Below are positions 1 to 64,000 of a stretch of 64,000 nucleotides of DNA, piece after piece; the first letter of the stretch is position 1; every line of letters starts with the position of its first letter. The translations under genes were made by a program, and so were the position numbers. Under the pieces are notes generated by a model. It had not been told where the DNA came from. It saw only the letters and a program-made list of their open reading frames with translations, and did not search any database. The stretch is from Saccharopolyspora soli (GTDB lineage Bacteria > Actinomycetota > Actinomycetes > Mycobacteriales > Pseudonocardiaceae), in NCBI RefSeq assembly GCF_022678645.1, contig NZ_JALBWV010000029.1, positions 1 through 64,000 on the forward strand, given 5' to 3'.

Positions 1-190
1 GGGGCTTTGTGCGGCTTGGCCACGCCCCCCAGCGCGCCCCGGCAAGCCGCCGCCATGGGCTGCGGGGGTCGTGTGTGTCATTGGCGGGGGTGGCCACATT
101 TCACACCCACGACCGGCAATCGGCTCATTCCGTTCCGGGCCGGTGTTCGCTGCTGGCAAACTGCCGCTGGCAGCGAACAGGAGGCGACTG

Positions 191-3100
191 GTGAGCGGAA
201 CTTCCGGAGCAGCACGCGATTTCGACGACATCGACCTGCTCCGGCGGCAGGGCCGCTACGTCGATGCGCAGCAGGCAGTCGATCGGGCGCTGGCCCGTGG
301 CGACAGTGCCGAGCTGCGCATCTTGCGCGGTCGGGTGACAACGGCGCGGGAGGGCCCAGCCGCCGCGCTGGCTGATTTCGAGCGCGCCGTCGAACTGGAT
401 CCTGATTCCGACGCGGTTCGGGCGCGCTGGATCACGGCGCTGACGGACGTGTTTCGCTACGAAGCGGCGCTGGCGGCCGCTGATGACGCTGCGGTGCGGT
501 TTCCGCAGAGCATCCCGGTCCGCTTGGCGCGGGTCACCACGTTGAGCTCGATGAACCGCGATGACGAGGCATTGGCGCAGGTCGATGCTGTGCTCGACAT
601 TGCCCCAGGGGATCTCAGAGCCCTGCGCAGGCGCATTTACGTGCTCGCGTACCTGGGCCGCGCCGACGATGCGGTGCTCGCCGCCCAGCAGGCGTCGCAG
701 CTGATTCCCGACGAGCCGGACCTGCTGTCCGCCCTGGCGTACGCGCGTTTCGACCAGGGGCGTTGCCACGCCGCGCTGCAAGCGCTGGACCAAGCGATCC
801 GGATCGACCCGGCGCACGACGTCGCCGGTAACCGGAAAGCCTCCTACCTGATGTACCTGAGCCGGTTCGAGGAAGCCGACCAGGTGCTGACCGAGACCCT
901 GCGGCACCGGCCCCAGGCCCCGCAGCTCCTGGCGGCCCACGCCCGGCTCGCCTATGCGCACGACCAGGCCGAGTTGGCCCTCGAACGCATCGAAGCGGCA
1001 GCCGCGATGCATCCGAACAATGCGCTGATCATCGAATGGCACGCCACTTTCCTGCGCTGGGCCGAACGGTACGACGAAGCCGACAAGCTGCTCACCGATG
1101 CCTTGAACCGCCAGTCCGAGCAACCGCAACTGCACGTCGAGCTGGGCCGACTGCGCAGGGCGCAGGGCCGCGAGGACGACAGCATCGCAGCGGTGCGCGA
1201 GGCGTTCCGCATCGATCCCTACTGGATGGCGCGTGATGTCGAGGTCGCGTTGCTGGCCCAAGCGGGGCGGTTGGACGAAGCCGAACAGGTCGCCCGGCGC
1301 GAACTGCGGATCTTCCCGCACGACCAGGACCTGCGGTCCCAATTGGTCGAGGTGGTCGCCCGCCAACACGGATCAGCCGAGGCCTTGGCGGAATGCGTCC
1401 GCCTCCTGGCCGACGCACCCAACGATTTCGGACTGCACGCCACCCGGTTGGAGTTCCTGTCCGGGCTGTGCCGCTACGACGAGCAGCTGGCCGTGGCCGA
1501 AGCTGCCCAGCAGCGGTTCCCGGAAGTTCCGCACCTTTGCCACGAGGTCGGCGAGGCCCATTTCGAGCGGCACGATTTCCCGTCCGCGCTCAACTGGTTC
1601 GAGCGAGCGTTGGACGGGGCACCCGGAAACGCGGACACCCTGGAGCACTGGGTGATGTCGCTGCGGCTCATGGGGCGGCTGGACGAGGCAGAGGCAGCGG
1701 CGCGGGAGGCGTTGCGCCGTCGGCCGCGCCGACCGGAGTTGCACGAGGAACTCTCCCTGGTGCTGTCCGCGCGAGGTGATCAGGAGTCCGCACTGTCCAC
1801 TTTGCACGACGGGTTGGCGGAGTGCGGCGAGGGTTGGTACCTGCGGTCGGCTCTGATCGTGGCGTACTCCTCGCAGGGGCGCTACGAGGAGGCGTTGCGG
1901 GAGACCGAGACGGCGATCCGGCTCGATCCGGACAACGCGGCAGCCGGAGTGCGCCGGATCGACCTCCTCGAGGAGTTGCGGTGCAGCACGGAATCCGCAG
2001 CAGCGGAGCTGGCCGAGCGGTTCCCCGAGGACGCATTGGTGCAGGAACGCCTCGGTTGGTGTGATGTGGATCAGGGCCGCTACGCCGCCGCGTTCGAACG
2101 GTTCCGACGTTGTCAGGAGATCGGGACGAGAGCCCCGGCCGCGATCCGGGACCAGGTCAAAGTGCTGCGCATCCAGGACCGCTACGACGAGGCAGTGGCG
2201 CTGCTGCGAGCGGAGATGCGGCAGCACCCGGATTGGGTGCTCCTGGTGGTGGAACTCGGGCGGACCTTCGCGCGGACCGGCAGGGTCGCGGAGGCCGTCG
2301 AGGTCGCCCGCCGAGTGCAGCGGATGGACCCGTTCTACACCGTCGGGTACTTCGACGAGATCAATGCCCTGTGCCGCATGGGGGAACTCCGCGACGCCGA
2401 AGCGGCCACCAGGTCGGCACTCGAACGCTTCCCGGACGACGTGGGCTTCCCGCACCAGTTGGCGCAGCTCTACGCGTGGACGAACCGGCTGGAGAAGGCG
2501 TTGGCGCAGTGCGACGACGTGCTGGCGCGCTCCCCGCTGCGGCTGAGCACGGTGCTGCTGAAATCCAACGTCCTGGGCAAGCTGCGCAGGTACGGCGAGG
2601 CGGAACGGCTGGTCCGCGGGATGCTCCAGCGGTTCGCCCACAAGCGGTCGCTGAAGTTCGAGTTGGGCTGGATCCTGTTGGCGCAGAAGCGGTTCCCGGC
2701 CGCGGAGGAGCTGTTCCAGGGACTTCTGGACAACTCCGCGACGGTGGACGAACGTTGGGAATCGCTGGAAGCGCTCGGCTGGCTCGCGTTGCAGCGCAAC
2801 GACATCCCGGAAGCCGAGCGGCAGTTCCGGGCGGCGCTGGCGATCCGGCCGACGGCGGACGAGATCCGGCTGGCCCTGGCCTCGACGCTGCTGCGCGGTG
2901 GGCTCAGCAGCCACCACGACGAGGTGGAGCGGCTTTGCGCGGGTGTGCTGGCCGACGACGCGTATTCGGCCGAGGCCCACGTGCTTTCCGGGGTCCTGCA
3001 CTTCCGCCGGGGCAACTACGCAACTGCCGAGCACCACCTGCGCACCGCGGTGGACCTCGACCCGTACACGGGTGCCTACGTCGATCTCGCTGCGCTGTAC

Positions 3101-4072
3101 AGCCAGTTGGGGCGTTTCGACGAGGCGGAGGAACTGCTCGGCAAGGCGGTGGAACGGGACTTCTACGACGTGCAGGCGCACGTCGAGCTGGGCAACCTCT
3201 GCTTCCAGCGGGATGTCGACGGCGGCGAGCCGGGCGAGTGGGCCGGGCGGGCGGCGCAGCAGTTCCGCCAGGCGACCGTGCTGGAGCCGGGCAACGGAAC
3301 CGCGGCGATCGGACTGGCCCGTGCCGTGGCCCGCTCCTCCGGGGACCTCGTGAGCGCGGAAGAGCCGTTGCGCTACGCGCTCGATCGAGCGGACTGCGAC
3401 CTGCCGAAGTGGCGGTTGCAGGTCGAGTTGGCGCGGCTGCTGGTCCAGCGCGGCGACGCGACCGGCAGCGAAGACCTATACCTGGAGGCGCTGGCCATCG
3501 CACGGGAGGCGATCGGTTCGGCCACCGACGAAGCCGAACCGTACTTCGTGGCCGGGGTCGCGGCCTACAAGATCGGGGAGAGCGGCGACGCCCAGCTGTC
3601 CTCGCTGCACTTCCGCCGGGCGATGCGGTACCTGCGGCGGGTGGAGCAGTTCGACAGCCGCCACTCCGAGGCGCACCGCGTGCGGGTGCTGGCGCAGCAG
3701 CGCATCCGGCGAGCTCGCTCCAGCGTGGTCGGCAGCACTGCCTTGATCACCGTTTCGCTGGTCATGCTGGCGTTGCTGTGGAGCGCGTTCTTCCTGCAGT
3801 ACCAGGTGCCGACCGTGCTGCTGGGCACCCTGACGCCGGTGCTGGTCGCGATGGTGGCGGTCGGTTTCCTGCTGCCGCTGTTGGTTCGGCTGAAGCTGCC
3901 CGGTGGCCTGGAAGCCGATCTCTCCGCGAGCCTGCACCAGGTGTCGTCCGGGCCGACCGGCGAGGTGAGCCTCGGCGCGGGGCGCTACGGCGGCCGACGC
4001 GCTGAGCAGGCGCGGTCCCGCCCGGCGTCGCTCAGCGAAGGTCCGCGCGGCGAACTCTCCGGGCGCAGCTGA
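191..4072 (+). CDS. Giant tetratricopeptide-repeat protein with C-terminal membrane anchor
   Basis: About 1293 residues. Almost all of it is tandem 34-residue helical repeats with the TPR pattern (small residue, then Y/F, then A, ending in P), for example the blocks ending in LDPDN, IDPAH and LEPGN. Two hydrophobic segments near residues 1183-1204 and 1206-1234 are followed by a short Arg-rich tail, so the repeats are probably a large soluble scaffold anchored to the membrane at the C terminus. TPR arrays bind protein partners; no catalytic domain is visible. The reading frame stays open upstream to 71, but the GTG at 191 has a good GGAGG seven bases before it, so I chose that. Its partner and process are unknown. 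It is alone on its strand with no clear operon mate; the insertion sequence starts just downstream. Confidence 0.85.
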   Translation: MSGTSGAARDFDDIDLLRRQGRYVDAQQAVDRALARGDSAELRILRGRVTTAREGPAAALADFERAVELDPDSDAVRARWITALTDVFRYEAALAAADDAAVRFPQSIPVRLARVTTLSSMNRDDEALAQVDAVLDIAPGDLRALRRRIYVLAYLGRADDAVLAAQQASQLIPDEPDLLSALAYARFDQGRCHAALQALDQAIRIDPAHDVAGNRKASYLMYLSRFEEADQVLTETLRHRPQAPQLLAAHARLAYAHDQAELALERIEAAAAMHPNNALIIEWHATFLRWAERYDEADKLLTDALNRQSEQPQLHVELGRLRRAQGREDDSIAAVREAFRIDPYWMARDVEVALLAQAGRLDEAEQVARRELRIFPHDQDLRSQLVEVVARQHGSAEALAECVRLLADAPNDFGLHATRLEFLSGLCRYDEQLAVAEAAQQRFPEVPHLCHEVGEAHFERHDFPSALNWFERALDGAPGNADTLEHWVMSLRLMGRLDEAEAAAREALRRRPRRPELHEELSLVLSARGDQESALSTLHDGLAECGEGWYLRSALIVAYSSQGRYEEALRETETAIRLDPDNAAAGVRRIDLLEELRCSTESAAAELAERFPEDALVQERLGWCDVDQGRYAAAFERFRRCQEIGTRAPAAIRDQVKVLRIQDRYDEAVALLRAEMRQHPDWVLLVVELGRTFARTGRVAEAVEVARRVQRMDPFYTVGYFDEINALCRMGELRDAEAATRSALERFPDDVGFPHQLAQLYAWTNRLEKALAQCDDVLARSPLRLSTVLLKSNVLGKLRRYGEAERLVRGMLQRFAHKRSLKFELGWILLAQKRFPAAEELFQGLLDNSATVDERWESLEALGWLALQRNDIPEAERQFRAALAIRPTADEIRLALASTLLRGGLSSHHDEVERLCAGVLADDAYSAEAHVLSGVLHFRRGNYATAEHHLRTAVDLDPYTGAYVDLAALYSQLGRFDEAEELLGKAVERDFYDVQAHVELGNLCFQRDVDGGEPGEWAGRAAQQFRQATVLEPGNGTAAIGLARAVARSSGDLVSAEEPLRYALDRADCDLPKWRLQVELARLLVQRGDATGSEDLYLEALAIAREAIGSATDEAEPYFVAGVAAYKIGESGDAQLSSLHFRRAMRYLRRVEQFDSRHSEAHRVRVLAQQRIRRARSSVVGSTALITVSLVMLALLWSAFFLQYQVPTVLLGTLTPVLVAMVAVGFLLPLLVRLKLPGGLEADLSASLHQVSSGPTGEVSLGAGRYGGRRAEQARSRPASLSEGPRGELSGRS

Positions 4073-4111
4073 TCGAAAATACATAGCGCGCAGACCTCTG
4101 GTTTTTGCGTG

Positions 4112-4156
4112 GGGTTACCGCGCCAACCTCGTATTGAACGGGCCCGCCGGTAACCC
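4112..4156. repeat. Subterminal hairpin at IS left end
   Basis: Perfect 9-bp inverted repeat (GGGTTACCG and CGGTAACCC) with a 27-base spacer, about 40 bases downstream of the TPR gene stop. Its position before tnpA fits the left-end hairpin that TnpA binds in this family. It could also act as a terminator for the TPR gene. Confidence 0.45.
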
Positions 4157-4194
4157 TGCCAACATTAGGTAGCTTGCCGCTGTATAGTGTCGGT

Positions 4195-4593
4195 GTGGTC
4201 GTTACGCTGCGTTCGAACGCGAACGTGACCTTCCAGTGCGCGTTCCATGTGGTGTGGTGCCCGAAGTACCGGCGCCGGGTCATCGGCGGGCGGATGGAAC
4301 AGCGTCTCAAAGAGATCATCCGCGAGGTCATCGAGGAGAAGGGAGCGTGGCTGGTGGAACTGGAAACCATGCCGGACCACGTGCACCTTCTCGTCGAAGT
4401 CGATCCGCAGTACGGCGTGCACCGCCTGGTCAAGGCGATCAAGGGGCGTTCGTCGCGTGCGCTGCGCGAGGAGTTCCCGTGGTTGCGGTCGAAGCTGCCG
4501 ACGTTGTGGACCAACGCCTATTTCGTTGCCACCGTCGGTGGTGCGCCGTTGTCGGTGATCAAGCGCTACGTCGAGCAGCAGAAGACGCGGTGA
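4195..4593 (+). CDS. tnpA: IS200-like Y1 transposase TnpA
   Basis: A protein of 132 residues, the usual size for single-strand transposases of IS200/IS605. The HUH motif is His62-Val-His64 within MPDHVHLLVEV, and the catalytic tyrosine is probably Tyr125 in IKRYVEQQK near the C terminus. Such enzymes cut and rejoin single-stranded element ends recognised as hairpins. The frame is open from a TTG at 4174, but TATAGT at 4183-4188 looks like a -10 box only a few bases before the GTG at 4195, which suggests a leaderless transcript starting at that GTG. tnpB begins 4 bases after the stop. All key residues are present, so it is probably functional. Confidence 0.88.
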   Translation: MVVTLRSNANVTFQCAFHVVWCPKYRRRVIGGRMEQRLKEIIREVIEEKGAWLVELETMPDHVHLLVEVDPQYGVHRLVKAIKGRSSRALREEFPWLRSKLPTLWTNAYFVATVGGAPLSVIKRYVEQQKTR

Positions 4594-4597
4594 CGTG

Positions 4598-5815
4598 ATG
4601 CTGACCGGACGGAAGTACAGACTCGCGCCCACGCTGGAGCAGACTGAGTTCGCCGAGACCATTGGCAACATCTGCCGGTCGGTGTGGAACACAGCCCTGG
4701 AACAGCGCCGCGAATACCGCAGGCGCGGAGCGTGGATGAACTACGCACCGCAAGCCGCTGAACGTGCCGACGCGAAGAACGACAACGAGTGGCTGAAGGC
4801 CGCGCCGTCGCATGTCCTTCAGCAGACCCTCATGGATCTGGACCGGGCGTGCCGTGAGCACGGGACGTTCAAGGTGCGGTGGCGCTCGCAACGGCGTTGG
4901 TCGCCGTCGTTCCGGTTTCCTGCCGGTAAGAAGATCCAGATCGAGCGCCTGAACAAGCGGTGGGGCCGTTGCAAGCTGCCCAAGTTCGGGTGGGTGCGGT
5001 TCAGGTGGTCCCGCGCGCCGGGCGGCGAGATCCGGCCGGCGACGCTGTCCCGCGACAGCCGGGATTGGTTCGTGTCGTTCCTCATCGACGACGGCCAGGT
5101 AACCCCCGAACAGCACGCCAGCGCCACGGCTGTGGGTGTGGATCGGGGCGTTGCGGCAGCGGTGGCCTGCTCAGACGGCACCATGCGCGACCGCGAATTC
5201 ACCACTGGCGGTGAGGACCTGCGTTATCGCCGGTTGCAGAAGCAGCTTGCGCGGCAGAAACACGGATCAGCCAACCGGCGCAAGACCATCGCAGCGATGC
5301 GGAGGATCAAACGCCGGGAACGGGACCGACGCGCCGATTTCGCGTCATGGACGGCGAACCGCCTCGCCACCGCGCACGGAGCAGTTGTGTTGGAAGACCT
5401 CAAGACCCGCAACATGACAGCCTCGGCCGCGGGGACAGTCCAGGCGCCTGGCTCGCGGGTTGCGCAGAAAGCCGGGCTGAATCGGAGCATACTCCAAAAG
5501 GGCTGGTATCAGCTCGAAACAGCCTTGGCCAGTGTCGCCCGGTACACGGGCACCCGGATTGTGAAAGTCCCGGCTGCGTACACGTCGCAAATGTGCTCGC
5601 AGTGCCACTATGTGGATCCGGAATCGCGTGAGAGCCAAGCGCGGTTCCGGTGCACCCGCTGTGGCCACTGCGATAGCGCGGACGTCAACGCTGCCAAGAA
5701 CATCCTCGCCGCAGGGCTTGCGGTGACAGCCTGTGGAGACCGCGCCGCTAGGCGGTCCGCGAAGCAGGAACCAGCAGGGAAACCGCGAGGGATTACCTGC
5801 CCAACCGCCGCCTAG
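4598..5815 (+). CDS. tnpB: TnpB, RNA-guided RuvC-like nuclease of IS605 family
   Basis: A protein of 405 residues, normal for TnpB. The split RuvC site is complete: Asp182 (GVDRGV), Glu266 (VLEDLKTRN) and Asp362 (ADVNAAKN). The zinc finger between the last two has Cys333, Cys336, Cys352 and Cys355. The N-terminal part is basic and Trp/Arg-rich, as in the OrfB helix-turn-helix and wedge regions. Family members use an RNA from the element's 3' end to cut target DNA and help the element persist at donor sites. The ATG at 4598 is used; a GTG three bases earlier is an alternative. It is translationally close to tnpA. It appears intact. Confidence 0.9.
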   Translation: MLTGRKYRLAPTLEQTEFAETIGNICRSVWNTALEQRREYRRRGAWMNYAPQAAERADAKNDNEWLKAAPSHVLQQTLMDLDRACREHGTFKVRWRSQRRWSPSFRFPAGKKIQIERLNKRWGRCKLPKFGWVRFRWSRAPGGEIRPATLSRDSRDWFVSFLIDDGQVTPEQHASATAVGVDRGVAAAVACSDGTMRDREFTTGGEDLRYRRLQKQLARQKHGSANRRKTIAAMRRIKRRERDRRADFASWTANRLATAHGAVVLEDLKTRNMTASAAGTVQAPGSRVAQKAGLNRSILQKGWYQLETALASVARYTGTRIVKVPAAYTSQMCSQCHYVDPESRESQARFRCTRCGHCDSADVNAAKNILAAGLAVTACGDRAARRSAKQEPAGKPRGITCPTAA

Positions 5816-5878
5816 GCAGGTTGGAATCCCCCGGATTCATCTGCGGGGAGGACGTCAACATTTCAGGTCCCCCAGAGT
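5720..5878 (+). ncRNA. Putative omega-RNA (reRNA) overlapping the tnpB 3' end
   Basis: In characterised IS605-family systems the guide RNA spans the 3' end of tnpB and the right end, with the guide being the flanking DNA just past the element. Here the scaffold would include the hairpin at about 5828-5848 and end at GACGTCAA near 5858. The guide would then begin with AACATTTCAGG or close to it, that is, antisense to the last codons of the neighbouring membrane-protein gene. Boundaries are inferred from the family; only the hairpin and the conserved end are seen. Confidence 0.4.
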
Positions 5879-7288
5879 CAGCGGCGGGACGAATTCGCTG
5901 ACCCGGCTGCGGATCCAGAAGGCTCCCGTTTCGCGTCGTTCGGTTCGGGTGGTGAAGCGGTAGCGGTACAGCTCCGCTCGGACCAGCAGCGGCGGCGACT
6001 CCGGGAACGGGTTGTGGCGCAGCAGTCGCAGCACCTGTTCTTCGTTGCGCAGCAGCGCTTCCACCAGGTTCGGCAGCCAGGTCCGGCCGTAGCTGGGGGA
6101 AATCGCGAGGAACCACATCAGCCAGTCCAGCCGCAGGTGGTAGGGCGCCACCTGCGGCGGTCGCCGGTGCGGGTCGCCGGGCTTGCCCTTGAACTCGTAC
6201 TCCTGCCAGGGTGCGTCGGCGTCGGCCGCGCCCTCGACGACCACTTCGTAGCGGGTGCGGGTGACGCTGCCGAAGGCGCCGTAGGTGTTGCCCAGGTGGA
6301 GCTTGTTGAAGCTGCGGTTCATCACCTGCCGCCGCCCCAGCATGTTCCGCACCGGCCAGTAGCTGAGCACGACGAACCCGACCGTCACCGCGAGCACCAA
6401 AGCCACGAACCATCGCGGCGGGTCGGCCAGTGGTGGTGGGGTGGGCGTCACCCAGCGCAGCAGCCAGGAGTCCATCGCAGCGAACGCCAGCGTGATGGTC
6501 ACCAGGTTCAGCCAGGCGAAGTTCCCGCTCAGCACCAGCCAGACCTGCGTGATCACGATGATCAACGCCGCCGCGGTGGCGACCGGTTGCGGGGCGAACA
6601 GCAGGAACGGCACCACCAGTTGGGTGCCGTGGTTGGCCGCCACCTCGAACCGGTGCAGCGGTCTCGGCAGCCAGTGGAACCACCGGCTCAGCGGGCCGGG
6701 CATCGGCTGCGTCTCGTGGTGGTAGTACAGCGCGGTGAAGTCCCGCCAGCAGGTGTCGCCGCGCAGCTTGATCAGCCCGGCACCGAACTCCAGGCGGAAC
6801 AGCAGCCAGCACAGCAGCCACAGCACCGGCGCCGGTGGCTGCATTGCCGCCGGACCCAGGAAGATCGCCAGGAATCCCGCTTCCAGCAGCAACGACTCCC
6901 AGCCGAACGAATACCAGACCTGCCCGACGTTGACGATCGACAGGTACAGCAACCACAGCACCAGCCACAACGCCATCGAAGCCCACAGCGGAGCGATGTC
7001 GGCGACCCCAACCAGCGCCAGCGTGCTCCCGGCGACGCCGAGCCACGCCGCACCCGCGAAGAACCGGTCGGAGTAGTGCAGGTGGAACAGGCTCGGCGCC
7101 TGCCCGAAGGGCACGCGCGCCAGGAACCGGGGGATCGGTGTCAGGCCGCGCTCGCCGAGCAGACCCCGGAACTGGCGCACCGCGCTGAGGAAGCCCATCA
7201 GGTAGCCGACCGCGAGCAGGTGCTGCACCACGAACCGAGCGGCCCAGTAGTCAGGTGCCGAAAACCACTCCCACATCCTGCCCACCAA
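5855..7288 (-). CDS. Lipase maturation factor family membrane protein
   Basis: A protein of 477 residues with many hydrophobic segments through about residue 330 and a soluble C-terminal part. It matches the lipase maturation factor (LMF1-like) family: the start with W.SAPDYW..R, the LHYSDRFF region, FGWESLLLEAGFLAIFL, the FRLEFGAGLIKLRGD.CW motif, and the NTYGAFGSVTR and EYEFKGKPGD blocks. In vertebrates LMF1 helps lipases fold in the ER; the bacterial role is not established. The last residues (GDLKC) and the TGA stop come from the end of the insertion sequence (GACGTCAAC at 5851-5859), so the natural C terminus has probably been altered by the insertion. It is divergent from the methyltransferase gene at 7342. 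Confidence 0.85.
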   Translation of the reverse strand: MVGRMWEWFSAPDYWAARFVVQHLLAVGYLMGFLSAVRQFRGLLGERGLTPIPRFLARVPFGQAPSLFHLHYSDRFFAGAAWLGVAGSTLALVGVADIAPLWASMALWLVLWLLYLSIVNVGQVWYSFGWESLLLEAGFLAIFLGPAAMQPPAPVLWLLCWLLFRLEFGAGLIKLRGDTCWRDFTALYYHHETQPMPGPLSRWFHWLPRPLHRFEVAANHGTQLVVPFLLFAPQPVATAAALIIVITQVWLVLSGNFAWLNLVTITLAFAAMDSWLLRWVTPTPPPLADPPRWFVALVLAVTVGFVVLSYWPVRNMLGRRQVMNRSFNKLHLGNTYGAFGSVTRTRYEVVVEGAADADAPWQEYEFKGKPGDPHRRPPQVAPYHLRLDWLMWFLAISPSYGRTWLPNLVEALLRNEEQVLRLLRHNPFPESPPLLVRAELYRYRFTTRTERRETGAFWIRSRVSEFVPPLTLGDLKC

Positions 7289-7341
7289 TCCAGCGGGTCA
7301 CCGGCTTCTAGAATCGCTTACCGACGGGGTGGAGGGCGAAC

Positions 7342-8184
7342 GTGCTGGACGACGTGGTGGCGGTGTTGGCCTGCCCGCACTGCGGCGCGGACCTGGACCG
7401 AGCCGGGAGCACGTTGCGCTGCGCGACGAGCCACGTGTTCGACATCGCCCGCCAGGGCTACGTGAGCCTGCTGTCCGGCAAGAGCCGGACGGGCGGCGAC
7501 ACCGCGGCGATGGTCGCGGCACGGGCGGACTTCCTCAACGCGGGCCACTACGCCCCGATCGCCGACGCGGTGGCCGAGGCAGTTTCGCCGGTCGAGGGCT
7601 GCGTGGTCGACCTCGGGGCCGGGACCGGCTACTACCTCGCCCGCGTGCTGGCGGAGTCGCCGGAGAGGGTCGGCGTCGCGCTCGACGTCTCGAAGTACGC
7701 CTGCCGACGTGCCGCCAAGGCCCATCCGAGACTGGGTGCGGTGGTGGCCGATGCCTGGCAGCCGCTACCGGTGCAAAGCGAGGCGGCGTCGGCGGTGCTG
7801 AACGTCTTCGCGCCGCGCAACGCCTCCGAGATGCACCGCGTGCTGCGTCCCGGCGGGTACCTCGTGGTGGTCGTCCCGAATTCCGATCACCTGGCCGAGC
7901 TGGTCGCCGAGCTCGACCTGCTCAAGGTGGACGAGCACAAGCAGCAGCGGCTGACCGAGCAGTTGGCCGACCGGTTCACCCCGGTCTCCCAACAGACCTG
8001 CGAGTTCCCGCTGTCCCTGGGCGAAGCGGAAACCGAGGCAGTGGTGGCGATGGGACCCAGCGCCTGGCATGCCGAGACCGAAGACTTGCGCGCCCGCATC
8101 GCCGCCCTGCCGAAACCGGTCGAGCTGACCGCATCCGTGACAGTGGCGGTGTACCAGCGTCGGGGGTGGAGCGCGGGCGGTTAG
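7342..8184 (+). CDS. RlmA-like 23S rRNA (guanine-N1)-methyltransferase
   Basis: A protein of 280 residues. A zinc site near the N terminus (Cys11, Cys14, Cys27, His31) precedes GYVSLLSG and a Rossmann SAM-binding fold with DLGAGTGYYL near residues 90-100. This architecture is that of RlmA(I)/RlmA(II)/TlrB, which methylate G745 or G748 of 23S rRNA and in some producers give macrolide resistance. Whether this copy has a resistance role cannot be told from sequence. It follows the divergent membrane protein gene after a 53-bp gap, and its 3' end overlaps by 4 bases with the convergent ArsR gene. ATG is the start used. Confidence 0.82.
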   Translation: MLDDVVAVLACPHCGADLDRAGSTLRCATSHVFDIARQGYVSLLSGKSRTGGDTAAMVAARADFLNAGHYAPIADAVAEAVSPVEGCVVDLGAGTGYYLARVLAESPERVGVALDVSKYACRRAAKAHPRLGAVVADAWQPLPVQSEAASAVLNVFAPRNASEMHRVLRPGGYLVVVVPNSDHLAELVAELDLLKVDEHKQQRLTEQLADRFTPVSQQTCEFPLSLGEAETEAVVAMGPSAWHAETEDLRARIAALPKPVELTASVTVAVYQRRGWSAGG

Positions 8185-8501
8185 TCCTCGGCTGCTTGCA
8201 GGATTGTGTGTACGACGCCGGGGAACCGGTTGTCGAGTTCGGTGAGGCGCAGCGTGTTTATCCGGCGCCGTCCGCTGTCGTACTGCCGGAGGATTCCGGC
8301 TTTGCGCAGTGTTCGGAAGTGGTGGCTGAGGGTTGATGCGGCGATGTTCAGGCCGAACGTTCCGCACGGCCGGTCGCCCTCGTCGATGAGCAGCCGCACG
8401 ATCCGGCGGCGCGTCGGGTCCGCGAGGGCTTGCAGCACGTCGTCGATTGCGACGTCCTCGATCTCCGGGTGGTGCAGTGGAGTCCACCGGCCCAGTGGCA
8501 C
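8181..8501 (-). CDS. ArsR-family winged-helix transcriptional regulator
   Basis: A protein of 106 residues. The DNA-binding domain starts at VLQALADPTRRRIVRLL (about residues 22-38) and continues with the recognition-helix region STLSHHFRTLRKAGIL (about 56-71), the hallmark of ArsR/SmtB repressors. Cysteines are few (one in RPCGTFG), so a metal-thiolate sensor of the classic ELCVCDL type is not apparent; other members sense small molecules or redox state. The 90-bp gap to the divergent secreted-protein gene contains the inverted repeat at 8512-8535, so auto-repression and control of that gene are likely. It converges on the RlmA-like gene with a 4-base overlap. Confidence 0.88.
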   Translation of the reverse strand: MPLGRWTPLHHPEIEDVAIDDVLQALADPTRRRIVRLLIDEGDRPCGTFGLNIAASTLSHHFRTLRKAGILRQYDSGRRRINTLRLTELDNRFPGVVHTILQAAED

Positions 8502-8511
8502 CGCGTCCTCC

Positions 8512-8535
8512 TCTTTTCGAGACTTTACGAAAAGA
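8512..8535. promoter_or_regulatory. Probable ArsR operator in divergent promoter region
   Basis: Perfect 8-bp inverted repeat TCTTTTCG and CGAAAAGA with an 8-base spacer, 11 bases upstream of the ArsR start. A related half (TTCGAAAAG, 8565-8573) lies just before the ribosome site of the divergent secreted-protein gene. Size and position suit an ArsR dimer site. Binding is inferred. Confidence 0.55.
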
Positions 8536-8591
8536 ATACCTTTTGTCTGGTTTGTTCGAGGAGGTTCGAAAAGACTCTTCCTGGAGGCGCG

Positions 8592-9377
8592 ATGCGATCA
8601 AGACCCGCCTTCGCCGCCGCGGCGCTGGCCTGCGCCGCAACGTTGCTGGCCAGCAGCCCGGCGAGCGCTGGGAGCTACCCGGTGCCCACACCGGGTGGCC
8701 CGACCCCGCCCGAAGAACCGGTCGTCGAAGGGCCGGTCAACATCGACGCGATAGCGGTGTCGGTCAGCCCGGACGGCGGATCGCCGTTGGGCGTCGAGAT
8801 CGGTTTCGACCGCACGAGCCGGACCGAAAGCGGCGAGAAACCCGCTCCGGCGAACCGGTTCGTGTTCCTCTTCGACAAGTCGATCCGGTTCAACCCGGAG
8901 AAGTTCCCGACCTGCGCGCGGGCCGACTTCGAGGCCGGTGGGCCCGCCGCGTGCCCGCCCGGCTCGAAGGTCGGGTCGGGTCGGGCCGTCATCTACCCCG
9001 ACACCTCGGCCGAAGTCGCGGTGTTCAACACCCGTTACGACAACGGCTTGCGCGGTGTGCTGATCACCATCCCGGCCACCGGCGCGGTGCTGGAGAACAC
9101 CTTCGAAACCGTCGTCGCCCCGTACCGCGCGGACTACCGCTGGGCTTCCGACGAACTGCTCCCGTCACCCCTGCCCCCGCACGAGCGTTCCGCCACCACT
9201 CGCTTCCAGGTCTCCTTCGGGGCGACCACCAGCGACGCCACCGGGACGCACAGCTTCGTGGAGAGTTACGCGCCGCCCCGGCACGAGCTCCGCTTCGGCG
9301 TGTGGAGCCGGTTCGTCACCGGGCAGGTCGTGGTGCCCACCGATCGCGTGGACCGGCCCGCCTGGAACCGGCCATGA
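8592..9377 (+). CDS. Secreted protein of unknown function
   Basis: A protein of 261 residues with a clear Sec signal peptide (basic MRSRP, hydrophobic AAAALACAATLLA, cleavage probably after ASA at residue 26). The mature part is mostly predicted beta and contains IGFDRTSR, a Cys pair (PTCARADFEAGGPAACPPGS) and VGSGRA. That region resembles actinobacterial secreted beta-rich proteins in which an XCPxxSxVGSG motif recurs, but I cannot name a function. The ATG at 8592 has GGAGG seven bases upstream; the open frame extends further upstream but would overlap the ArsR gene. Its stop overlaps the next gene's start (ATGA), so the two are translationally coupled. Confidence 0.8.
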   Translation: MRSRPAFAAAALACAATLLASSPASAGSYPVPTPGGPTPPEEPVVEGPVNIDAIAVSVSPDGGSPLGVEIGFDRTSRTESGEKPAPANRFVFLFDKSIRFNPEKFPTCARADFEAGGPAACPPGSKVGSGRAVIYPDTSAEVAVFNTRYDNGLRGVLITIPATGAVLENTFETVVAPYRADYRWASDELLPSPLPPHERSATTRFQVSFGATTSDATGTHSFVESYAPPRHELRFGVWSRFVTGQVVVPTDRVDRPAWNRP

Positions 9378-9721
9378 CGACAACGCGGCTGGTCAACACG
9401 GGCCGGGCAGTGGCGTTCGTGCTCAGCCTGGCGACGTTCGGATTCCTGTTCGTCCATGGATCGTGGCGCGCTGACAACCTGTTCCTGATCCCCGACCTGA
9501 TCATCTGCGCGCTCTTGGTGGTAGCCGCCGTCTTGCCGGTGGCCACCGCCAGCCCGGCTCTCGTGTTCGCCTTCGGCATGTCGGCCGGGGTGTTCACCAC
9601 CGCGACGGCGGCCTACGCCGTCCGAGGCGAGGTGGGAATCGCCACGCTCGTCGGCGCCGCCGCATCCGCGCTGATGGCCTGGCTGCTCGTCGCACACCAG
9701 CCGGGATCCCGCGCCGCTTGA
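9374..9721 (+). CDS. Small integral membrane protein, unknown
   Basis: A protein of 115 residues with about four hydrophobic segments (around residues 10-28, 36-58, 62-84 and 88-107) and a short charged C terminus. Start ATG overlaps the previous stop by 4 bases, so it is co-translated with the secreted protein and the pair probably works together under the ArsR regulator. There is no recognisable family motif. Confidence 0.75.
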   Translation: MTTTRLVNTGRAVAFVLSLATFGFLFVHGSWRADNLFLIPDLIICALLVVAAVLPVATASPALVFAFGMSAGVFTTATAAYAVRGEVGIATLVGAAASALMAWLLVAHQPGSRAA

Positions 9722-9776
9722 CGAAACGGGCACCGTGTCCACTGTGGACGCGGTGTCCGTTCGGATCAGCGGGTCG

Positions 9777-11249
9777 TCACTTGGGTTCGTGGATGGTCTG
9801 CGGGATGCCCCACGGGTTGTCATCGCGCAGCGCCGCAGGGAGGAGGTCCTGCGGGACGTTCTGGTACGTCACCGGGCGCAGGAATCGGTCGATGGACGCG
9901 GTGCCCACCGAGGTGAAGCGGGCGTCCGTCGTCGCCGGGTACGGTCCGCCGTGCTGCATCGCCGGGGAGACCGCGACGCCGGTCGGCCAGCCGTTGAACA
10001 GCAGTCGACCCGCGCGGTCGCGCAGTCGGCTGACCAGGCTTCCGGCGAACTCCGTGTCATCGGCCTCGGCGTGCAGCGTCGCGGTGAGGTTGCCCTCGAA
10101 CGCCTCGGCCGCCCGCCGCGCCTCGTCCTCCGAGCCGTAGGTGACCACAATGGACAGCGGGCCGAAGACTTCCTCCAGCAGCGCCTCGCGGTTCGCCAGG
10201 AGCGTCTCGACATCGGTGGTCAGCAGCGTAGGCACCGTCTCATCCGCCGCGCTCCCCTCGGCCAGCACCCGCACCCCCGGCACCTCGGTGACGGCGGAGC
10301 GGCGTCCGGAGTAGCCCTGGTGCAGCCGTTCGTTGAGCATCCGGTGTCCCGCGACCGCCTTGGACTCGGCGGCCAGCACGTCGTCCAGCCCGTGGTCGGC
10401 GGGCAGGAACAGCAGGCCCGGCTTGGTGCACAGCTGACCGGCGTTGCCCGAGTACGACGTCACGTAGCCCTTGGCGATCTCCTCGCCGCGGGCGCGGACC
10501 GCGCTGGGCGTGGCGAAAACCGGGTTGAGGCTGCCGAGTTCGCCGAAGAACGGGATCGGCGTGGGCCGCGAGTTGGCGATGTCGAAAAGCGCCCGTCCGC
10601 CCGGTACCGATCCGGTGAACGACGCCGCCTTGATCCGCGGGTCCCGCAGCGCGGCGGTGCCGACCTCGACGCCCAGCACGACGCTGAACGCGCCGTCCGG
10701 TGCCCCGGCGGCCTGCAGCGCCTCGACGATGATCTCCCCGGTGCGCACCGACAGCCGCGGGTGGCCGGGGTGTGCCTTGAGCACCACCGGGCAGCCAGCC
10801 GCGAGCGCCGATGCGGTGTCGCCACCCGCGACCGAGAAGGCGAACGGGAAGTTGCTCGCGGCGAAGACCAGCACCGGGCCCACCGGTTGCAGGACCCGGC
10901 GCAGATCCGGCTTGGCGCCCAACGCGAAACCGGCGTCCGCGCGGTCCACGGTGGCCTGCAGATAGCTGCCCTCGTCGAGGACTTCGGCGAACAGCCGCAG
11001 CTGGAAGGTGGTGCGCTTGAGCTCGCCGGTCAGCCGACCCTCGGACAGGTTGGACTCGGCGATCGCCAGCGGCACCAGCTCGCCGCTGGCGGCGTCCAGC
11101 GCGTCGGCGACGGCGGTCAGCTGGCGGGCGCGGGTGGCGGGCGACTGCGCGCCGAAGGCGTCGGCGGCGTCGGCGGCTCGCTGCAGGACGGTGTCGAGTT
11201 CGGCTTGGGTGGTGTCCGGAATCCGGTCGATCGCGGTCAACGTGCCCAT
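9777..11249 (-). CDS. NAD(P)-dependent aldehyde dehydrogenase (ketoglutarate semialdehyde dehydrogenase-like)
   Basis: A protein of about 490 residues. It has the ALDH superfamily layout: nucleotide-binding part with VGPVLVFAASNFPFAFSVAGGD, catalytic Glu in FFGELGS and catalytic Cys in GNAGQLCTKPG. The FPFAFS.AGGDTASALAAGCPVV signature and the FNGWPTGV.V motif are typical of 2,5-dioxovalerate (alpha-ketoglutaric semialdehyde) dehydrogenases that act in sugar-acid or hydroxyproline breakdown. No pathway partners lie beside it, so the substrate stays uncertain. The start is debatable: ATG at 11249 aligns with family members but has the AAAGG sequence directly against it; the frame is open to 11315. 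Confidence 0.85.
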   Translation of the reverse strand: MGTLTAIDRIPDTTQAELDTVLQRAADAADAFGAQSPATRARQLTAVADALDAASGELVPLAIAESNLSEGRLTGELKRTTFQLRLFAEVLDEGSYLQATVDRADAGFALGAKPDLRRVLQPVGPVLVFAASNFPFAFSVAGGDTASALAAGCPVVLKAHPGHPRLSVRTGEIIVEALQAAGAPDGAFSVVLGVEVGTAALRDPRIKAASFTGSVPGGRALFDIANSRPTPIPFFGELGSLNPVFATPSAVRARGEEIAKGYVTSYSGNAGQLCTKPGLLFLPADHGLDDVLAAESKAVAGHRMLNERLHQGYSGRRSAVTEVPGVRVLAEGSAADETVPTLLTTDVETLLANREALLEEVFGPLSIVVTYGSEDEARRAAEAFEGNLTATLHAEADDTEFAGSLVSRLRDRAGRLLFNGWPTGVAVSPAMQHGGPYPATTDARFTSVGTASIDRFLRPVTYQNVPQDLLPAALRDDNPWGIPQTIHEPK

Positions 11250-11424
11250 CCTTTGCGCGGTTCGAGTGCTGTCCCCAACACCGTAATACGCCCCACCACC
11301 CGACCAGCCGGACACTGTTCGAAATAACGCACCGACAATTCACCTCTGCTCTTGTCAGGAAACGCCGCCAACCGCTCAGCCCTCTCTCGAAGCTGGCACC
11401 GCAGCACCGTCACGCGATGAGGTC

Positions 11425-11477
11425 GAGGTGAGGGGCACCCGTGACCCAGTTACTTGGTCAGGGGTGCCCCTCACCTC
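11425..11477 (-). terminator. Long inverted repeat, probable terminator of fprA
   Basis: Perfect 16-bp arms (GAGGTGAGGGGCACCC at 11425-11440 and its complement at 11462-11477). The 21-base loop contains a further TGACC/GGTCA pairing. It lies 52 bases downstream of the fprA stop and before the promoter of the aldehyde dehydrogenase. A U-tract is lacking, as often in actinobacteria. Confidence 0.65.
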
Positions 11478-11528
11478 TCACTCGAACGGGGAGCGGCGCC
11501 AGTCGCGTCGACGCGCGGAACGACGTGG

Positions 11529-12881
11529 TCAGTGTTGGGCGCGGGAGATTCGCACCATCTCCTCGCGGGCGACGACCTTGATTCGTTCGCGGCCCAGGGC
11601 TTCGCCCAGCGCCTTCTCGTGCGCGTCCAGGCGGCTCCAGCCCTCCCACGTCGTGTACTCCACGCCGCGCTCTTCGAGCAGCCGCAGGATGCTCTGCGGC
11701 GACGGCTGTTCCGCCTGCGGCAGCGTCGTCGCGTCGGCCAGCAGGTTGTTGATGGTCTCCAGGGCGTCGCCCTTGGTGTGTCCGATCAGGCCCACCGGTC
11801 CGCGCTTGATCCATCCCGTGGTGTAGACGCCTGGGATGTGGTCGCCGTCCAGGTCCAGCACCCGGCCACCGTCGTTGGGCACCGTGCCGGAGTGGTGGTC
11901 GAACGGGATGTCCGCCAGCGGCGAGCTCAGGTAGCCGACCGCGCGGTAGACCTGCTGCACCGGGTACGTCTCGTACTCGCCGGTGCCGCGCACGTTGCCG
12001 TCACCGGTGAGCTCCATGACCTCGACCTTGCAACCCTCGACCCGCGCCATGCCCTGCACCTCGACCGGCGCGCGCAGGAAGTGCAGGTGCAGGCGGCGCG
12101 CGGTGTCGTGCTTCGGATCCCGCAGCGCCCAGTCCTGCAAGGTCTTGACGACGGTCTTGACCTGGTTGTTGGTGCGGATCGCCGCTTCGCTGGCCGCGTC
12201 TAGCTCGAAGCCCTCGGGGTGCACGATGATCTCCACGCCGGGCTGGTGGTCCAGCTCGCGCAGCTCCAGCGGGGTGAACTTGGCCTGCGCCGGGCCGCGC
12301 CGGGCGAACAGGTGCACATCGGTGATCCGCGAGCTCCGCAGGCCCCGGTGCACGTTGTCCGGGATCTCGGTGCGCAGCAGGTCGTCGGCCTGCTTGGCCA
12401 GCACCCGAGCGACGTCTAGCGCCACGTTGCCAGCACCGATCACCGCGACCTGCTGACCGTCCAGCGTCCAGTCGCGGGCAGCCTCCGGGTGGCCGTCGTA
12501 CCAGTAGACGAACTCCGCGGCGCCGAAGCTGTGCGGCAGGTCGATGCCCGGGATGTCCAACGCGCGGTCCCGGTCGGCTCCGGTGGCGAAGACAACCGCG
12601 TCGTAGTGGCGGCGCAGGTCGTCCAGCTTGACGTCCACGCCGTAGTCGACGTGGCCCAGGAAGCGGATGCCCGGCTTGTCCAGCACCCGGTGCAGCGCGC
12701 TGACGATGCCCTTGATGCGCGGGTGGTCCGGGGCGACGCCGTAGCGGATCAGGCCGTAGGGCGCGGGCATCCGGTCCAGCAGGTCGATCTCCACCGGGGT
12801 CTCGGACTTGGTCAGGATGTCGGCCGCGTAAACCCCGGCCGGTCCGGCACCGACGATCACCACTCGCAGCGGGCGGGTCAT
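11529..12881 (-). CDS. fprA: Ferredoxin/adrenodoxin-type NADP reductase FprA
   Basis: A protein of 450 residues, the family's usual length. An FAD-binding dinucleotide fold begins at VVIVGAGPAGVYAA (residues 7-20), followed by PYGLIRYGVAPDHP, a family signature. A second fold binds NADP at VAVIGAGNVALDVARVL. The GWIKRGPVGLIGHTK block near residue 360 closes the FAD site. The enzyme moves electrons between NADPH and ferredoxins, serving P450 and iron-sulfur pathways. ATG at 12881 lies 7-10 bases after GAGAGGCGGA. Its upstream DNA holds a tandem 140-bp duplication and an iron-box-like palindrome, so iron-linked control is plausible. Confidence 0.92.
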   Translation of the reverse strand: MTRPLRVVIVGAGPAGVYAADILTKSETPVEIDLLDRMPAPYGLIRYGVAPDHPRIKGIVSALHRVLDKPGIRFLGHVDYGVDVKLDDLRRHYDAVVFATGADRDRALDIPGIDLPHSFGAAEFVYWYDGHPEAARDWTLDGQQVAVIGAGNVALDVARVLAKQADDLLRTEIPDNVHRGLRSSRITDVHLFARRGPAQAKFTPLELRELDHQPGVEIIVHPEGFELDAASEAAIRTNNQVKTVVKTLQDWALRDPKHDTARRLHLHFLRAPVEVQGMARVEGCKVEVMELTGDGNVRGTGEYETYPVQQVYRAVGYLSSPLADIPFDHHSGTVPNDGGRVLDLDGDHIPGVYTTGWIKRGPVGLIGHTKGDALETINNLLADATTLPQAEQPSPQSILRLLEERGVEYTTWEGWSRLDAHEKALGEALGRERIKVVAREEMVRISRAQH

Positions 12882-13159
12882 GCCGGTTCCGCCTCTCCGC
12901 GATTTGCAGTGGTGGTTGCGTCCAGCCCAATCTCCCGTTGCGTGGTTTCTCGTGGCTGGTTTGCGTCACGGTCCCCTGGGGTGCGGTTGGGAAGGACTGG
13001 GGTTGACACAGGGCTACTCATGCTGGTCCGCCTCTCCGCGATTCACAGTGGTGGTTGCGTTCAGCTCAATCTCGCGTTGTGTGGTTTCTTGTGGCTGGTT
13101 TGCGTCGCGGTCCCCTGGGGTGCGGTTGAGGGGGACTGGGGTTGACACACAGGGCTACT
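12879..13159. repeat. Two-copy tandem duplication (about 140 bp) covering the fprA upstream region
   Basis: Unit A 12879-13018 and unit B 13019-13159 match almost base for base; both run from CATGC through CCTCTCCGCGATT, GTGGTTGCGT, GTGGTTTC, CTGGTTTGCGTC, GGTCCCCTGGGGTGCGGTTG and TTGACACA to GGGCTACTCATG. Unit A begins at the fprA start codon, so the duplicated copy carries the same ribosome-site-like region and an extra ATG on the minus strand. Differences are scattered substitutions and 1-2 base indels, so it is not brand new. Confidence 0.9.
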
Positions 13160-13268
13160 CATGCGTCCTTCTCCTGGGCGCCGACCTCCGGCGCGCTCGA
13201 CTGGACTCGCGCGTGATCGGACCCGGTCGGGTTCCGGGCCTGCTGAAGTGCACGGGTGAGCCTCAAGC

Positions 13269-13282
13269 TTAGGCATGCCTAA
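13269..13282. promoter_or_regulatory. Iron-box-like palindrome (possible DtxR/IdeR site)
   Basis: Perfect 14-bp palindrome TTAGGCATGCCTAA. It agrees with the DtxR/IdeR consensus (TTAGGTTAGGCTAACCTAA) at 11 of the 14 aligned positions, but the outer five bases fit poorly. It lies in the divergent region between fprA and the GGDEF protein gene. A link to fprA would make sense because ferredoxin metabolism depends on iron. The rest of 13160-13512 shows no gene. Confidence 0.45.
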
Positions 13283-13512
13283 CCGCTGATCCCGCGATCT
13301 GGGCTCGTGACAATGGTCATAACGGGCCCGCCCATCTGGGGCTGCCCACCATGCGTGCGTGACCAAGCGCGGTGCGTGACAGTAAGATTCGAACTCGATC
13401 AGCCGCACCCGCCGCTCAGGTGGGTGTCATGCCCTCACTCGCAGCGATCCAATGCGAAGGACAGGTGGGAGATGCGCAAGTTGTGGCACCCCGCGCCCGG
13501 CGGAGTCGAGCA

Positions 13513-15612
13513 GTGATCACCCGAGTGGACCGCCTGGAGTTCGTACACCGCTGGAAGCGCGAGATCGTGCACACCAGCTACGTGCCGCTGCACCGCAGCG
13601 ACATCGACGAGCTGCTGACCGACTGCCTCGACCGACTGCTCGGCGAGCTGACCGGCGCAGCCCTGCCGGGCGAGGCGCTGGAGGTCGGCGCCCAGCTCGT
13701 GCAGATCCACTTCACCAACCCCGAAGCGCTCTCCCGCACGGTGCGGCTGTTCGCCGCCGAACTGCCCAGGATGCTGCCGGACCTGCGGCGCGATCGGTTG
13801 TTCGCCGCGATCGGCGACCTGACCGCGGGCTTCGCCGGGCGGCTGCGCGAGCAGACGCTGGCCGAGCAGGAAGTGATCAAGCAGGCGGTCCTGCACGCTC
13901 GGGATGCCGCCGAGGAGGCGCTGCGGGCCAGCGAGGCGAGAACGCGCGCGGTGTTCACCTCATCGGCGCTGGGCATCGCGGTCGTGTCGCTGGACGGGAC
14001 GATCGAAGAGGTCAACGCCGCGCTGACGCGGATCTTCCAGCACACGACCGGCGAACTGGTCGGCGGCGCGGTGTTCGACCTGGTCGACGAGCCCTGGTTG
14101 GGGCAACTCCAGGACGCCACCGGCCAACTGGCCGCCGGTGAGCTCGACCGCTGCCAACTGGAGACCCGCCGCACCGAGCCGAACGGCACGCACATCTGGA
14201 CCCAGGTGTCCGGGTCGCTGGTCCGGGACGCCCAGGGCGAGCCGGACTACCAGGTCCTGCTGTACGAGGACATCACCGACCGGCACATGCTCCAGGAGCA
14301 GTTCCGCAGGCAGGCCACCCACGACCCGCTGACCGGTCTGGCCAACCGCACGCAGTTGGAGTCCAGCCTGGACGCCGCGCTGGAACCGGCCTATCCAGGC
14401 CGCCGGGTGGGGCTTTGCTACTTCGACCTGGACGGGTTCAAAGCGGTCAACGACAGCCTCGGCCACCCGATCGGCGACCGGCTGCTGCGGCAGGTGGCGC
14501 AGCGCCTGGATGCGCTGGCCAAGGCCGAACTGGCGCTGGCGGCCCGAATGGGCGGCGACGAGTTCGTGGTGCTGGTGCCCGATTCGCGCGATGCCAACTC
14601 GGTGATCGAACTGGTGGACCGCCTGCTCCGGGAGATCAACCGGCCGGTGCGCATCGGTGACCACGAGCTGAGCGCCTCGGCCAGTGTCGGCATCGTGGAG
14701 CGCGAGGTCGCCGACACCGATGCCGAGGCGCTGCTGCGGGATGCCGACATCACGCTCTACCGGGCCAAGAGCGATGGCCGAGCGCAGTGGGTGCTGTTCG
14801 ACGCCGTGCACAACGCGGTGGCGCTGGACCGGTTCAAGCTCTCCGCCGCGCTGCCCGCGGCGCTGGAGCAGAACGAACTGTTCGTCGAGTACGAGCCGAT
14901 CAAATGGCTGCAGTCCGACAAGTTGGTGGGCGCCACCGGCAACGTGCGGTGGGACCACCCGGAGTTCGGCGAGTTGGACGCCGATCGGTTCCTCGCGTTG
15001 GCCGAGGAGACCGGACTGATCACCAGGCTCGGCAGCTGGGCGCTGGAACAGGTCTGCGAGCAAGCGGCACGCTGGGTGCAGCGGTTGGGCGAGGACGCGC
15101 CGATCGCCGCGGTGAACCTGTCGCCGCGGCACTGCCGCGATCCCGAACTCGTCGCCGACGTGCGGCGCATCCTGCACAAGACGGGGTTGCCAGCGCAGTC
15201 GCTGGCGCTCGGCCTGCCCGAAGCCGCGCTGTTCGACCACAACGGCGACCCGGTCGACACCTTGGAGATCTTCGCCGAGATGGGGATTCGACTGGTCGTC
15301 TACGAGTTCGGCGACGACTACACCGGAGTCGGCCGGTTGCGCGACCTGCCGATCACCGGAGTGCGCATCGACGGCCCGCACCTGGCGAGCCTCGCCGACC
15401 CGGATGGCCCCGATCCGCTGGGTCGGCACCTGGTGAGCAGCACGGTCGGCGCGGCGAAGCTGATGGGTTTCCCGGTGCTCGTCGGCGGCGTGCGCACCGC
15501 GCTGCAGGCCCAGCGACTGGAAGAGCTGGGTGTCTGCATGGTGCAAGGTCCTTACGTCAGCGAGCTGGCCTCGGCATCGGAGATCGAGCAGCTCTTCGCG
15601 GAATCGGGCTGA
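13513..15612 (+). CDS. PAS-GGDEF-degenerate EAL signalling protein
   Basis: A protein of about 699 residues from a GTG at 13513 with GGAG nine bases before it (an ATG at 13429 in the same frame is the main alternative). An N-terminal helical region is followed by a PAS domain (about 135-265), a GGDEF domain with intact Gly347-Gly-Asp-Glu-Phe351, and an EAL-like domain from about 430. In the EAL domain the signature reads GATGNVRW where active enzymes have EALVRW, and the second metal motif reads EFGDDY instead of DDFG. So c-di-GMP synthesis is likely and hydrolysis unlikely. No RxxD inhibitory site is seen five residues before GGDEF. It is soluble; no membrane segment is visible. Confidence 0.85.
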
Positions 15613-15806
15613 GCTCGCGGGGTGCGTGCGACGCGAGTTGCGCAGGCAGGCGGAAGCGGCTGAGGTCAAGCCGGTCGCACCGCCACTTCGCGCAACGGTG
15701 GGCCACGCCGCTCGGTGCGGCGAAAACTGGGTGGCGACAGGCCGATAGCATCGGGATGCGAAGCGTATCCGCACCGGTCGGTGACCGGTCCAGCCGAGGA
15801 GTGATC

Positions 15807-17861
15807 GTGTCCGTACAGCCTTCCCAAGCCCAGCAAGCTCTCCGGGTGAAGGTTCCGGCGGGCACTACCGCGGGCGCAGCCGTCGCCGAGGCGGGGCTGC
15901 CGTCGAAGGGTCCCGACGCCGTCGTGGTGGTCCGCGACGCCGCGGGGAACCTGCGGGACCTCGCCTGGGCGCCGGATTCGGACGTCGAAGTCGAGGCGGT
16001 CGCCGCCGACACCGAGGACGGCCGCAGCGTCATCCGGCACTCCGCCGCGCACGTGCTGGCGCAGGCGGTGCAGGACCTGTTCCCCGACGCGAAGCTGGGC
16101 ATCGGTCCGCCGATCCGGGACGGCTTCTACTACGACTTCGACGTCGACCGACCGTTCACCCCGGATGACCTGCAAGCGCTGGAGAAGCGCATGAAGCAGC
16201 TCATCAAGTCCGGGCAGCAGTTCGCACGCCGCCGACTTGAGTCGGTCGAGGCCGCCAAGCAGGAGCTGGCCGACGAGCCGTACAAGCTGGAGCTGGTGGA
16301 CCTCAAGTCCGATGTGGACACCAGCGAGGTGATGGAGGTCGGCGGCGGCGAGCTGACCGTCTACGACAACATCGACCGGCACGGCGAGGTCGTCTGGGGC
16401 GACCTCTGCCGCGGTCCGCACGTGCCGCACACCCGGTTCATCCCGGCGGTCAAGCTGATGCGGGTCGCCGCCGCGTACTGGCGGGGCAACCAGAACAACC
16501 AGCAGTTGCAGCGGATCTACGGCACCGCCTGGGAGTCCAAGGAGAAGCTCGACGAGTACCTGGAGTGGCTGGCCGAGGCCGAGCGCCGCGACCACCGGCG
16601 GATCGGCGCGGAGCTGGACCTGTTCTCCTTCCCGGACGAGGTCGGCTCCGGGCTGCCGCTGTTCCACCCCAAGGGCGGCATCATCCGGCGCGAGTTGGAG
16701 GACTACTCGCGCAAGCGCCACGAGCAGGCCGGGTACGAGTTCGTCTACACCCCGCACATCACCAAGGACGTGCTGTTCAAGACCTCCAGGCACCTGGAGT
16801 GGTACCGCGACGGCATGTTCCCGGCGATGCACCTCGACGAGGAGCGCGACGCCGACGGCGAGCTGCGCAAGCCGGGGCAGGACTACTACCTCAAGCCGAT
16901 GAACTGCCCGTTCCACAACCTGATCTACCGCTCGCGCGGGCGGTCCTACCGGGAACTGCCGCTGCGGCTGTTCGAGTTCGGGTCGGTGTACCGGTACGAG
17001 AAGTCCGGTGTGGTGCACGGGCTGACCAGGGTGCGCGGCATGACGCAGGACGACGCGCACATCTACTGCACTCCCGACCAGTTGCAGGACGAGCTGCAGT
17101 CGCTGCTGAACTTCGTCCTCGACCTGCTGCGCGACTACGGCCTGGAGGACTTCTACCTCGAACTGTCCACCCGCAACGAGGAGAAGTACGTCGGCAGCGA
17201 CGAGAGCTGGGCGATGGCCACCGAGGCGCTGCGCGCCGCGGCCGTGGAATCCGGGTTGGAACTGGTGCCGGATCCCGGCGGCGCCGCCTTCTACGGTCCG
17301 AAGATCTCCGTGCAGACCAAGGACGCGCTGGGCCGCAGCTGGCAGATGTCGACCATCCAGGTCGACTACCACCTGCCGGAGCTGTTCAACCTGGAGTTCA
17401 CCGCGCCGGATGGCAGCAAGCAGCGGCCCATCAAGATCCACCGCGCGCTGTTCGGGTCCATCGAGCGGTTCTTCGGGGTGCTCACCGAGCACTACGCGGG
17501 TGCCTTCCCGGCTTGGCTGGCACCGGTGCAGGTGGTCGGCATCCCGATCGCCGACGAGCACGTTGAGCACCTGCAGCGGGTGGCAGAGGCGTTGCGCGCC
17601 AAGGGAATTCGCGTCGACGTGGACACCAGCGACGACCGGATGCAGAAGAAGATCCGCAACCACACCACGCAGAAGGTGCCGTTCTTGCTGCTGGCGGGTG
17701 GCAAGGACGTGGCTGCCGACGCGGTGTCGTTCCGGTTCCGCGACGGCACCCAGATCAACGGGGTGCCGGTGGACGCCGCGATCGCCGCGCTGACCGGCTG
17801 GATCGAGCGCCGCGAGAACGCCTCGCCGACCGCTGAGAACTTCCAGGCGGAGCAGGCGTGA
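15807..17861 (+). CDS. thrS: Threonyl-tRNA synthetase
   Basis: A protein of about 684 residues, class II synthetase. Domains in order: TGS (residues 5-70), the editing-type SAD domain with [10 protein letters not shown] (His-rich zinc editing site), the catalytic core with motif 1 around the EYVYTP-like segment, CPFHNLIY supplying the zinc ligand Cys, motif 2 [15 protein letters not shown], motif 3 near [13 protein letters not shown], and the anticodon-binding domain. It charges tRNA-Thr. Two in-frame GTGs occur (15801, 15807); 15807 has GAGGA seven bases upstream. The HIT gene overlaps its stop, as in many actinobacteria. Confidence 0.96.
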
Positions 17862-18433
17862 GCGAAGTTCCCGGACCCGAGGGGGTCGAGCTGGTCGAGC
17901 AGCACGGTGTCGGCGTACCGGACGCCCTGCAACGGTTGTGGACACCGCACCGGATGGCCTACATCCAGGGAGAGAACAAGCCGGAGGGCGACGACAGCGA
18001 CGGCTGCCCGTTCTGCAGGCTGCTCGACTCCGGGCGGCCGGATTCCGAGACGTTGATCGTGGCGCGCGACGAGTTGGTCTTCGCGATCCTCAACCTGTAC
18101 CCGTACAACCCGGGACACCTGATGGTGCTGCCGTACCGGCACGTCGCGGACTACACCGAGCTCACCGCGGCGGAGACGGTGGCGGTCGCGGAGTACACCC
18201 AGCACGCGATGCGGGTGATCCGCCAGGTTTCCGCGCCGCACGGGTTCAACATCGGGCTCAACCAGGGGCCGGTGGCCGGTGCGGGCATCGCGGCGCACCT
18301 GCACCAGCACGTGGTGCCGCGGTGGGGCGGCGACTCGAACTTCATGCCGGTCATCGGCCACACCAAGGTCCTGCCGCAACTGCTGGGCGAAACCCACCAG
18401 CTGCTGGCCACCGCCTGGCGCGAAGTGCCCTGA
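17858..18433 (+). CDS. HIT-family hydrolase/phosphorylase (AP4A phosphorylase-like)
   Basis: A protein of 191 residues. The histidine triad is HLHQHVV near residue 148, preceded by [17 protein letters not shown] and NIGLNQG, the standard HIT fold. A zinc-type CPFC motif is at about residue 50. The M. tuberculosis gene in the same place (Rv2613c) encodes a diadenosine tetraphosphate phosphorylase, so cleavage of dinucleoside polyphosphates made by synthetases such as the adjacent thrS product is likely. GTG start overlaps the thrS TGA (GTGA). In mycobacteria pgsA follows directly; here about 1 kb with yceI intervenes. Confidence 0.9.
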
Positions 18434-18452
18434 CCGTCCGGGATTCCGCATG

Positions 18453-18488
18453 GAAACGGGCCGAGGACGCGCCTCCCCAGCCCGTTTC
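18453..18488 (+). terminator. Terminator after thrS-HIT
   Basis: Stem GAAACGGGC (18453-18461) and GCCCGTTTC (18480-18488) with an 18-base loop, 20 bases after the HIT stop codon. Confidence 0.6.
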
Positions 18489-18522
18489 ACGTGGCTTCAC
18501 GGTCTGTCTTTGTTCTTGTTTT

Positions 18523-18690
18523 GAAGCGGCGCAGCCGCTTGGCCCGCCCTTGCAACTTGCACCGCCGCGGGTTCTCAGGCGTCGTGTCGGGAGGACAGCC
18601 TCGACGTGGTGTATTGGCACATGATGTCGGGGATCCCGGACCGAGACGGCGCCTGAGGTTCCGCTACCTGCACCGCTACGCAAAACGAGT
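18523..18690. repeat. Dispersed intergenic inverted-repeat element, copy 1
   Basis: Begins GAAGCGGCGCAGCCGCTTGG, then a long imperfect hairpin with arms at 18570-18590 (TTCTCAGGCGTCGTGTCGG) and 18641-18662 (complementary, CCGAGACGGCGCCTGAGG), and ends CGCAAAACGAG. A related copy lies at 28102-28230 between ruvC and ruvA. No reading frame is convincing. It may be a structured RNA or a non-autonomous repeat family. Confidence 0.65.
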
Positions 18691-18706
18691 ACGAAGACAG
18701 GTGTTT

Positions 18707-19234
18707 TCAGCCGCGGAGCTTGGCTTCGATGTCGAGGGTGACCTTGATCTTCTCGCCGACCACGGCACCACCGGCCGCGCCGACCCCGAAGTCGGTGCGG
18801 TTGATGGTCGTGGTGGCCGACAGGCCCAGCAGGCCGTCCTCGGTGAATCCGCTCAGCTCGGTGGCCAGCGACACCTGCTTCGTGACGCCGTGCAGGGTGA
18901 AGTCGCCGTCGATGACGAAGTCCTCGCCGTCCTGGCGGATGCCGGTGGAGCGGAAGGTCACGGTGGGGAACTGCTCCACGTCGAGGAAGTCGGCGGTGCG
19001 CACGTGCGCGTCCCGGTCGGTGTTGCCGGTGCTGATCGACCCGGCCTCGATCGTGGCGGTGACCTTGGACTCCAGCGGGTTGGCGGCGGTGGTGATCTCG
19101 CCCTGGAAGTGGTCGAAGCGGCCGCGGGACTTGCCGACACCCATGTGCCGCACGGTGAACTGGATTTCCGAGTGGACCGGGTCGATGTCCCAGGTACCCG
19201 CGACGTAGCCGGGGATCTGCGTGGTTGACGTCAT
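18707..19234 (-). CDS. YceI-family lipid/isoprenoid-binding protein
   Basis: A protein of 175 residues. It has the family pattern GTWDIDPVHSEIQFTVRHMGVGKSRG near the N terminus, HVRTADFLDVEQFPTVTFRST in the middle, and the GDFTLHGVTK motif. These are antiparallel beta-barrels that bind polyprenyl chains. There is no signal peptide, so it is cytoplasmic, unlike E. coli YceI. ATG at 19234 has GGAGG six bases upstream; a longer start at 19264 is in frame but lacks a ribosome site. It stands alone, divergent from pgsA. Confidence 0.9.
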   Translation of the reverse strand: MTSTTQIPGYVAGTWDIDPVHSEIQFTVRHMGVGKSRGRFDHFQGEITTAANPLESKVTATIEAGSISTGNTDRDAHVRTADFLDVEQFPTVTFRSTGIRQDGEDFVIDGDFTLHGVTKQVSLATELSGFTEDGLLGLSATTTINRTDFGVGAAGGAVVGEKIKVTLDIEAKLRG

Positions 19235-19419
19235 GCTGCCTCCAAGGAACGTAACGTGTGTCACCCGAACACTATTGAAGCTTCAAGGATTCCTCATTGT
19301 GTCTCACCTCACGAGCCGCCTGTGAGCGGGGTCGGTGGATGCTTCCGGTGCGCGGTGATCACCTGCGGCTAATCTGCAAGGAACGACACTCGGTGCACAG
19401 GCGGCTGACACTTCAAGCG

Positions 19420-20025
19420 ATGCTCAACTTTTTCGCGCGGGCCTCACTATCACGATTGACCAACCCGCTTGGCGCGGGCTTGGTCCGGCTCGGGCTGTCG
19501 CCGAACGCGGTGACGGTGACCGGCACGATCGCCAGCATCGCTGCGGCCCTGTGGTTCTTCCCGCGCGGCCAGCTGTTCGTGGGCACCTTGGTGGTCGCGG
19601 TGTTCCTGCTCTTCGACGTCCTCGACGGCGCGATGGCGCGGGCCGGAGGCAAGGCGTCGCAGTTCGGCGGCGTGCTCGACGCCAGCTGCGACCGAATGGT
19701 CGACGGCGCGCTGTTCGGCGCGCTGGTGTGGTGGTCGCTGGTCGTCGAGGTCGACCAGGTGCGCGGCCTGGCGCTGTTGATCTGCCTGGTGTGCGCGCAG
19801 GTCATCTCCTACGTGAAGGCGCGCGCGGAGGCCAACGGGCTCAGCGCTGAGGGCGGTCTTGCCGAGCGCGCCGAGCGGTTCCTCGTGGTGCTGGTCGGCA
19901 CCGGCCTGCACGGCTTGGGCGTGCCGTACGTGCTGGACGTCGCGGTGTGGCTGCTAGCGGCGCTGTCGCTGGTCACCATCGCGCAACGCCTCATCGCCGT
20001 GCACACCTCGTCCCGGAACCGGTGA
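19420..20025 (+). CDS. pgsA: CDP-alcohol phosphatidyltransferase (phosphatidylinositol phosphate synthase-like)
   Basis: A protein of 201 residues with about six membrane helices. The catalytic motif DVLDGAMAR followed by GVLDASCDR fits the family pattern D..DG..AR...G...D...D, whose four aspartates bind metal. Position next to thrS and the HIT gene matches the actinobacterial phosphatidylinositol-phosphate synthase (Rv2612c), which joins CDP-diacylglycerol to inositol phosphate in the first step toward phosphatidylinositol mannosides. ATG at 19420 is used; the ribosome site is weak. The acyltransferase and pimA genes that follow in mycobacteria are not here; an EF-G-like gene on the other strand takes their place. 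Confidence 0.88.
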   Translation: MLNFFARASLSRLTNPLGAGLVRLGLSPNAVTVTGTIASIAAALWFFPRGQLFVGTLVVAVFLLFDVLDGAMARAGGKASQFGGVLDASCDRMVDGALFGALVWWSLVVEVDQVRGLALLICLVCAQVISYVKARAEANGLSAEGGLAERAERFLVVLVGTGLHGLGVPYVLDVAVWLLAALSLVTIAQRLIAVHTSSRNR

Positions 20026-20084
20026 CCCGCGGGGACGTTCCGCGTTCGGGAATCCGGCGATCGGGTTCCGGTTCGCGTGCCTTT

Positions 20085-20106
20085 GGCGATTTCGCGCGAA
20101 ATCGCC
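20085..20106. terminator. Perfect palindrome between convergent pgsA and EF-G-like genes
   Basis: A 22-bp perfect palindrome (half-site GGCGATTTCGC), lying between two converging genes and able to act as a bidirectional terminator. A similar hairpin core (GCGATTTCGCGAGAAAT) is found after the DUF4262 gene. Confidence 0.5.
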
Positions 20107-20165
20107 CGCCGCCCGCCGCGCGCCGCGCGACGTTCGACGAGCGCCAGGCCCTGGCGCGTCGCGGC

Positions 20166-22280
20166 TCACTTCTGCGGGACGAGGGACTCGGGCATCGGCT
20201 CGTAAGCCTCGAACTGCCGGGTGAAGGTCGCGCTGCCGGAGCTCAGCGAGCGCACGTTCACGCTGTAGCGGACGAGTTCGCTCGCGGGCACGTGCGCGCG
20301 CACCACGGTCCAGCCGCTGTTCTCCGGTTCGGTGCCGATCACCTTGCCGCGTCGGCTGGACAGGTCGCCCAGCACCGCCCCGAGGTGCTCGTCGGGGATG
20401 TGCACCGCGACTTCGTCGACCGGCTCCAACGTGATCAGCTTCGACTGCTCGGCGGCAGCCTTGAGCGCCAGCGCACCCGCCGCCTGGAAAGCCGCGTCGG
20501 AGGAATCGACGCTGTGCGCCTTGCCGTCCACCAGCGTGACCCGCACGTCCACCAGCGGGAACCCTTCCGTGATGCCCTTCTCGATCTGCGCCCGCACGCC
20601 CTTCTCGACGCTGGGGATGAACTGCCGCGGCACCGCGCCACCGACCACCCGCTCCGCGAACTCGACACCGGAACCACGCGGCAGCGGCTCCACCTCGATG
20701 TCGCAAACCGCGTACTGGCCATGCCCACCGGACTGCTTGACGTGTCGCCCGTGGCCCTTGGCGGATTGGGCGAAGGTCTGCCGCAGGGGCACCCGAACCG
20801 GCACCGTGTCGACCTCCGCGCCACCCTCGCGCAGCCGTTGCAGCACCACATCGGCGTGCGCTTCGCCCATGCACCACAGCACCAACTGGTGGGTCTCGCT
20901 GTCGCGGTCCAACCGCAGGCTCGGATCGGCGGCGATCAGCCGGTTCAGGTTGCGCGCCAGCGCGTCCTCGTCGCTGCGGGTGTGCGCGGTGACCGCGATC
21001 GGCAGCAGCGGCTCGGGCATCGGCCACGGCGTGAGCAGCAGCGGATCCGAGGGCTCGGACAGGGTGTCACCGGTTTCCGCCGAACCGATCTTGGTCAGCG
21101 CGCACAGATCACCGGCGATGCAGTGCGGCACCTCGCGCAGGTTCGCGCCCAGCGGCGAGTACAGGTGCGCAACCCGCTCGTCCTCGTCGTGGTCGGGGTG
21201 GCCGCGTTCGGCCATGCCGTGCCCGGAGACGTGCACCGGGCGTTCCGGGCGCATCGTGCCGGAGAACACCCGCGCCAGCGAAACCCGTCCCACGTAGGAG
21301 TCGACCGAGGTGTGCACGACCTCGGCGGCCAGCGGGCCTTCCGGATCGGGGCTGAGCGTGCGCGGATCGCGCCCCTGCGGATCGGTGAACTCCGGCAGTG
21401 CGTGCTCCAGTGGCGATGGGAAGCCGCGCCGGATGCCGTCGAGCACTTCCTGGATGCCGACCCCGGTCATCGAGCAGACCGGGACCACCGGGTGCAGGCC
21501 GCCCCGTGCGACGGCGGTCTCCAGATCGGCGATCAACGTGTCCTCGTCGATCGGCTCGCCGCCCAGGTAGCGGTCCATCAGCGACTCGTCCTCGCTCTCG
21601 GCGATGATCGCCTCGATGAGCTCGCTGCGCGGCCCGTCGATCTGCGCCCGCAGCTGATCGTCGGCCGCCCTGGTGCGGCCGGGTTCGTAGATGCTCTCGG
21701 TGAGCAGGCCGATCAGCCCGGCGACCTCGCCGTCCGCGCCGCGGTGCGGCAGGTAGAGCGGCAGCACGCCGGAGCCGAAGACGTCCTGGCAGGTCAGCAG
21801 CGTGCTGTCGAAGTCCGCTCGCGGCTGGTCCAACCGGGCGATGAGCACTGCGCGCGGCATGCCGACCGCGGCGCACTCGTGCCAGATCGCGCGGGTCGCG
21901 GGGTCCACGCCTTCGGCTGCGGCCACCACGAACAGCGCCGCGTCCGCCGCGCGCAGCCCGGCGCGCAGTTCGCCGACGAAGTCCGCGTAACCGGGGGTGT
22001 CGATCAGGTTGATCTTGATGTCACCGTGCTGCAGTGGCGCGACGGCCAGTCCGATGGACCGCTGCTGCTCGATCGAGGCGGGCTCGTGGTCGCACACCGT
22101 GGTGCCCTCGGTGACCGCGCCCGATCTGGGAATCGTCGAGGTGGCCGTCAGCATGGCCTCGACCAGTGTGGTCTTCCCGGCGGCTGACGGGCCGACCAGC
22201 ACGACGTTGCGGATTTTCGCGGGATCTGCTGGGGCCGGGATCACCGGCCCTCCTACTGTGCCGCTTTGCTTGCTTCCCAT
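20166..22280 (-). CDS. Elongation factor G-like GTPase (EF-G2 type)
   Basis: A protein of 704 residues, the length of EF-G. Domains in order: GTPase with P-loop GPSAAGKTT (residues about 30-38) and G3 DTPGYADF, then domain II, III, IV (GGHGQYAVCDI, PRQFIPSVEKGV) and V. The P-loop differs from the AHxDAGKTT of true EF-G, and G4 reads ARLDQPRAD instead of NKxD, so guanine specificity may be changed. It corresponds to the FusA2-like paralogues of actinobacteria, whose role in translation is not settled. ATG at 22280; divergent from pdxS with a 232-bp promoter region. Confidence 0.88.
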   Translation of the reverse strand: MGSKQSGTVGGPVIPAPADPAKIRNVVLVGPSAAGKTTLVEAMLTATSTIPRSGAVTEGTTVCDHEPASIEQQRSIGLAVAPLQHGDIKINLIDTPGYADFVGELRAGLRAADAALFVVAAAEGVDPATRAIWHECAAVGMPRAVLIARLDQPRADFDSTLLTCQDVFGSGVLPLYLPHRGADGEVAGLIGLLTESIYEPGRTRAADDQLRAQIDGPRSELIEAIIAESEDESLMDRYLGGEPIDEDTLIADLETAVARGGLHPVVPVCSMTGVGIQEVLDGIRRGFPSPLEHALPEFTDPQGRDPRTLSPDPEGPLAAEVVHTSVDSYVGRVSLARVFSGTMRPERPVHVSGHGMAERGHPDHDEDERVAHLYSPLGANLREVPHCIAGDLCALTKIGSAETGDTLSEPSDPLLLTPWPMPEPLLPIAVTAHTRSDEDALARNLNRLIAADPSLRLDRDSETHQLVLWCMGEAHADVVLQRLREGGAEVDTVPVRVPLRQTFAQSAKGHGRHVKQSGGHGQYAVCDIEVEPLPRGSGVEFAERVVGGAVPRQFIPSVEKGVRAQIEKGITEGFPLVDVRVTLVDGKAHSVDSSDAAFQAAGALALKAAAEQSKLITLEPVDEVAVHIPDEHLGAVLGDLSSRRGKVIGTEPENSGWTVVRAHVPASELVRYSVNVRSLSSGSATFTRQFEAYEPMPESLVPQK

Positions 22281-22512
22281 GAGTACTCCCTGCGCGCTCC
22301 CGGCGGTCGACTGTGTCTCCGATCACACACCTCGTGTTCGGGTCGTGCAAGGGCGACGGCCGTCGGCGCTCGCGCGTGTCGCCGAGAGGTCGCAGCGGTG
22401 CGCGCACCGGCGGCAAGTGGACTACCGGAAATCCCGGTTAGTGGACCGTGGAAATGGTCCAGTTCGGGAATAGCCTGTTCGCGGCAGAACACCGACAACA
22501 GGAAGGCCGAAG

Positions 22513-23430
22513 GTGACTACCGTCGACGTCAAGGACACCGCCAGCACCACCCGGACCGGTACCGACGGGGTCAAGCGCGGCATGGCCGAAATGCTCAAGG
22601 GCGGCGTGATCATGGACGTGGTGACGCCCGAGCAGGCCAAGATCGCCGAAGCCGCCGGTGCGGTCGCGGTGATGGCGCTGGAGCGGGTGCCCGCCGACAT
22701 CCGCGTGCAGGGCGGCGTGGCCCGGATGTCGGACCCGGACATGATCGAGGGCATCATCGACGCGGTTTCCATCCCGGTGATGGCCAAGGCGCGCATCGGC
22801 CACTTCGTCGAGGCGCAGGTCCTGCAGTCGCTCGGGGTGGACTACATCGACGAGTCCGAGGTGCTCACCCCGGCCGACGAGGTCAACCACATCGACAAGT
22901 GGGCGTTCACCGTGCCGTTCGTGTGCGGCGCGACCAACCTCGGCGAGGCGCTGCGCCGGATCTCCGAGGGCGCGGCGATGATCCGCTCCAAGGGCGAGGC
23001 CGGTACCGGCAACGTCGTCGAAGCGACCCGGCACATGCGGCAGATCCGCGCCGAGATGCGGCGGCTTTCGGTGCTCGGCGAGGACGAGCTCTACGTCGCG
23101 GCGAAGGAACTGCGCGCGCCGGTGCAACTGGTCCGGGAAATCGCCGGGACCGGGAAGCTGCCGGTCGTGCTGTTCACCGCGGGTGGCATCGCGACTCCGG
23201 CGGACGCGGCGATGATGCGCCAGCTGGGCGCGGAGGGCGTGTTCGTCGGCTCGGGGATCTTCAAGTCCGGCGACCCGGCCAAGCGGGCCGAGGCGATCGT
23301 GAAGGCCACGACGTTCTACGACGACCCGGACGTGATCGCGAAGGTCTCCCGAGGTCTCGGCGAAGCGATGGTCGGCATCAACCTCGACGACTTGACCGAA
23401 CAACAACGCTACGCCCACCGAGGCTGGTGA
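22513..23430 (+). CDS. pdxS: Pyridoxal 5'-phosphate synthase, lyase subunit PdxS
   Basis: A protein of 305 residues, a (beta/alpha)8 barrel with strongly conserved family blocks: [62 protein letters not shown], the [11 protein letters not shown] block and [10 protein letters not shown]. It joins ribose 5-phosphate, glyceraldehyde 3-phosphate and ammonia into PLP; ammonia comes from PdxT. GTG start with GGAAGG seven bases before it. In mycobacteria pdxS, a thioesterase and pdxT are together; here a regulator and an exporter pair sit between pdxS and pdxT. Confidence 0.97.
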
Positions 23431-23437
23431 CCAGGCA

Positions 23438-23482
23438 CTCGTGAGTGGTTGTCCGGCTCTTGCCGGTTCAACTGCTCACGAG
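23438..23482. terminator. Bidirectional terminator between pdxS and cupin regulator
   Basis: Outer arms CTCGTGAG (23438-23445) and CTCACGAG (23475-23482), with an inner CCGGC/GCCGG pairing, 7 bases after the pdxS stop and 8 bases from the 3' end of the convergent regulator gene. Confidence 0.75.
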
Positions 23483-23490
23483 GTCTTTGC

Positions 23491-24063
23491 TCAGACGTGT
23501 TCCATGACGAGGACTGCTCGGGTGGTTGGTTGCAGGGCTTCGTAGACGTGGGGGACGTCTCCGGAGAACGAGATGTAGTCGCCCACCCCCAGTTCCACCG
23601 GGTTGTCCGCCGGGCCGACGCGGAGTCGGCCCGCGGTCAGGACGACGTGCTCCACCGAGCCCGGTATGTGGGCGTCCGCGTGGCGGGCGCCGCCCGGTTC
23701 GAGTTCGAGGACGTAGAGATCGCGGCGCGCGCCGGATTGGCCGGAGGACAGCAGTGCCGCGGCGTAGGTCGACTGCTCGGAGCGCACGATCGGCACCTGA
23801 CCGGCGCGGATCACCCGCACCTGCGGTGTCGGTGGGTCGACGAGGCGGCTGAAGGGCACTCCCAACGCCACGCCGAGCGCCCACAACGTTTCCACGCTGG
23901 GGTTCCCAGTGCCCGACTCCAGCTGGGACAGCGTGGACTTCGCGATCCCGGCGCGTTTGGCCAGTTCGGTCAGGGTCAGCCCGGCGCGGTCGCGTTCCCG
24001 GCGCAGGGACGCGGCGATGGTCTCCAGCGGTGGCGCGGCCGGGGTGCTCTCGGTTCCACTCAT
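23491..24063 (-). CDS. XRE-family regulator with cupin sensor domain
   Basis: A protein of 190 residues. The helix-turn-helix is at about residues 14-68 (LRRERDRAGLTLTELAKRAGI, STLSQLESGTGNPSVETLW), and the cupin domain (about 115-187) includes HADAHIPGSVEHVVLTAGRL and GDYISFSGDVPHVYEA. Such regulators sense small molecules through the cupin barrel. Divergent from the azlC gene by about 70 bp; the pairing suggests it controls the branched-chain amino-acid export genes azlCD. The ATG at 24063 gives the expected N terminus; the frame stays open far upstream but antisense to azlCD. Confidence 0.9.
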   Translation of the reverse strand: MSGTESTPAAPPLETIAASLRRERDRAGLTLTELAKRAGIAKSTLSQLESGTGNPSVETLWALGVALGVPFSRLVDPPTPQVRVIRAGQVPIVRSEQSTYAAALLSSGQSGARRDLYVLELEPGGARHADAHIPGSVEHVVLTAGRLRVGPADNPVELGVGDYISFSGDVPHVYEALQPTTRAVLVMEHV

Positions 24064-24132
24064 GCCTGTTCGCTCCGTCGGTCCGTGCATTCGATTTGAC
24101 GAACACAGGTAGTTGCGTTCAGGATAGCGAAC

Positions 24133-24840
24133 GTGAGTACGGTACAGCGAACGCGAGCGGGATTCTGGCGAGACGGGCTGCTGCGCGACGTGCTTTCGAT
24201 GGCCCTGGCGATGGCCGTCGTCGGCGCCTCGCTCGGAGCGATCGCGGTGAGCAAGGGCGTGCCGCTGCCGATGATCACGCTGATGGGCGCGGTCGTGTTC
24301 GCCGGTGGCTCGGAGTTCATGGCGGTCGGTCTGATCACCGCTGGCGCGGCTCCGATCACCGCAGTGCTCGGCGGGCTGATGCTCAACGCCCGCCACCTGC
24401 CGTTCGGGATGGCCGTCGGTGGACTGCTGGACCGCGGTTGGCCGAGTCGACTGGTCGGCAGCCACCTGATGGTCGACGAATCGGTCGCGTTCGCGCTCGC
24501 GCAGGAGACCACCGCCGAGAAGAAGCGCGCGTACTGGCTGACCGGCATCGCGCTGTACTGCGCTTGGGCGCCGTCGGTGTTCGTCGGTGGACTGCTGGGG
24601 CAGAGCGTCGGCGATCCCAATGCCTTCGGCTTGGACGCCGCGATGCCTGCCGCGCTGCTCGCGTTGATCATGCCGTCGCTGCGGGAGTTCCGGACCCTGC
24701 GAGCAGTGGCTCTCGGCGTCTTGATCGCGGTGCTGACCACGCCAGTGCTGCCCGAGGGCCTGCCGGTGATGGCGGCGCTCGTCGGGCTGGCAGCCGCGTT
24801 GCCGCTGCCGAAGCGCCTGGCGGGGGAGGCAGTCCGATGA
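24133..24840 (+). CDS. azlC: AzlC-family branched-chain amino-acid exporter, large subunit
   Basis: A protein of 235 residues with multiple membrane helices. The family features are the MALAMAVVGASLGAIAVSKG segment, AGGSEFMAVGLI, LNARHLPFGMAVG and HLMVDESVAFAL. With AzlD it forms a two-subunit exporter for branched-chain amino acids or analogues (AzlCD/BrnFE). GTG at 24133 is used. The next gene overlaps by 4 bases. The divergent XRE-cupin regulator probably controls expression. Confidence 0.88.
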   Translation: MSTVQRTRAGFWRDGLLRDVLSMALAMAVVGASLGAIAVSKGVPLPMITLMGAVVFAGGSEFMAVGLITAGAAPITAVLGGLMLNARHLPFGMAVGGLLDRGWPSRLVGSHLMVDESVAFALAQETTAEKKRAYWLTGIALYCAWAPSVFVGGLLGQSVGDPNAFGLDAAMPAALLALIMPSLREFRTLRAVALGVLIAVLTTPVLPEGLPVMAALVGLAAALPLPKRLAGEAVR

Positions 24841-25148
24841 CGCTCGGCGTGATCTTCGCCTTGGCCGCTGGAACTTACGCCATGCGCTTGGCCGGTCCGC
24901 TGCTGCGCGGCCGGTTCCGGATCTCCCCGCGGTGGGAGCAGTTGATGTCGATCGCCGCGATCGTGCTGCTCGGCGCGTTCGTGGCCACCAGCACCGCGTT
25001 CGAGTCCGGCGGCTTCGCCGGTTGGGCGCGCTTCGCCGGTGTCGCGGTGGGCGGTGTGCTGGCCTGGCGTCAGGCCCCGTTCGTGGTCGTGGTGGTCGCG
25101 GCGGCGGCCACCACGGCGCTGCTGCGACTGCTGGACCTGGGAATGTGA
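24837..25148 (+). CDS. azlD: AzlD-family exporter small subunit
   Basis: A protein of 103 residues with four hydrophobic segments, starting [20 protein letters not shown], where the T-Y-A-x-R pattern is typical of AzlD/BrnE. ATG overlaps the azlC stop (ATGA), so the two subunits are translationally coupled. Confidence 0.85.
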
Positions 25149-25212
25149 CGGACCGTCCGCGCGTCGACCGCCTGGCGGCCGGGGATGCGAGTGCAGGAGA
25201 ATCGAAGTTGTG

Positions 25213-25866
25213 ATGAAACCCGTGATCGGAGTCCTCGCGTTGCAGGGTGGCGTGGCCGAACACCTGGCCGCGCTGGAGCGCAGCGGGGCCGACGCCCGGC
25301 CGGTCCGCCGTCCCGAGGAACTGGCCGCCGTGGACGGCATCGTGCTGCCCGGCGGCGAGTCGACCACGATGACCCGCCTGCTGGACACCTTCGAGCTCTA
25401 CGAACCGCTGCGGGAGCGGCTGGCGGCTGGGCTGCCCGCCTACGGCTCGTGCGCCGGGATGATCATGCTTTCCAGCGAGGTCCTGGACGAGGACCGCGAC
25501 CTCCCGGCGGTCCGGCCGCTGGGTGCGCTGGACGTGGTCGTGCGCCGCAACGCCTTCGGACGGCAGGTCGACTCCTTCGAGACCGACCTGGACTTCACCG
25601 GTATCCCCGGCGGTCCGCTGCACGCGGTGTTCATCCGCGCACCGTGGGTGGAGAAGGTCGGCAGCGAGGTGTCGGTGCTGGCCACCGTGCCGGACGACCC
25701 GGATGGCACCGGGCGTGCGAACACCGCCGGTAGGATCGTCGCGGTCAAGCAGGGCCCGGTGCTCGCCACCGCTTTCCACCCGGAGCTGGTCGGCGGGGAC
25801 GAGCGCGTGCACCGCTATTTCGCACAGATCGTCCGCGCGCGGCTGGATTCCGCGGCGCGGGCGTAG
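25213..25866 (+). CDS. pdxT: Pyridoxal 5'-phosphate synthase, glutaminase subunit PdxT
   Basis: A protein of 217 residues, a class I glutamine amidotransferase. It has [12 protein letters not shown] near the start, [11 protein letters not shown] (substrate loop), the nucleophile Cys in YGSCAGM at about residue 79, and His and Glu in AFHPEL at about 194-198. It hydrolyses glutamine and passes ammonia to PdxS. AGGAG at 25195 serves GTG 25210 or ATG 25213; I chose the ATG. It follows azlD by 64 bp and precedes yebC by 15 bp, so it may be co-transcribed with yebC. Confidence 0.95.
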
Positions 25867-25881
25867 AAAGACGGAGGAGAG

Positions 25882-26634
<753 letters not shown>

Positions 26635-26863
26635 GTGGTTGGCAGTTGGCGTATCGCCACCGCGCCAAATTCCACGTGTCCGACTCGGTGCTCGAAGAGG
26701 TCAACGCGTAGCAGCGGTCGGATGGCGAAGTTCGCCACTGCGCCGAGTTCCACGTCAGCGGCCGAAGTCGGTTGACACGCACCGTGTTCGACCCGCTCCC
26801 GCCAGTGTCCACAGTGGTCCGATTTCGCGGGTCCCGGCGGGAGCGGTTCGCGCCACCGGCAGA

Positions 26864-27373
26864 ATGACCGTCGTGGTCGACACGGATGAGGCTCTGCGCA
26901 AGTGGATGGTGAACACCGCTGACCGGCACGGAGCGGCGGTGCTGCACGTGGCGGGCGACGAGAACGGCGCGTCGTACGCGTTCTCGGTCGGCGCGTGGCG
27001 TCGCTTCGGCAAACCAGAAGTGGTCGTGATCGGCCTGCCCCGCGACGTCGCGCACTCGGTGGTCAACACCTACGTGCAGCGGACGGGGGCGGGCGAGCGG
27101 TTCACGCCGGGGCTGCTCTACGACGGCTTCCTGCAGGGCTGCCCGGTCACCTTCGAGAAGGTGGCGTCGCAGTACTACCCCGAGTACCTGGGCAGCGCGT
27201 TCCTCGTCTACCACGGCCCGGACTTCCCGGCGGTGCAGCTGATCGTCTCCAGCCCGCAGGACGCCAAGTTCCCGTGGCAGCCCGACGCGCCGGGTGGCTT
27301 CCGCGAGCACCAGCCGATCCTGACCGACAGCGGCCTCCCGGAGAGCTGGACCCCGGGCACCAACGGCCCCTGA
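26864..27373 (+). CDS. DUF4262 domain protein
   Basis: A protein of 169 residues. The N-terminal part GAAVLHVAGDENGASYAFSVGAWRRFGKPEVVVIGL is the DUF4262 pattern: a small domain of unknown function that often occurs as a stand-alone actinobacterial protein. YPEYLGSAFLVYHG and PVVQ-like LIVSSPQDAKFPW follow, ending with a Pro-rich tail. No catalytic residues are known. ATG at 26864; the ribosome site is weak. It sits between yebC and ruvC, a place occupied by other unrelated genes in mycobacteria. Confidence 0.8.
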   Translation: MTVVVDTDEALRKWMVNTADRHGAAVLHVAGDENGASYAFSVGAWRRFGKPEVVVIGLPRDVAHSVVNTYVQRTGAGERFTPGLLYDGFLQGCPVTFEKVASQYYPEYLGSAFLVYHGPDFPAVQLIVSSPQDAKFPWQPDAPGGFREHQPILTDSGLPESWTPGTNGP

Positions 27374-27394
27374 TCCGCTTGCTCGGGGCGGTTT

Positions 27395-27414
27395 GCGATT
27401 TCGCGAGAAATTGT
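27395..27414 (+). terminator. Hairpin after the DUF4262 gene
   Basis: Eight-pair stem (with G-U pairs) closed by a GCGA tetraloop, 22 bases after the stop. It lies upstream of the ruvC LexA box, so it would separate the two transcription units. Confidence 0.4.
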
Positions 27415-27480
27415 GCACTGCCACCCGCCAGGGTGACGCGCGTGTCGGTGCGGCGTCGGGCTTCGGTGGTCCGATAAGGT

Positions 27481-27496
27481 TCGAACGAGTGTTCAT
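27481..27496. promoter_or_regulatory. LexA (SOS) box upstream of ruvC
   Basis: TCGAACGAGTGTTCAT matches the actinobacterial/Bacillus-type SOS box CGAAC-N4-GTTCG in nine of ten defined bases. It is 22 bases before the ruvC start, so LexA should repress ruvCAB until DNA damage. Confidence 0.85.
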
Positions 27497-27517
27497 GGCT
27501 GCGGGCTAGGGGGCGTC

Positions 27518-28090
27518 GTGCGCGTGCTGGGAGTCGACCCCGGACTGACCCGGTGCGGCCTCGGGGTGGTCGACGGCGGCCGCGGCCGCGAGGTCAGCTG
27601 CGTCGCGGTCGGCGTGGCGCGGAGCCCGGCCGATGACGAGCTGCCCAGTCGGCTGCTGGCGGTTTCCGACGTGGTGGAGCAGTGGATGGACGCGCACCGC
27701 CCCGAGGTGGTGGCGATCGAGCGGGTCTTCAGCCAGCACAACGTGCGCAGCGTGATGGGCACCGCGCAGGTCTCCGGAGTCGTGGCGCTGGCTGCCGCCC
27801 GCCGCGACCTGCCGGTGGCCTTCCACACGCCCAGCGAGGTCAAGGCCGCCATCAGCGGGTCCGGTCGGGCCGACAAGCACCAGGTCACGACCATGATCAC
27901 CAAGATCCTCGGGTTGGCCACCGCGCCCAAACCCGCCGATGCCGCCGACGCCTTGGCGCTCGCGGTCTGCCACCTCTGGCGCGCGCCGCTGGCCGACCGG
28001 CTGGCCCGCGCGGAGGCCAAGGCCGCCGAACTCGCCCGCAACCACCGCGCCCGCCTGAAGGCCGCCCAGCAGGCGATCCGAGGCTCCTAG
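27518..28090 (+). CDS. ruvC: Crossover junction endodeoxyribonuclease RuvC
   Basis: A protein of 190 residues. Catalytic acids are visible in [10 protein letters not shown] (Asp near residue 6), IERVF (Glu near 69) and the C-terminal [15 protein letters not shown] (two Asps near 143-146). It cuts Holliday junctions symmetrically as part of RuvABC. GTG start; the preceding region carries the LexA box. The gap of 181 bp to ruvA is filled by a dispersed repeat element, unusual for this operon. Confidence 0.96.
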
Positions 28091-28101
28091 TGCTGGTGCT
28101 C

Positions 28102-28230
28102 GAAGCGGCGGAGTCGCTCGGCCCACCCGTGGGTTCTCGGGGGTCGTCTCGGGAGGACGGGGTGGGCGTAGATGATGTCGGGGATCGGCGGACCGGGGTC
28201 CCGCTACTGGACCGCCCGCGCAAGACGAGC
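28102..28230. repeat. Dispersed intergenic inverted-repeat element, copy 2
   Basis: Shares with copy 1 (18523-18690) the start GAAGCGGCG-AGTCGCT-GGCCC, the block GGGTTCTC-GGG-GTCGTCTCGGGAGGAC, GATGTCGGGGATC and the end TCCCGCTAC...GCAAGACGAG. The second hairpin arm is more eroded than in copy 1. It lies wholly between ruvC and ruvA. Confidence 0.65.
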
Positions 28231-28271
28231 CCGCAGACCGGCTTTCGTGCCCGAACAGGAGGGATTGCCCG

Positions 28272-28865
28272 ATGATCTCCACCGTGCGAGGTCCGGTGCT
28301 GTCGATCGGACTGGACCACGCCGTCATCGAAGTCGGCGGGGTGGGCATGGCCGTGCACGCCACGCCGGTGACGCTGGCCGGACTCCGGCGCGGTGCGGAG
28401 ACGCGGCTGTGGACCTCGCTGATCGTGCGCGAGGACTCGCTGACCCTCTACGGCTTCGCCGACGCCGAATCCCGCGACCTCTTCGTCCTGCTGCAGACCG
28501 CCTCCGGCGTCGGCCCCCGGCTCGCGCTGGCCGCGCTCGCGGTGCTCTCGCCCGACCAGCTCTGCAACGCCCTGGCCGACGGCAACCTGACGGTGCTCAC
28601 CCAGGTGCCCGGCATCGGCCGGAAGAGCGCCGAGCGGCTGATCCTGGAGTTGCGCGACAAGGTCGGTGCGGTGACCGCGTCCGGACCGCCGGCGACGGTG
28701 GACCGCGGCAGGGTGCGCACCGAGGTGTCCGAGGCGCTGGTGGGCCTGGGCTTCTCGGCCAAGCAGGCGGAGCAGAGCGTCGAGGCGGTGCTGGCCGCGG
28801 GCAACGGCGACCTGGACACCTCGGCGGTGCTGCGCAAGGCCCTGGCCACCCTCGGACCGAAGTGA
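28272..28865 (+). CDS. ruvA: Holliday junction DNA-binding protein RuvA
   Basis: A protein of 197 residues. The OB-fold domain occupies residues 1-63 ([21 protein letters not shown]). The tandem helix-hairpin-helix motifs follow ([12 protein letters not shown] and [16 protein letters not shown]), then a flexible linker and domain III that contacts RuvB ([14 protein letters not shown]). It binds four-way junctions and loads RuvB. GGAGG is about 10 bases before the ATG. ruvB starts 10 bases after its stop. Confidence 0.97.
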
Positions 28866-28875
28866 GGTCGGCCTG

Positions 28876-29946
28876 ATGCACGAGGACAACGCGGTTTGGT
28901 CACCGACCGAGGACGGGGTCGCGTTGACCCCGCACCAGGACGCGGGGGACAAGGACGTCGAGATGACGTTGCGCCCGCGCAAGCTCAGCGAGTTCGTGGG
29001 CCAGGCGCGGGTGCGCGAGCAGTTGGAGCTGGTGCTGCACGGCGCGCTCGGGCGTGGTGACCAGCCCGACCACGTGCTGTTCTCCGGGCCGCCGGGGCTG
29101 GGCAAGACCAGCCTGTCGATGATCATCGCGACCGAGCTCGGCTCGTCGATCCGGGTCACCTCCGGCCCTGCGCTGGAGCGGCCCGGTGACCTCGCGGCGA
29201 TGCTGTCCAACCTCGCCGAGGGCGACGTGCTGTTCATCGACGAGATCCACCGGATCGCCCGCCCCGCCGAGGAGATGCTCTACCTGGCGATGGAGGACTA
29301 CCGGGTGGACATCGTGGTCGGCAAGGGGCCCGGCGCCACCAGCATCCCGCTGGAGCTCGCCCCGTTCACGCTGGTCGGGGCCACCACCCGGTCCGGCGCG
29401 CTGACCGGGCCGCTGCGCGACCGGTTCGGCTTCACCGCGCACATGGAGTTCTACACCGCGGACGAGTTGGAGCTGGTGGTGCGCCGCTCGGCCGGGATCC
29501 TCGGGGTGGACCTGCGCGACGACGGGGCCATCGAGATCGCCGGTCGATCCCGAGGCACCCCGCGAATCGCCAACCGGCTGCTGCGCCGGGTCCGCGACTA
29601 CGCCGAAGTCCGGGCCGACGGCGCGGTCACCCGCGAGATCGCGCGCGCCGCGCTGGAGGTCTACGACGTCGACGAGATCGGCCTGGACCGGCTGGACCGA
29701 GCCGTGCTCCGGGCGCTGATCAAGTCCTTCCACGGCGGTCCGGTGGGGATTTCGACGCTGGCGGTGGCGGTGGGCGAGGAGTCCACCACGGTCGAAGAGG
29801 TCTGCGAGCCCTACCTGGTCCGGGCCGGGCTGCTCGCCCGCACCCCGCGAGGTCGCGTCGCCACCGCGGCCGCCTGGCACCACCTGGGACTCACGCCACC
29901 GCAGCACGCGCCCGGCGAGCCGCCACCGGGTCTTTTCGATGAGTAG
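28876..29946 (+). CDS. ruvB: Holliday junction branch-migration ATPase RuvB
   Basis: A protein of 356 residues. It has Walker [10 protein letters not shown] (about residues 73-81), Walker B LFIDEIHR, sensor 1 GATTRSG, the arginine-finger region GPLRDRFGF, and the C-terminal winged helix ([12 protein letters not shown]). It drives branch migration with RuvA. The N-terminal part [12 protein letters not shown] is standard. It is the last gene of the SOS-controlled ruvCAB unit. Confidence 0.97.
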
Positions 29947-29948
29947 AT

Positions 29949-29965
29949 CGAATGGTGACCATTCG
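29949..29965. promoter_or_regulatory. 17-bp perfect palindrome after ruvB
   Basis: CGAATGGT-G-ACCATTCG begins 3 bases after the ruvB stop codon. A one-base centre makes it a poor RNA hairpin but a good dimeric protein site. It lies about 355 bp before yajC. The protein is unknown. Confidence 0.4.
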
Positions 29966-30191
29966 CCGATACTGTGTGTTTCGCCCAGCGATCGGCTCGT
30001 GGTCGGGGTGCTGGTCCGTGCTTGTCGCGTGACGTTATCCTCCTCACGTCTCGTTCGGTGGTAACCGAACCGCGCGAGGTGGCACCGCCGGACGGGTGGT
30101 GTGCAGCGCGGCAGCACGAACCGCGTCTCCCGCGAGAGCGGGCAGGCGGATCCGCGAACCACTCGCGGATCGAACCTGCGGGCCGTGGAGA

Positions 30192-30224
30192 CTCTCCTGT
30201 TTCCCAGCGGGGGAGGACGTCAAC
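30192..30224 (+). repeat. Solo IS605-type right-end-like hairpin upstream of yajC
   Basis: An 8-pair hairpin (CTCTCCTG 30192-30199, CGGGGGAG 30208-30215) runs into GGGGAGGACGTCAAC (30210-30224). That 15-mer is identical to the end of the complete element at 5845-5859. No transposase fragment is seen around it. The rest of 29966-30319 shows no gene. Confidence 0.5.
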
Positions 30225-30319
30225 CCGAGTTGACCTGGCACACTGGGGCTGAACATCCGAACAATTCGGGCGCAGTACTGCGAGGGCTGGGCCCCGAAGC
30301 GTCCGCTGAACGGAGCACG

Positions 30320-30712
30320 ATGGACCTGCAATCCCTGATTCTCCCGTTGTTGATCGTCCTGCTGGCGGTGCCGCTGTTCCTGCAGGCGCGCAAGCAGAAG
30401 CGCGCCGTGGCGGAGCAGCAGAAGCTGCAGAACTCGATCACCCCCGGTGACCGGGTGATGACCACCTCCGGCGTGTTCGGCACCGTCGTCGCGACCTCGG
30501 ACGACAGCATCGACCTGGAAATCGCTCCCGGCATGACCACCACCTGGGTGCGTGCCGCGGTCCGCGAGAAGGTCAACACCGACAGCGCCCCGGCCGCCGA
30601 GTCGGCCGAGAAGGAGGAGACCCCGGCCGAGGCCGAGGCCACCACCTCGACCGACACCACCGAGTCCAAGGCCGAGATCGCCGAGCCGATCGAGAAGCAG
30701 AAGACCAACTGA
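30320..30712 (+). CDS. yajC: Preprotein translocase accessory subunit YajC
   Basis: A protein of 130 residues. One N-terminal membrane helix (residues 5-22) is followed by QARKQKRAVAEQQKLQNSITPGDRVMTTSGVFGTVV, the YajC signature, and a long acidic tail rich in Ala, Glu and Thr. It associates with SecDF. ATG at 30320 follows CGGAG. The gap to secD is 385 bp, larger than normal for this operon. Confidence 0.93.
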   Translation: MDLQSLILPLLIVLLAVPLFLQARKQKRAVAEQQKLQNSITPGDRVMTTSGVFGTVVATSDDSIDLEIAPGMTTTWVRAAVREKVNTDSAPAAESAEKEETPAEAEATTSTDTTESKAEIAEPIEKQKTN

Positions 30713-30789
30713 CGCCCGGCGGGCGTCCCCGCGCCACCGTGCGCCGCGAGTCGGCGCCCGGCAGGTGGGGCCGTTGCCGCTCAGGTCGC

Positions 30790-30827
30790 GACGCGGGCAC
30801 CGGAGAGACCGTTTCCGGGCCCGCGTC
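30790..30827. terminator. Hairpin in the yajC-secD gap
   Basis: GACGCGGGC (30790-30798) pairs with GCCCGCGTC (30819-30827). It could end yajC transcription or attenuate secDF. The remaining 30713-31097 region shows no gene. Confidence 0.45.
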
Positions 30828-31097
30828 CGTGCGTAGTCGTCGATCAACCCACGGTTGCCACCCGCGGCGATGACGTCCGAAGCGGGCCTGTCAGACTGGA
30901 TGGAGGCGAGTCGCCGCGTCGTGGCGAAGATCGCCACCAGAGCGCGCCGATCGCGGAACTCGGCGAACCCGGCTGTACGTTTGGCGTCGGGCGGGCGACC
31001 GAACCGGTCACCGCCTGCGCGCGGTTCGTCGCGGGGCACGCCGAAGCGAACCGATCTGGCGCACCGACGCAGACCGTGGACAGGAGACAGACGCACC

Positions 31098-32660
31098 GTG
31101 GCACCTCCGGCCGGGCAAATCCGCCCAGGGCGTTATCTAGCGATCTTCGCGTTGATCGTGGTCGCGCTGTACGCGCTGGTGTTCTTCACCGGTGATGGCA
31201 AGCCGCACCCGAAACTCGGGATCGACCTCCAGGGCGGCACGCGGGTCACGCTGACGGCTCGCACCCCAACCCTTCAGCCGCCCACCAACGAGTCGCTGGA
31301 CCAGGCCCGGCAGATCATCGAGACCCGCGTCAACGGCATGGGCATCAGCGGATCCGAGGTGACCCGCGACGGCACCAACCTGGTGATCACCGTGCCCGGC
31401 GAGGGCGGTGAGCAGGCCAAGCAGCTGGGGCAGACCGCCGAGCTGGCCTTCCGCAAGGTCGTCAACGCGGTGCCCGCGACGCCGCCTCCGGCGGGCACCA
31501 CCCCGCAGGCGGTGCCCCAGCAGCAGGGGCCGGGCGACCAGCAGCGCGCGATCGAGGAGGCGAAGGCGCTCCGGCAGAGCACCGATCCGAACGTGCAGAT
31601 GCAGGCGCTGCAAGCGCTGAACTGCGCGGCCGAGGATCCGCTGCGCGGCAATGACGATCCGAAGCTGCCGCTGGTGACCTGCGACCGGGAGGGCCAGCAG
31701 AAGTACCTGCTGGAGCCGGTGTTCCTGGAGGGCAAGGAGATCGCCAACGCCCAGGCGGCGCCGCCGAATCCGCAGGCGGGCGAGCCGGGCTGGACGGTGA
31801 ACTTGGACTTCAAGAGCGCCGGGGCCAAGACGTGGGCGGACTTCACCTCCGCCAACGTCGGACAGCAGGCCGCGTTCGTGCTGGACACCGAGGTGGTGTC
31901 GGCGCCGCAGATCCAGGAGCCGCTGCTCGGCGGCAACGCGCGGATCAACGGCCAGTTCAACCAGCAGACCGCGACTGACCTGGCCGACATCCTCAAGTAC
32001 GGGTCGCTGCCGCTGGCCTTCGACCAGTCCGAGGCCGAGACGGTGTCGGCGACCCTCGGGGTCGCCTCGCTGGAGGCCGGGTTGATCGCCGGTGGCCTCG
32101 GCCTGGTGCTGGTGGCCGTGTACTGCCTGCTCTACTACCGGCTGCTGGGCATCCTGACCATCCTGTCGCTGGTGCTCTCCGGCGGCGTGGTCTTCGGAGT
32201 GCTCGTGCTGCTCGGGCGCTGGGTCGGATTCACCCTCGACCTCGCCGGGGTCGCCGGGTTCATCGTGGCGATCGGCATCACCGCCGACTCGTTCATCGTT
32301 TTCTTCGAACGGCTCAAGGACGAGATCCGCGAGGGCCGCACGTTCCGCTCGGCGGTGCCGCGGGCCTGGCTGCGGGCCCGGCGCACGATCCTGTCCGCCG
32401 ACGCGGTCAGCTTCCTGGCCGCCGCCGTGCTCTACATCCTCGCCGTCGGCCAGGTGAAGGGCTTCGCCTTCACCCTGGGCATGTCCACGGTGCTGGACCT
32501 GGTCGTGGTCTTCCTCGTCACGCACCCGCTGGTGGCGATCGCCTCGAAGAACAAGTTCCTGTCCAAGCCCTCGGTCTCCGGCCTGGGGGCGGTGCAACGG
32601 CTCGGCGACCAGTACCGGGCCGCCCGCAAGGCCGCCTCGACCACCGCCAAGGAGGCGTGA
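31098..32660 (+). CDS. secD: Protein translocase subunit SecD
   Basis: A protein of 520 residues. TM1 at residues 13-30 is followed by LGIDLQGGTRVTL (motif D1), a large external domain with a Pro/Gln-rich insert (about 130-160), then the RND-type membrane bundle starting near 330 (ASLEAGLIAGGLGLVLV) with FIVAIGITADSFIVFFERLKDEIREGRTFRSAV, the conserved D4 region. With SecF it uses the proton gradient to pull secreted proteins out of the channel. GTG start at 31098 with GGAG 11 bases before; secF overlaps its stop. Confidence 0.95.
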   Translation: MAPPAGQIRPGRYLAIFALIVVALYALVFFTGDGKPHPKLGIDLQGGTRVTLTARTPTLQPPTNESLDQARQIIETRVNGMGISGSEVTRDGTNLVITVPGEGGEQAKQLGQTAELAFRKVVNAVPATPPPAGTTPQAVPQQQGPGDQQRAIEEAKALRQSTDPNVQMQALQALNCAAEDPLRGNDDPKLPLVTCDREGQQKYLLEPVFLEGKEIANAQAAPPNPQAGEPGWTVNLDFKSAGAKTWADFTSANVGQQAAFVLDTEVVSAPQIQEPLLGGNARINGQFNQQTATDLADILKYGSLPLAFDQSEAETVSATLGVASLEAGLIAGGLGLVLVAVYCLLYYRLLGILTILSLVLSGGVVFGVLVLLGRWVGFTLDLAGVAGFIVAIGITADSFIVFFERLKDEIREGRTFRSAVPRAWLRARRTILSADAVSFLAAAVLYILAVGQVKGFAFTLGMSTVLDLVVVFLVTHPLVAIASKNKFLSKPSVSGLGAVQRLGDQYRAARKAASTTAKEA

Positions 32661-33838
32661 AGGTGACGACTCCAGGTACCGAACGGGCCCGGCGCGAAAG
32701 CGTCTTCCACCGCCTCTACACCGGCACCGGGGCCTTCGACATCGTCGGCAAGCGCGTCCGCTGGTACGTCGCTCTGGGCCTGCTGGTGCTGGTGTGCATC
32801 GGGGCGATGGGGATCAATCGCTTCAACCTCGGCATCGACTTCGAGGGCGGCACCAAGATCCAGCTGCCCGCGGTCGGCGCGCAAGGCCCGATCCGCACCG
32901 ACCAGGTGCAAGACGCGTTCCAACGCGCGTTGGGCCACCCGGCCGAGACGGTGCAGATCGCGGGCGTCGGGGCCAACCAGAGCATCCAGATCCGCTCCTC
33001 GTCGCTGACCGTGGACCAGGTGGCCGCGGTCAAGCAGTCGCTGTTCAACGAGGTGCGGCCGCTGGACGCGCAGGGGCAGCCGAGCCAGCAGGTGATCAGC
33101 GACAGCGCGGTCAGCGGCTCCTGGGGTGGCGAGATCACCCAGCAGGCGTTGATCGCCCTCGCGGTGTTCCTGGTGCTGGTGACGATCTTCCTGGCTTTCT
33201 ACTTCGAGAAGTGGATGGCGGTGGCCGCGCTGATCGCGCTGCTGCACGACGTGGTGGTGACCGCCGGGATCTACTCGCTGGTCGGCTTCGAGGTCACGCC
33301 GAGCACCGTGATCGGTCTGCTGACGATCCTCGGGTTCTCGCTCTACGACACCGTGGTGGTCTTCGACAAGGTCAAGGAGAACACCCGCGGCCTGCTCGGA
33401 CTGACCCGCCGCACCTACGCCGAAGCGGCCAACCTGGCGGTCAACCAGACCCTGATGCGCTCGATCAACACGGCGTTGATCGCGTTGCTGCCGGTCATCG
33501 GGCTGCTCGTGGTGGGAGCCGGGATGCTCGGCGTCGGCGTGCTGCGCGACTTGGCGCTGGTGCAGCTGGTCGGCATGCTCACCGGCGTGGTGTCGTCGAT
33601 CTTCCTGGCCACGCCATTGCTGGTGGACTTCAAGATGCGCGGCCGCGACCCGAAGTTCCGGGAGCACGCGGCGAAGGTGCAGCAGCGTCGCGAGCGGGCC
33701 GCTGCCAAGGCGGCCGGGGAGGACGTCCCGGCTGAGCCGAAGCACGCGGTGGCCGCGGGCTCCGGTGCGGGTTCCGCGCGCCGTCCGAGTCGTCCCATGA
33801 GCAAGACGGGGCGTCCGACCGGCAAGCGGCGGCGTTGA
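32657..33838 (+). CDS. secF: Protein translocase subunit SecF
   Basis: A protein of 393 residues. TM1 is at about 36-54, then NLGIDFEGGTKIQ, the external domain, and five more helices with LLTILGFSLYDTVVVFDKVKENTRG and NQTLMRSINTAL, the SecF signatures. The C-terminal 60 residues are basic and Arg/Ala-rich. GTG overlaps the secD stop (GTGA). The apt start codon overlaps the secF stop by one base. Confidence 0.95.
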   Translation: MKVTTPGTERARRESVFHRLYTGTGAFDIVGKRVRWYVALGLLVLVCIGAMGINRFNLGIDFEGGTKIQLPAVGAQGPIRTDQVQDAFQRALGHPAETVQIAGVGANQSIQIRSSSLTVDQVAAVKQSLFNEVRPLDAQGQPSQQVISDSAVSGSWGGEITQQALIALAVFLVLVTIFLAFYFEKWMAVAALIALLHDVVVTAGIYSLVGFEVTPSTVIGLLTILGFSLYDTVVVFDKVKENTRGLLGLTRRTYAEAANLAVNQTLMRSINTALIALLPVIGLLVVGAGMLGVGVLRDLALVQLVGMLTGVVSSIFLATPLLVDFKMRGRDPKFREHAAKVQQRRERAAAKAAGEDVPAEPKHAVAAGSGAGSARRPSRPMSKTGRPTGKRRR

Positions 33839-34404
33839 TGGCCCCACCTGAAGAGGGCGCCATCTCCGTGCAGCTCACCGACGAGGCCGATCACGCGCTC
33901 CGGCGGGCCGCCGCGCTCATCCGAGTGGTTCCGGACTTCCCCGAGCCGGGGGTGCTGTTTCGCGACATCAGCCCGCTGCTGGCCGACGGCGCCGGGCTGA
34001 ACGCCGTGGTGTCGGCGCTGGGACGGGACTGCGAGTTCGACGTGGTGGTCGGGGTCGAGGCCCGCGGCTTCCTGGTGGGCGCCGCGGTGGCGCAGCAGTT
34101 CGGTACCGGGGTGGTCGGGCTGCGCAAGCCCGGCAAGCTGCCGGTGGTGGCGGACCGGGTCGACTACACCCTGGAGTACGGCCGAGCGACCCTGGAGCTA
34201 CCGGCCGACACGCTGCGACCGGGTCAGCGGGCGCTGATCGTCGACGACGTCCTGGCCACTGGCGGCACCCTGGGCGCGGCATGCCGCCTGGTCCGGCAAG
34301 CAGGTGCGGATGTCGCGGCGGCGGCTGTCGTCCTCGAACTGACCGCCCTCGCAGGCCGCGACAAGATCATCGGCGAGACCATCCGAGCCCTGCTGCGAGC
34401 CTGA
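33838..34404 (+). CDS. apt: Adenine phosphoribosyltransferase
   Basis: A protein of 188 residues. Type I phosphoribosyltransferase: FPEPGVLFRDISPLL near the N terminus (adenine-binding loop), GVEARGFLVGAAVA, and the PRPP motif ALIVDDVLATGGTL near residue 130. It salvages adenine to AMP. ATG at 33838 overlaps the secF stop; GTG at 33868 is a possible later start. In mycobacteria a lipoprotein gene lies between secF and apt; here there is none. Confidence 0.93.
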   Translation: MAPPEEGAISVQLTDEADHALRRAAALIRVVPDFPEPGVLFRDISPLLADGAGLNAVVSALGRDCEFDVVVGVEARGFLVGAAVAQQFGTGVVGLRKPGKLPVVADRVDYTLEYGRATLELPADTLRPGQRALIVDDVLATGGTLGAACRLVRQAGADVAAAAVVLELTALAGRDKIIGETIRALLRA

Positions 34405-34428
34405 CCGGCACGAGCCCCCGGGAGGGTT

Positions 34429-34450
34429 GGCGGTTTTGCCCAAAACCGCC
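34429..34450 (+). terminator. Terminator after apt
   Basis: GGCGGTTTT and AAAACCGCC arms (9 bp) with a 4-base loop, 24 bases after the apt stop and before the relA promoter region. Confidence 0.75.
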
Positions 34451-34696
34451 GGTCAATTTATCCGGTTTTCCCGTAGCGATTTCCGGAAAAACAGACAAAG
34501 GGGATTAAATTGCTCCGCGATGCGGAAAGTCGCGGTGATCGGCTCGGGTGAAGTGCGGCGGGCTCTCGGCCGGGTCAGGTGACCGCTGGGCGTATCACAG
34601 CCATACCTGGGAAGGTCCGCCGCCCGGCTGGCGTTATTCTCAGTGTCCGGGTCCCCCGGACCTGGGACTAGCGCAACATGAGCCCGGGAGCGTGCG

Positions 34697-37015
34697 GTGA
34701 GCCACCACGTCGAATCCCCTGCTTCGGCAACCGACCCGGTTGCCGAGCCGCGTGCGGCCTCCGCGACCCGTCGCGTCCGCGCCCGGCTGGCCAGGAGGAT
34801 CACGGCGCAGCGGGCAGCCCAGGTCAAACAGGTGCTCGAACCGCTGGCCACGGTGCACCGCGAGCTGCACCCGCAGGCTGATCTGGCCCTCCTGCAGCGC
34901 GCCTACGACGTCGCCGAGGAACGGCACCGGACCCAGCAGCGCAAATCCGGCGACCCCTACATCACGCACCCGCTCGCGGTCGCGACGATCCTGGCGGAGC
35001 TCGGCATGGACACCACCACGCTGGTGGCTGGCCTGCTGCATGACACCGTCGAGGACACCGACTACGCGTTGGAGAAGCTCGGCACCGAGTTCGGCGAGGA
35101 GGTGGCGCACCTGGTCGACGGCGTCACCAAGCTGGACAAGGTCAAGCTGGGTGCGGCCGCGGAAGCCGAGACCATCCGCAAGATGATCATCGCGATGGCC
35201 CGCGACCCGCGTGTGCTGGTGATCAAACTCGCCGACCGGCTGCACAACATGCGCACCATGCGGTTCCTGCCGCCGGAGAAGCAGGCCCGCAAGGCTCGGG
35301 AGACCCTCGAAGTGCTCGCCCCGCTGGCGCACCGGCTGGGCATGGCGACCATCAAGTGGGAGCTGGAGGACCTGGCATTCGCCATCCTGCAGCCCAAGAA
35401 GTACGACGAGATCGTGCGCCTGGTCGCCAACCGCGCGCCGTCGCGAGACACCTACCTGCGCACCGTGATCGACGAGCTGTCCCGCCAGCTCGACGCCGCG
35501 CGGCTGGCCGCGAAGGTGGAGGGCCGCCCCAAGCACTACTACTCCATCCACCAGAAGATGATCGTGCGGGGCCGCGACTTCGACGACATCCACGACCTGG
35601 TCGGCGTGCGGATCCTGGTCGACGAGGTGCGCGACTGCTACGCCGCGATGGGCGTGGTGCACGCGCTGTGGCAGCCGATGCCCGGCCGGTTCAAGGACTA
35701 CATCGCCCAGCCCCGCTTCGGGGTGTACCAGTCGCTGCACACCACGGTGATCGGCCCGGAGGGCAAGCCGCTGGAGGTGCAGATCCGCACCCACGAGATG
35801 CACCGGACCGCCGAGTACGGCATCGCCGCGCACTGGCGGTACAAGGAGACCAAGGGCCGCAACGGCAGCGGCGGGCAGTCCGCCGTCGAGGTCGACGAGA
35901 TGGCGTGGATGCGGCAGCTGCTCGACTGGCAGCGGGAGGCCGCCGATCCCGGTGAGTTCTTGGAGTCGCTGCGCTACGACCTGGCGACCAGGGAGATCTT
36001 CGTCTTCACGCCGAAGGGCGATGTGATCACGCTGCCTTCCGGTTCGACGCCGGTGGACTTCGCCTACGCGGTGCACACCGAGGTCGGCCACCGCTGCATC
36101 GGCGCCCGCGTCAACGGCCGGTTGGTGGCGCTGGAGCGCAAGCTGGAGAACGGCGAGGTCGTCGAGATCTTCACGTCCAAAGCGGAGGGCTCGGGCCCGA
36201 GCCGGGACTGGCTGTCGTTCGTGGCCTCGCCGCGGGCCAAGGCCAAGATCAAGCAGTGGTTCGCCAAGGAGCGCCGCGAGGAGGCGATCGAATCCGGCAA
36301 GGAGCTGATCGCCAAGGAGATCCGGCGGCTCGGCCTACCGGTGCAGCGCCTGGTGTCGGCCGAAACCCTCGGTGCGGTGGCCCGCGAGCTGCACTACGTC
36401 GACGTCACCGGCCTTTACGCGGCGGTCGGCGAGAAGCAGCTCTCGGCGCAACACCTGGTGCAGCGGCTGGTGGCGTTCATCGGCGGACCGGAGCAGGCCG
36501 AGGACGAGATCGCCGAGCGGTCCACGCCCTCGACGTTGCGCGGCAAGCGCCGCAGCAGCGGTGACTCCGGTGTGGTGGTCAAGGACGCCGGTGACGTGTG
36601 GGCGAAGCTGGCGCGCTGCTGCACGCCGGTGCCCGGGGACGAGATCCTCGGCTTCGTGACCCGCGGTGGCTGGGTCAGCGTGCACCGCACCGACTGCACC
36701 AACGCCGACGACCTGCGCAGCACCCCGGAGCGGCTGGTCGAGGTGTACTGGGCGCCGTCGGCCTCGTCGGTGTTCCTGGTCGCGATCCAGGTGGAAGCCC
36801 TCGATCGACACCGGTTGCTCTCCGACGTCACCAAGGTGCTGGCGGACGAGCGGGTGAACATCCTGTCGGCGTCGGTGACGACCTCGAAGGACCGGGTGGC
36901 GGTCAGCCGCTTCACCTTCGAGATGGGCGACCCGAAGCACTTGGGCCACGTCCTCAAGGCGGTCCGCAACATCGAAGGCGTCTACGACGTCTACCGCGTG
37001 ACCTCCGCGACCTGA
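34697..37015 (+). CDS. relA: Bifunctional (p)ppGpp synthetase/hydrolase
   Basis: A protein of 772 residues. Domains in order: HD hydrolase (about 75-230; [26 protein letters not shown]), RelA/SpoT synthetase (about 260-370; [33 protein letters not shown]), TGS (about 425-485; [18 protein letters not shown]), helical, conserved-cysteine zinc-finger-like segment ([12 protein letters not shown]) and ACT (about 690-770). The HD motifs are intact, so it should both make and degrade the stringent alarmone. GTG start; it has its own 290-bp upstream region. A strong bidirectional terminator follows. Confidence 0.97.
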
Positions 37016-37030
37016 CGGCAGTTCGCGGAC

Positions 37031-37074
37031 GAGCAAAACGGGCCCGACGTCGCAACGCCGGGCCCGTTTTGCTC
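37031..37074. terminator. Bidirectional terminator between relA and cyclophilin gene
   Basis: Perfect 16-bp stem GAGCAAAACGGGCCCG and its complement with a 12-base loop. The A/T-rich base gives a U-run on either strand, serving both convergent genes. Confidence 0.9.
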
Positions 37075-37079
37075 ATGAC

Positions 37080-37907
37080 TCAGGCATTCGCGGATGCGCG
37101 CTCGATCCGCACCGCCATGTTCGGACTTCCGTCGCCCTCGCCGTTGGTGGGCTGCACCCCCGCAGCGGCGACCTTGTCGAGCACCGCCAGTCCGCCCTCG
37201 CCGATGGTGCCGAACACGGTGTATTCGGGCGGCAGGTAGGAATCTTGGTAGACCATGAAGAACTGGCTGCCGCCGCTGTTCGGCTGGCTCGACTTCGCCA
37301 TCGCCAGCGTGCCGCGCGGGTAGATCACCGCACCGCTCTGGTCGTTCGGACTCGGTGCGGGGGAGAGCCCGGTCGGGGGCTCGTCCTTGATCGAGTATCC
37401 GGGGCCACCGCTGCCGGTCCCGGAGGGATCGCCGCACTGGAGCACCTTCAGCCCCTCAGTCGTGGTGAGCCGGTGGCAGTCGGTGCCGTCGAAGTAACCA
37501 GCGCCCACGAGGTGGCCGAAGCTCTGCACGGTGCACGGTGCTTTGGCCCGGTCGAGCGTGATCGGAATGGCGCCCTGGCTCGTCTGGAGCGTGACGTTCT
37601 CGGTGCCCTGGGCCGGAGTCGGGTTCGGATCGGGTGGTAGGTCGACGGGCTTCGCGGCCGGTTCATCGGACTTCGCGTATGCGCACGGCCCGTTCGTGCC
37701 GTTGTGGGCCTGCGGCTGCGCCGCGGGCGTCTGCTGCTCCCCGCCGGTGCGGGTGAAGTAGAAGATGCCCACCACTGCCGCGATGACCACCACGATCGTC
37801 GCGCCGATGGTGATCATCCGGCGTCGCTTGGCCTGCTCCGCGCGGCGCTGCAACTGGCGTTCGAGCTTCCGCTTGGCCGCCTGGCGACGTTGTTCGTTGC
37901 TGGGCAC
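37080..37907 (-). CDS. Membrane-anchored cyclophilin-type peptidyl-prolyl isomerase
   Basis: A protein of 275 residues. A basic cytoplasmic N terminus (residues 1-30, Arg/Lys-rich) precedes one membrane helix (31-53), a Pro/Gln-rich linker, and a cyclophilin domain (about 98-270) with TLDRAKAPCTVQSF, YFDGTDCHRL, GSQFFM (active-site region) and YTVFGTI. It matches the Rv2582 (ppiB) position. The domain is outside the cell, so it probably helps exported proteins fold. GTG at 37907 has GGGAG six bases upstream. Confidence 0.9.
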   Translation of the reverse strand: MPSNEQRRQAAKRKLERQLQRRAEQAKRRRMITIGATIVVVIAAVVGIFYFTRTGGEQQTPAAQPQAHNGTNGPCAYAKSDEPAAKPVDLPPDPNPTPAQGTENVTLQTSQGAIPITLDRAKAPCTVQSFGHLVGAGYFDGTDCHRLTTTEGLKVLQCGDPSGTGSGGPGYSIKDEPPTGLSPAPSPNDQSGAVIYPRGTLAMAKSSQPNSGGSQFFMVYQDSYLPPEYTVFGTIGEGGLAVLDKVAAAGVQPTNGEGDGSPNMAVRIERASANA

Positions 37908-38093
37908 CTGCTCCCTCCCCGGATGCGGTGGGTCTGTTGTTGTCGCGGGGAGTTTATGGGGTGCCCCGGCAGCGGTTCCTGAGAGCCTGCGGATTGCGCG
38001 TGCGGCGCGCGAAGGCCCACGTGGGCGGGACGATAATCTGGTGGGCAGCCGACCCGCACCATCGGGTGCCGTCCCAACGAAAGGTCGCACGTC

Positions 38094-38777
38094 GTGCTTG
38101 TCCTCGGGTTCCCGGTAGGACCTTTGCAGGCGAACTGCTACGTGCTCGCGCGCGGGGGAGGCGAGCCGTGCGTCGTGGTGGACCCCGGTCAGGACGCCGT
38201 GCCGCCGTTGGACGAACAACTGCGCGAGCACCGCCTCGCGCCCGCTGCGGTGCTGCTCACCCACGGGCACTTCGACCACGTCTTCTCCGCTGGTGAGGTG
38301 TGCGCCGCGCACGACGTTCCGGCCTACATCCACCCCGCCGACCGGTTCATGCTCGACGATCCGGGGGCCGCGCTCGGCCCGGCCGGTCGGCAGCTGTTCG
38401 GCGATGGTCCGGCGATGGCCGCTCCCACCGACGTCCGCGACCTCGCCGAGGGAGACGATCTGGAGCTCGCCGGACTGCGCTTCGAGGTCAGGCACACCCC
38501 GGGCCATACCGGCGGATCGGTGTTGCTCGGCATCTCCACCGGCGAGGGCGGACGGCTGCTGCTGTCCGGCGACACCCTCTTCGCCGGAGCCATCGGGCGC
38601 ACCGATCTGCCCGGCGGCGACCACGGCCGGATGCTGGAGTCGCTGAGCACCAAGGTGCTGCCGCTCGACGATGCGACCGTCGTGCTGCCGGGCCACGGAC
38701 CGACCACCACCATCGGGCGCGAACGCGCGGGCAACCCGTTCCTGCAGGGCCTGCCGACTTCCGACGCCATTTCCTGA
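38094..38777 (+). CDS. Metallo-beta-lactamase-fold hydrolase (glyoxalase II-like)
   Basis: A protein of 227 residues with the metal-binding motif THGHFDHV at about residue 60, [10 protein letters not shown] (His near 140), SGDTLF and the final His in LPGHGPTTT. This is the same set as glyoxalase II and Rv2581c, which occupies the same place before hisS. The substrate may be a glutathione-free thioester or lactoylmycothiol-type compound; that is inference. GTG start; hisS follows by 20 bases. Confidence 0.88.
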
Positions 38778-38797
38778 CGAGGACTGAACCACCACCC

Positions 38798-40069
38798 ATG
38801 AGCACGTTCACCGCACCCAAGGGCATCCCGGAGTACTACCCGCCGGAGTCAGCGGATTTCCTGGCGGTCCGCGACGCCCTGACCGAGGCCGCGCGCCGCG
38901 CTGGCTACGGCTACATCGAGCTGCCGCTGTTCGAGGACACCACGCTGTTCGCCCGCGGCGTCGGGGAGTCCACCGACGTCGTCACCAAGGAGATGTACAC
39001 CTTCGCCGACCGCGGCGGCCGGTCCGTGACGCTGCGCCCGGAAGGCACCGCGGGCGTGATGCGCTCGGTCATCGAGCACGGCCTGGACCGGGGCCAACTT
39101 CCCGTGAAGGTGTACTACACGGGCGCGTTCTTCCGCTACGAGCGGCCGCAGGCCGGGCGGTACCGGCAGTTGCAGCAGGTCGGCGTGGAAGCGATCGGCG
39201 TCGACGACCCGGCGCTGGACGCCGAGGTCATCGCGATCGCCGACGAGGGCTATCGGCGGCTGGGGTTGACCGGGCACCGCGTCGAGATCACCTCGCTGGG
39301 CGACAGCACCTGCCGCCCGGCGTACCGGGCGAAGCTCCAGGAGTTCCTGCGCGGCCTGCCGCTGGACGAGGAGACCCGACGTCGCACCGAGCTCAACCCG
39401 CTGCGGGTGCTCGACGACAAGCGCCCCGAAGTGCAGGACCTGGTCGCCGACGCGCCGCTGATGGTGGACCACCTCTCAGCTGAGGCCAAGGAGCACTACG
39501 AGCAGGTCAAGGCATACCTGATCGACCTCGGCGTGGCGTTCGTGGAGAACCCCCGCATGGTGCGCGGCCTGGACTACTACACCAAGACCACCTTCGAGTT
39601 CGTCCACGATGGACTCGGCGCGCAGTCCGGGATCGGCGGCGGTGGTCGCTACGACGGCCTGATGGCCGAGCTCGGCGGCCAGGACCTCTCCGGCATCGGC
39701 TTCGGTCTCGGCGTCGACCGCACGCTGCTGGCCTGCCGGGCCGAAGGGATCGCGGTCGGTGACCAGGCTCGATGCGATGTGTACTGCGTGCCGATGGGCG
39801 AGGCGGCCAAGCGCTGCCTGGTGACGGCGATGGGCGGGCTGCGGGCCGCTGGGATCCGCGTCGACCTGGCCTACGGCGGCAAGGGCCTCAAGGGTGCGAT
39901 GAAGGCCGCCGACCGCTCAGGTGCCCGGTTCGCGCTGGTGCTCGGCGAGCGGGACCTCGAAGCCGGTAGCGCGCAGCTGAAGGAGCTGGCCAGCGGCGAG
40001 CAGCGGGCGGTGTCCTTGGAGACGTTGGTGGACGACGTCCAGGCCGCTGTCGCGGAGCCGCTGAGATGA
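38798..40069 (+). CDS. hisS: Histidyl-tRNA synthetase
   Basis: A protein of 423 residues. Class II core: [14 protein letters not shown], motif 2 [33 protein letters not shown] (histidine loop), GGGGRYDGL and motif 3 [10 protein letters not shown]. The anticodon-binding domain is at about 325-420. The next gene overlaps by 4 bases (ATGA). ATG at 38798 is supported by [15 protein letters not shown], the normal start region. Confidence 0.97.
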
Positions 40070-40704
40070 CCGAAGCCGAGACGATCCCGCTGGATCTGCT
40101 GGATCGCAAGACGATCCGGACCCGCGCCCGCAACGTCGCCATCGCGGCGCTGATCGTCGCGGCGGCGCTCGGCGGCATCGTCAGCCTGTTCGCCGGACCC
40201 ACCGGCTTCGCCATCACCGCGGCGATCGTGGCGATCCCGTTGCTGCTGATGGCTTTCGCCGAGGCGCGCAAGACGATCGCGTTGCGCGGCGGCGAGGTGG
40301 TGGCCCGCGCGCTGGGCAGCCGGGTGGTCGACGTGCGCACGGCGGATCGCCTCGAGTTGTTCGTCACCGATCTGCGCGGCGCGCGGACGGTCAACCTGCT
40401 GGTCGGCGGCCCGCCCAAGGGCAAGGCGATCAGCGTGTCGCTGGCGATGTACGCGGGTACCGGCGGGCGCGAACTCGGGGTGTACGCGCTGCGTCGGTTG
40501 GCGGACACCTTGGCGAGCTCCGAGGACACCCGAGCACTGGTGCTCTCGCAGCTGATCGTGGCCCAACTGCGCTCGGAAGCGCGCGGGGACGCCGCCTCGG
40601 ACCGTCCGCTGTACCGGCTCGCGTCAGTCGCGCCGCCGGGCCGGATGGCGCAGCGGTTGCATTCCGACGCGGTCGCCCGCTTCGTCGCTGCGCTGGATCA
40701 CTGA
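40066..40704 (+). CDS. Conserved membrane protein, unknown
   Basis: A protein of 212 residues. Two hydrophobic helices (about 23-44 and 48-66) followed by a soluble domain of about 140 residues with repeated beta-type segments ([21 protein letters not shown]) resembling small PH-like domains of actinobacterial membrane proteins; that resemblance is only an impression. It is coupled to hisS by an ATGA overlap and its 3' end overlaps the convergent gene by 7 bases. Confidence 0.75.
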
Positions 40705-41165
40705 CCCGCGCGGCGACGCCGTTCCGGTAGCCGGTCCACCAGGCGGCCGACGCGCTCGGTGGTGCTTTGGAGCGGACCGATCGCACCAGCGAGCACGCGA
40801 ATCGAGCGGTCCAACGTAGCGGCGCTCTGCGCCAGGCCCTGGATTTCCGGCTCCAGCGCGCGCAGGTCGCAAGCCAGCGCCACGACCTGTTCGTGCAGCG
40901 CGCGGAGTTGGTCCAGGGTCGGGGCGAGGTGCTCGGCGCCGTTGGCGATTTCGTCGAGCGCGTCGCGGGTTTCCGCGAGCGCCGCGAGCGAGTCGGCCGC
41001 TGGCGCGAGCCGGTCGAGGGCCACGACCAGCCGCGGAAGCGCGTGGATCGCGGCGAGCACAGCGCCGGTTTCGCGGATCACCAGGCCCCCGACGAGGGCC
41101 AGACCACCGAGCAACCGACCAGGTACGACGAGAATGCTGCCGACATCGGGTAACGGCATTCGCAT
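40698..41165 (-). CDS. Coiled-coil-rich small protein, unknown
   Basis: A protein of 155 residues. A hydrophobic N-terminal stretch with IxxVPGRLLGGLALVGGLVI is followed by a long, Ala/Leu-rich helical region with heptad-like spacing (about residues 40-150) and a basic C terminus. It could be a membrane-tethered coiled coil. The ATG at 41165 is taken; the frame opens 14 codons further up. No family recognised. Confidence 0.65.
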   Translation of the reverse strand: MRMPLPDVGSILVVPGRLLGGLALVGGLVIRETGAVLAAIHALPRLVVALDRLAPAADSLAALAETRDALDEIANGAEHLAPTLDQLRALHEQVVALACDLRALEPEIQGLAQSAATLDRSIRVLAGAIGPLQSTTERVGRLVDRLPERRRRAGQ

Positions 41166-41207
41166 GGTCGACAGTCTGCTGCACGGCGGCCGGGCCGCAC
41201 AGCCCAA

Positions 41208-42602
41208 TCAGCGACCTGGCTTGCGGTGCGGCGGACGCCTTCGCACCGTCGGCGCTTCCGCGCCGGTGGCGGCTGCCCGGCCGACCAGATCCGCGACCGA
41301 GCTCCCGCTGCGGCGGGTGACCGGTGCGGGCTCCCGAATCGCCACCGCCGCGGCGATCGCGGTGGTGATCGGCACCGCGGCGACCAGACCGATGCTGCCG
41401 ACCAGCGTGCGCACCACTTCCTGCGCCACCGCCTGGGAACTCACGATCTCGCCGACGGTCCGGCCGGAGAGCGTGTAGGCCAGCAGCATCGGCAGCGCCG
41501 CACCCGCGTAGGCCAGGACCAGGGTGTTCACCGCCGAGGACACGTGGTCGCGGCCGATGCGCAGCCCGGCGGAGTACAGCTGCCGCCAGGACAGCGTCGG
41601 GTTGGCCCGGCGCAGCTCCCACACCGCACTGGTCTGGGTCACCGTCACGTCGTCGAGCACACCGAGCGCGCCGATCACGATCCCGGCCAGCAACAGACCG
41701 CGCGCGTCGATGGGGGCACCCAGCACGCCCATCAGGCTGGCGGTGTCCTCGTCCAGTCCGGTCAGGCTGGTGACTGCCGAGAAGATCGTGCTGAGCAGGC
41801 CGATCAGCGCGAGGCTAAGCAGGGTGCCGAGCACCGCCGTCGACGTCCGGGCGGAAAAGCCGTGCGTCAGGTACAGCACCACGAACATGATCAGCCCGGC
41901 GCCCACGACCGCCACCAGCAGCGGGTCCTCGCCCGCGAGGATGGCGGGCAGCACGAAGCCGATCAGCACCACGAGGCTCAGTCCGAGGGCGATCAGCGCG
42001 GTGAAGCCCTGCCAACGACCGAGCACGATCACCGCCGCGGCGAACACCACCGCCAGGACCAGCAGCGGCGTGCCGCGCTGGAAGTCGACGACCTGGTAGG
42101 AGGTCGGGTCGGCGGGGTCGGCGCCGGAGTAGCTGAGCACCACCTGGTCACCGACGGCGAAGCGCGGGCTGCCGGGGTCGGTGGGCACCACCTGCTGGAT
42201 GGTCTGGTCCGGTCGCGGACCGTCCTGCATCCGCACGCCGAGGTGCACGCAGCTGCCTTGCTCGGCGGAGTCCTGGGTGCACGAACCGGCGGCGGCGGAG
42301 ACGACCTCCGCGTTCACCGGGTACTGCCCGAAGCCGAGGTCGGTGCCGGTGCGTTGGTGGTGGCCGAACGGGTAGAGCAGCAGGATGCCGACGATGGCGG
42401 CCAGCGCGAAGGGCACCAGTGCTATCGCGAGTATCCGTTTGACCTGCTTGGACGCCGGTTCCGCCGGGGCGTGCCCGTGTCCGTGTCCGTGTTGCTGGGG
42501 GGCATCCGGGTTCGCCTGGTCCCGGTCCGCTGCCCGGCGGTGGCGAGCTCGGCGGCCGCCTCCGGGTTCCGGAGGTTCGGCGGCGGGAGGGCGGGCGTTC
42601 AC
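41208..42602 (-). CDS. YibE/F-family membrane protein
   Basis: A protein of 464 residues. A His-rich, charged N-terminal tail (HGHGHGHAP) precedes one helix, an external domain, then about seven helices with DDVTVTQTSAVWELRRANPTLSWRQLYSAGLRIGRDHVSSAVNTLVLAYAGAALP, the YibE/F signature. Function is not known; an export or transport role has been suggested for the family. The His cluster might bind metal, but similar tails also occur by low complexity. The gene ends near the start of the coiled-coil protein on the same strand. Confidence 0.85.
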   Translation of the reverse strand: MNARPPAAEPPEPGGGRRARHRRAADRDQANPDAPQQHGHGHGHAPAEPASKQVKRILAIALVPFALAAIVGILLLYPFGHHQRTGTDLGFGQYPVNAEVVSAAAGSCTQDSAEQGSCVHLGVRMQDGPRPDQTIQQVVPTDPGSPRFAVGDQVVLSYSGADPADPTSYQVVDFQRGTPLLVLAVVFAAAVIVLGRWQGFTALIALGLSLVVLIGFVLPAILAGEDPLLVAVVGAGLIMFVVLYLTHGFSARTSTAVLGTLLSLALIGLLSTIFSAVTSLTGLDEDTASLMGVLGAPIDARGLLLAGIVIGALGVLDDVTVTQTSAVWELRRANPTLSWRQLYSAGLRIGRDHVSSAVNTLVLAYAGAALPMLLAYTLSGRTVGEIVSSQAVAQEVVRTLVGSIGLVAAVPITTAIAAAVAIREPAPVTRRSGSSVADLVGRAAATGAEAPTVRRRPPHRKPGR

Positions 42603-42739
42603 CGGGCAATTATGCGGACTGCCCGGTCGGTGACCTCCGGAGAGGTGGCCTGGCGGAACAGCGCCGTCGCGATTCCACGATAGGTGGACATCAGGAAATG
42701 TTGCTCGACACGATCTCGAAACTGTGTTCGAATCGAGTC

Positions 42740-43834
42740 ATGAGATGGGAACGTCAACGGGTGGTGCCTCCGAAAGAGGGCGCGAGTGCCCCGGAGCTTC
42801 CTTTGGGGTTGCCCGAAGGCGCCCCTAGTTCGTCGGAGCAGCGTCCGCGGGCGGGGCTGCGCCTGCCGGAGCCGGTGCCGATCGAGGCGGGCACGGAGGA
42901 GGCGTACGCGATCGAGATCCACGCGAAGTCGGTGCTGAACCGGGTGCCGGGGGAGTCCCAGGTGCCGTTTCGCTGGACGGTGAATCCTTACAGAGGTTGC
43001 ACCCATGCTTGCATTTATTGTTTTGCCCGCCGCACTCACACGTACTTGGACCTGGACGCGGGCCATGACTTCGACAGCAAGATCGTCGTCAAGGTCAACG
43101 CCGGGGCGTTGCTGCGCAAGGAGTTGGCCAGCCCGCGTTGGACCGGTGAACCGATCGCGATGGGCACCAATACCGATCCGTACCAGCGCGCCGAGGGGCG
43201 TTATCGGCTGATGCGGGAGATCATCGCGGCGCTGCGCGATCGCGCCAACCCGTTCTCGATCCTGACCAAGGGGACGCTGATCCTGCGGGACTTGGATCTG
43301 ATTACGGAGGCTGCGCAGCGGGCCAGGGTCTCGGTGGCGGTGTCGGTGGGGTCGGTCAATGAGGGTTTGTGGCGGGCAGTGGAGCCGGGGGCGCCATCGC
43401 CGCTGCGTCGTCTCGACGTTGTGCGGCGGTTTGCCGAGGCGGGCATCGGGTGCTCGGTCTTGATGGCGCCGATCCTGCCCGGACTCAGCGACTCGTCAGC
43501 CGAGATTGATCGTACGGTGGCCGCGATTGCCGAGGCGGGGGCGACGAGTCTGACGCCGATAGTGCTGCATCTGCGTCCGGGTGCGCGCGAGTGGTATCAC
43601 GGGTGGCTGCGCAGTCAGCGGCCCGAACTGCTGCCGTTGTATGAGCGGCTTTACCGCAACGGCGCGTACACCCCGAAGTCGTATCAGCGGGAAGTCGCCA
43701 ACCTGGTGGAGCAGGCCAAGCGTCGTCATGGGTTGGCTCACCCGCAGCGACCGGAGAATTTCCGCGAACAGCAGCATGATCCCCCGCAGTCCGACGCGGA
43801 CCGGGACCGGGAGCGCCAGCTCACTCTGTTGTGA
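42740..43834 (+). CDS. Radical SAM protein, Rv2578c family (intact copy)
   Basis: A protein of 364 residues. The iron-sulfur motif is Cys-x3-Cys-x2-Cys in RGCTHACIYCFARRTH; NPYRGC precedes it, as in the Rv2578c/SplB-like family. MRWERQR at the N terminus is typical. Function is unestablished, though the fold is close to DNA-repair spore photoproduct lyases. Base use is atypical: ATT, TTT, TGT and GTT codons appear, especially from 42985-43035 and in the 3' half. A 3' remnant of a second copy lies at 47031-47578. Position after hisS matches mycobacteria. Confidence 0.9.
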   Translation: MRWERQRVVPPKEGASAPELPLGLPEGAPSSSEQRPRAGLRLPEPVPIEAGTEEAYAIEIHAKSVLNRVPGESQVPFRWTVNPYRGCTHACIYCFARRTHTYLDLDAGHDFDSKIVVKVNAGALLRKELASPRWTGEPIAMGTNTDPYQRAEGRYRLMREIIAALRDRANPFSILTKGTLILRDLDLITEAAQRARVSVAVSVGSVNEGLWRAVEPGAPSPLRRLDVVRRFAEAGIGCSVLMAPILPGLSDSSAEIDRTVAAIAEAGATSLTPIVLHLRPGAREWYHGWLRSQRPELLPLYERLYRNGAYTPKSYQREVANLVEQAKRRHGLAHPQRPENFREQQHDPPQSDADRDRERQLTLL

Positions 43835-43909
43835 CGCGACCGTCGAGGCGCACAACCTCGCCGCCTACAGCGGGAAATCAGAATCCCCAGCGCCCGCCTG
43901 TCTACGTGG

Positions 43910-44107
43910 TCAGCAGGCGTCGAACCGGCCGTCCTTGATTGCGTCGAGGAACGCGAACCACTGCGAAGAGGTCACGGTGACGTATCCAGCAGCGCGGTTC
44001 TTGGTGTCTCAGACACCGACAGCGTCGCTAGTCCCGCCGACCTCAACGCAGGACTGCGAGTTGGTGGAGCGGCTGGACTTGCGCCAGTTCGTGATCTCGA
44101 TCGTCAA
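43910..44107 (-). pseudogene. DUF397 protein gene with in-frame TGA
   Basis: Read on the minus strand from TTG 44107, the frame gives LTIEITNWRKSSRSTNSQ, SCVEVG, then a TGA at 44011-44009 (codon 33), then DTKNRAAGYVTVTSSQWFAFLDAIKDGRF and a terminal stop at 43910. This is the DUF397 pattern, where VRDTK is normal, so the stop most likely replaced CGA by a C-to-T change. DUF397 proteins usually sit beside an XRE regulator; none is seen here. With 65 codons it is close to full family length. Confidence 0.85.
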
Positions 44108-44642
44108 GGCCCCGGTTCCCTTTCCTGCGGTCGTTGCCGCTGTCGGCGATCTGATCTATCCACCCGAGGCACCTTCCAGCACATCGTCTACCGACGCTGG
44201 ACTTCCCGGAACGGACCTCCCCGTCAACTCCTGACGCAGCCGAAGCTGCCGGGGCACTCCAAGCGATGCAGGAAGCCGCCTACACCGAAGCGAGGGCACC
44301 CACACTGGCCGCGGCGGGCGGACCCTGCGGTCGTCGCCGCGCTTCCACGGTGGCTTCGGGTGGACGTTGTCGAACACGAGTTCACCAGGGTTCATGCTGT
44401 TCATGATGGCGCTGAGCTGCCGGTCTATGTCGAGAACAGTGTTGTCGTCGGGCGCAGACTGGAAGGGGGATGGCGTGCAGACCCGCCCCGTCGGCGGTGC
44501 GGACTCTGCCGCTGTGCGAGTCCGCCCGTGGTGATGGGACAAGCTCGCTGCCTAGCTGGCCGACAGGGCCCGATGAGTTTCGCTCTCGCGAGCAGTCTGA
44601 CTTCCAGAGCCGACATTCAGACAAGATCGGAGATCGAATCCC
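44108..44642. other. Degraded intergenic stretch
   Basis: No convincing gene. The minus strand has a short segment (about 44385-44470) with the reading LDIDRQLSAIMNSMNPGEL, which looks protein-like, but its ends are low-complexity, so it may be a fragment. The right end reaches the start of the dihydrofolate-reductase-like pseudogene. Confidence 0.5.
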
Positions 44643-45194
44643 GTGCGCACACTCTTCTCTTACGTGGCGATCAGCCTTGACGGCTACTACGAGGGCCCGA
44701 ACGGCGAGTTCGACTGGCCGAATGTCGACGCGGAGTACTTCGAGTTCGCCAACCAGAGCAACGCTTACATCGACACACTGCTGTTCGGCCGGACTGGATA
44801 CGAGCACATGGCCGCACACTGGCCGAACGCCACCGGGCCCGACCCCGAGATCGTCTAGTTCATGAACAGCGTGGAGAAGGTCGTAGTCTCCTCCACGCTT
44901 GAGAAGGCGGAGTGGAACAACACGACCCTCGTAGGCAGCAACGACGTCGCCACGACCATCAAGGCCCTGAAAGGGCAGCCGGGCAAGGAGATCGCGCTGT
45001 TCGGCAGCGTGACGCTGACCGCGAGCCTGCTCGAACTCGGCCTGATCGACGAGCTGCGCGTGCTCGTGAACCCGCTCATCCTGGGCGAGGGCCGTTCGCT
45101 GTTCTCGACGCTGAACAAGCGCGTCCCGCTCGAACTGTGGCGGACCACGACGTTCCGCTCCGGCAACGTCCTGCTGACCTACCGCCCCGTCTGA
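44643..45194 (+). pseudogene. Dihydrofolate reductase-like (RibD C-terminal) gene with in-frame TAG
   Basis: The single frame encodes a full-length RibD-C/DHFR-family protein: VRTLFSYVAISLDGYYEGP, TLLFGRTGYEHMA, then TAG at 44856-44858 (codon 72), then FMNSVEKVVVSSTL, EIALFGSVTLTASLLELGLID, LVNPLILGEGRSLF and LLTYRPV. Length would be 183 codons, normal for this family of uncharacterised reductases. A sense codon of the xAG type was probably replaced. Readthrough or an internal start at ATG 44862 cannot be excluded, but the NADPH site would be split. The surroundings contain other broken genes. Confidence 0.88.
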
Positions 45195-45888
45195 ATCGCG
45201 CGGACAGGCCCGTCGGCGCAGGGCACGGGTCGCCGTGCGCCGACAGCATCACTGACGGCGACGGCATGGCCGATCGACCTGGGCGAAGTCCCGGTCCAGC
45301 ACGGTCCAAAACTCGGTGGCTTCGTCGGGCATCACCACCTTCTGCACCAGCACCGCGCACGTCCTTGCTTCCGGCGACAACGACGAGCCCGGAAGCTATC
45401 GACGCGGTGATCGAAGCGGCGATGACACGCCGACGACGACACCCCAGATAACGCGTTCGAGCGCCAGGCGAAGTGTCGTCGCTGCGCAGTTGTCGAGCTC
45501 TCGTCCGGAAGTCGACTCGTCTAAGTGCGAAAACGCCACGGGTGTCAAATCTCTTGACGCCTAAGTGTAAAAAAGCACAGGTCAAGAGGGGTGCCAACAA
45601 AGTTGGCTGTACTCGGGGTTTCAAGGCAGTCTTGAAGGTGCCCTTGACTAGTAGCGGCGTCCTGACGAGGTGAAACCGCGCGCGCACCTTCGACGTCCAT
45701 TGTGGATGGTGGGCGGGATTCGACCGCCGTACCTCCTTGCCATTCGGCGCGGGGAGCGACAGTAATCCGCGGCGGTTGTTCCGACCGAAACCGAACTAGA
45801 CGACTGATTCCGACTTGTTTGCCGGTCATCGACGTGGTGCAGGCCGCACGGATCGGCGTTGCGACGTCCGCCCTGTAGCTTCTACTGC
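45195..45888. other. Low-GC degraded region without intact gene
   Basis: About 690 bp. A short minus-strand frame (45249-45332) reads MPDEATEFWTVLDRDF, reminiscent of an integrase N terminus, but it stops after 27 codons. From 45520 to 45660 the DNA is AT-richer and has near-repeats CTAAGTGCGAAAA (45523-45535) and CTAAGTGTAAAAA (45561-45573). These could be remains of a mobile element. No complete frame is supported. Confidence 0.5.
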
Positions 45889-46317
45889 GTGAATCTTGAC
45901 GGTCTACCTAGGGCGGAGTTCGCGTTCCCCGGGCCACTGCGGGATCAGTTGGTGGCCGCGATCCTGTCCGGCGCGAAGACCTCGACCTCTGGACTGGTGC
46001 TGGCGTATCAGCGTGAGAACGAGCCGCTGCCCAGCGTCGGCCAGCAATTGGCGGTGGTGGACTCAGAGGATCGGCGAGTCGCGGCGATCGAGCTGACCGA
46101 GGTGCGGGTGGTCCGGCTCGCCGATGTAGACCTGCAGCACGCCCTGGATGAGGGTGAGGGCGATGAGTCAGTTGCGCAATGGCGGGCCGGGCACGAAAGG
46201 TTCTGGCACAGCGCGGAGGTGCGTGCGGAACTGGGCGACCCTGGTTTCACCGTGAACGATGACACCTTGGTGCTGACCCAGCGCTTTCGGCTTGTGCACA
46301 CTGTGGAAGCCGTGTGA
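45889..46317 (+). CDS. ASCH domain protein
   Basis: A protein of 142 residues. It starts with VNLDGLPRAEFAFPGPLRDQLVAAILSGAKTSTSG, then VGQQLAVVDSEDRRVAAIELTEVRVVRLADV, ending with GDDTLVLTQRF-like DDTLVLTQRFRLV. These are ASCH features: small beta-barrel domains thought to bind RNA; some cleave RNA or remove modified nucleosides. Start at GTG 45889; the frame opens to 45859. It is the only gene in the 43.9-48.1 kb island that looks intact. Confidence 0.82.
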   Translation: MNLDGLPRAEFAFPGPLRDQLVAAILSGAKTSTSGLVLAYQRENEPLPSVGQQLAVVDSEDRRVAAIELTEVRVVRLADVDLQHALDEGEGDESVAQWRAGHERFWHSAEVRAELGDPGFTVNDDTLVLTQRFRLVHTVEAV

Positions 46318-46932
46318 TTCCTTTGTTCGGGAGGTGAACCACTCGTCATACGTAGTTCTGCATTCGCCACAGCGCAGAGCGACTGTTTCGCGGTCGCCGA
46401 TCGGCCACAGTGGACCATCGCAATCAGGGCAAGGCGCAGTTGGTTTCGGTGCCTCGCCAGCCAATCGGCGGGCTTGGGCGTGCAGCTCACGGAGGTCGGC
46501 GGCGAACTCGTCGACCCAATGCCGTCCAGTGCACCAGTAGATGCGCCCGCGCAGGTACCGCGCTTCGCTGGCAATCGTGGCCGTATCGCTCGCCGTAGGT
46601 CGGCGGCTCTTCAGCAACCCATCGAGCGAGCGCGGCCAGGGTGCCGAGGATCGAACGCACGTCGCCGTCGTCGGGGCCGATGGCGTGCGGCAGGCTGCGT
46701 GGATCGAGTGCGGCGATCACGTCGAGCCGGACCGGTGGCCTGCTTCCATAGCCGGGTGAGCGGCGGCCACTGTCGCCACCGCAGTCGAGGGTTGAGCGCG
46801 GCGGCGAACTCCTCGACTTCGCGTAGCCAGCGGCGCACCAGCTCGGCGCACTGGGGGGCAGGCGTAGCTGCCGGGATCGGCGGCGCGTTGGCAGCGTCCG
46901 ATCGTGCACGGCTGGGTGTCGGTGGCGTTCAC
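46318..46932 (-). pseudogene. CxxC zinc-type protein gene broken by about three frameshifts
   Basis: On the minus strand, GTG 46932 follows AGGAGG by seven bases and gives VNATDTQPCTIGRCQRAADPGSYACP. A one-base change in the run of six Cs then continues as CAELVRRWLREVEEFAAAL. A second shift leads to GRRSPGYGSRPPVRLDVIAALDPRS and LAALARWVAEE. A third leads to TASDTATIASEARYLRG, CTGRHWVDEFAADLRELHAQARRL, then CPDCDGPLW and LRCGECRTTYDEW. Together these make one sensible protein with N- and C-terminal cysteine pairs, like small phage or mobile-element proteins of actinobacteria. Sequencing error is possible for a C-run, less so for three shifts. Confidence 0.75.
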
Positions 46933-47030
46933 GCGGTCACCTCCTGTCGGGCGTCGGCTGCGGCGAGACCGAGCATGGCGAGCAGTTGCCCGCAGTCGGC
47001 CGCGTCTCGGGCGCTGCTGGCGACATACAG

Positions 47031-47578
47031 CGCGATCTCGACCTGATCTTGCAGGCCGCCGAGGTGGCGCCGGTGTCGGTGGCGGTGTCCGTCGGGTCGG
47101 TCGACGAACGCCTGTGGCGGGCTGTCGAGCCGGGCGCGCCGTCGCCACGGCGACGGCTGGACGTGGTGCGGCGGTTCGCCGATGCCGGTATCGGCTGCTC
47201 GGTGCTGATGGCCCCGATCCTGCCTGGACTGAGCGACGCGCCGGAGCAGATCGACATGACGGTGCGGGAGTTGGCCCCCAGGCAGGCGCGGCTAACGTCA
47301 CGCCGCTGCGGCTGCACCTGCGGCCCGGCGCGCGCGAGTGGTTCCGGGCCTGGTTGCAGCGTGGGCATCCCGAACTGGTGCCGAGTTACGCCAGGTTGTA
47401 CCGGGAGGGCTCCTACCTGCCGAAGTCGTACCAGCGGGAGGTGCTCGCCCTGGTGGCCGACGCGAAGCGCCGCCACGGCATCGGATCGTCGCGGATGCCG
47501 GAGTTCCGCGACGTATCGGCCGGGGCCGCCCGGTCCGTTGCCGATGGGGAGGGGGTGCGCCAGCTCAGCTTGCTGTGA
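47031..47578 (+). pseudogene. 3' remnant of a second Rv2578c-family radical SAM gene, frameshifted
   Basis: Starting at RDLDLILQAAEV it aligns with codons from about 182 onward of the intact copy at 42740-43834: VSVAVSVGSVDERLWRAVEPGAPSP, RRLDVVRRFADAGIGCSVLM. Near 47285-47300 one frameshift moves to LRLHLRPGAREWF, LPKSYQREVLALVADAKRRHG and the end VRQLSLL. The iron-sulfur cysteine motif and the 5' half are absent. Its GC-rich codons look more like the host genome than the intact copy does. Confidence 0.85.
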
Positions 47579-47616
47579 CCCGGCCGGACCGGGGGTGTGG
47601 AATCCTGGTTCAGGAA

Positions 47617-48051
47617 ATGCACATCATTTTCGATTGGGATAAGACAATGATAAGGAAAACGATTGCTGGTGACTATCGGAACGTGGCGGCTGGTTTCTGG
47701 AATGTAAAAGCGCTGGCGGCGTTGTTCGCAGTTCGGCGAGCGTTCAGAAGGCCATCGATTCCTGGTTACCTTGCGTGCTGCCCGCTCGACGTGCGCCCGG
47801 ATCGGGCTAACTCGCATGGATTAGGCGTGACGGGGGTGGCCCGCCGCCAGGCACGCGGCTACGGCCGCTTTTCACCGCTCCCGCAGCGTGCACCGCCGCA
47901 GGCTCTTCGAGGGTGCCATGCGGGTACACGCCGCACGCCGAGCTGCCTCGGGGGAACAGCACCGACGTGGTGGACATGCCTGGATATCGCGGACCAGGGA
48001 GCCGAGAAGGCGGTTGCTTCCGCCTCGCAAGCCGATCCGCGCACCCGCTAG
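47617..48051 (+). pseudogene. Low-GC HAD-like N-terminal fragment
   Basis: ATG 47617 opens a 144-codon frame. The first 30 codons (MHIIFDWDKTMIRKTIAGD...) are low in GC and include DWDKT, which resembles HAD motif I (DxDx[T/V]). From about 47830 the composition becomes repeat-like and GC-rich, and the rest (RRQARGYGRFSPLP...) looks non-coding. AGGAA sits only two bases before the ATG. I read it as a truncated hydrolase gene or chance frame. Bases 47840-48050 contain a GC-rich structured stretch. Confidence 0.4.
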
Positions 48052-49091
48052 CGCGTCGTGGTGCGCGAGGATGTGCCGGAGCCCAGGTGTTCCTCGGGCT
48101 GCCACCGGACGCCGAAGACGCCCATGCCGAAGTCCAGCGCCACCGCGTGGGTGCGACCGAAACGGTCCACCGCCAGCGGCTTCGGCGGCTCGACTTCCTG
48201 CGTCCTGGAGTCGCCGACGTAGCTCTCGCACTTGGTCGGTGGGTGCGCGGGATCGAACTGCAACTCGACCACGTACTGCCGCACGGGCAGCCGGAAGAGT
48301 CGGCAGAAGCTGTGCTCGACCTCGTTCGGTCCGGTCGGCGGGTCGATGATCTCGTACTCCAGCAGCAGCGTCTCACCGCGCGCCAGCGCCCGGTCGAACA
48401 GCAGCTCCGCCACCACCAGGTCGCGGGCGTGGTCGGTGAGCACCTGGCCGAGTCGGCAGGACCGGATCGGGCGGATGATCGGCGGGGTCTCGCTGGACGA
48501 GGCGCCGTCGAACATGATCACCCAGCGGTCGACACCGTTGGTCTCGGCCCGGACCAGCTTGCGAGTGCGGATTTTGCGCAGCTCACCGCGCTGGTCGACG
48601 TGCACCACGTCGTGGTGGCTGAGCCGGGCGAGCTTGCTGTCATGGCTGGTGTCGATCTTGGTGAGCAGTTCGGCGGCCGACTCGTTCTCCGACCAGAGCG
48701 CGCTCAGCGGTGGCGCTTCGGCCGGGGCCTGTCGGGTGCGGCCGCGGGGGCGGGGCGGTCCCAGCAGGGCTGACAACGAGCTCTCCGGAACGCCCAGGAC
48801 CTGCTCCAGCTGCTGCAGCGCGAGCAGCGAGTCGGGACGCTCCGGGCGTCGGCGACCGGACTGCCAGTAACTCAGCGCGGTGATGCTGACCGGGGTGCCG
48901 CGGGCGCGCAGCCGGTGCTGGATGCGTTCCAGGCTCAACCGGCTCGCGCGGATCGCGGTGCGCAGGGCGGCTTCGAACGGACCGGTCCGGAGCAGCTCGG
49001 AGAGTTCGGCCGACAATGCATTCGCTCCTTGCTGCGCGCTGCGGACGGCCTGGTGGGCGGCCGGGCGAGCCTCGGTTTTCGGGCCGGTCAT
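48048..49091 (-). CDS. Helix-turn-helix regulator with large C-terminal domain
   Basis: A protein of 347 residues. A DNA-binding segment at about 50-85 (LERIQHRLRARG, SITALSYWQSGRRRPER) is followed by a linker and a C-terminal domain of about 200 residues rich in beta-type segments (DRWVIMFDGA, LLEYEIIDPPTG, RQYVVELQFDPAHPP). It resembles actinobacterial XRE-type regulators. The target is unknown. The start codon ATG 49091 lies in front of a divergent 480-bp region leading to aspS. The last base of the gene is at the island edge. Confidence 0.78.
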   Translation of the reverse strand: MTGPKTEARPAAHQAVRSAQQGANALSAELSELLRTGPFEAALRTAIRASRLSLERIQHRLRARGTPVSITALSYWQSGRRRPERPDSLLALQQLEQVLGVPESSLSALLGPPRPRGRTRQAPAEAPPLSALWSENESAAELLTKIDTSHDSKLARLSHHDVVHVDQRGELRKIRTRKLVRAETNGVDRWVIMFDGASSSETPPIIRPIRSCRLGQVLTDHARDLVVAELLFDRALARGETLLLEYEIIDPPTGPNEVEHSFCRLFRLPVRQYVVELQFDPAHPPTKCESYVGDSRTQEVEPPKPLAVDRFGRTHAVALDFGMGVFGVRWQPEEHLGSGTSSRTTTR

Positions 49092-49568
49092 CGTTACTCC
49101 TCGTGTCCGCCGAATTCCGACTTACGCTAATCAGTGCATCTATGTTGTGCAACGACCGAGTTCCGGTAGGTGCCTCCAACTAAAGGAGGAAGTGGGCTGA
49201 ACTTATGGCTGGAATCAACTCCCGAGACACCGAAACAATGCCGCCTGCGTGATCGTCGATCGTGCTTGGAATCAGGTGAATTGTGGACCACCTGTGCCGA
49301 AATTGGTATCGACCATTTGGCGTCGCTCTGGCGAACGGGCTAACCAGGTGGGCATCCCCCTGGTCGGGTGCGTGATCGGAGGCGGTCGCACCCTGCGGTG
49401 GTGGCCGGAGGCGCGACACCTGCCCGCTGCGGCCCGCTGCCGGTTGGCTAGCCTTGACATCTCGTGTCCTGGCTGCTGAGCCTGCGTGTCCACCGGGCGT
49501 GCTGAGTTCGGCGGCGGCAACATCGTCACCAGCAAGCGCTGAACAGTGGAAGAAGGAGCTCAATACCC
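49092..49568. other. Intergenic region upstream of aspS
   Basis: About 480 bp. AAAGGAGGAAG at 49179-49189 looks like a strong ribosome site. It is followed by a 3-codon frame and, 13 bases further on, by ATG 49205 with a 15-codon frame (MAGINSRDTETMPPA). That could be a leader peptide, with low confidence. A TTGACA near 49455 may be the -35 of aspS. No other gene is visible. Confidence 0.4.
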
Positions 49569-51389
49569 GTGATGCGCACGCACGAGGCCGGATCGCTTCG
49601 CGCCGGTCATGCCGGGCAGACCGTCACCCTCGCCGGGTGGGTGGCGCGCCGTCGCGATCACGGCGGGGTCATCTTCATCGATCTGCGCGACGCCTCGGGC
49701 GTCACCCAGGTCGTCTTCCGCGAGGGCGAGATGGCGGAGCGGGCGCACCGGCTGCGCGCGGAGTTCTGCGTCAAGGTGACCGGCGAGGTGATCCGCCGCC
49801 CGGCGGGCAACGAGAACCCGGAGATCGCCACCGGCGAGATCGAGGTGACCGCCACCGAGCTGGACGTGCTCTCCGAGGCCGCGCCGCTGCCGTTCCCGTT
49901 GGACGAGCACCTGGAGGTCGGCGAGGAAGTCCGGCTCAAGCACCGCTACCTGGACCTGCGACGCGCCGAACCGACCCGCGCCATGCGGATGCGCAGCGAG
50001 ATCAACCGGACCGCCCGAGACGTGCTGCACGGCCGCGAATTCGTCGAGGTCGAGACCCCGACGATGACCCGTTCGACGCCCGAGGGCGCGCGGGACTTCC
50101 TGATCCCTGCCCGGCTGCAGCCCGGCAACTGGTACGCGCTGCCGCAGTCGCCGCAGCTGTTCAAGCAGTTGCTGATGGTCGGCGGTCTGGAGCGCTACTT
50201 CCAGATCGCCCGCTGCTACCGCGATGAAGACTTCCGCGCCGACCGGCAGCCGGAGTTCACCCAGCTCGACATCGAGATGAGCTTCGTCGAGCAGAACGAC
50301 GTCATCGAGCTCGGCGAGGAGATCCTGGCCGCGCTGTGGACCAAGCTCGCCGATCACGAGATCCCGCGCCCGATTCCGCGGATGACCTACGCCGAGGCGA
50401 TGGCCAGGTACGGCACGGACAAGCCGGACCTGCGCTGCGGGCTCGAACTGGTCGAGATGACGGAGTACTTCAAGGACACCCCGTTCCGGGTGTTCCAGGC
50501 GCCCTACGTCGGTGCGGTCGTGATGCCCGGTGGCGCCGACCAGCCCCGGCGGCAGCTCGACGCCTGGCAGGAGTGGGCCAAGCAGCGCGGCCACAAGGGC
50601 CTCGCGTACGTGCTCGTCGGGGCCGACGGCACGCTGTCCGGCCCGGTCGCGAAGAACCTGTCCGACAGCGAGCGCGACGGCCTGGCCAAGGCGGTGGGCG
50701 CGGCGCCGGGCGACTGCGTGTTCTTCGCCGCCGGTCCGCGCTCGGCGGCCCGCGGCCTGCTTGGCGCGGCCCGGTTGGAGATCGCCGAACGCGGCGGTCT
50801 GATCGACCACGACGCCTGGTCGTTCGTGTGGATCGTGGACGCCCCGATGTTCGAGCCGGTGGACGAGACCGACGACATCGCGGTCGGCACCGGCCGCTGG
50901 ACCGCGGTGCACCACCCGTTCACCTCACCGAACGCCGACTGGATCGACAACTTCGACCAGGATCCCGAGAACGCGTTGGCCTGGGCGTACGACATCGTCT
51001 GCAACGGCAACGAGATCGGCGGCGGTTCGATTCGTATCCACCGCTCCGACATCCAGGAGCGGGTGTTCGAACTGCTCGGCATCTCGCACGAGCAGGCGCA
51101 GGACAAGTTCGGCTTCCTGCTGGAGGCGTTCAAGTTCGGCCCGCCACCGCACGGCGGCATCGCCTTCGGCTGGGACCGGATCTGCATGCTGCTCGCCGGT
51201 GCCGACTCGTTGCGCGACGTGATCGCCTTCCCCAAGAGCGGCGGCGGTTTCGACCCGCTGACCGGGGCGCCCTCGCCGATCACCATCGAGCAGCGCAAGG
51301 AAGCCGGGATCGACGCCAAACCGGCGGCGCAGGTCGGCGACCAGAGCATTTCGGTATTCCCACCTGGGGTGGTGGAGAAGCAGGGCTGA
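49569..51389 (+). CDS. aspS: Aspartyl-tRNA synthetase
   Basis: A protein of about 606 residues, the bacterial-type length. N-terminal OB-fold anticodon domain (about 1-105; [19 protein letters not shown]), class II core with motif 2 ([30 protein letters not shown]), a GAD insert (about 285-420), and motif 3 ([14 protein letters not shown]). Actinobacterial AspRS can be non-discriminating (also charging tRNA-Asn) when asnS is missing; that cannot be decided here. GTG 49569 or ATG 49572 follows AAGGAG. Confidence 0.96.
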
Positions 51390-51407
51390 CCGGGAGCGGG
51401 CCGCCAA

Positions 51408-52349
51408 GTGCTGCACCTGCGAGTGATCTGCCCGGCCGAGTACACCGATCGCGTGCTGGCCGGAGTCCAGGCACATCCGGGCGCGGCACACGTCGTGCTC
51501 GTGCGCGGTGGCGCGGTCGATCCGCCGGGTGATCTCGTCGAGGTCGACCTCGCGCGGGAGGCTGCCGACGAGGTGCTGGCCGCGATCGGTGCCTCCGAAC
51601 TGGCCGAGGTCGGCGCGGTGACCATCACCGAGGCTGGCACCACGTTGTCGCACCGCGCCGAGCGTGCCGAGGAGGCGGCGCCTGGCGACGGTGACGACGC
51701 GGTGGTCTGGGACGAGCTGATCGCCCGCACCGGCGAGGAGTGTCGGCTCAGCGGCACGTTCCTGGCTTTCCTGTCCATCGCCTGCGTGCTCGCAGCTGTC
51801 GGGGTGGTGACCAACTCGCCGGTGACGATCGTCGGCGCGATGGTGGTCGGCCCTGAGTTCGGGCCGCTGGCGGCGTTGGCCGTCGGGCTGGTGTCCCGCC
51901 GCTGGCTGCTGGCGCAACGGGCCGCGGTGGCGCTCGGCGTCGGCTTCCCGGTGGCCATGTTGGTGACCGCGGCGGCCGCGCTGCTCGGCGAGTGGGGCGG
52001 CCTGATCGACCGGCTCGGCCTGCCGCCGGACAGCCAGGTGGCGTTCGTCTACCAGGTCGGCTGGTCGTCACTCATCGTGTCGTTATTGGCCGGTGCCGCC
52101 GGAATGCTGTCACTGACCTCAGCGAAATCGGCGGTGTTGGTCGGCGTGTTCATCTCGGTCACCACGGTGCCCGCCGCTGGCTACGCGATGGTCGCCGCGA
52201 CGCTCGGCGACTGGGCGCAGTGCCTGAGTTCGGTGGCGCAGTTGCTGGTCAACCTGGTCGGCATCGTCGTTGCCGCCACCGGGGTTCTCGTGCTGCGCCG
52301 CAGGCGTGCGAGGGCGGGCGATCGAGTGCTGACGCGGGAGGAGCTGTGA
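51408..52349 (+). CDS. DUF389 (TIGR00341-like) membrane protein
   Basis: A protein of 313 residues. A soluble N-terminal domain of about 105 residues (MLHLRVICPAEYTDRVLAGV) precedes about six helices. SGTFLAFLSIACVLAAVGVVTNSPVTIVGAMVVGPEFGPLAALAVGL is the DUF389 signature. Function is unknown; the family is widespread and often stand-alone. GTG at 51408, 18 bases after the aspS stop, so probably co-transcribed with aspS. Confidence 0.85.
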   Translation: MLHLRVICPAEYTDRVLAGVQAHPGAAHVVLVRGGAVDPPGDLVEVDLAREAADEVLAAIGASELAEVGAVTITEAGTTLSHRAERAEEAAPGDGDDAVVWDELIARTGEECRLSGTFLAFLSIACVLAAVGVVTNSPVTIVGAMVVGPEFGPLAALAVGLVSRRWLLAQRAAVALGVGFPVAMLVTAAAALLGEWGGLIDRLGLPPDSQVAFVYQVGWSSLIVSLLAGAAGMLSLTSAKSAVLVGVFISVTTVPAAGYAMVAATLGDWAQCLSSVAQLLVNLVGIVVAATGVLVLRRRRARAGDRVLTREEL

Positions 52350-52495
52350 GGTGCGGGGGGCTGCGGTTGCGCAATCTTCGCCGCCGTGCAACGCCACCGA
52401 CGTCCGGTTCCGTCAGCGTCTAGGGGGTGTGTTCGCGCCGTGCTCGCCGGTGGTGGGAGCGGTGTATTCGGGCGAACACGCTGCGATTACGGGTG

Positions 52496-52523
52496 TTGAC
52501 CGGTTGCGTGTCACTTGACCGGT
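52496..52523 (+). promoter_or_regulatory. Direct repeats TTGACCGGT before the phosphotransferase gene
   Basis: TTGACCGGT occurs at 52496-52504 and again at 52515-52523, 19 bases apart and 45-72 bases upstream of the start. One may be a -35 element; the pair could also be an activator site. Confidence 0.4.
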
Positions 52524-52567
52524 CATGCCCTTTCGGGTTCATGTTGTGGGGGTAGTGTCTGGAGACG

Positions 52568-53779
52568 ATGAGCGTGGAGATCACCACCGGCCCCCCGGAG
52601 GTTCGTGTTCCGGCCAGCACGGAGGCGAGCGACACCGTCGGGACCGCGGAAGCCGTGCTGAGCAAGCGGACCGGAGCCCCGGTCCGGCTTGCCGATGCTG
52701 AGGATCTTGGTGGCAGTGACCGCTCGGTCGTGATGCGGGTGCGGATCGCCGAATCGCCGTTCGAACTGCCCCGGACTGTCGTGGTCAAGCACTACGGCGA
52801 GTGCCCGGCGGAAGCCCGCTCCGATCCGTTCGCACACGAGGCGGCGAGTTGCCAGCTCACCACGGCGCTGTCGCCGGAGGCCCGGGTGGGCCCTGAACTC
52901 ATCGCGCACGATGCCGCCGAGCGTCTGCTGGTGCTCGAAGACCTCGGGCGGGGTTCCACCCTCGCCGACGTGCTGTTCGCCGATGACCCGCGGGTCGCCG
53001 AGCGGGCGCTGCTGGCCTGGGCTCGGGCGCTGGGGCGGCTGCACAGCACAACCGCCGGTTGCGAAGCGGACTTCGACGCGCTGATGCGCCGCCTGGGCGC
53101 CAAGTCGTGGACCGATCCGGTCGCCGACGACATCGTCCGTTCGGTGTCGGAGTTGCCGGAGCTGCTGGCCCAGACCCTCGGGGTGGACACGCCGCCGCTC
53201 ATGGTCGAGCGGCTGACCGGCGCCGCCGAACTCCTGGAGGCGAGCAAGTACCGGTCGTTCAGCCCGTCGGACATCTGCCCGGACAACAGCCTGGTGACCG
53301 GTAGTGGGGTGCGCTTCCTGGACTTCGAGTGGGGCTGCGTGCGCGATGTCGCGATGGACGCGGCGTACCTGCAGTACCCGTTCCCGTCGTCGTGGTGTTC
53401 CTACGCGCTGCCGGACAATCTCGCGCAGAGCATGTTGTCGACGTGGCGTTCGGAGATCGCCGAGGTCTGGCCGGAGCTGGACGACGACGAGGTGCTGATG
53501 CCCCGGCTGTTCAACGCCCAGTTGCTGTGGGTGTGGGTGTCCACGTGGTGGTTCCTGCCGCGCACCGGGGAAACTGACCGGCCGATCGACCTGCACATGC
53601 CCTCGCCGCGACGCAGCACGGCGCTGGTCGACCGCTGGCGGCATCTGCGCGCGGACGCCGAAGCGGCCGGGATGGCCGACATCGCCGAGTTCGCCAACGA
53701 GTTGGTCGACGCGCTGGTGGACCGCTTCGGCGCTGGTGCCCTGCATCTGTTGCCATATCCGGCTTTCCGAACCGCCTAG
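52568..53779 (+). CDS. Aminoglycoside phosphotransferase-fold kinase
   Basis: A protein of 403 residues. Features are VVVKHYGE (ATP-site Lys), LLVLEDLGRG (hinge), a Brenner-type motif SPSDICPDNSLV where the usual reading is HGDxxxxN, and FLDFEWG (metal-binding Asp). The catalytic Asp and Asn are kept while the usual His is replaced. The substrate is unknown; the fold covers antibiotics, choline, sugars and others. It could be a small-molecule kinase rather than a resistance gene. It stands alone, with a 218-bp upstream region. Confidence 0.82.
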   Translation: MSVEITTGPPEVRVPASTEASDTVGTAEAVLSKRTGAPVRLADAEDLGGSDRSVVMRVRIAESPFELPRTVVVKHYGECPAEARSDPFAHEAASCQLTTALSPEARVGPELIAHDAAERLLVLEDLGRGSTLADVLFADDPRVAERALLAWARALGRLHSTTAGCEADFDALMRRLGAKSWTDPVADDIVRSVSELPELLAQTLGVDTPPLMVERLTGAAELLEASKYRSFSPSDICPDNSLVTGSGVRFLDFEWGCVRDVAMDAAYLQYPFPSSWCSYALPDNLAQSMLSTWRSEIAEVWPELDDDEVLMPRLFNAQLLWVWVSTWWFLPRTGETDRPIDLHMPSPRRSTALVDRWRHLRADAEAAGMADIAEFANELVDALVDRFGAGALHLLPYPAFRTA

Positions 53780-54025
53780 CGGGCCTGCGGAGCAGCGACG
53801 CGGGAAGCTGCTCGCGCCGCTTGTCTGGCGACCACCCTCGTCACGCCCGAGCCGCACGACCTTTGTTGCGTACCCGAGCTCGTTCCCATGGCGCGTGCGT
53901 GCCTGGGCGCGTTGCGGCGCTTGCCGATCGAGGTGTTCCCAGTAATTGCGTTGAAGGGCCGCGCCCGCTGTGCTTGTATCGGTATACGAATACTTGCAAC
54001 AGTATGCAGCGGGAGGGTGTGCGGC

Positions 54026-54754
54026 GTGGTTTCCGTCGAGTTGGAGATCGAGCGGGCGGCGGTGGACACCTGGCCAGCCGAGACCGTGGAGCGCGTGGAC
54101 GGTTGGCTGCTGCGGCACTGCGGGCTGATGAAGCGCAAGCGCTCGAACTCGGCACTGCCGCCCGAGGTCGTCGCGGATCCGGCTGCGGCTGTCGAACAGG
54201 TGGAGGGCTTCTACGCCGCCTGGGACATCGCGCCGATCGTGCAGGTCAGCCCGCTGGATCGGCATGCCGAGCTCGATGCGTTCCTCGCCGAGCGGGGCTA
54301 TCGCGCGATCGCGCCGACGGATACCATGTTCGCCGACTGCGCGCGGGTGGCCTCCGCGGCTCCGACCGCTGCCTTTCAAGTCCGGTTTGAATCCGGCCCG
54401 CGACCGTCCTGGCTCGTCGCCGCCGAGGCGGTGGGCAGCACGCCGGAACCGAGCCTGGACCGGGTACCGCAGCCGGTTCGGTTCGCCATCGCCCTGCACC
54501 GCGGACTCCCGGTCGGTGTCGGGATGTTCGCCGTCTCGGCGGACTGGTGCGGCGTCTACGGCATGGCCACGCATCCCGACTGGAGACGGCGCGGCATCGC
54601 GAGCTCGATCCTGCGGGCGGGCGCCGGGTGGGCGTCGGAGGCCGGGGCCGCGCGGCTCTTCCTCCAGGTCGAGGCGAACAATCCCGGTGCGCGCCGGTGT
54701 TACGAAACGCTGGGTTTCGTGCCCTCGCACAGTTACCACTATCGGGTCCGCTAG
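54026..54754 (+). CDS. GNAT-family acetyltransferase
   Basis: A protein of 242 residues. The C-terminal half has the acetyl-CoA site (VYGMATHPDWRRRGIASSILRAGAGWA) and the ending LFLQVEANNPGARRCYETLGF. The N-terminal half (about 110 residues) with TWPAETVERVDGWLLRHCGLMKRKRSNSALPP is a known fused module of some actinobacterial acetyltransferases, possibly a second, degenerate GNAT fold. GTG at 54026 with GGGAGGG eight bases before it; a GTG at 54017 is possible. No neighbour suggests the substrate. Confidence 0.85.
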   Translation: MVSVELEIERAAVDTWPAETVERVDGWLLRHCGLMKRKRSNSALPPEVVADPAAAVEQVEGFYAAWDIAPIVQVSPLDRHAELDAFLAERGYRAIAPTDTMFADCARVASAAPTAAFQVRFESGPRPSWLVAAEAVGSTPEPSLDRVPQPVRFAIALHRGLPVGVGMFAVSADWCGVYGMATHPDWRRRGIASSILRAGAGWASEAGAARLFLQVEANNPGARRCYETLGFVPSHSYHYRVR

Positions 54755-55093
54755 GATTCGTTGTTTCGACTTCGTTGCCTGTGTGAACTCAGTTCAGGTT
54801 TCAAACTCCCACGATGAGGTAATCCTTGTCACAAATCCGACACATTGCGTAGTGAACATCGTTTACACACCGCAATGGCGGTTGCCTTGTCCACCCGGCA
54901 TTCGGGTGAATTCGCAGCTCGAACCGGGTTGCATCAACAAATCTTCATTTGTTTCCGGGCAGCTTGCCCGGATCTGAGACTTGCGCTACCACCGCAGTTG
55001 TCGGATACCTTGAGTTCAGCGTTTCGCTACTTCTTCCCGCTACCGTCGATGTCGCCGGAAGGGGATCGGCTGCTCAATTCCAGGAGGCATTCG
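54755..55093. other. AT-richer promoter region of the carbonic anhydrase operon
   Basis: About 340 bp with lower GC (for example 54780-54870), consistent with a promoter and regulatory sites. I see no convincing gene or strong hairpin. Confidence 0.4.
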
Positions 55094-55477
55094 GTGCGGG
55101 GCAAGGCTTGGCAGATCACGAGGGCAGGGCTGTTCCTGCTCTTCGCGGTCGTGCTCGCCGTGCTCGGGCCGGTGCAGTCGGAGGCCGAGGCCAGCGCGCT
55201 GTCGCGCACCGGCGCTCCCGCGGAGTCCAATTCGGAGACCAAGGAGCGCCGGGACTGCGAGAAGCTGCGCGAACGGCTGCCTGGCATTGCGCTGCAGCGA
55301 CGTTCCCAGGAGCGGCGCGACGGCCGCCGCGCGCTGCTGCCGCGAGAACTGCAGCGCGTCGCCGATATCGAAAGCCAGGCCGAGGTCGGCACGCTGCCGG
55401 ATGCCGGGCCCACGCCGCACCACTGCTACGCGAAGCTCAGACATTCACCAGCCGGACTCCAGGTCATCCGCCGCTGA
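55094..55477 (+). CDS. Small secreted or membrane-anchored protein, unknown
   Basis: A protein of 127 residues. A signal-type N terminus (VRGKAWQITRAGLFLLFAVVLAVLGPVQSEAEASA) is followed by a highly charged Arg/Glu-rich part (KERRDCEKLRERLPG, RRSQERRDGRRALLPRELQR) with two cysteines (CEKL and HHCYAKL). AGGAGG six bases before the GTG is strong. It starts a set with carbonic anhydrase and the SulP transporter. No known family. Confidence 0.65.
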   Translation: MRGKAWQITRAGLFLLFAVVLAVLGPVQSEAEASALSRTGAPAESNSETKERRDCEKLRERLPGIALQRRSQERRDGRRALLPRELQRVADIESQAEVGTLPDAGPTPHHCYAKLRHSPAGLQVIRR

Positions 55478-55526
55478 TCGGCTCGCTCGCGACATTTTTC
55501 GCAAGCCAGCGACCAGGAGGCGAATC

Positions 55527-56123
55527 ATGAGCTTCGAACATTTCGTGCGGCACGCACGACGACACCCGAGCACCCTTTCCGAGGCCCGCCGACAGCAGCT
55601 CGCGGCAGGCCAGAAACCGACCGCGCTGTTCATCGGTTGCTCCGATTCGCGGGTGATCCCGTCCCAGATCACCGGCGCCGAACCCGGAAAGCTGTTCGAA
55701 CTGCGGACCGCGGGCAATGTCGTCCCGGAATATGCGCCGGACTCGGCGTCCAGTGAAATGGCCACCATCGAATACGCGGTGCTGCAGCTGCGCGTCCCGG
55801 AGATCATCGTCTGCGGGCACTCGTACTGCGGTGCCGTCACGGCATTGACGCTTGCCGGACGAGGCATGGAGGAACTGCCCGCACTGCGGACCTGGCTGGG
55901 CACTGACGGCCAGCCCAGCGTCGAGCCAGGCGACCCCAGCGTCAGCGCCGAGAGCAAGCGGCACATCCAGGCCCAGTTGCAGACGCTGCGCGAGTACCCG
56001 TTCATCCGGGATCGGCTCGCCACCGGTGAACTGCGGTTGCACGGCTGGTTCTACGAGATCGACACCGGTCTGACCTTCGCCTGCCCGCAAACCCCGGACG
56101 CGTCGGACTTCCTGCCGCTGTAA
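55527..56123 (+). CDS. Beta-class carbonic anhydrase
   Basis: A protein of 198 residues. Zinc ligands Cys38, His98 and Cys101, with the Asp40-x-Arg42 dyad in GCSDSRV, identify a beta carbonic anhydrase. It interconverts CO2 and bicarbonate. There is no signal peptide, so it is cytoplasmic. AGGAGG six bases before the ATG. The SulP transporter gene follows by 90 bp; this pairing fits bicarbonate uptake or CO2 capture for carboxylases. Confidence 0.93.
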   Translation: MSFEHFVRHARRHPSTLSEARRQQLAAGQKPTALFIGCSDSRVIPSQITGAEPGKLFELRTAGNVVPEYAPDSASSEMATIEYAVLQLRVPEIIVCGHSYCGAVTALTLAGRGMEELPALRTWLGTDGQPSVEPGDPSVSAESKRHIQAQLQTLREYPFIRDRLATGELRLHGWFYEIDTGLTFACPQTPDASDFLPL

Positions 56124-56213
56124 GTCCAGTTTCGCCAGGTCGACGCCCGCACCCCGAGGTGCGCGGCGCGATACCTGCTTCCCGGCATTCCGCTACTCGC
56201 CCTGGAGGGCATT

Positions 56214-57710
56214 GTGACTACGCAACTTGATCCGCCTCGGACGCGCCGAAAGCCCAGCGCGCCGACGTTCGGCGCCGACGTGGGGGCTTCGCTGGTGGTG
56301 TTCCTGGTGGCCGTGCCGCTGTGCGTCGGCGTGGCCGTCGCGTCCGGGGTGCCCGCCGAACTGGGCATCGTCACCGGCATCATCGGCGGGCTCGTGGTCG
56401 GCCTGCTGCCCGGCAGCACGATGCAGGTCAGCGGGCCAGCGGCGGGGCTGACGGTGTTGGTGGCCTCGGCCGTCGACCAGCACGGCCTGGCCGTGCTCGG
56501 CGTGATCGTGCTCGGCGCGGGGATCGTGCAGGTCTTGTTGGGCCTGAGCAAGCTCGGCACCTGGTTCCGGGCGATCTCGCCGTCGGTGGTGCAGGGCATG
56601 CTCGCCGGAATCGGGCTGGTGCTGATCCTCGGCCAGATCTACCCGGTGAGCGGGCTCGCGCAGCCCGAGTCCACCTGGGCGAAGTTCTCCGGGATCCCGG
56701 ACCTGTTGATCACGATGACGACCACCCCGGAGGGCATCAGCGGGGTGGCGCTGGCCGTGCTGGCGCTGGTGATCATGGCCGCCTGGAAGTGGGCTCCGGC
56801 CCGGTTGCGGCTCGTGCCCGGTGCGCTGGTGGCCGTCGTCGCGACCAGCGTGGTGGCGGCGCTGCTCGCGCTGCCGGTGCAGAAGGTCGAGGTGGGCTCG
56901 CTGCTCGCGGCGCTGAACCTGCCGACCGCGGCGGCTTGGAGTTCGCTCGCCACGCCAGCCGTGCTGGGTTCGATTCTGACCTTCGCGCTGATCGCCTCGG
57001 CGGAAAGCCTGTTTAGCGCCGCCGCCGTGGACCGCATGCACGACGGCCCGAAGACCCAGTACAACAAGGAACTCGTCGCCCAGGGTGCGGGCAATGCGGT
57101 CTGCGGGTTGCTCGGGGCGTTGCCGATGACGGCGGTGATCGTGCGCAGCTCCGCCAACGTGCAAGCGGGTGCGAAGACCAAGCTTTCCCGCGTGCTGCAC
57201 GGGTTCTGGCTGCTGCTGTTCGTGGTGCTGCTGCCGGGCGTGCTCGCTTTCATCCCGACTGCGGTGCTCGCCGCGCTGCTGATCCAGGCCGGTTGGAAGC
57301 TGTTGGAACTGCGGCAGGTCGTCGCGCTGGTGCGGGAGCACCGCTCGGAGGCGTTCGTGCTCGTGCTGACCGCGGGCACGATCGTGGCCACCGACCTGCT
57401 GATCGGCACCCTGACCGGGCTGGCGGTCGCCATCGTCAAGACCGCGGTCGAGGTGTCCCGGCTGTCGGTTCGGGCTGAGCACGGCGAGGACCACGTGTGG
57501 GTCAAGATGGGTGGCAACGCGACGTTCCTGCGACTGCCGAGGCTGCTGGACCACCTCGAACAGCTGCCGACGGCCAAGCACGTGCACCTGGACCTGACGA
57601 TGGTCCGGCACCTCGATCGGGCCTGCCACCAGGCAGTCGAGCACTGGGCGGCGCAGCGCCGTCGCGGTGACTGCACAGTCGAGGTCGCGCTGCCCGCACG
57701 GGTGGGCTGA
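56214..57710 (+). CDS. SulP-family anion transporter (probable bicarbonate)
   Basis: A protein of 498 residues with about ten to twelve helices. The core pattern matches Sul[54 protein letters not shown] and [25 protein letters not shown]. The C-terminal about 65 residues form a short STAS-like domain. SulP members carry sulfate, bicarbonate or organic anions; next to a carbonic anhydrase, bicarbonate is the best inference. GTG start after GGAGGG. Confidence 0.88.
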
Positions 57711-57741
57711 CGCGTCGGGGGTGGCGGGTAGCGTCGTCGGC

Positions 57742-59097
57742 GTGAGTGAAGGGCTCTTCGACGAAGGGTTGTTCGGCGCCGACACCGAGGTTCGGGCGGG
57801 CGAGCGGTTGGCCGAGAACGCGCCGCTGGCGGTGCGGATGCGGCCCCGCTGCCTGGACGAGGTCGTCGGCCAGCAGCACCTGCTGGGCGCCGGGGCACCG
57901 CTGCGCCGCCTGGTCGAAGGCGCTGCCCCGGCATCGGTGCTGCTCTACGGCCCACCCGGTACTGGCAAGACGACCCTGGCCAACCTCGTCTCGCTGGCCA
58001 CCGGCCGCCGGTTCGCGGCGCTGTCCGCGCTGTCGTCCGGGGTCAAGGAGGTGCGCGCCGTCATCGAGGAGGCGCGTCGCCGACTCGGCCGGTCCGGCGA
58101 GTCGACGGTGCTGTTCATCGACGAGGTCCACCGTTTCTCCAAGACCCAGCAGGACGCGCTGCTGGGCGCGGTCGAGGACCGCACCGTGCTGCTCGTGGCC
58201 GCTACCACGGAGAACCCGTTCTTCTCCGTGGTAGCGCCGCTGCTGTCGCGGTCGTTGGTGCTGCAACTGCGCAGCCTCGACGACGAGGACATCCGCACGC
58301 TGTTGCGCCGAGCGGTCAACGAGGAGCGCGGCTTGGGTGCGGCATTGCGCCTCGACGAAGCCGCCGAAGCACACCTGGTGTCGCTCGCCGGGGGTGACGC
58401 GCGGCGAGCGCTGACCGCGCTGGAAGCAGCGGCGGAATCGGCGAATTCGACCGGTGCGGACACGATCGACCTGGCGACCGTGGAGGCCACCGTGGATCGC
58501 GCCGCGGTGCTCTACGACCGGGGCGGTGACCAGCACTACGACGTGGTGAGCGCGTTCATCAAGTCCATCCGCGGGTCCGATGTGGACGCTGCGCTGCACT
58601 ACCTGGCCCGGATGGTGGAGGCGGGGGAGGATCCGCGGTTCATCGCCCGTCGACTGGTGGTGCACGCCAGCGAGGACATCGGGATGGCCGATCCGACCGC
58701 GCTGCAAACCGCGGTGGCCGCCGCGCACGCGGTGCAGTTCATCGGAATGCCCGAGGGGCGGATCGCGCTGGCGCAGGCCACGATCCACCTCGCCACCGCC
58801 CCGAAATCGAACGCGGTGATCACTGCGATCGATGAGGCGTTGAGCGACGTGCGCGCCGGGAAGGGCGGCCCGGTGCCGCCGCACCTGCGCGATGGGCACT
58901 ACGCCGGAGCGAGCAAGCTCGGCAACGCGCAGGGCTACGAGTACCCGCACAGCAAGCCCGAAGGCGTGCTCCCCCAGCAGTACCCGCCGAACGGGCTGGT
59001 GGGCCGCGACTACTACCAGCCGACCGGCCGAGGTGCCGAGCGCACGCTCAGCGACCGCGTCCCGAAGCTGCGCGGCATCATCCGCGGCGAGGACTGA
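57742..59097 (+). CDS. rarA: Replication-associated recombination protein RarA (MgsA)
   Basis: A protein of 451 residues. AAA+ ATPase: [16 protein letters not shown], Walker [10 protein letters not shown], Walker [19 protein letters not shown], sensor region [11 protein letters not shown], then the C-terminal RarA part with [29 protein letters not shown] and the final [13 protein letters not shown] motif. It helps at stalled forks. GTG 57742 is used. Confidence 0.95.
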
Positions 59098-59188
59098 GTC
59101 CGACGGCGCGGGTGGGCGAAGCCACCTGGTGATCTTGGGGTGCCGTGCCGGGTAGATTTCGCGGGGATTCGTCGCGAGGAGGTCGCTG

Positions 59189-60157
59189 GTGGTGGGCAAG
59201 CAGATCGTGGTCACCCGGTCGGTGCCGGAGTCGGCGCTGGACATGCTGCGGAAGGTCGGGGCGGTGCACGTCTGCCCGCAGGACCGACCGCTGACGGTCC
59301 CCGAACTGCACGAAGCGGTGCGCGGCGCGCACGGCGTGGTGACCATGCTGCACGACCGGATCGACGCCGACCTGATCACTGCGGCCGGACCGCAGTTGCA
59401 GGTGGTGGCAAATGTCGCGGTCGGCTACGACAACATCGACGTCCCGGCGGTGACCGAACGCGGCGTCACCGTCACCAATACCCCTGGCGTGCTGGTGGAC
59501 GCGACCGCTGACCTCGCCCTCGGGCTGCTGCTGATGGTCACCCGGCGGTTGGGCGAGGGCGAACGGCTGCTGCGTGCCCGCCAGTCGTGGACTTTCCACC
59601 TCGGTTTCATGCTCGGCACCGGACTGCAGGGCAAGACGCTCGGCATCGTCGGGCTCGGTGCGATCGGCCAGGCCGTCGCCCGGCGGGCCCGCGCGTTCGG
59701 GATGGACATCGTCTACACCGGCCGTGGCCGCGCACCGGCGGAGGTGGAGGCGGAGTTGGAGGCCCGCTTCCTGCCCCAGCACGAGTTGCTGCGCACCGCG
59801 GACGTGGTGTCCCTGCACTGCCCGCTGACCGAGCAGACCCGCCACCTCATCGACGAATCAGCGCTCGCCGCGATGAAGTCCACCGCCGTGCTGGTCAACA
59901 CCAGTCGGGGGCCGGTGGTCGACGAGCAGGCGCTGGCCAAGGCGCTGCGCGAAGGCCAGATCGGGGCCGCGGCGCTGGACGTCTTCGAGCGCGAGCCGGA
60001 GGTGGAACCGGCCCTGCTGGAGCTCGACAACGTGGTGGTAGCGCCGCACTTGGGCTCAGCGACCACCGAAACCCGCACCGCGATGGCCGAACTCGCCGCG
60101 CGCAACGTGGTCGCGGTCCTCACCGGCAACGAACCGGTCACCCCGGTACGGCCCTGA
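59189..60157 (+). CDS. D-2-hydroxyacid dehydrogenase (glyoxylate reductase-like)
   Basis: A protein of 322 residues. VANVAVGYDNIDV, the NAD fold GKTLGIVGLGAIGQAVARRARAFGMD, HCPLT..TRHLI, VNTSRGPVVDEQAL (with the catalytic Arg), DVFEREP (Glu) and PHLGSAT (His) are all present. Such enzymes reduce glyoxylate or hydroxypyruvate or oxidise D-2-hydroxyacids. GGAGG lies before two adjacent GTG codons; 59189 is taken. Confidence 0.9.
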   Translation: MVGKQIVVTRSVPESALDMLRKVGAVHVCPQDRPLTVPELHEAVRGAHGVVTMLHDRIDADLITAAGPQLQVVANVAVGYDNIDVPAVTERGVTVTNTPGVLVDATADLALGLLLMVTRRLGEGERLLRARQSWTFHLGFMLGTGLQGKTLGIVGLGAIGQAVARRARAFGMDIVYTGRGRAPAEVEAELEARFLPQHELLRTADVVSLHCPLTEQTRHLIDESALAAMKSTAVLVNTSRGPVVDEQALAKALREGQIGAAALDVFEREPEVEPALLELDNVVVAPHLGSATTETRTAMAELAARNVVAVLTGNEPVTPVRP

Positions 60158-60355
60158 GCACGAGCACCGCTGACGATCTTGACCAGGCGAAACCGCCTTG
60201 CGGCGAGGGCGGGGCCGTCCGCGGTGCCCGCTGCCCCGCGCTGCTGCGACCGGGTGCGGGCGTCCTGCGGTGGCCCCGGTAACCTGACGCACGATCAACA
60301 GACCGGGGCTCGCGTCTCGGTGCTACGGACATGACGTGGACATACGGGAGGGCAC

Positions 60356-60763
60356 GTGACGCCCACGCAGATCGCCGCGCTGATCGCCGCCGGAGCGTTC
60401 GTGTTGCTGGTCGTGCTGCTGGCGATCCCGCTGATCAAGCTCGGCCGCACGCTGGACGAGGCGACCATCGCGATCCGCAAGGCGCACGAGAACTCCGATC
60501 CGCTGTTCACCGGGGCGAACTCGACGATCACCCATGTCAATACCCAGCTGGAGCGGGTCGACGGCATCACCGCCAACGCCAAGACGATCAGCGGCAACGT
60601 CTCGGCGTTGTCCTCGCTGTTCACGGCTACACTGGGTGGTCCGTTGGTGAAGACGGCGGCGTTCTCCTACGGGGTCAGCAAGGCGCTGCGGGCCCGCCGG
60701 AAGCGGAAGCAGGAGCCTGCTGGTCGGCACTTCCGCCGCAAGGGCAAAGGGGGGCGCAAGTGA
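60356..60763 (+). CDS. DUF948 membrane protein
   Basis: A protein of 135 residues. One N-terminal helix (about 6-27) is followed by LIKLGRTLDEATIAIRKAHENSDPL, GITANAKTISGNVSALSSLF and a basic tail. DUF948 proteins resemble small membrane-tethered chemotaxis-like helices. GTG start; overlaps the next gene by GTGA. The pair precedes alaS, as in other actinobacteria. Confidence 0.85.
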   Translation: MTPTQIAALIAAGAFVLLVVLLAIPLIKLGRTLDEATIAIRKAHENSDPLFTGANSTITHVNTQLERVDGITANAKTISGNVSALSSLFTATLGGPLVKTAAFSYGVSKALRARRKRKQEPAGRHFRRKGKGGRK

Positions 60764-61062
60764 GGCGCCTGTTCTGGTTCGGTGCCGGAGTCGCGGCCGG
60801 AGTCGCGCTGGCGCGCAAGCTCAACGAGACTGCCCGGAAGGCGACCCCGAGCGGCATGGCCGAGCAGCTGGGCGGCGCGGTCCGGGAGCTCGCCGGTGCG
60901 GTCGGCTCGTTCGGTGCCGAGGTGCGCGCAGGCATGCAGGAACGGGAGCAGGAACTGCAGGACGTGGTGGACCGCGCCGACACCGTGCAGTTCCGCCGGA
61001 TCGACGCGCCTGGCGACGCGGGCGCGGCCAACGGTCGACGAGCTCGTCGGGCGGGCCGCTGA
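60760..61062 (+). CDS. Small conserved protein before alaS
   Basis: A protein of 100 residues. [27 protein letters not shown] opens it, with a short hydrophobic stretch and then an amphipathic helical part and a basic end. It is a common actinobacterial companion of the DUF948 gene. It ends 76 bp before the alaS start. Confidence 0.75.
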
Positions 61063-61138
61063 CGTCGGCGCATCGCGCCGCCAGCCGTTCGCCGATACCC
61101 GCAGCCGTGTCCGTTACCTGAACTCCCGAGGACTTACC

Positions 61139-63807
<2,669 letters not shown>

Positions 63808-63811
<4 letters not shown>

Positions 63812-64000
63812 ACGAGCACCGGCAGGCGGACCCCGGACCGGGACGTCGACTCGGCGTTGACGTCGGTGCGGTCCGGGTCGGTGTCGCGCTCAGCGACCCC
63901 GCCCCGATGCTGGCGACCCCGCTGATCACCTTGCAGCGGGACGCCGTCGGAGGTCACGACCTCGGTCAGCTGGCCGAGCTCGTGGCCGAACACGAGGTGG
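63808..64000 (+). CDS. ruvX: RuvX/YqgF Holliday junction resolvase-like protein (partial, runs off the window)
   Basis: The first 64 codons are visible. [19 protein letters not shown] is the YqgF/RuvX RNase H-fold start (catalytic Asp in GVDVG), followed by [10 protein letters not shown]. The family takes part in 16S rRNA 5'-end maturation and is conserved after alaS in actinobacteria. GTG start overlaps the alaS stop. Confidence 0.9.

Follow-up and report, generated by a model that had tools for sequence, protein, structure and literature searches.

Exchange of the 3' half of an Rv2578c-family radical SAM gene in Saccharopolyspora, with the native 3' end displaced downstream

The main finding of this work was that an intact, DNA-repair-like radical SAM (rSAM) gene of a Saccharopolyspora genome carries a 3' half of foreign type, and that the native 3' half of the same gene lies at the far side of a 3.2-kb island of inserted DNA. 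The gene (42740-43834, plus strand, 364 aa) is located in a window of 64,000 nucleotides, which is the whole stretch of DNA analysed here. Its product reached 473.7 bits in a profile search against NF038135 (rSAM_Rv2578c), above the curated cut-off of 430, also matched PF04055 of Pfam, and has the CX3CX2C cluster motif CTHACIYC at codons 87-94. In the native region upstream, an SOS/LexA-like box, TCGAAACTGTGTTCGA, was read from the sequence at 42716-42731 and is a putative LexA site; the QL[SAT]LL tail is likewise a candidate for clamp binding. CGAA-N6-TTCG boxes were counted by hand near the presumed start of 22 of 26 rSAM loci outside the genus, and papers linking Rv2578c to LexA were not found in a literature search. 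For the origin of the locus we favour one-sided homologous invasion followed by end joining (homology-facilitated illegitimate recombination) over site-specific integration; we consider this route somewhat probable.

The intact gene and the displaced native end

By sequence comparison with relatives (G numbers), the intact gene is a chimera, in which a native-like segment at codons 101-183 (43040-43288; 92% to G017 and 87% to G008) is followed by a foreign-type 3' half, here called B*, at codons ~184-364 (43289-43834; 91% to G008 and 69% to G017), all on the plus strand. The switch from native to B* is in frame at gene nt 549-555 and was equalled in 0 of 2000 site shuffles, a procedure that treats sites as independent. 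Among 24 sites in codons 101-183, 6 agree with G008, and because nearly all genomes conserve codons 136-180 (genes of the second lineage are 84-90% identical to the window), it is a few dozen sites that carry the native assignment in this part. Nor is the 5' half native throughout. Codons 1-36 (42740-42847, plus strand) appear to be of a third type, with DNA 74-79% identical to G014, the full copy of G015 and G020, 51% to G008 and 66% to G017; codons 37-100 (42848-43039, plus strand), which include an AT-rich stretch where the CX3CX2C motif and the intein site lie, appear nearest to G008 (93%). Since foreign-like tracts are found in the 5' half too, several exchanges took place.

The odd codon use for which the gene had been singled out was observed in part. 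Measured in 20-codon steps, GC3 is 95-100% in the steps that begin at codons 31-61 and 101-111, 75-85% in those at codons 121-151, 90-95% at 161-171, and 70-85% from codon 181 onward, with a single step at 90%. The 3' half is therefore mostly below the host-like stretches, but low values are not confined to it, as codons 1-30 and 71-100 are also low, with 45% at codons 81-100.

The partial second copy was confirmed at 47031-47578 (plus strand), where trees and DNA homology identified the displaced native 3' part of the gene, codons 183-364. It is frameshifted near 47275 and is read in two frames, codons 181-266 at 47025-47282 and codons 263-364 at 47273-47575, and its GC3 of 88-90% agrees with the GC-rich, host-like codons ascribed to it. 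Native rSAM homology starts at 47030/47031, corresponding to codon 183 (gene nt 546/547), so that the remnant starts at the point where the intact gene switches, close to the junction predicted near codon 182. When the gene parts were placed in separate trees, as had been advised, the results were in accord with a native remnant and a foreign intact 3' half: in the 3'-half tree a native clade (11 rows, 100/100) included the remnant, and the intact gene, paired with G008 (91/91), fell outside it. The coincident breakpoint and the trees uphold the proposal of a segment that inserted at about codon 183 of the native gene, bringing a new 3' half with it and leaving the native one beyond its far end. 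A remnant shared with close relatives would have argued otherwise, and none of the 10 relatives whose 3' end is of native type had a second rSAM match downstream in the fetched stretches (E up to 0.01). A tandem duplication of the native gene with decay of one copy would agree with the common orientation of both copies, yet the intact 3' half and the remnant show 62-76% DNA identity per segment and stand apart in the 3'-half tree, which makes this origin highly improbable.

The inserted island and its two joints

Sequence comparison with relatives delimited the insert to 43835-47030 and revealed a patchwork of pieces from unrelated places, including a displaced RibD_C pseudogene, an ASCH gene and a prophage-type fragment. 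The RibD_C segment (44609-45236, plus strand) is 91-92% identical to copies held by G008 and G017 at another locus, which lacks that segment in the window's genome, and it is interrupted by an in-frame stop, a TAG read directly at 44856-44858. The ASCH-domain gene (45859-46317, plus strand) is 82% identical to G001:C3. The right part (46320-47030, minus strand) consists of a broken gene of prophage type plus the truncated end of the gene that follows; it is 75% identical to G000:C124, where its counterpart lies near RusA-like and SSB-like genes. Genes between the two copies had been described as broken, and this was verified for the RibD_C segment, for the phage-type gene at ~46.3-47.0 kb, which is split across several frames, and for a gene at 43914-44132 (minus strand), which we assume to be DUF397-like and which has two stops in frame and resembles many copies across the genus. 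A search for the donor of the 3.2-kb insert did not find one. A tRNA-Gln at 43836-43912, considered as an integration target, had ARAGORN as its sole support; Rfam did not list one at that position with E up to 1, none was present at the 34 relative loci scanned (0/34), and the call is probably false. Beyond the remnant, native intergenic DNA common to relatives without the insert (47579-47806) precedes the native neighbour gene (48048-49091, minus strand), the next before aspS, which fixes the locus; it has no match in Pfam or NCBIfam, and we presume it to be helix-turn-helix-like.

The locus combines a homologous joint, the in-frame switch at nt 549-555, with a non-homologous one at 47030/47031, where the phage-type gene, its own start cut off, is fused to native codon 183 with no B* bases in between. 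We propose that the native gene would have broken at about codon 183, or that a donor strand would have entered there, and that the left end would have paired with a divergent B* rSAM allele from another actinomycete, so that the B* 3' half and the DNA downstream of it could be copied or joined onto this end. The other end would then have been sealed to native codon 183 by illegitimate joining, with prophage-type fragments, and apparently also fragments of the host chromosome, trapped between the ends. This would leave a full-length chimera under the native promoter, followed by an insert and by the orphaned native 3' half; we infer that the chimeric protein is functional. Secondary deletions could perhaps have shaped the right joint. 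Ku is present in 22 of 22 genomes of the genus.

A single homologous crossover with circular or conjugated DNA carrying a complete B* gene would also yield a native-5'/B*-3' chimera with the native 3' end at the far side, through two hybrids of which the second later lost its 5' part, and mosaic rSAM genes are common among the relatives. This route seems unlikely to us, for the deletion would have had to end at the crossover by chance, and B* bases are absent at the right joint.

A site-specific element had been the predicted agent, and for this part of the prediction the evidence was unfavourable. An element that brought a replacement 3' end, used an attachment site at codon 183 and later lost its integrase would account for the exact insertion point with no visible loss of native bases and for the prophage-type DNA at the right end; moreover, phage Samy is reported to integrate in an Rv2578c-family gene of Streptomyces, in a region called an integration hotspot (PMC12924846). 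Against it, the genome has 35 Phage_integrase (PF00589) matches and 1 Recombinase (PF07508) match, none of them on the window's contig (C106), and a Pfam scan of the island ORFs gave no recombinase families. Compared for a repeated core, which age could erase, the two joints share only coding-level similarity at codons 183-188. Near the joints, the predicted Samy core has a single match, in the remnant at 47092-47103, with two mismatches and ~66 bp from the joint, and matches in the window are not above chance (10 vs 14.3 expected), so that a Samy-type attachment at the joint was rejected. As no integrase match lies on the contig, the right joint cuts into a phage-type gene and relatives switch at other codons, we favour end joining and regard site-specific integration as quite improbable. 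In searches for mobile carriers, no close copy of the gene was found on phages (best 30% identity; 8 of 50,697 records matched) or plasmids (best 62%; 69 of 72,556 records matched, 6 records by DNA), and none of five pattern matches in IMG/VR was a relative.

The same locus in relatives

Exchanges of rSAM ends seem to have occurred also in G018, G020, G008, G015, G014 and, in another genus, G111, at different codons, and such variation is expected under homologous pairing. The spacing from the rSAM gene to the next gene is 200-267 bp between matched ends in the 10 native-type relatives, 4.2 kb in the window, 1.6 kb in G018 and 5.1 kb in G020. G018 switches at codons 287-294 (window numbering), followed by a 1.2-kb insert and a decayed native remnant from ~codon 297, which is weak as a protein (51%, E 0.004) and starts 3-10 codons beyond the switch. 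An orphan old 3' end behind a new one on a shared 5' part was therefore seen in the window and, weak and decayed, in G018; the exact coincidence of switch and remnant was seen in the window only, and no native remnant is visible in G020 or G111. In G008 a B* end is accompanied by only ~11 native bases, and there is no long insert. In G015 the halves of a split gene are assigned to contigs C14 and C8, which are separated by a gap. A tree built on five flanking proteins made G008 and G017, whose native gene is intact, sisters (support 100) and placed the window outside the group of G008, G017, G005 and G006 (support 98); the idea that the window and G008 inherited B* from a common ancestor was rejected on this tree.

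Known systems and the AT-rich tract

In homology-facilitated illegitimate recombination, incoming DNA is anchored by homology at one end and joined without it at the other (PMC3240628). The window likewise has one joint of each kind, whereas its case is inferred from old sequence and its insert is a multi-piece patchwork. C-terminal displacement has been proposed for Rhs and T6SS effector genes, which is alike in outline, with a constant 5' part, an inserted new part and the old part orphaned downstream (PMC5361080). Unlike those, the window gene encodes a widespread radical SAM enzyme and not a toxin, the exchanged ends are homologous, and Pfam and NCBIfam scans of the island ORFs gave no toxin or immunity families. 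Prophage e14 and phage 21 at icd also replace the 3' end of a gene and leave the native end at the far side, as in the window; here, in contrast, neither integrase nor core was detected and breakpoints vary between genomes. Samy shares with the window an Rv2578c-family target for foreign DNA, the target gene being reported as inactivated in its native host (PMC12924846), but Samy uses a serine integrase, with attB in that gene, and the best core match in the window remnant is away from the joint. Literature searches, with most subscription papers outside their scope, found no published account of 3' displacement in rSAM genes, and among the matches listed there was no related paper on an intein or homing endonuclease with radical SAM, or on gene conversion in Saccharopolyspora. 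If our reading is right, displacement of 3' ends that leaves orphan tails is not confined to the polymorphic toxins for which it was described and remodels an ordinary enzyme gene too, with joints preserved well enough at this locus for studying integrase-free capture of foreign DNA in actinomycetes. It would also be a warning that whole-gene trees of the Rv2578c radical SAM family mix histories, and would bring together in one gene the targets of an intein and of a phage (Samy) with frequent recombination.

More speculatively, and with considerable doubt on our part, B* could be a mobile 3' allele of an SOS-controlled radical SAM gene, spread by repeated end capture between species and to at least one other genus; the gene would break readily, its cluster-motif codons being the target of a LAGLIDADG intein homing endonuclease (an intein is present in the G108 protein), and the AT-rich tract at this site would be a homing scar or a cleavage-immune allele. 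An origin of this tract from an intein-bearing donor of the rSAM family was not supported, since GC3 at intein loci (18 of 22 parsed) is 65-100% over the 17 codons preceding the intein and 62-100% over the 8 codons that follow, with partial exceptions in L126 (65%, preceding side) and L119 (62%, following side). Of 394 genomes of the class, 1, the window's own, has the exact AT-rich pattern, which was absent from viral contigs. By DNA search, the 81-bp tract matched 24 of 298 genomes of the order, its own included, the best other match being 80% over the whole tract. G008 and G015 also have an AT-rich recoded tract, and a nearly identical AT-rich string occurs in a Dactylosporangium MAG (L036).

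A chimeric gene and its displaced native 3' end

The intact Rv2578c-family radical SAM (rSAM) gene of the window (42740-43834, + strand, 364 codons) is a chimera. In a codon alignment, informative sites were those that separate G008, a congener with the foreign 3'-half type (B*), from a native consensus built on G017, G021, G005 and G006. At these sites the window gene sided with G008 over codons 41-100 (27 of 30), with the native consensus from codon 101 to 183 (18 of 24), and on the native side at just 15 of 128 after codon 183. The best single breakpoint past codon 100 lay at gene nt 549 to 555 and was reached by none of 2000 site shuffles; in a separate 83-site set all 9 sites in codons 103 to 179 were native and those from codon 186 mostly foreign. 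Codons 101-183 have 92% DNA identity to G017 and 87% to G008; for codons 184-364 the values are 69% and 91%. Codons 1-36 are neither native nor G008-type, with 74-79% DNA identity to G014, G020 and the full copy of G015, 66% to G017 and 51% to G008.

The native 3' part is found at 47031-47578 (codons 183-364), spread over two frames and followed directly by native intergenic DNA. Homology to a phage-type gene of contig C124 stops at 47030, and native rSAM homology starts at 47030/47031, codon 183. The original prediction held that two rSAM copies bracket an island whose arrival supplied a new 3' half and left the native one at the far end. The breakpoint sharpens this geometry, and the separate half trees, which it had proposed, confirm it: for the 3' half, the remnant falls beside G021, G017, G005 and G006 in a native clade of 11 rows (100/100), and the intact copy branches with G008, outside that clade (91/91, short of the customary 95). 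A tree of the 5' half (codons 40-180) again joins the intact copy to G008 (99/95), with no resolved position relative to the remaining genes. The case is a well-preserved 3'-end displacement in an ordinary gene.

Composition of the insert and mode of entry

The DNA between the copies (43835-47030) is a patchwork. Its RibD_C pseudogene (44609-45236) is 91-92% identical to G008 and G017 copies sited elsewhere and seems to have moved away from its usual site. Since in the window's genome the genes flanking that site are separated by about 140 bp that lack RibD_C (G000:C163), and the island copy is the sole one found there, part of the insert looks like the host's own chromosome. The ASCH gene of the insert is 82% identical to G001, and the right end is 75% identical to the C124 gene, which adjoins a RusA-like gene (phrog_34) and another gene judged SSB-like by its sequence. 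A tRNA-Gln called by ARAGORN at 43836-43912, without Rfam support, is probably false.

The switch coincides with the start of the remnant, suggesting that an opening arose at a single point of the native gene, with little or nothing lost there. We infer one-sided invasion at the homologous left joint, followed by end joining at the non-homologous right joint, inside the phage-type gene; the observed joints, the mixed filler and the presence of Ku in all 22 genus genomes fit this process. The site-specific element first proposed as agent was not borne out: no integrase or recombinase was matched on the window's contig, all 35 Phage_integrase matches and the one Recombinase match of the genome lying elsewhere. 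Breakpoints at different codons in different genomes likewise argue against a single attachment site as the entry point.

Comparable rearrangements in relatives

Displacement of the 3' end is probably recurrent in the genus. In G018 the 3' switch lies at codons 287-294, followed by a 1.2-kb insert and, from about codon 297, a decayed native remnant (a weak protein match, 51%, E 0.004). This genome has a second decayed rSAM fragment (L051:7439-7812) some 70 kb away from the gene; an integrase and ORFs judged Cas-like by their sequence lie within a few kb of the fragment. G020 switches near codons 275-291 and has a 5.1-kb insert, beyond which no native remnant was found. In G008 the B* gene is followed by about 16 bp and then the final ~11 bases of the native gene. 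Flanking genes place G008 as sister to G017, whose native gene is uninterrupted, with the window outside this pair; the G008 B* gene is therefore best read as an acquisition separate from that of the window.

In G015 the native gene is broken in two at the intein site (codons 91-94), and its N-terminal piece is immediately followed by a full B* copy (L048:2526-3909 and L049:350-1171); the end of its contig C14 adjoins an IS3 transposase. In G014 codons 1-100 were exchanged: identity to the sister genome G002 is 57% and 81% there, against 95% and 98% past codon 101. About 1.1 kb of additional DNA lies upstream of rSAM. G111, from another genus, also carries a chimeric rSAM (L095:3365-4444), whose first part groups with its own genus and whose 3' part resembles B*, including the tail SDADRDRERQLSLL.

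The intein site and the rSAM locus across the genus

Members of the Rv2578c family often carry an intein right before Cys94. A search of 150 family genomes gave matches in 125, and in 57 of the 150 the top match began exactly at residue 93; two such proteins, when scanned, had a LAGLIDADG domain and exceeded the cut-off set for the intein-containing family model. In the genus, the 21 full-length matches all run through this site without interruption. Exactly there, the window gene (42983-43024, at the CX3CX2C motif and the intein insertion site) has an AT-rich recoded stretch, present in almost identical form in G008, the G015 full copy and a Dactylosporangium MAG (L036). GC3 over 26 codons is 54, 65 and 54% in the window gene, G008 and the G015 full copy, 77-100% in 17 of 19 other aligned genes, 69% in G014 and 73% in G003. 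Since intein-bearing relatives mostly lack AT-rich flanks (as judged at the 18 parsed of 22 loci, with L126 and L119 as partial exceptions), the simplest homing origin of the tract is unsupported.

The window's genome comprises 9.35 Mb in 184 contigs, and its closest rSAM protein is that of Saccharopolyspora shandongensis (89-91% protein identity), which places the window in Saccharopolyspora. The native order (MBL-fold gene, hisS, p40066, YibE/F gene, rSAM, helix-turn-helix-like gene, aspS) was seen at most genus loci fetched, G007, G001 and G009 having no native-order neighbours within the stretch fetched. All 22 genus genomes gave an rSAM match, full-length in 21 (G019 has a weak 32% match only). 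The native 3' type occurs in ten (G017, G021, G005, G006, G014, G004, G013, G002, G012 and G003), all with a gap of 200-267 bp to the next gene (matched ends); the B* tail in five (window, G008, G018, G020 and G015 full copy); another five (G016, G011, G007, G001 and G009) make up a second lineage, whose tail is related, and G010 stands apart from these groups. All 21 full-length genus proteins end in QL[SAT]LL (window 43817-43831), which resembles a sliding-clamp binding motif; the G042 protein ends in QLSLF, and six other rows were truncated by the alignment. Just upstream of the rSAM start lies what is presumably an SOS/LexA-like box (42716-42731), and similar boxes occur near the presumed start, by our count, at 22 of 26 loci from outside the genus. 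Together, box and tail suggest a role of rSAM in DNA repair.
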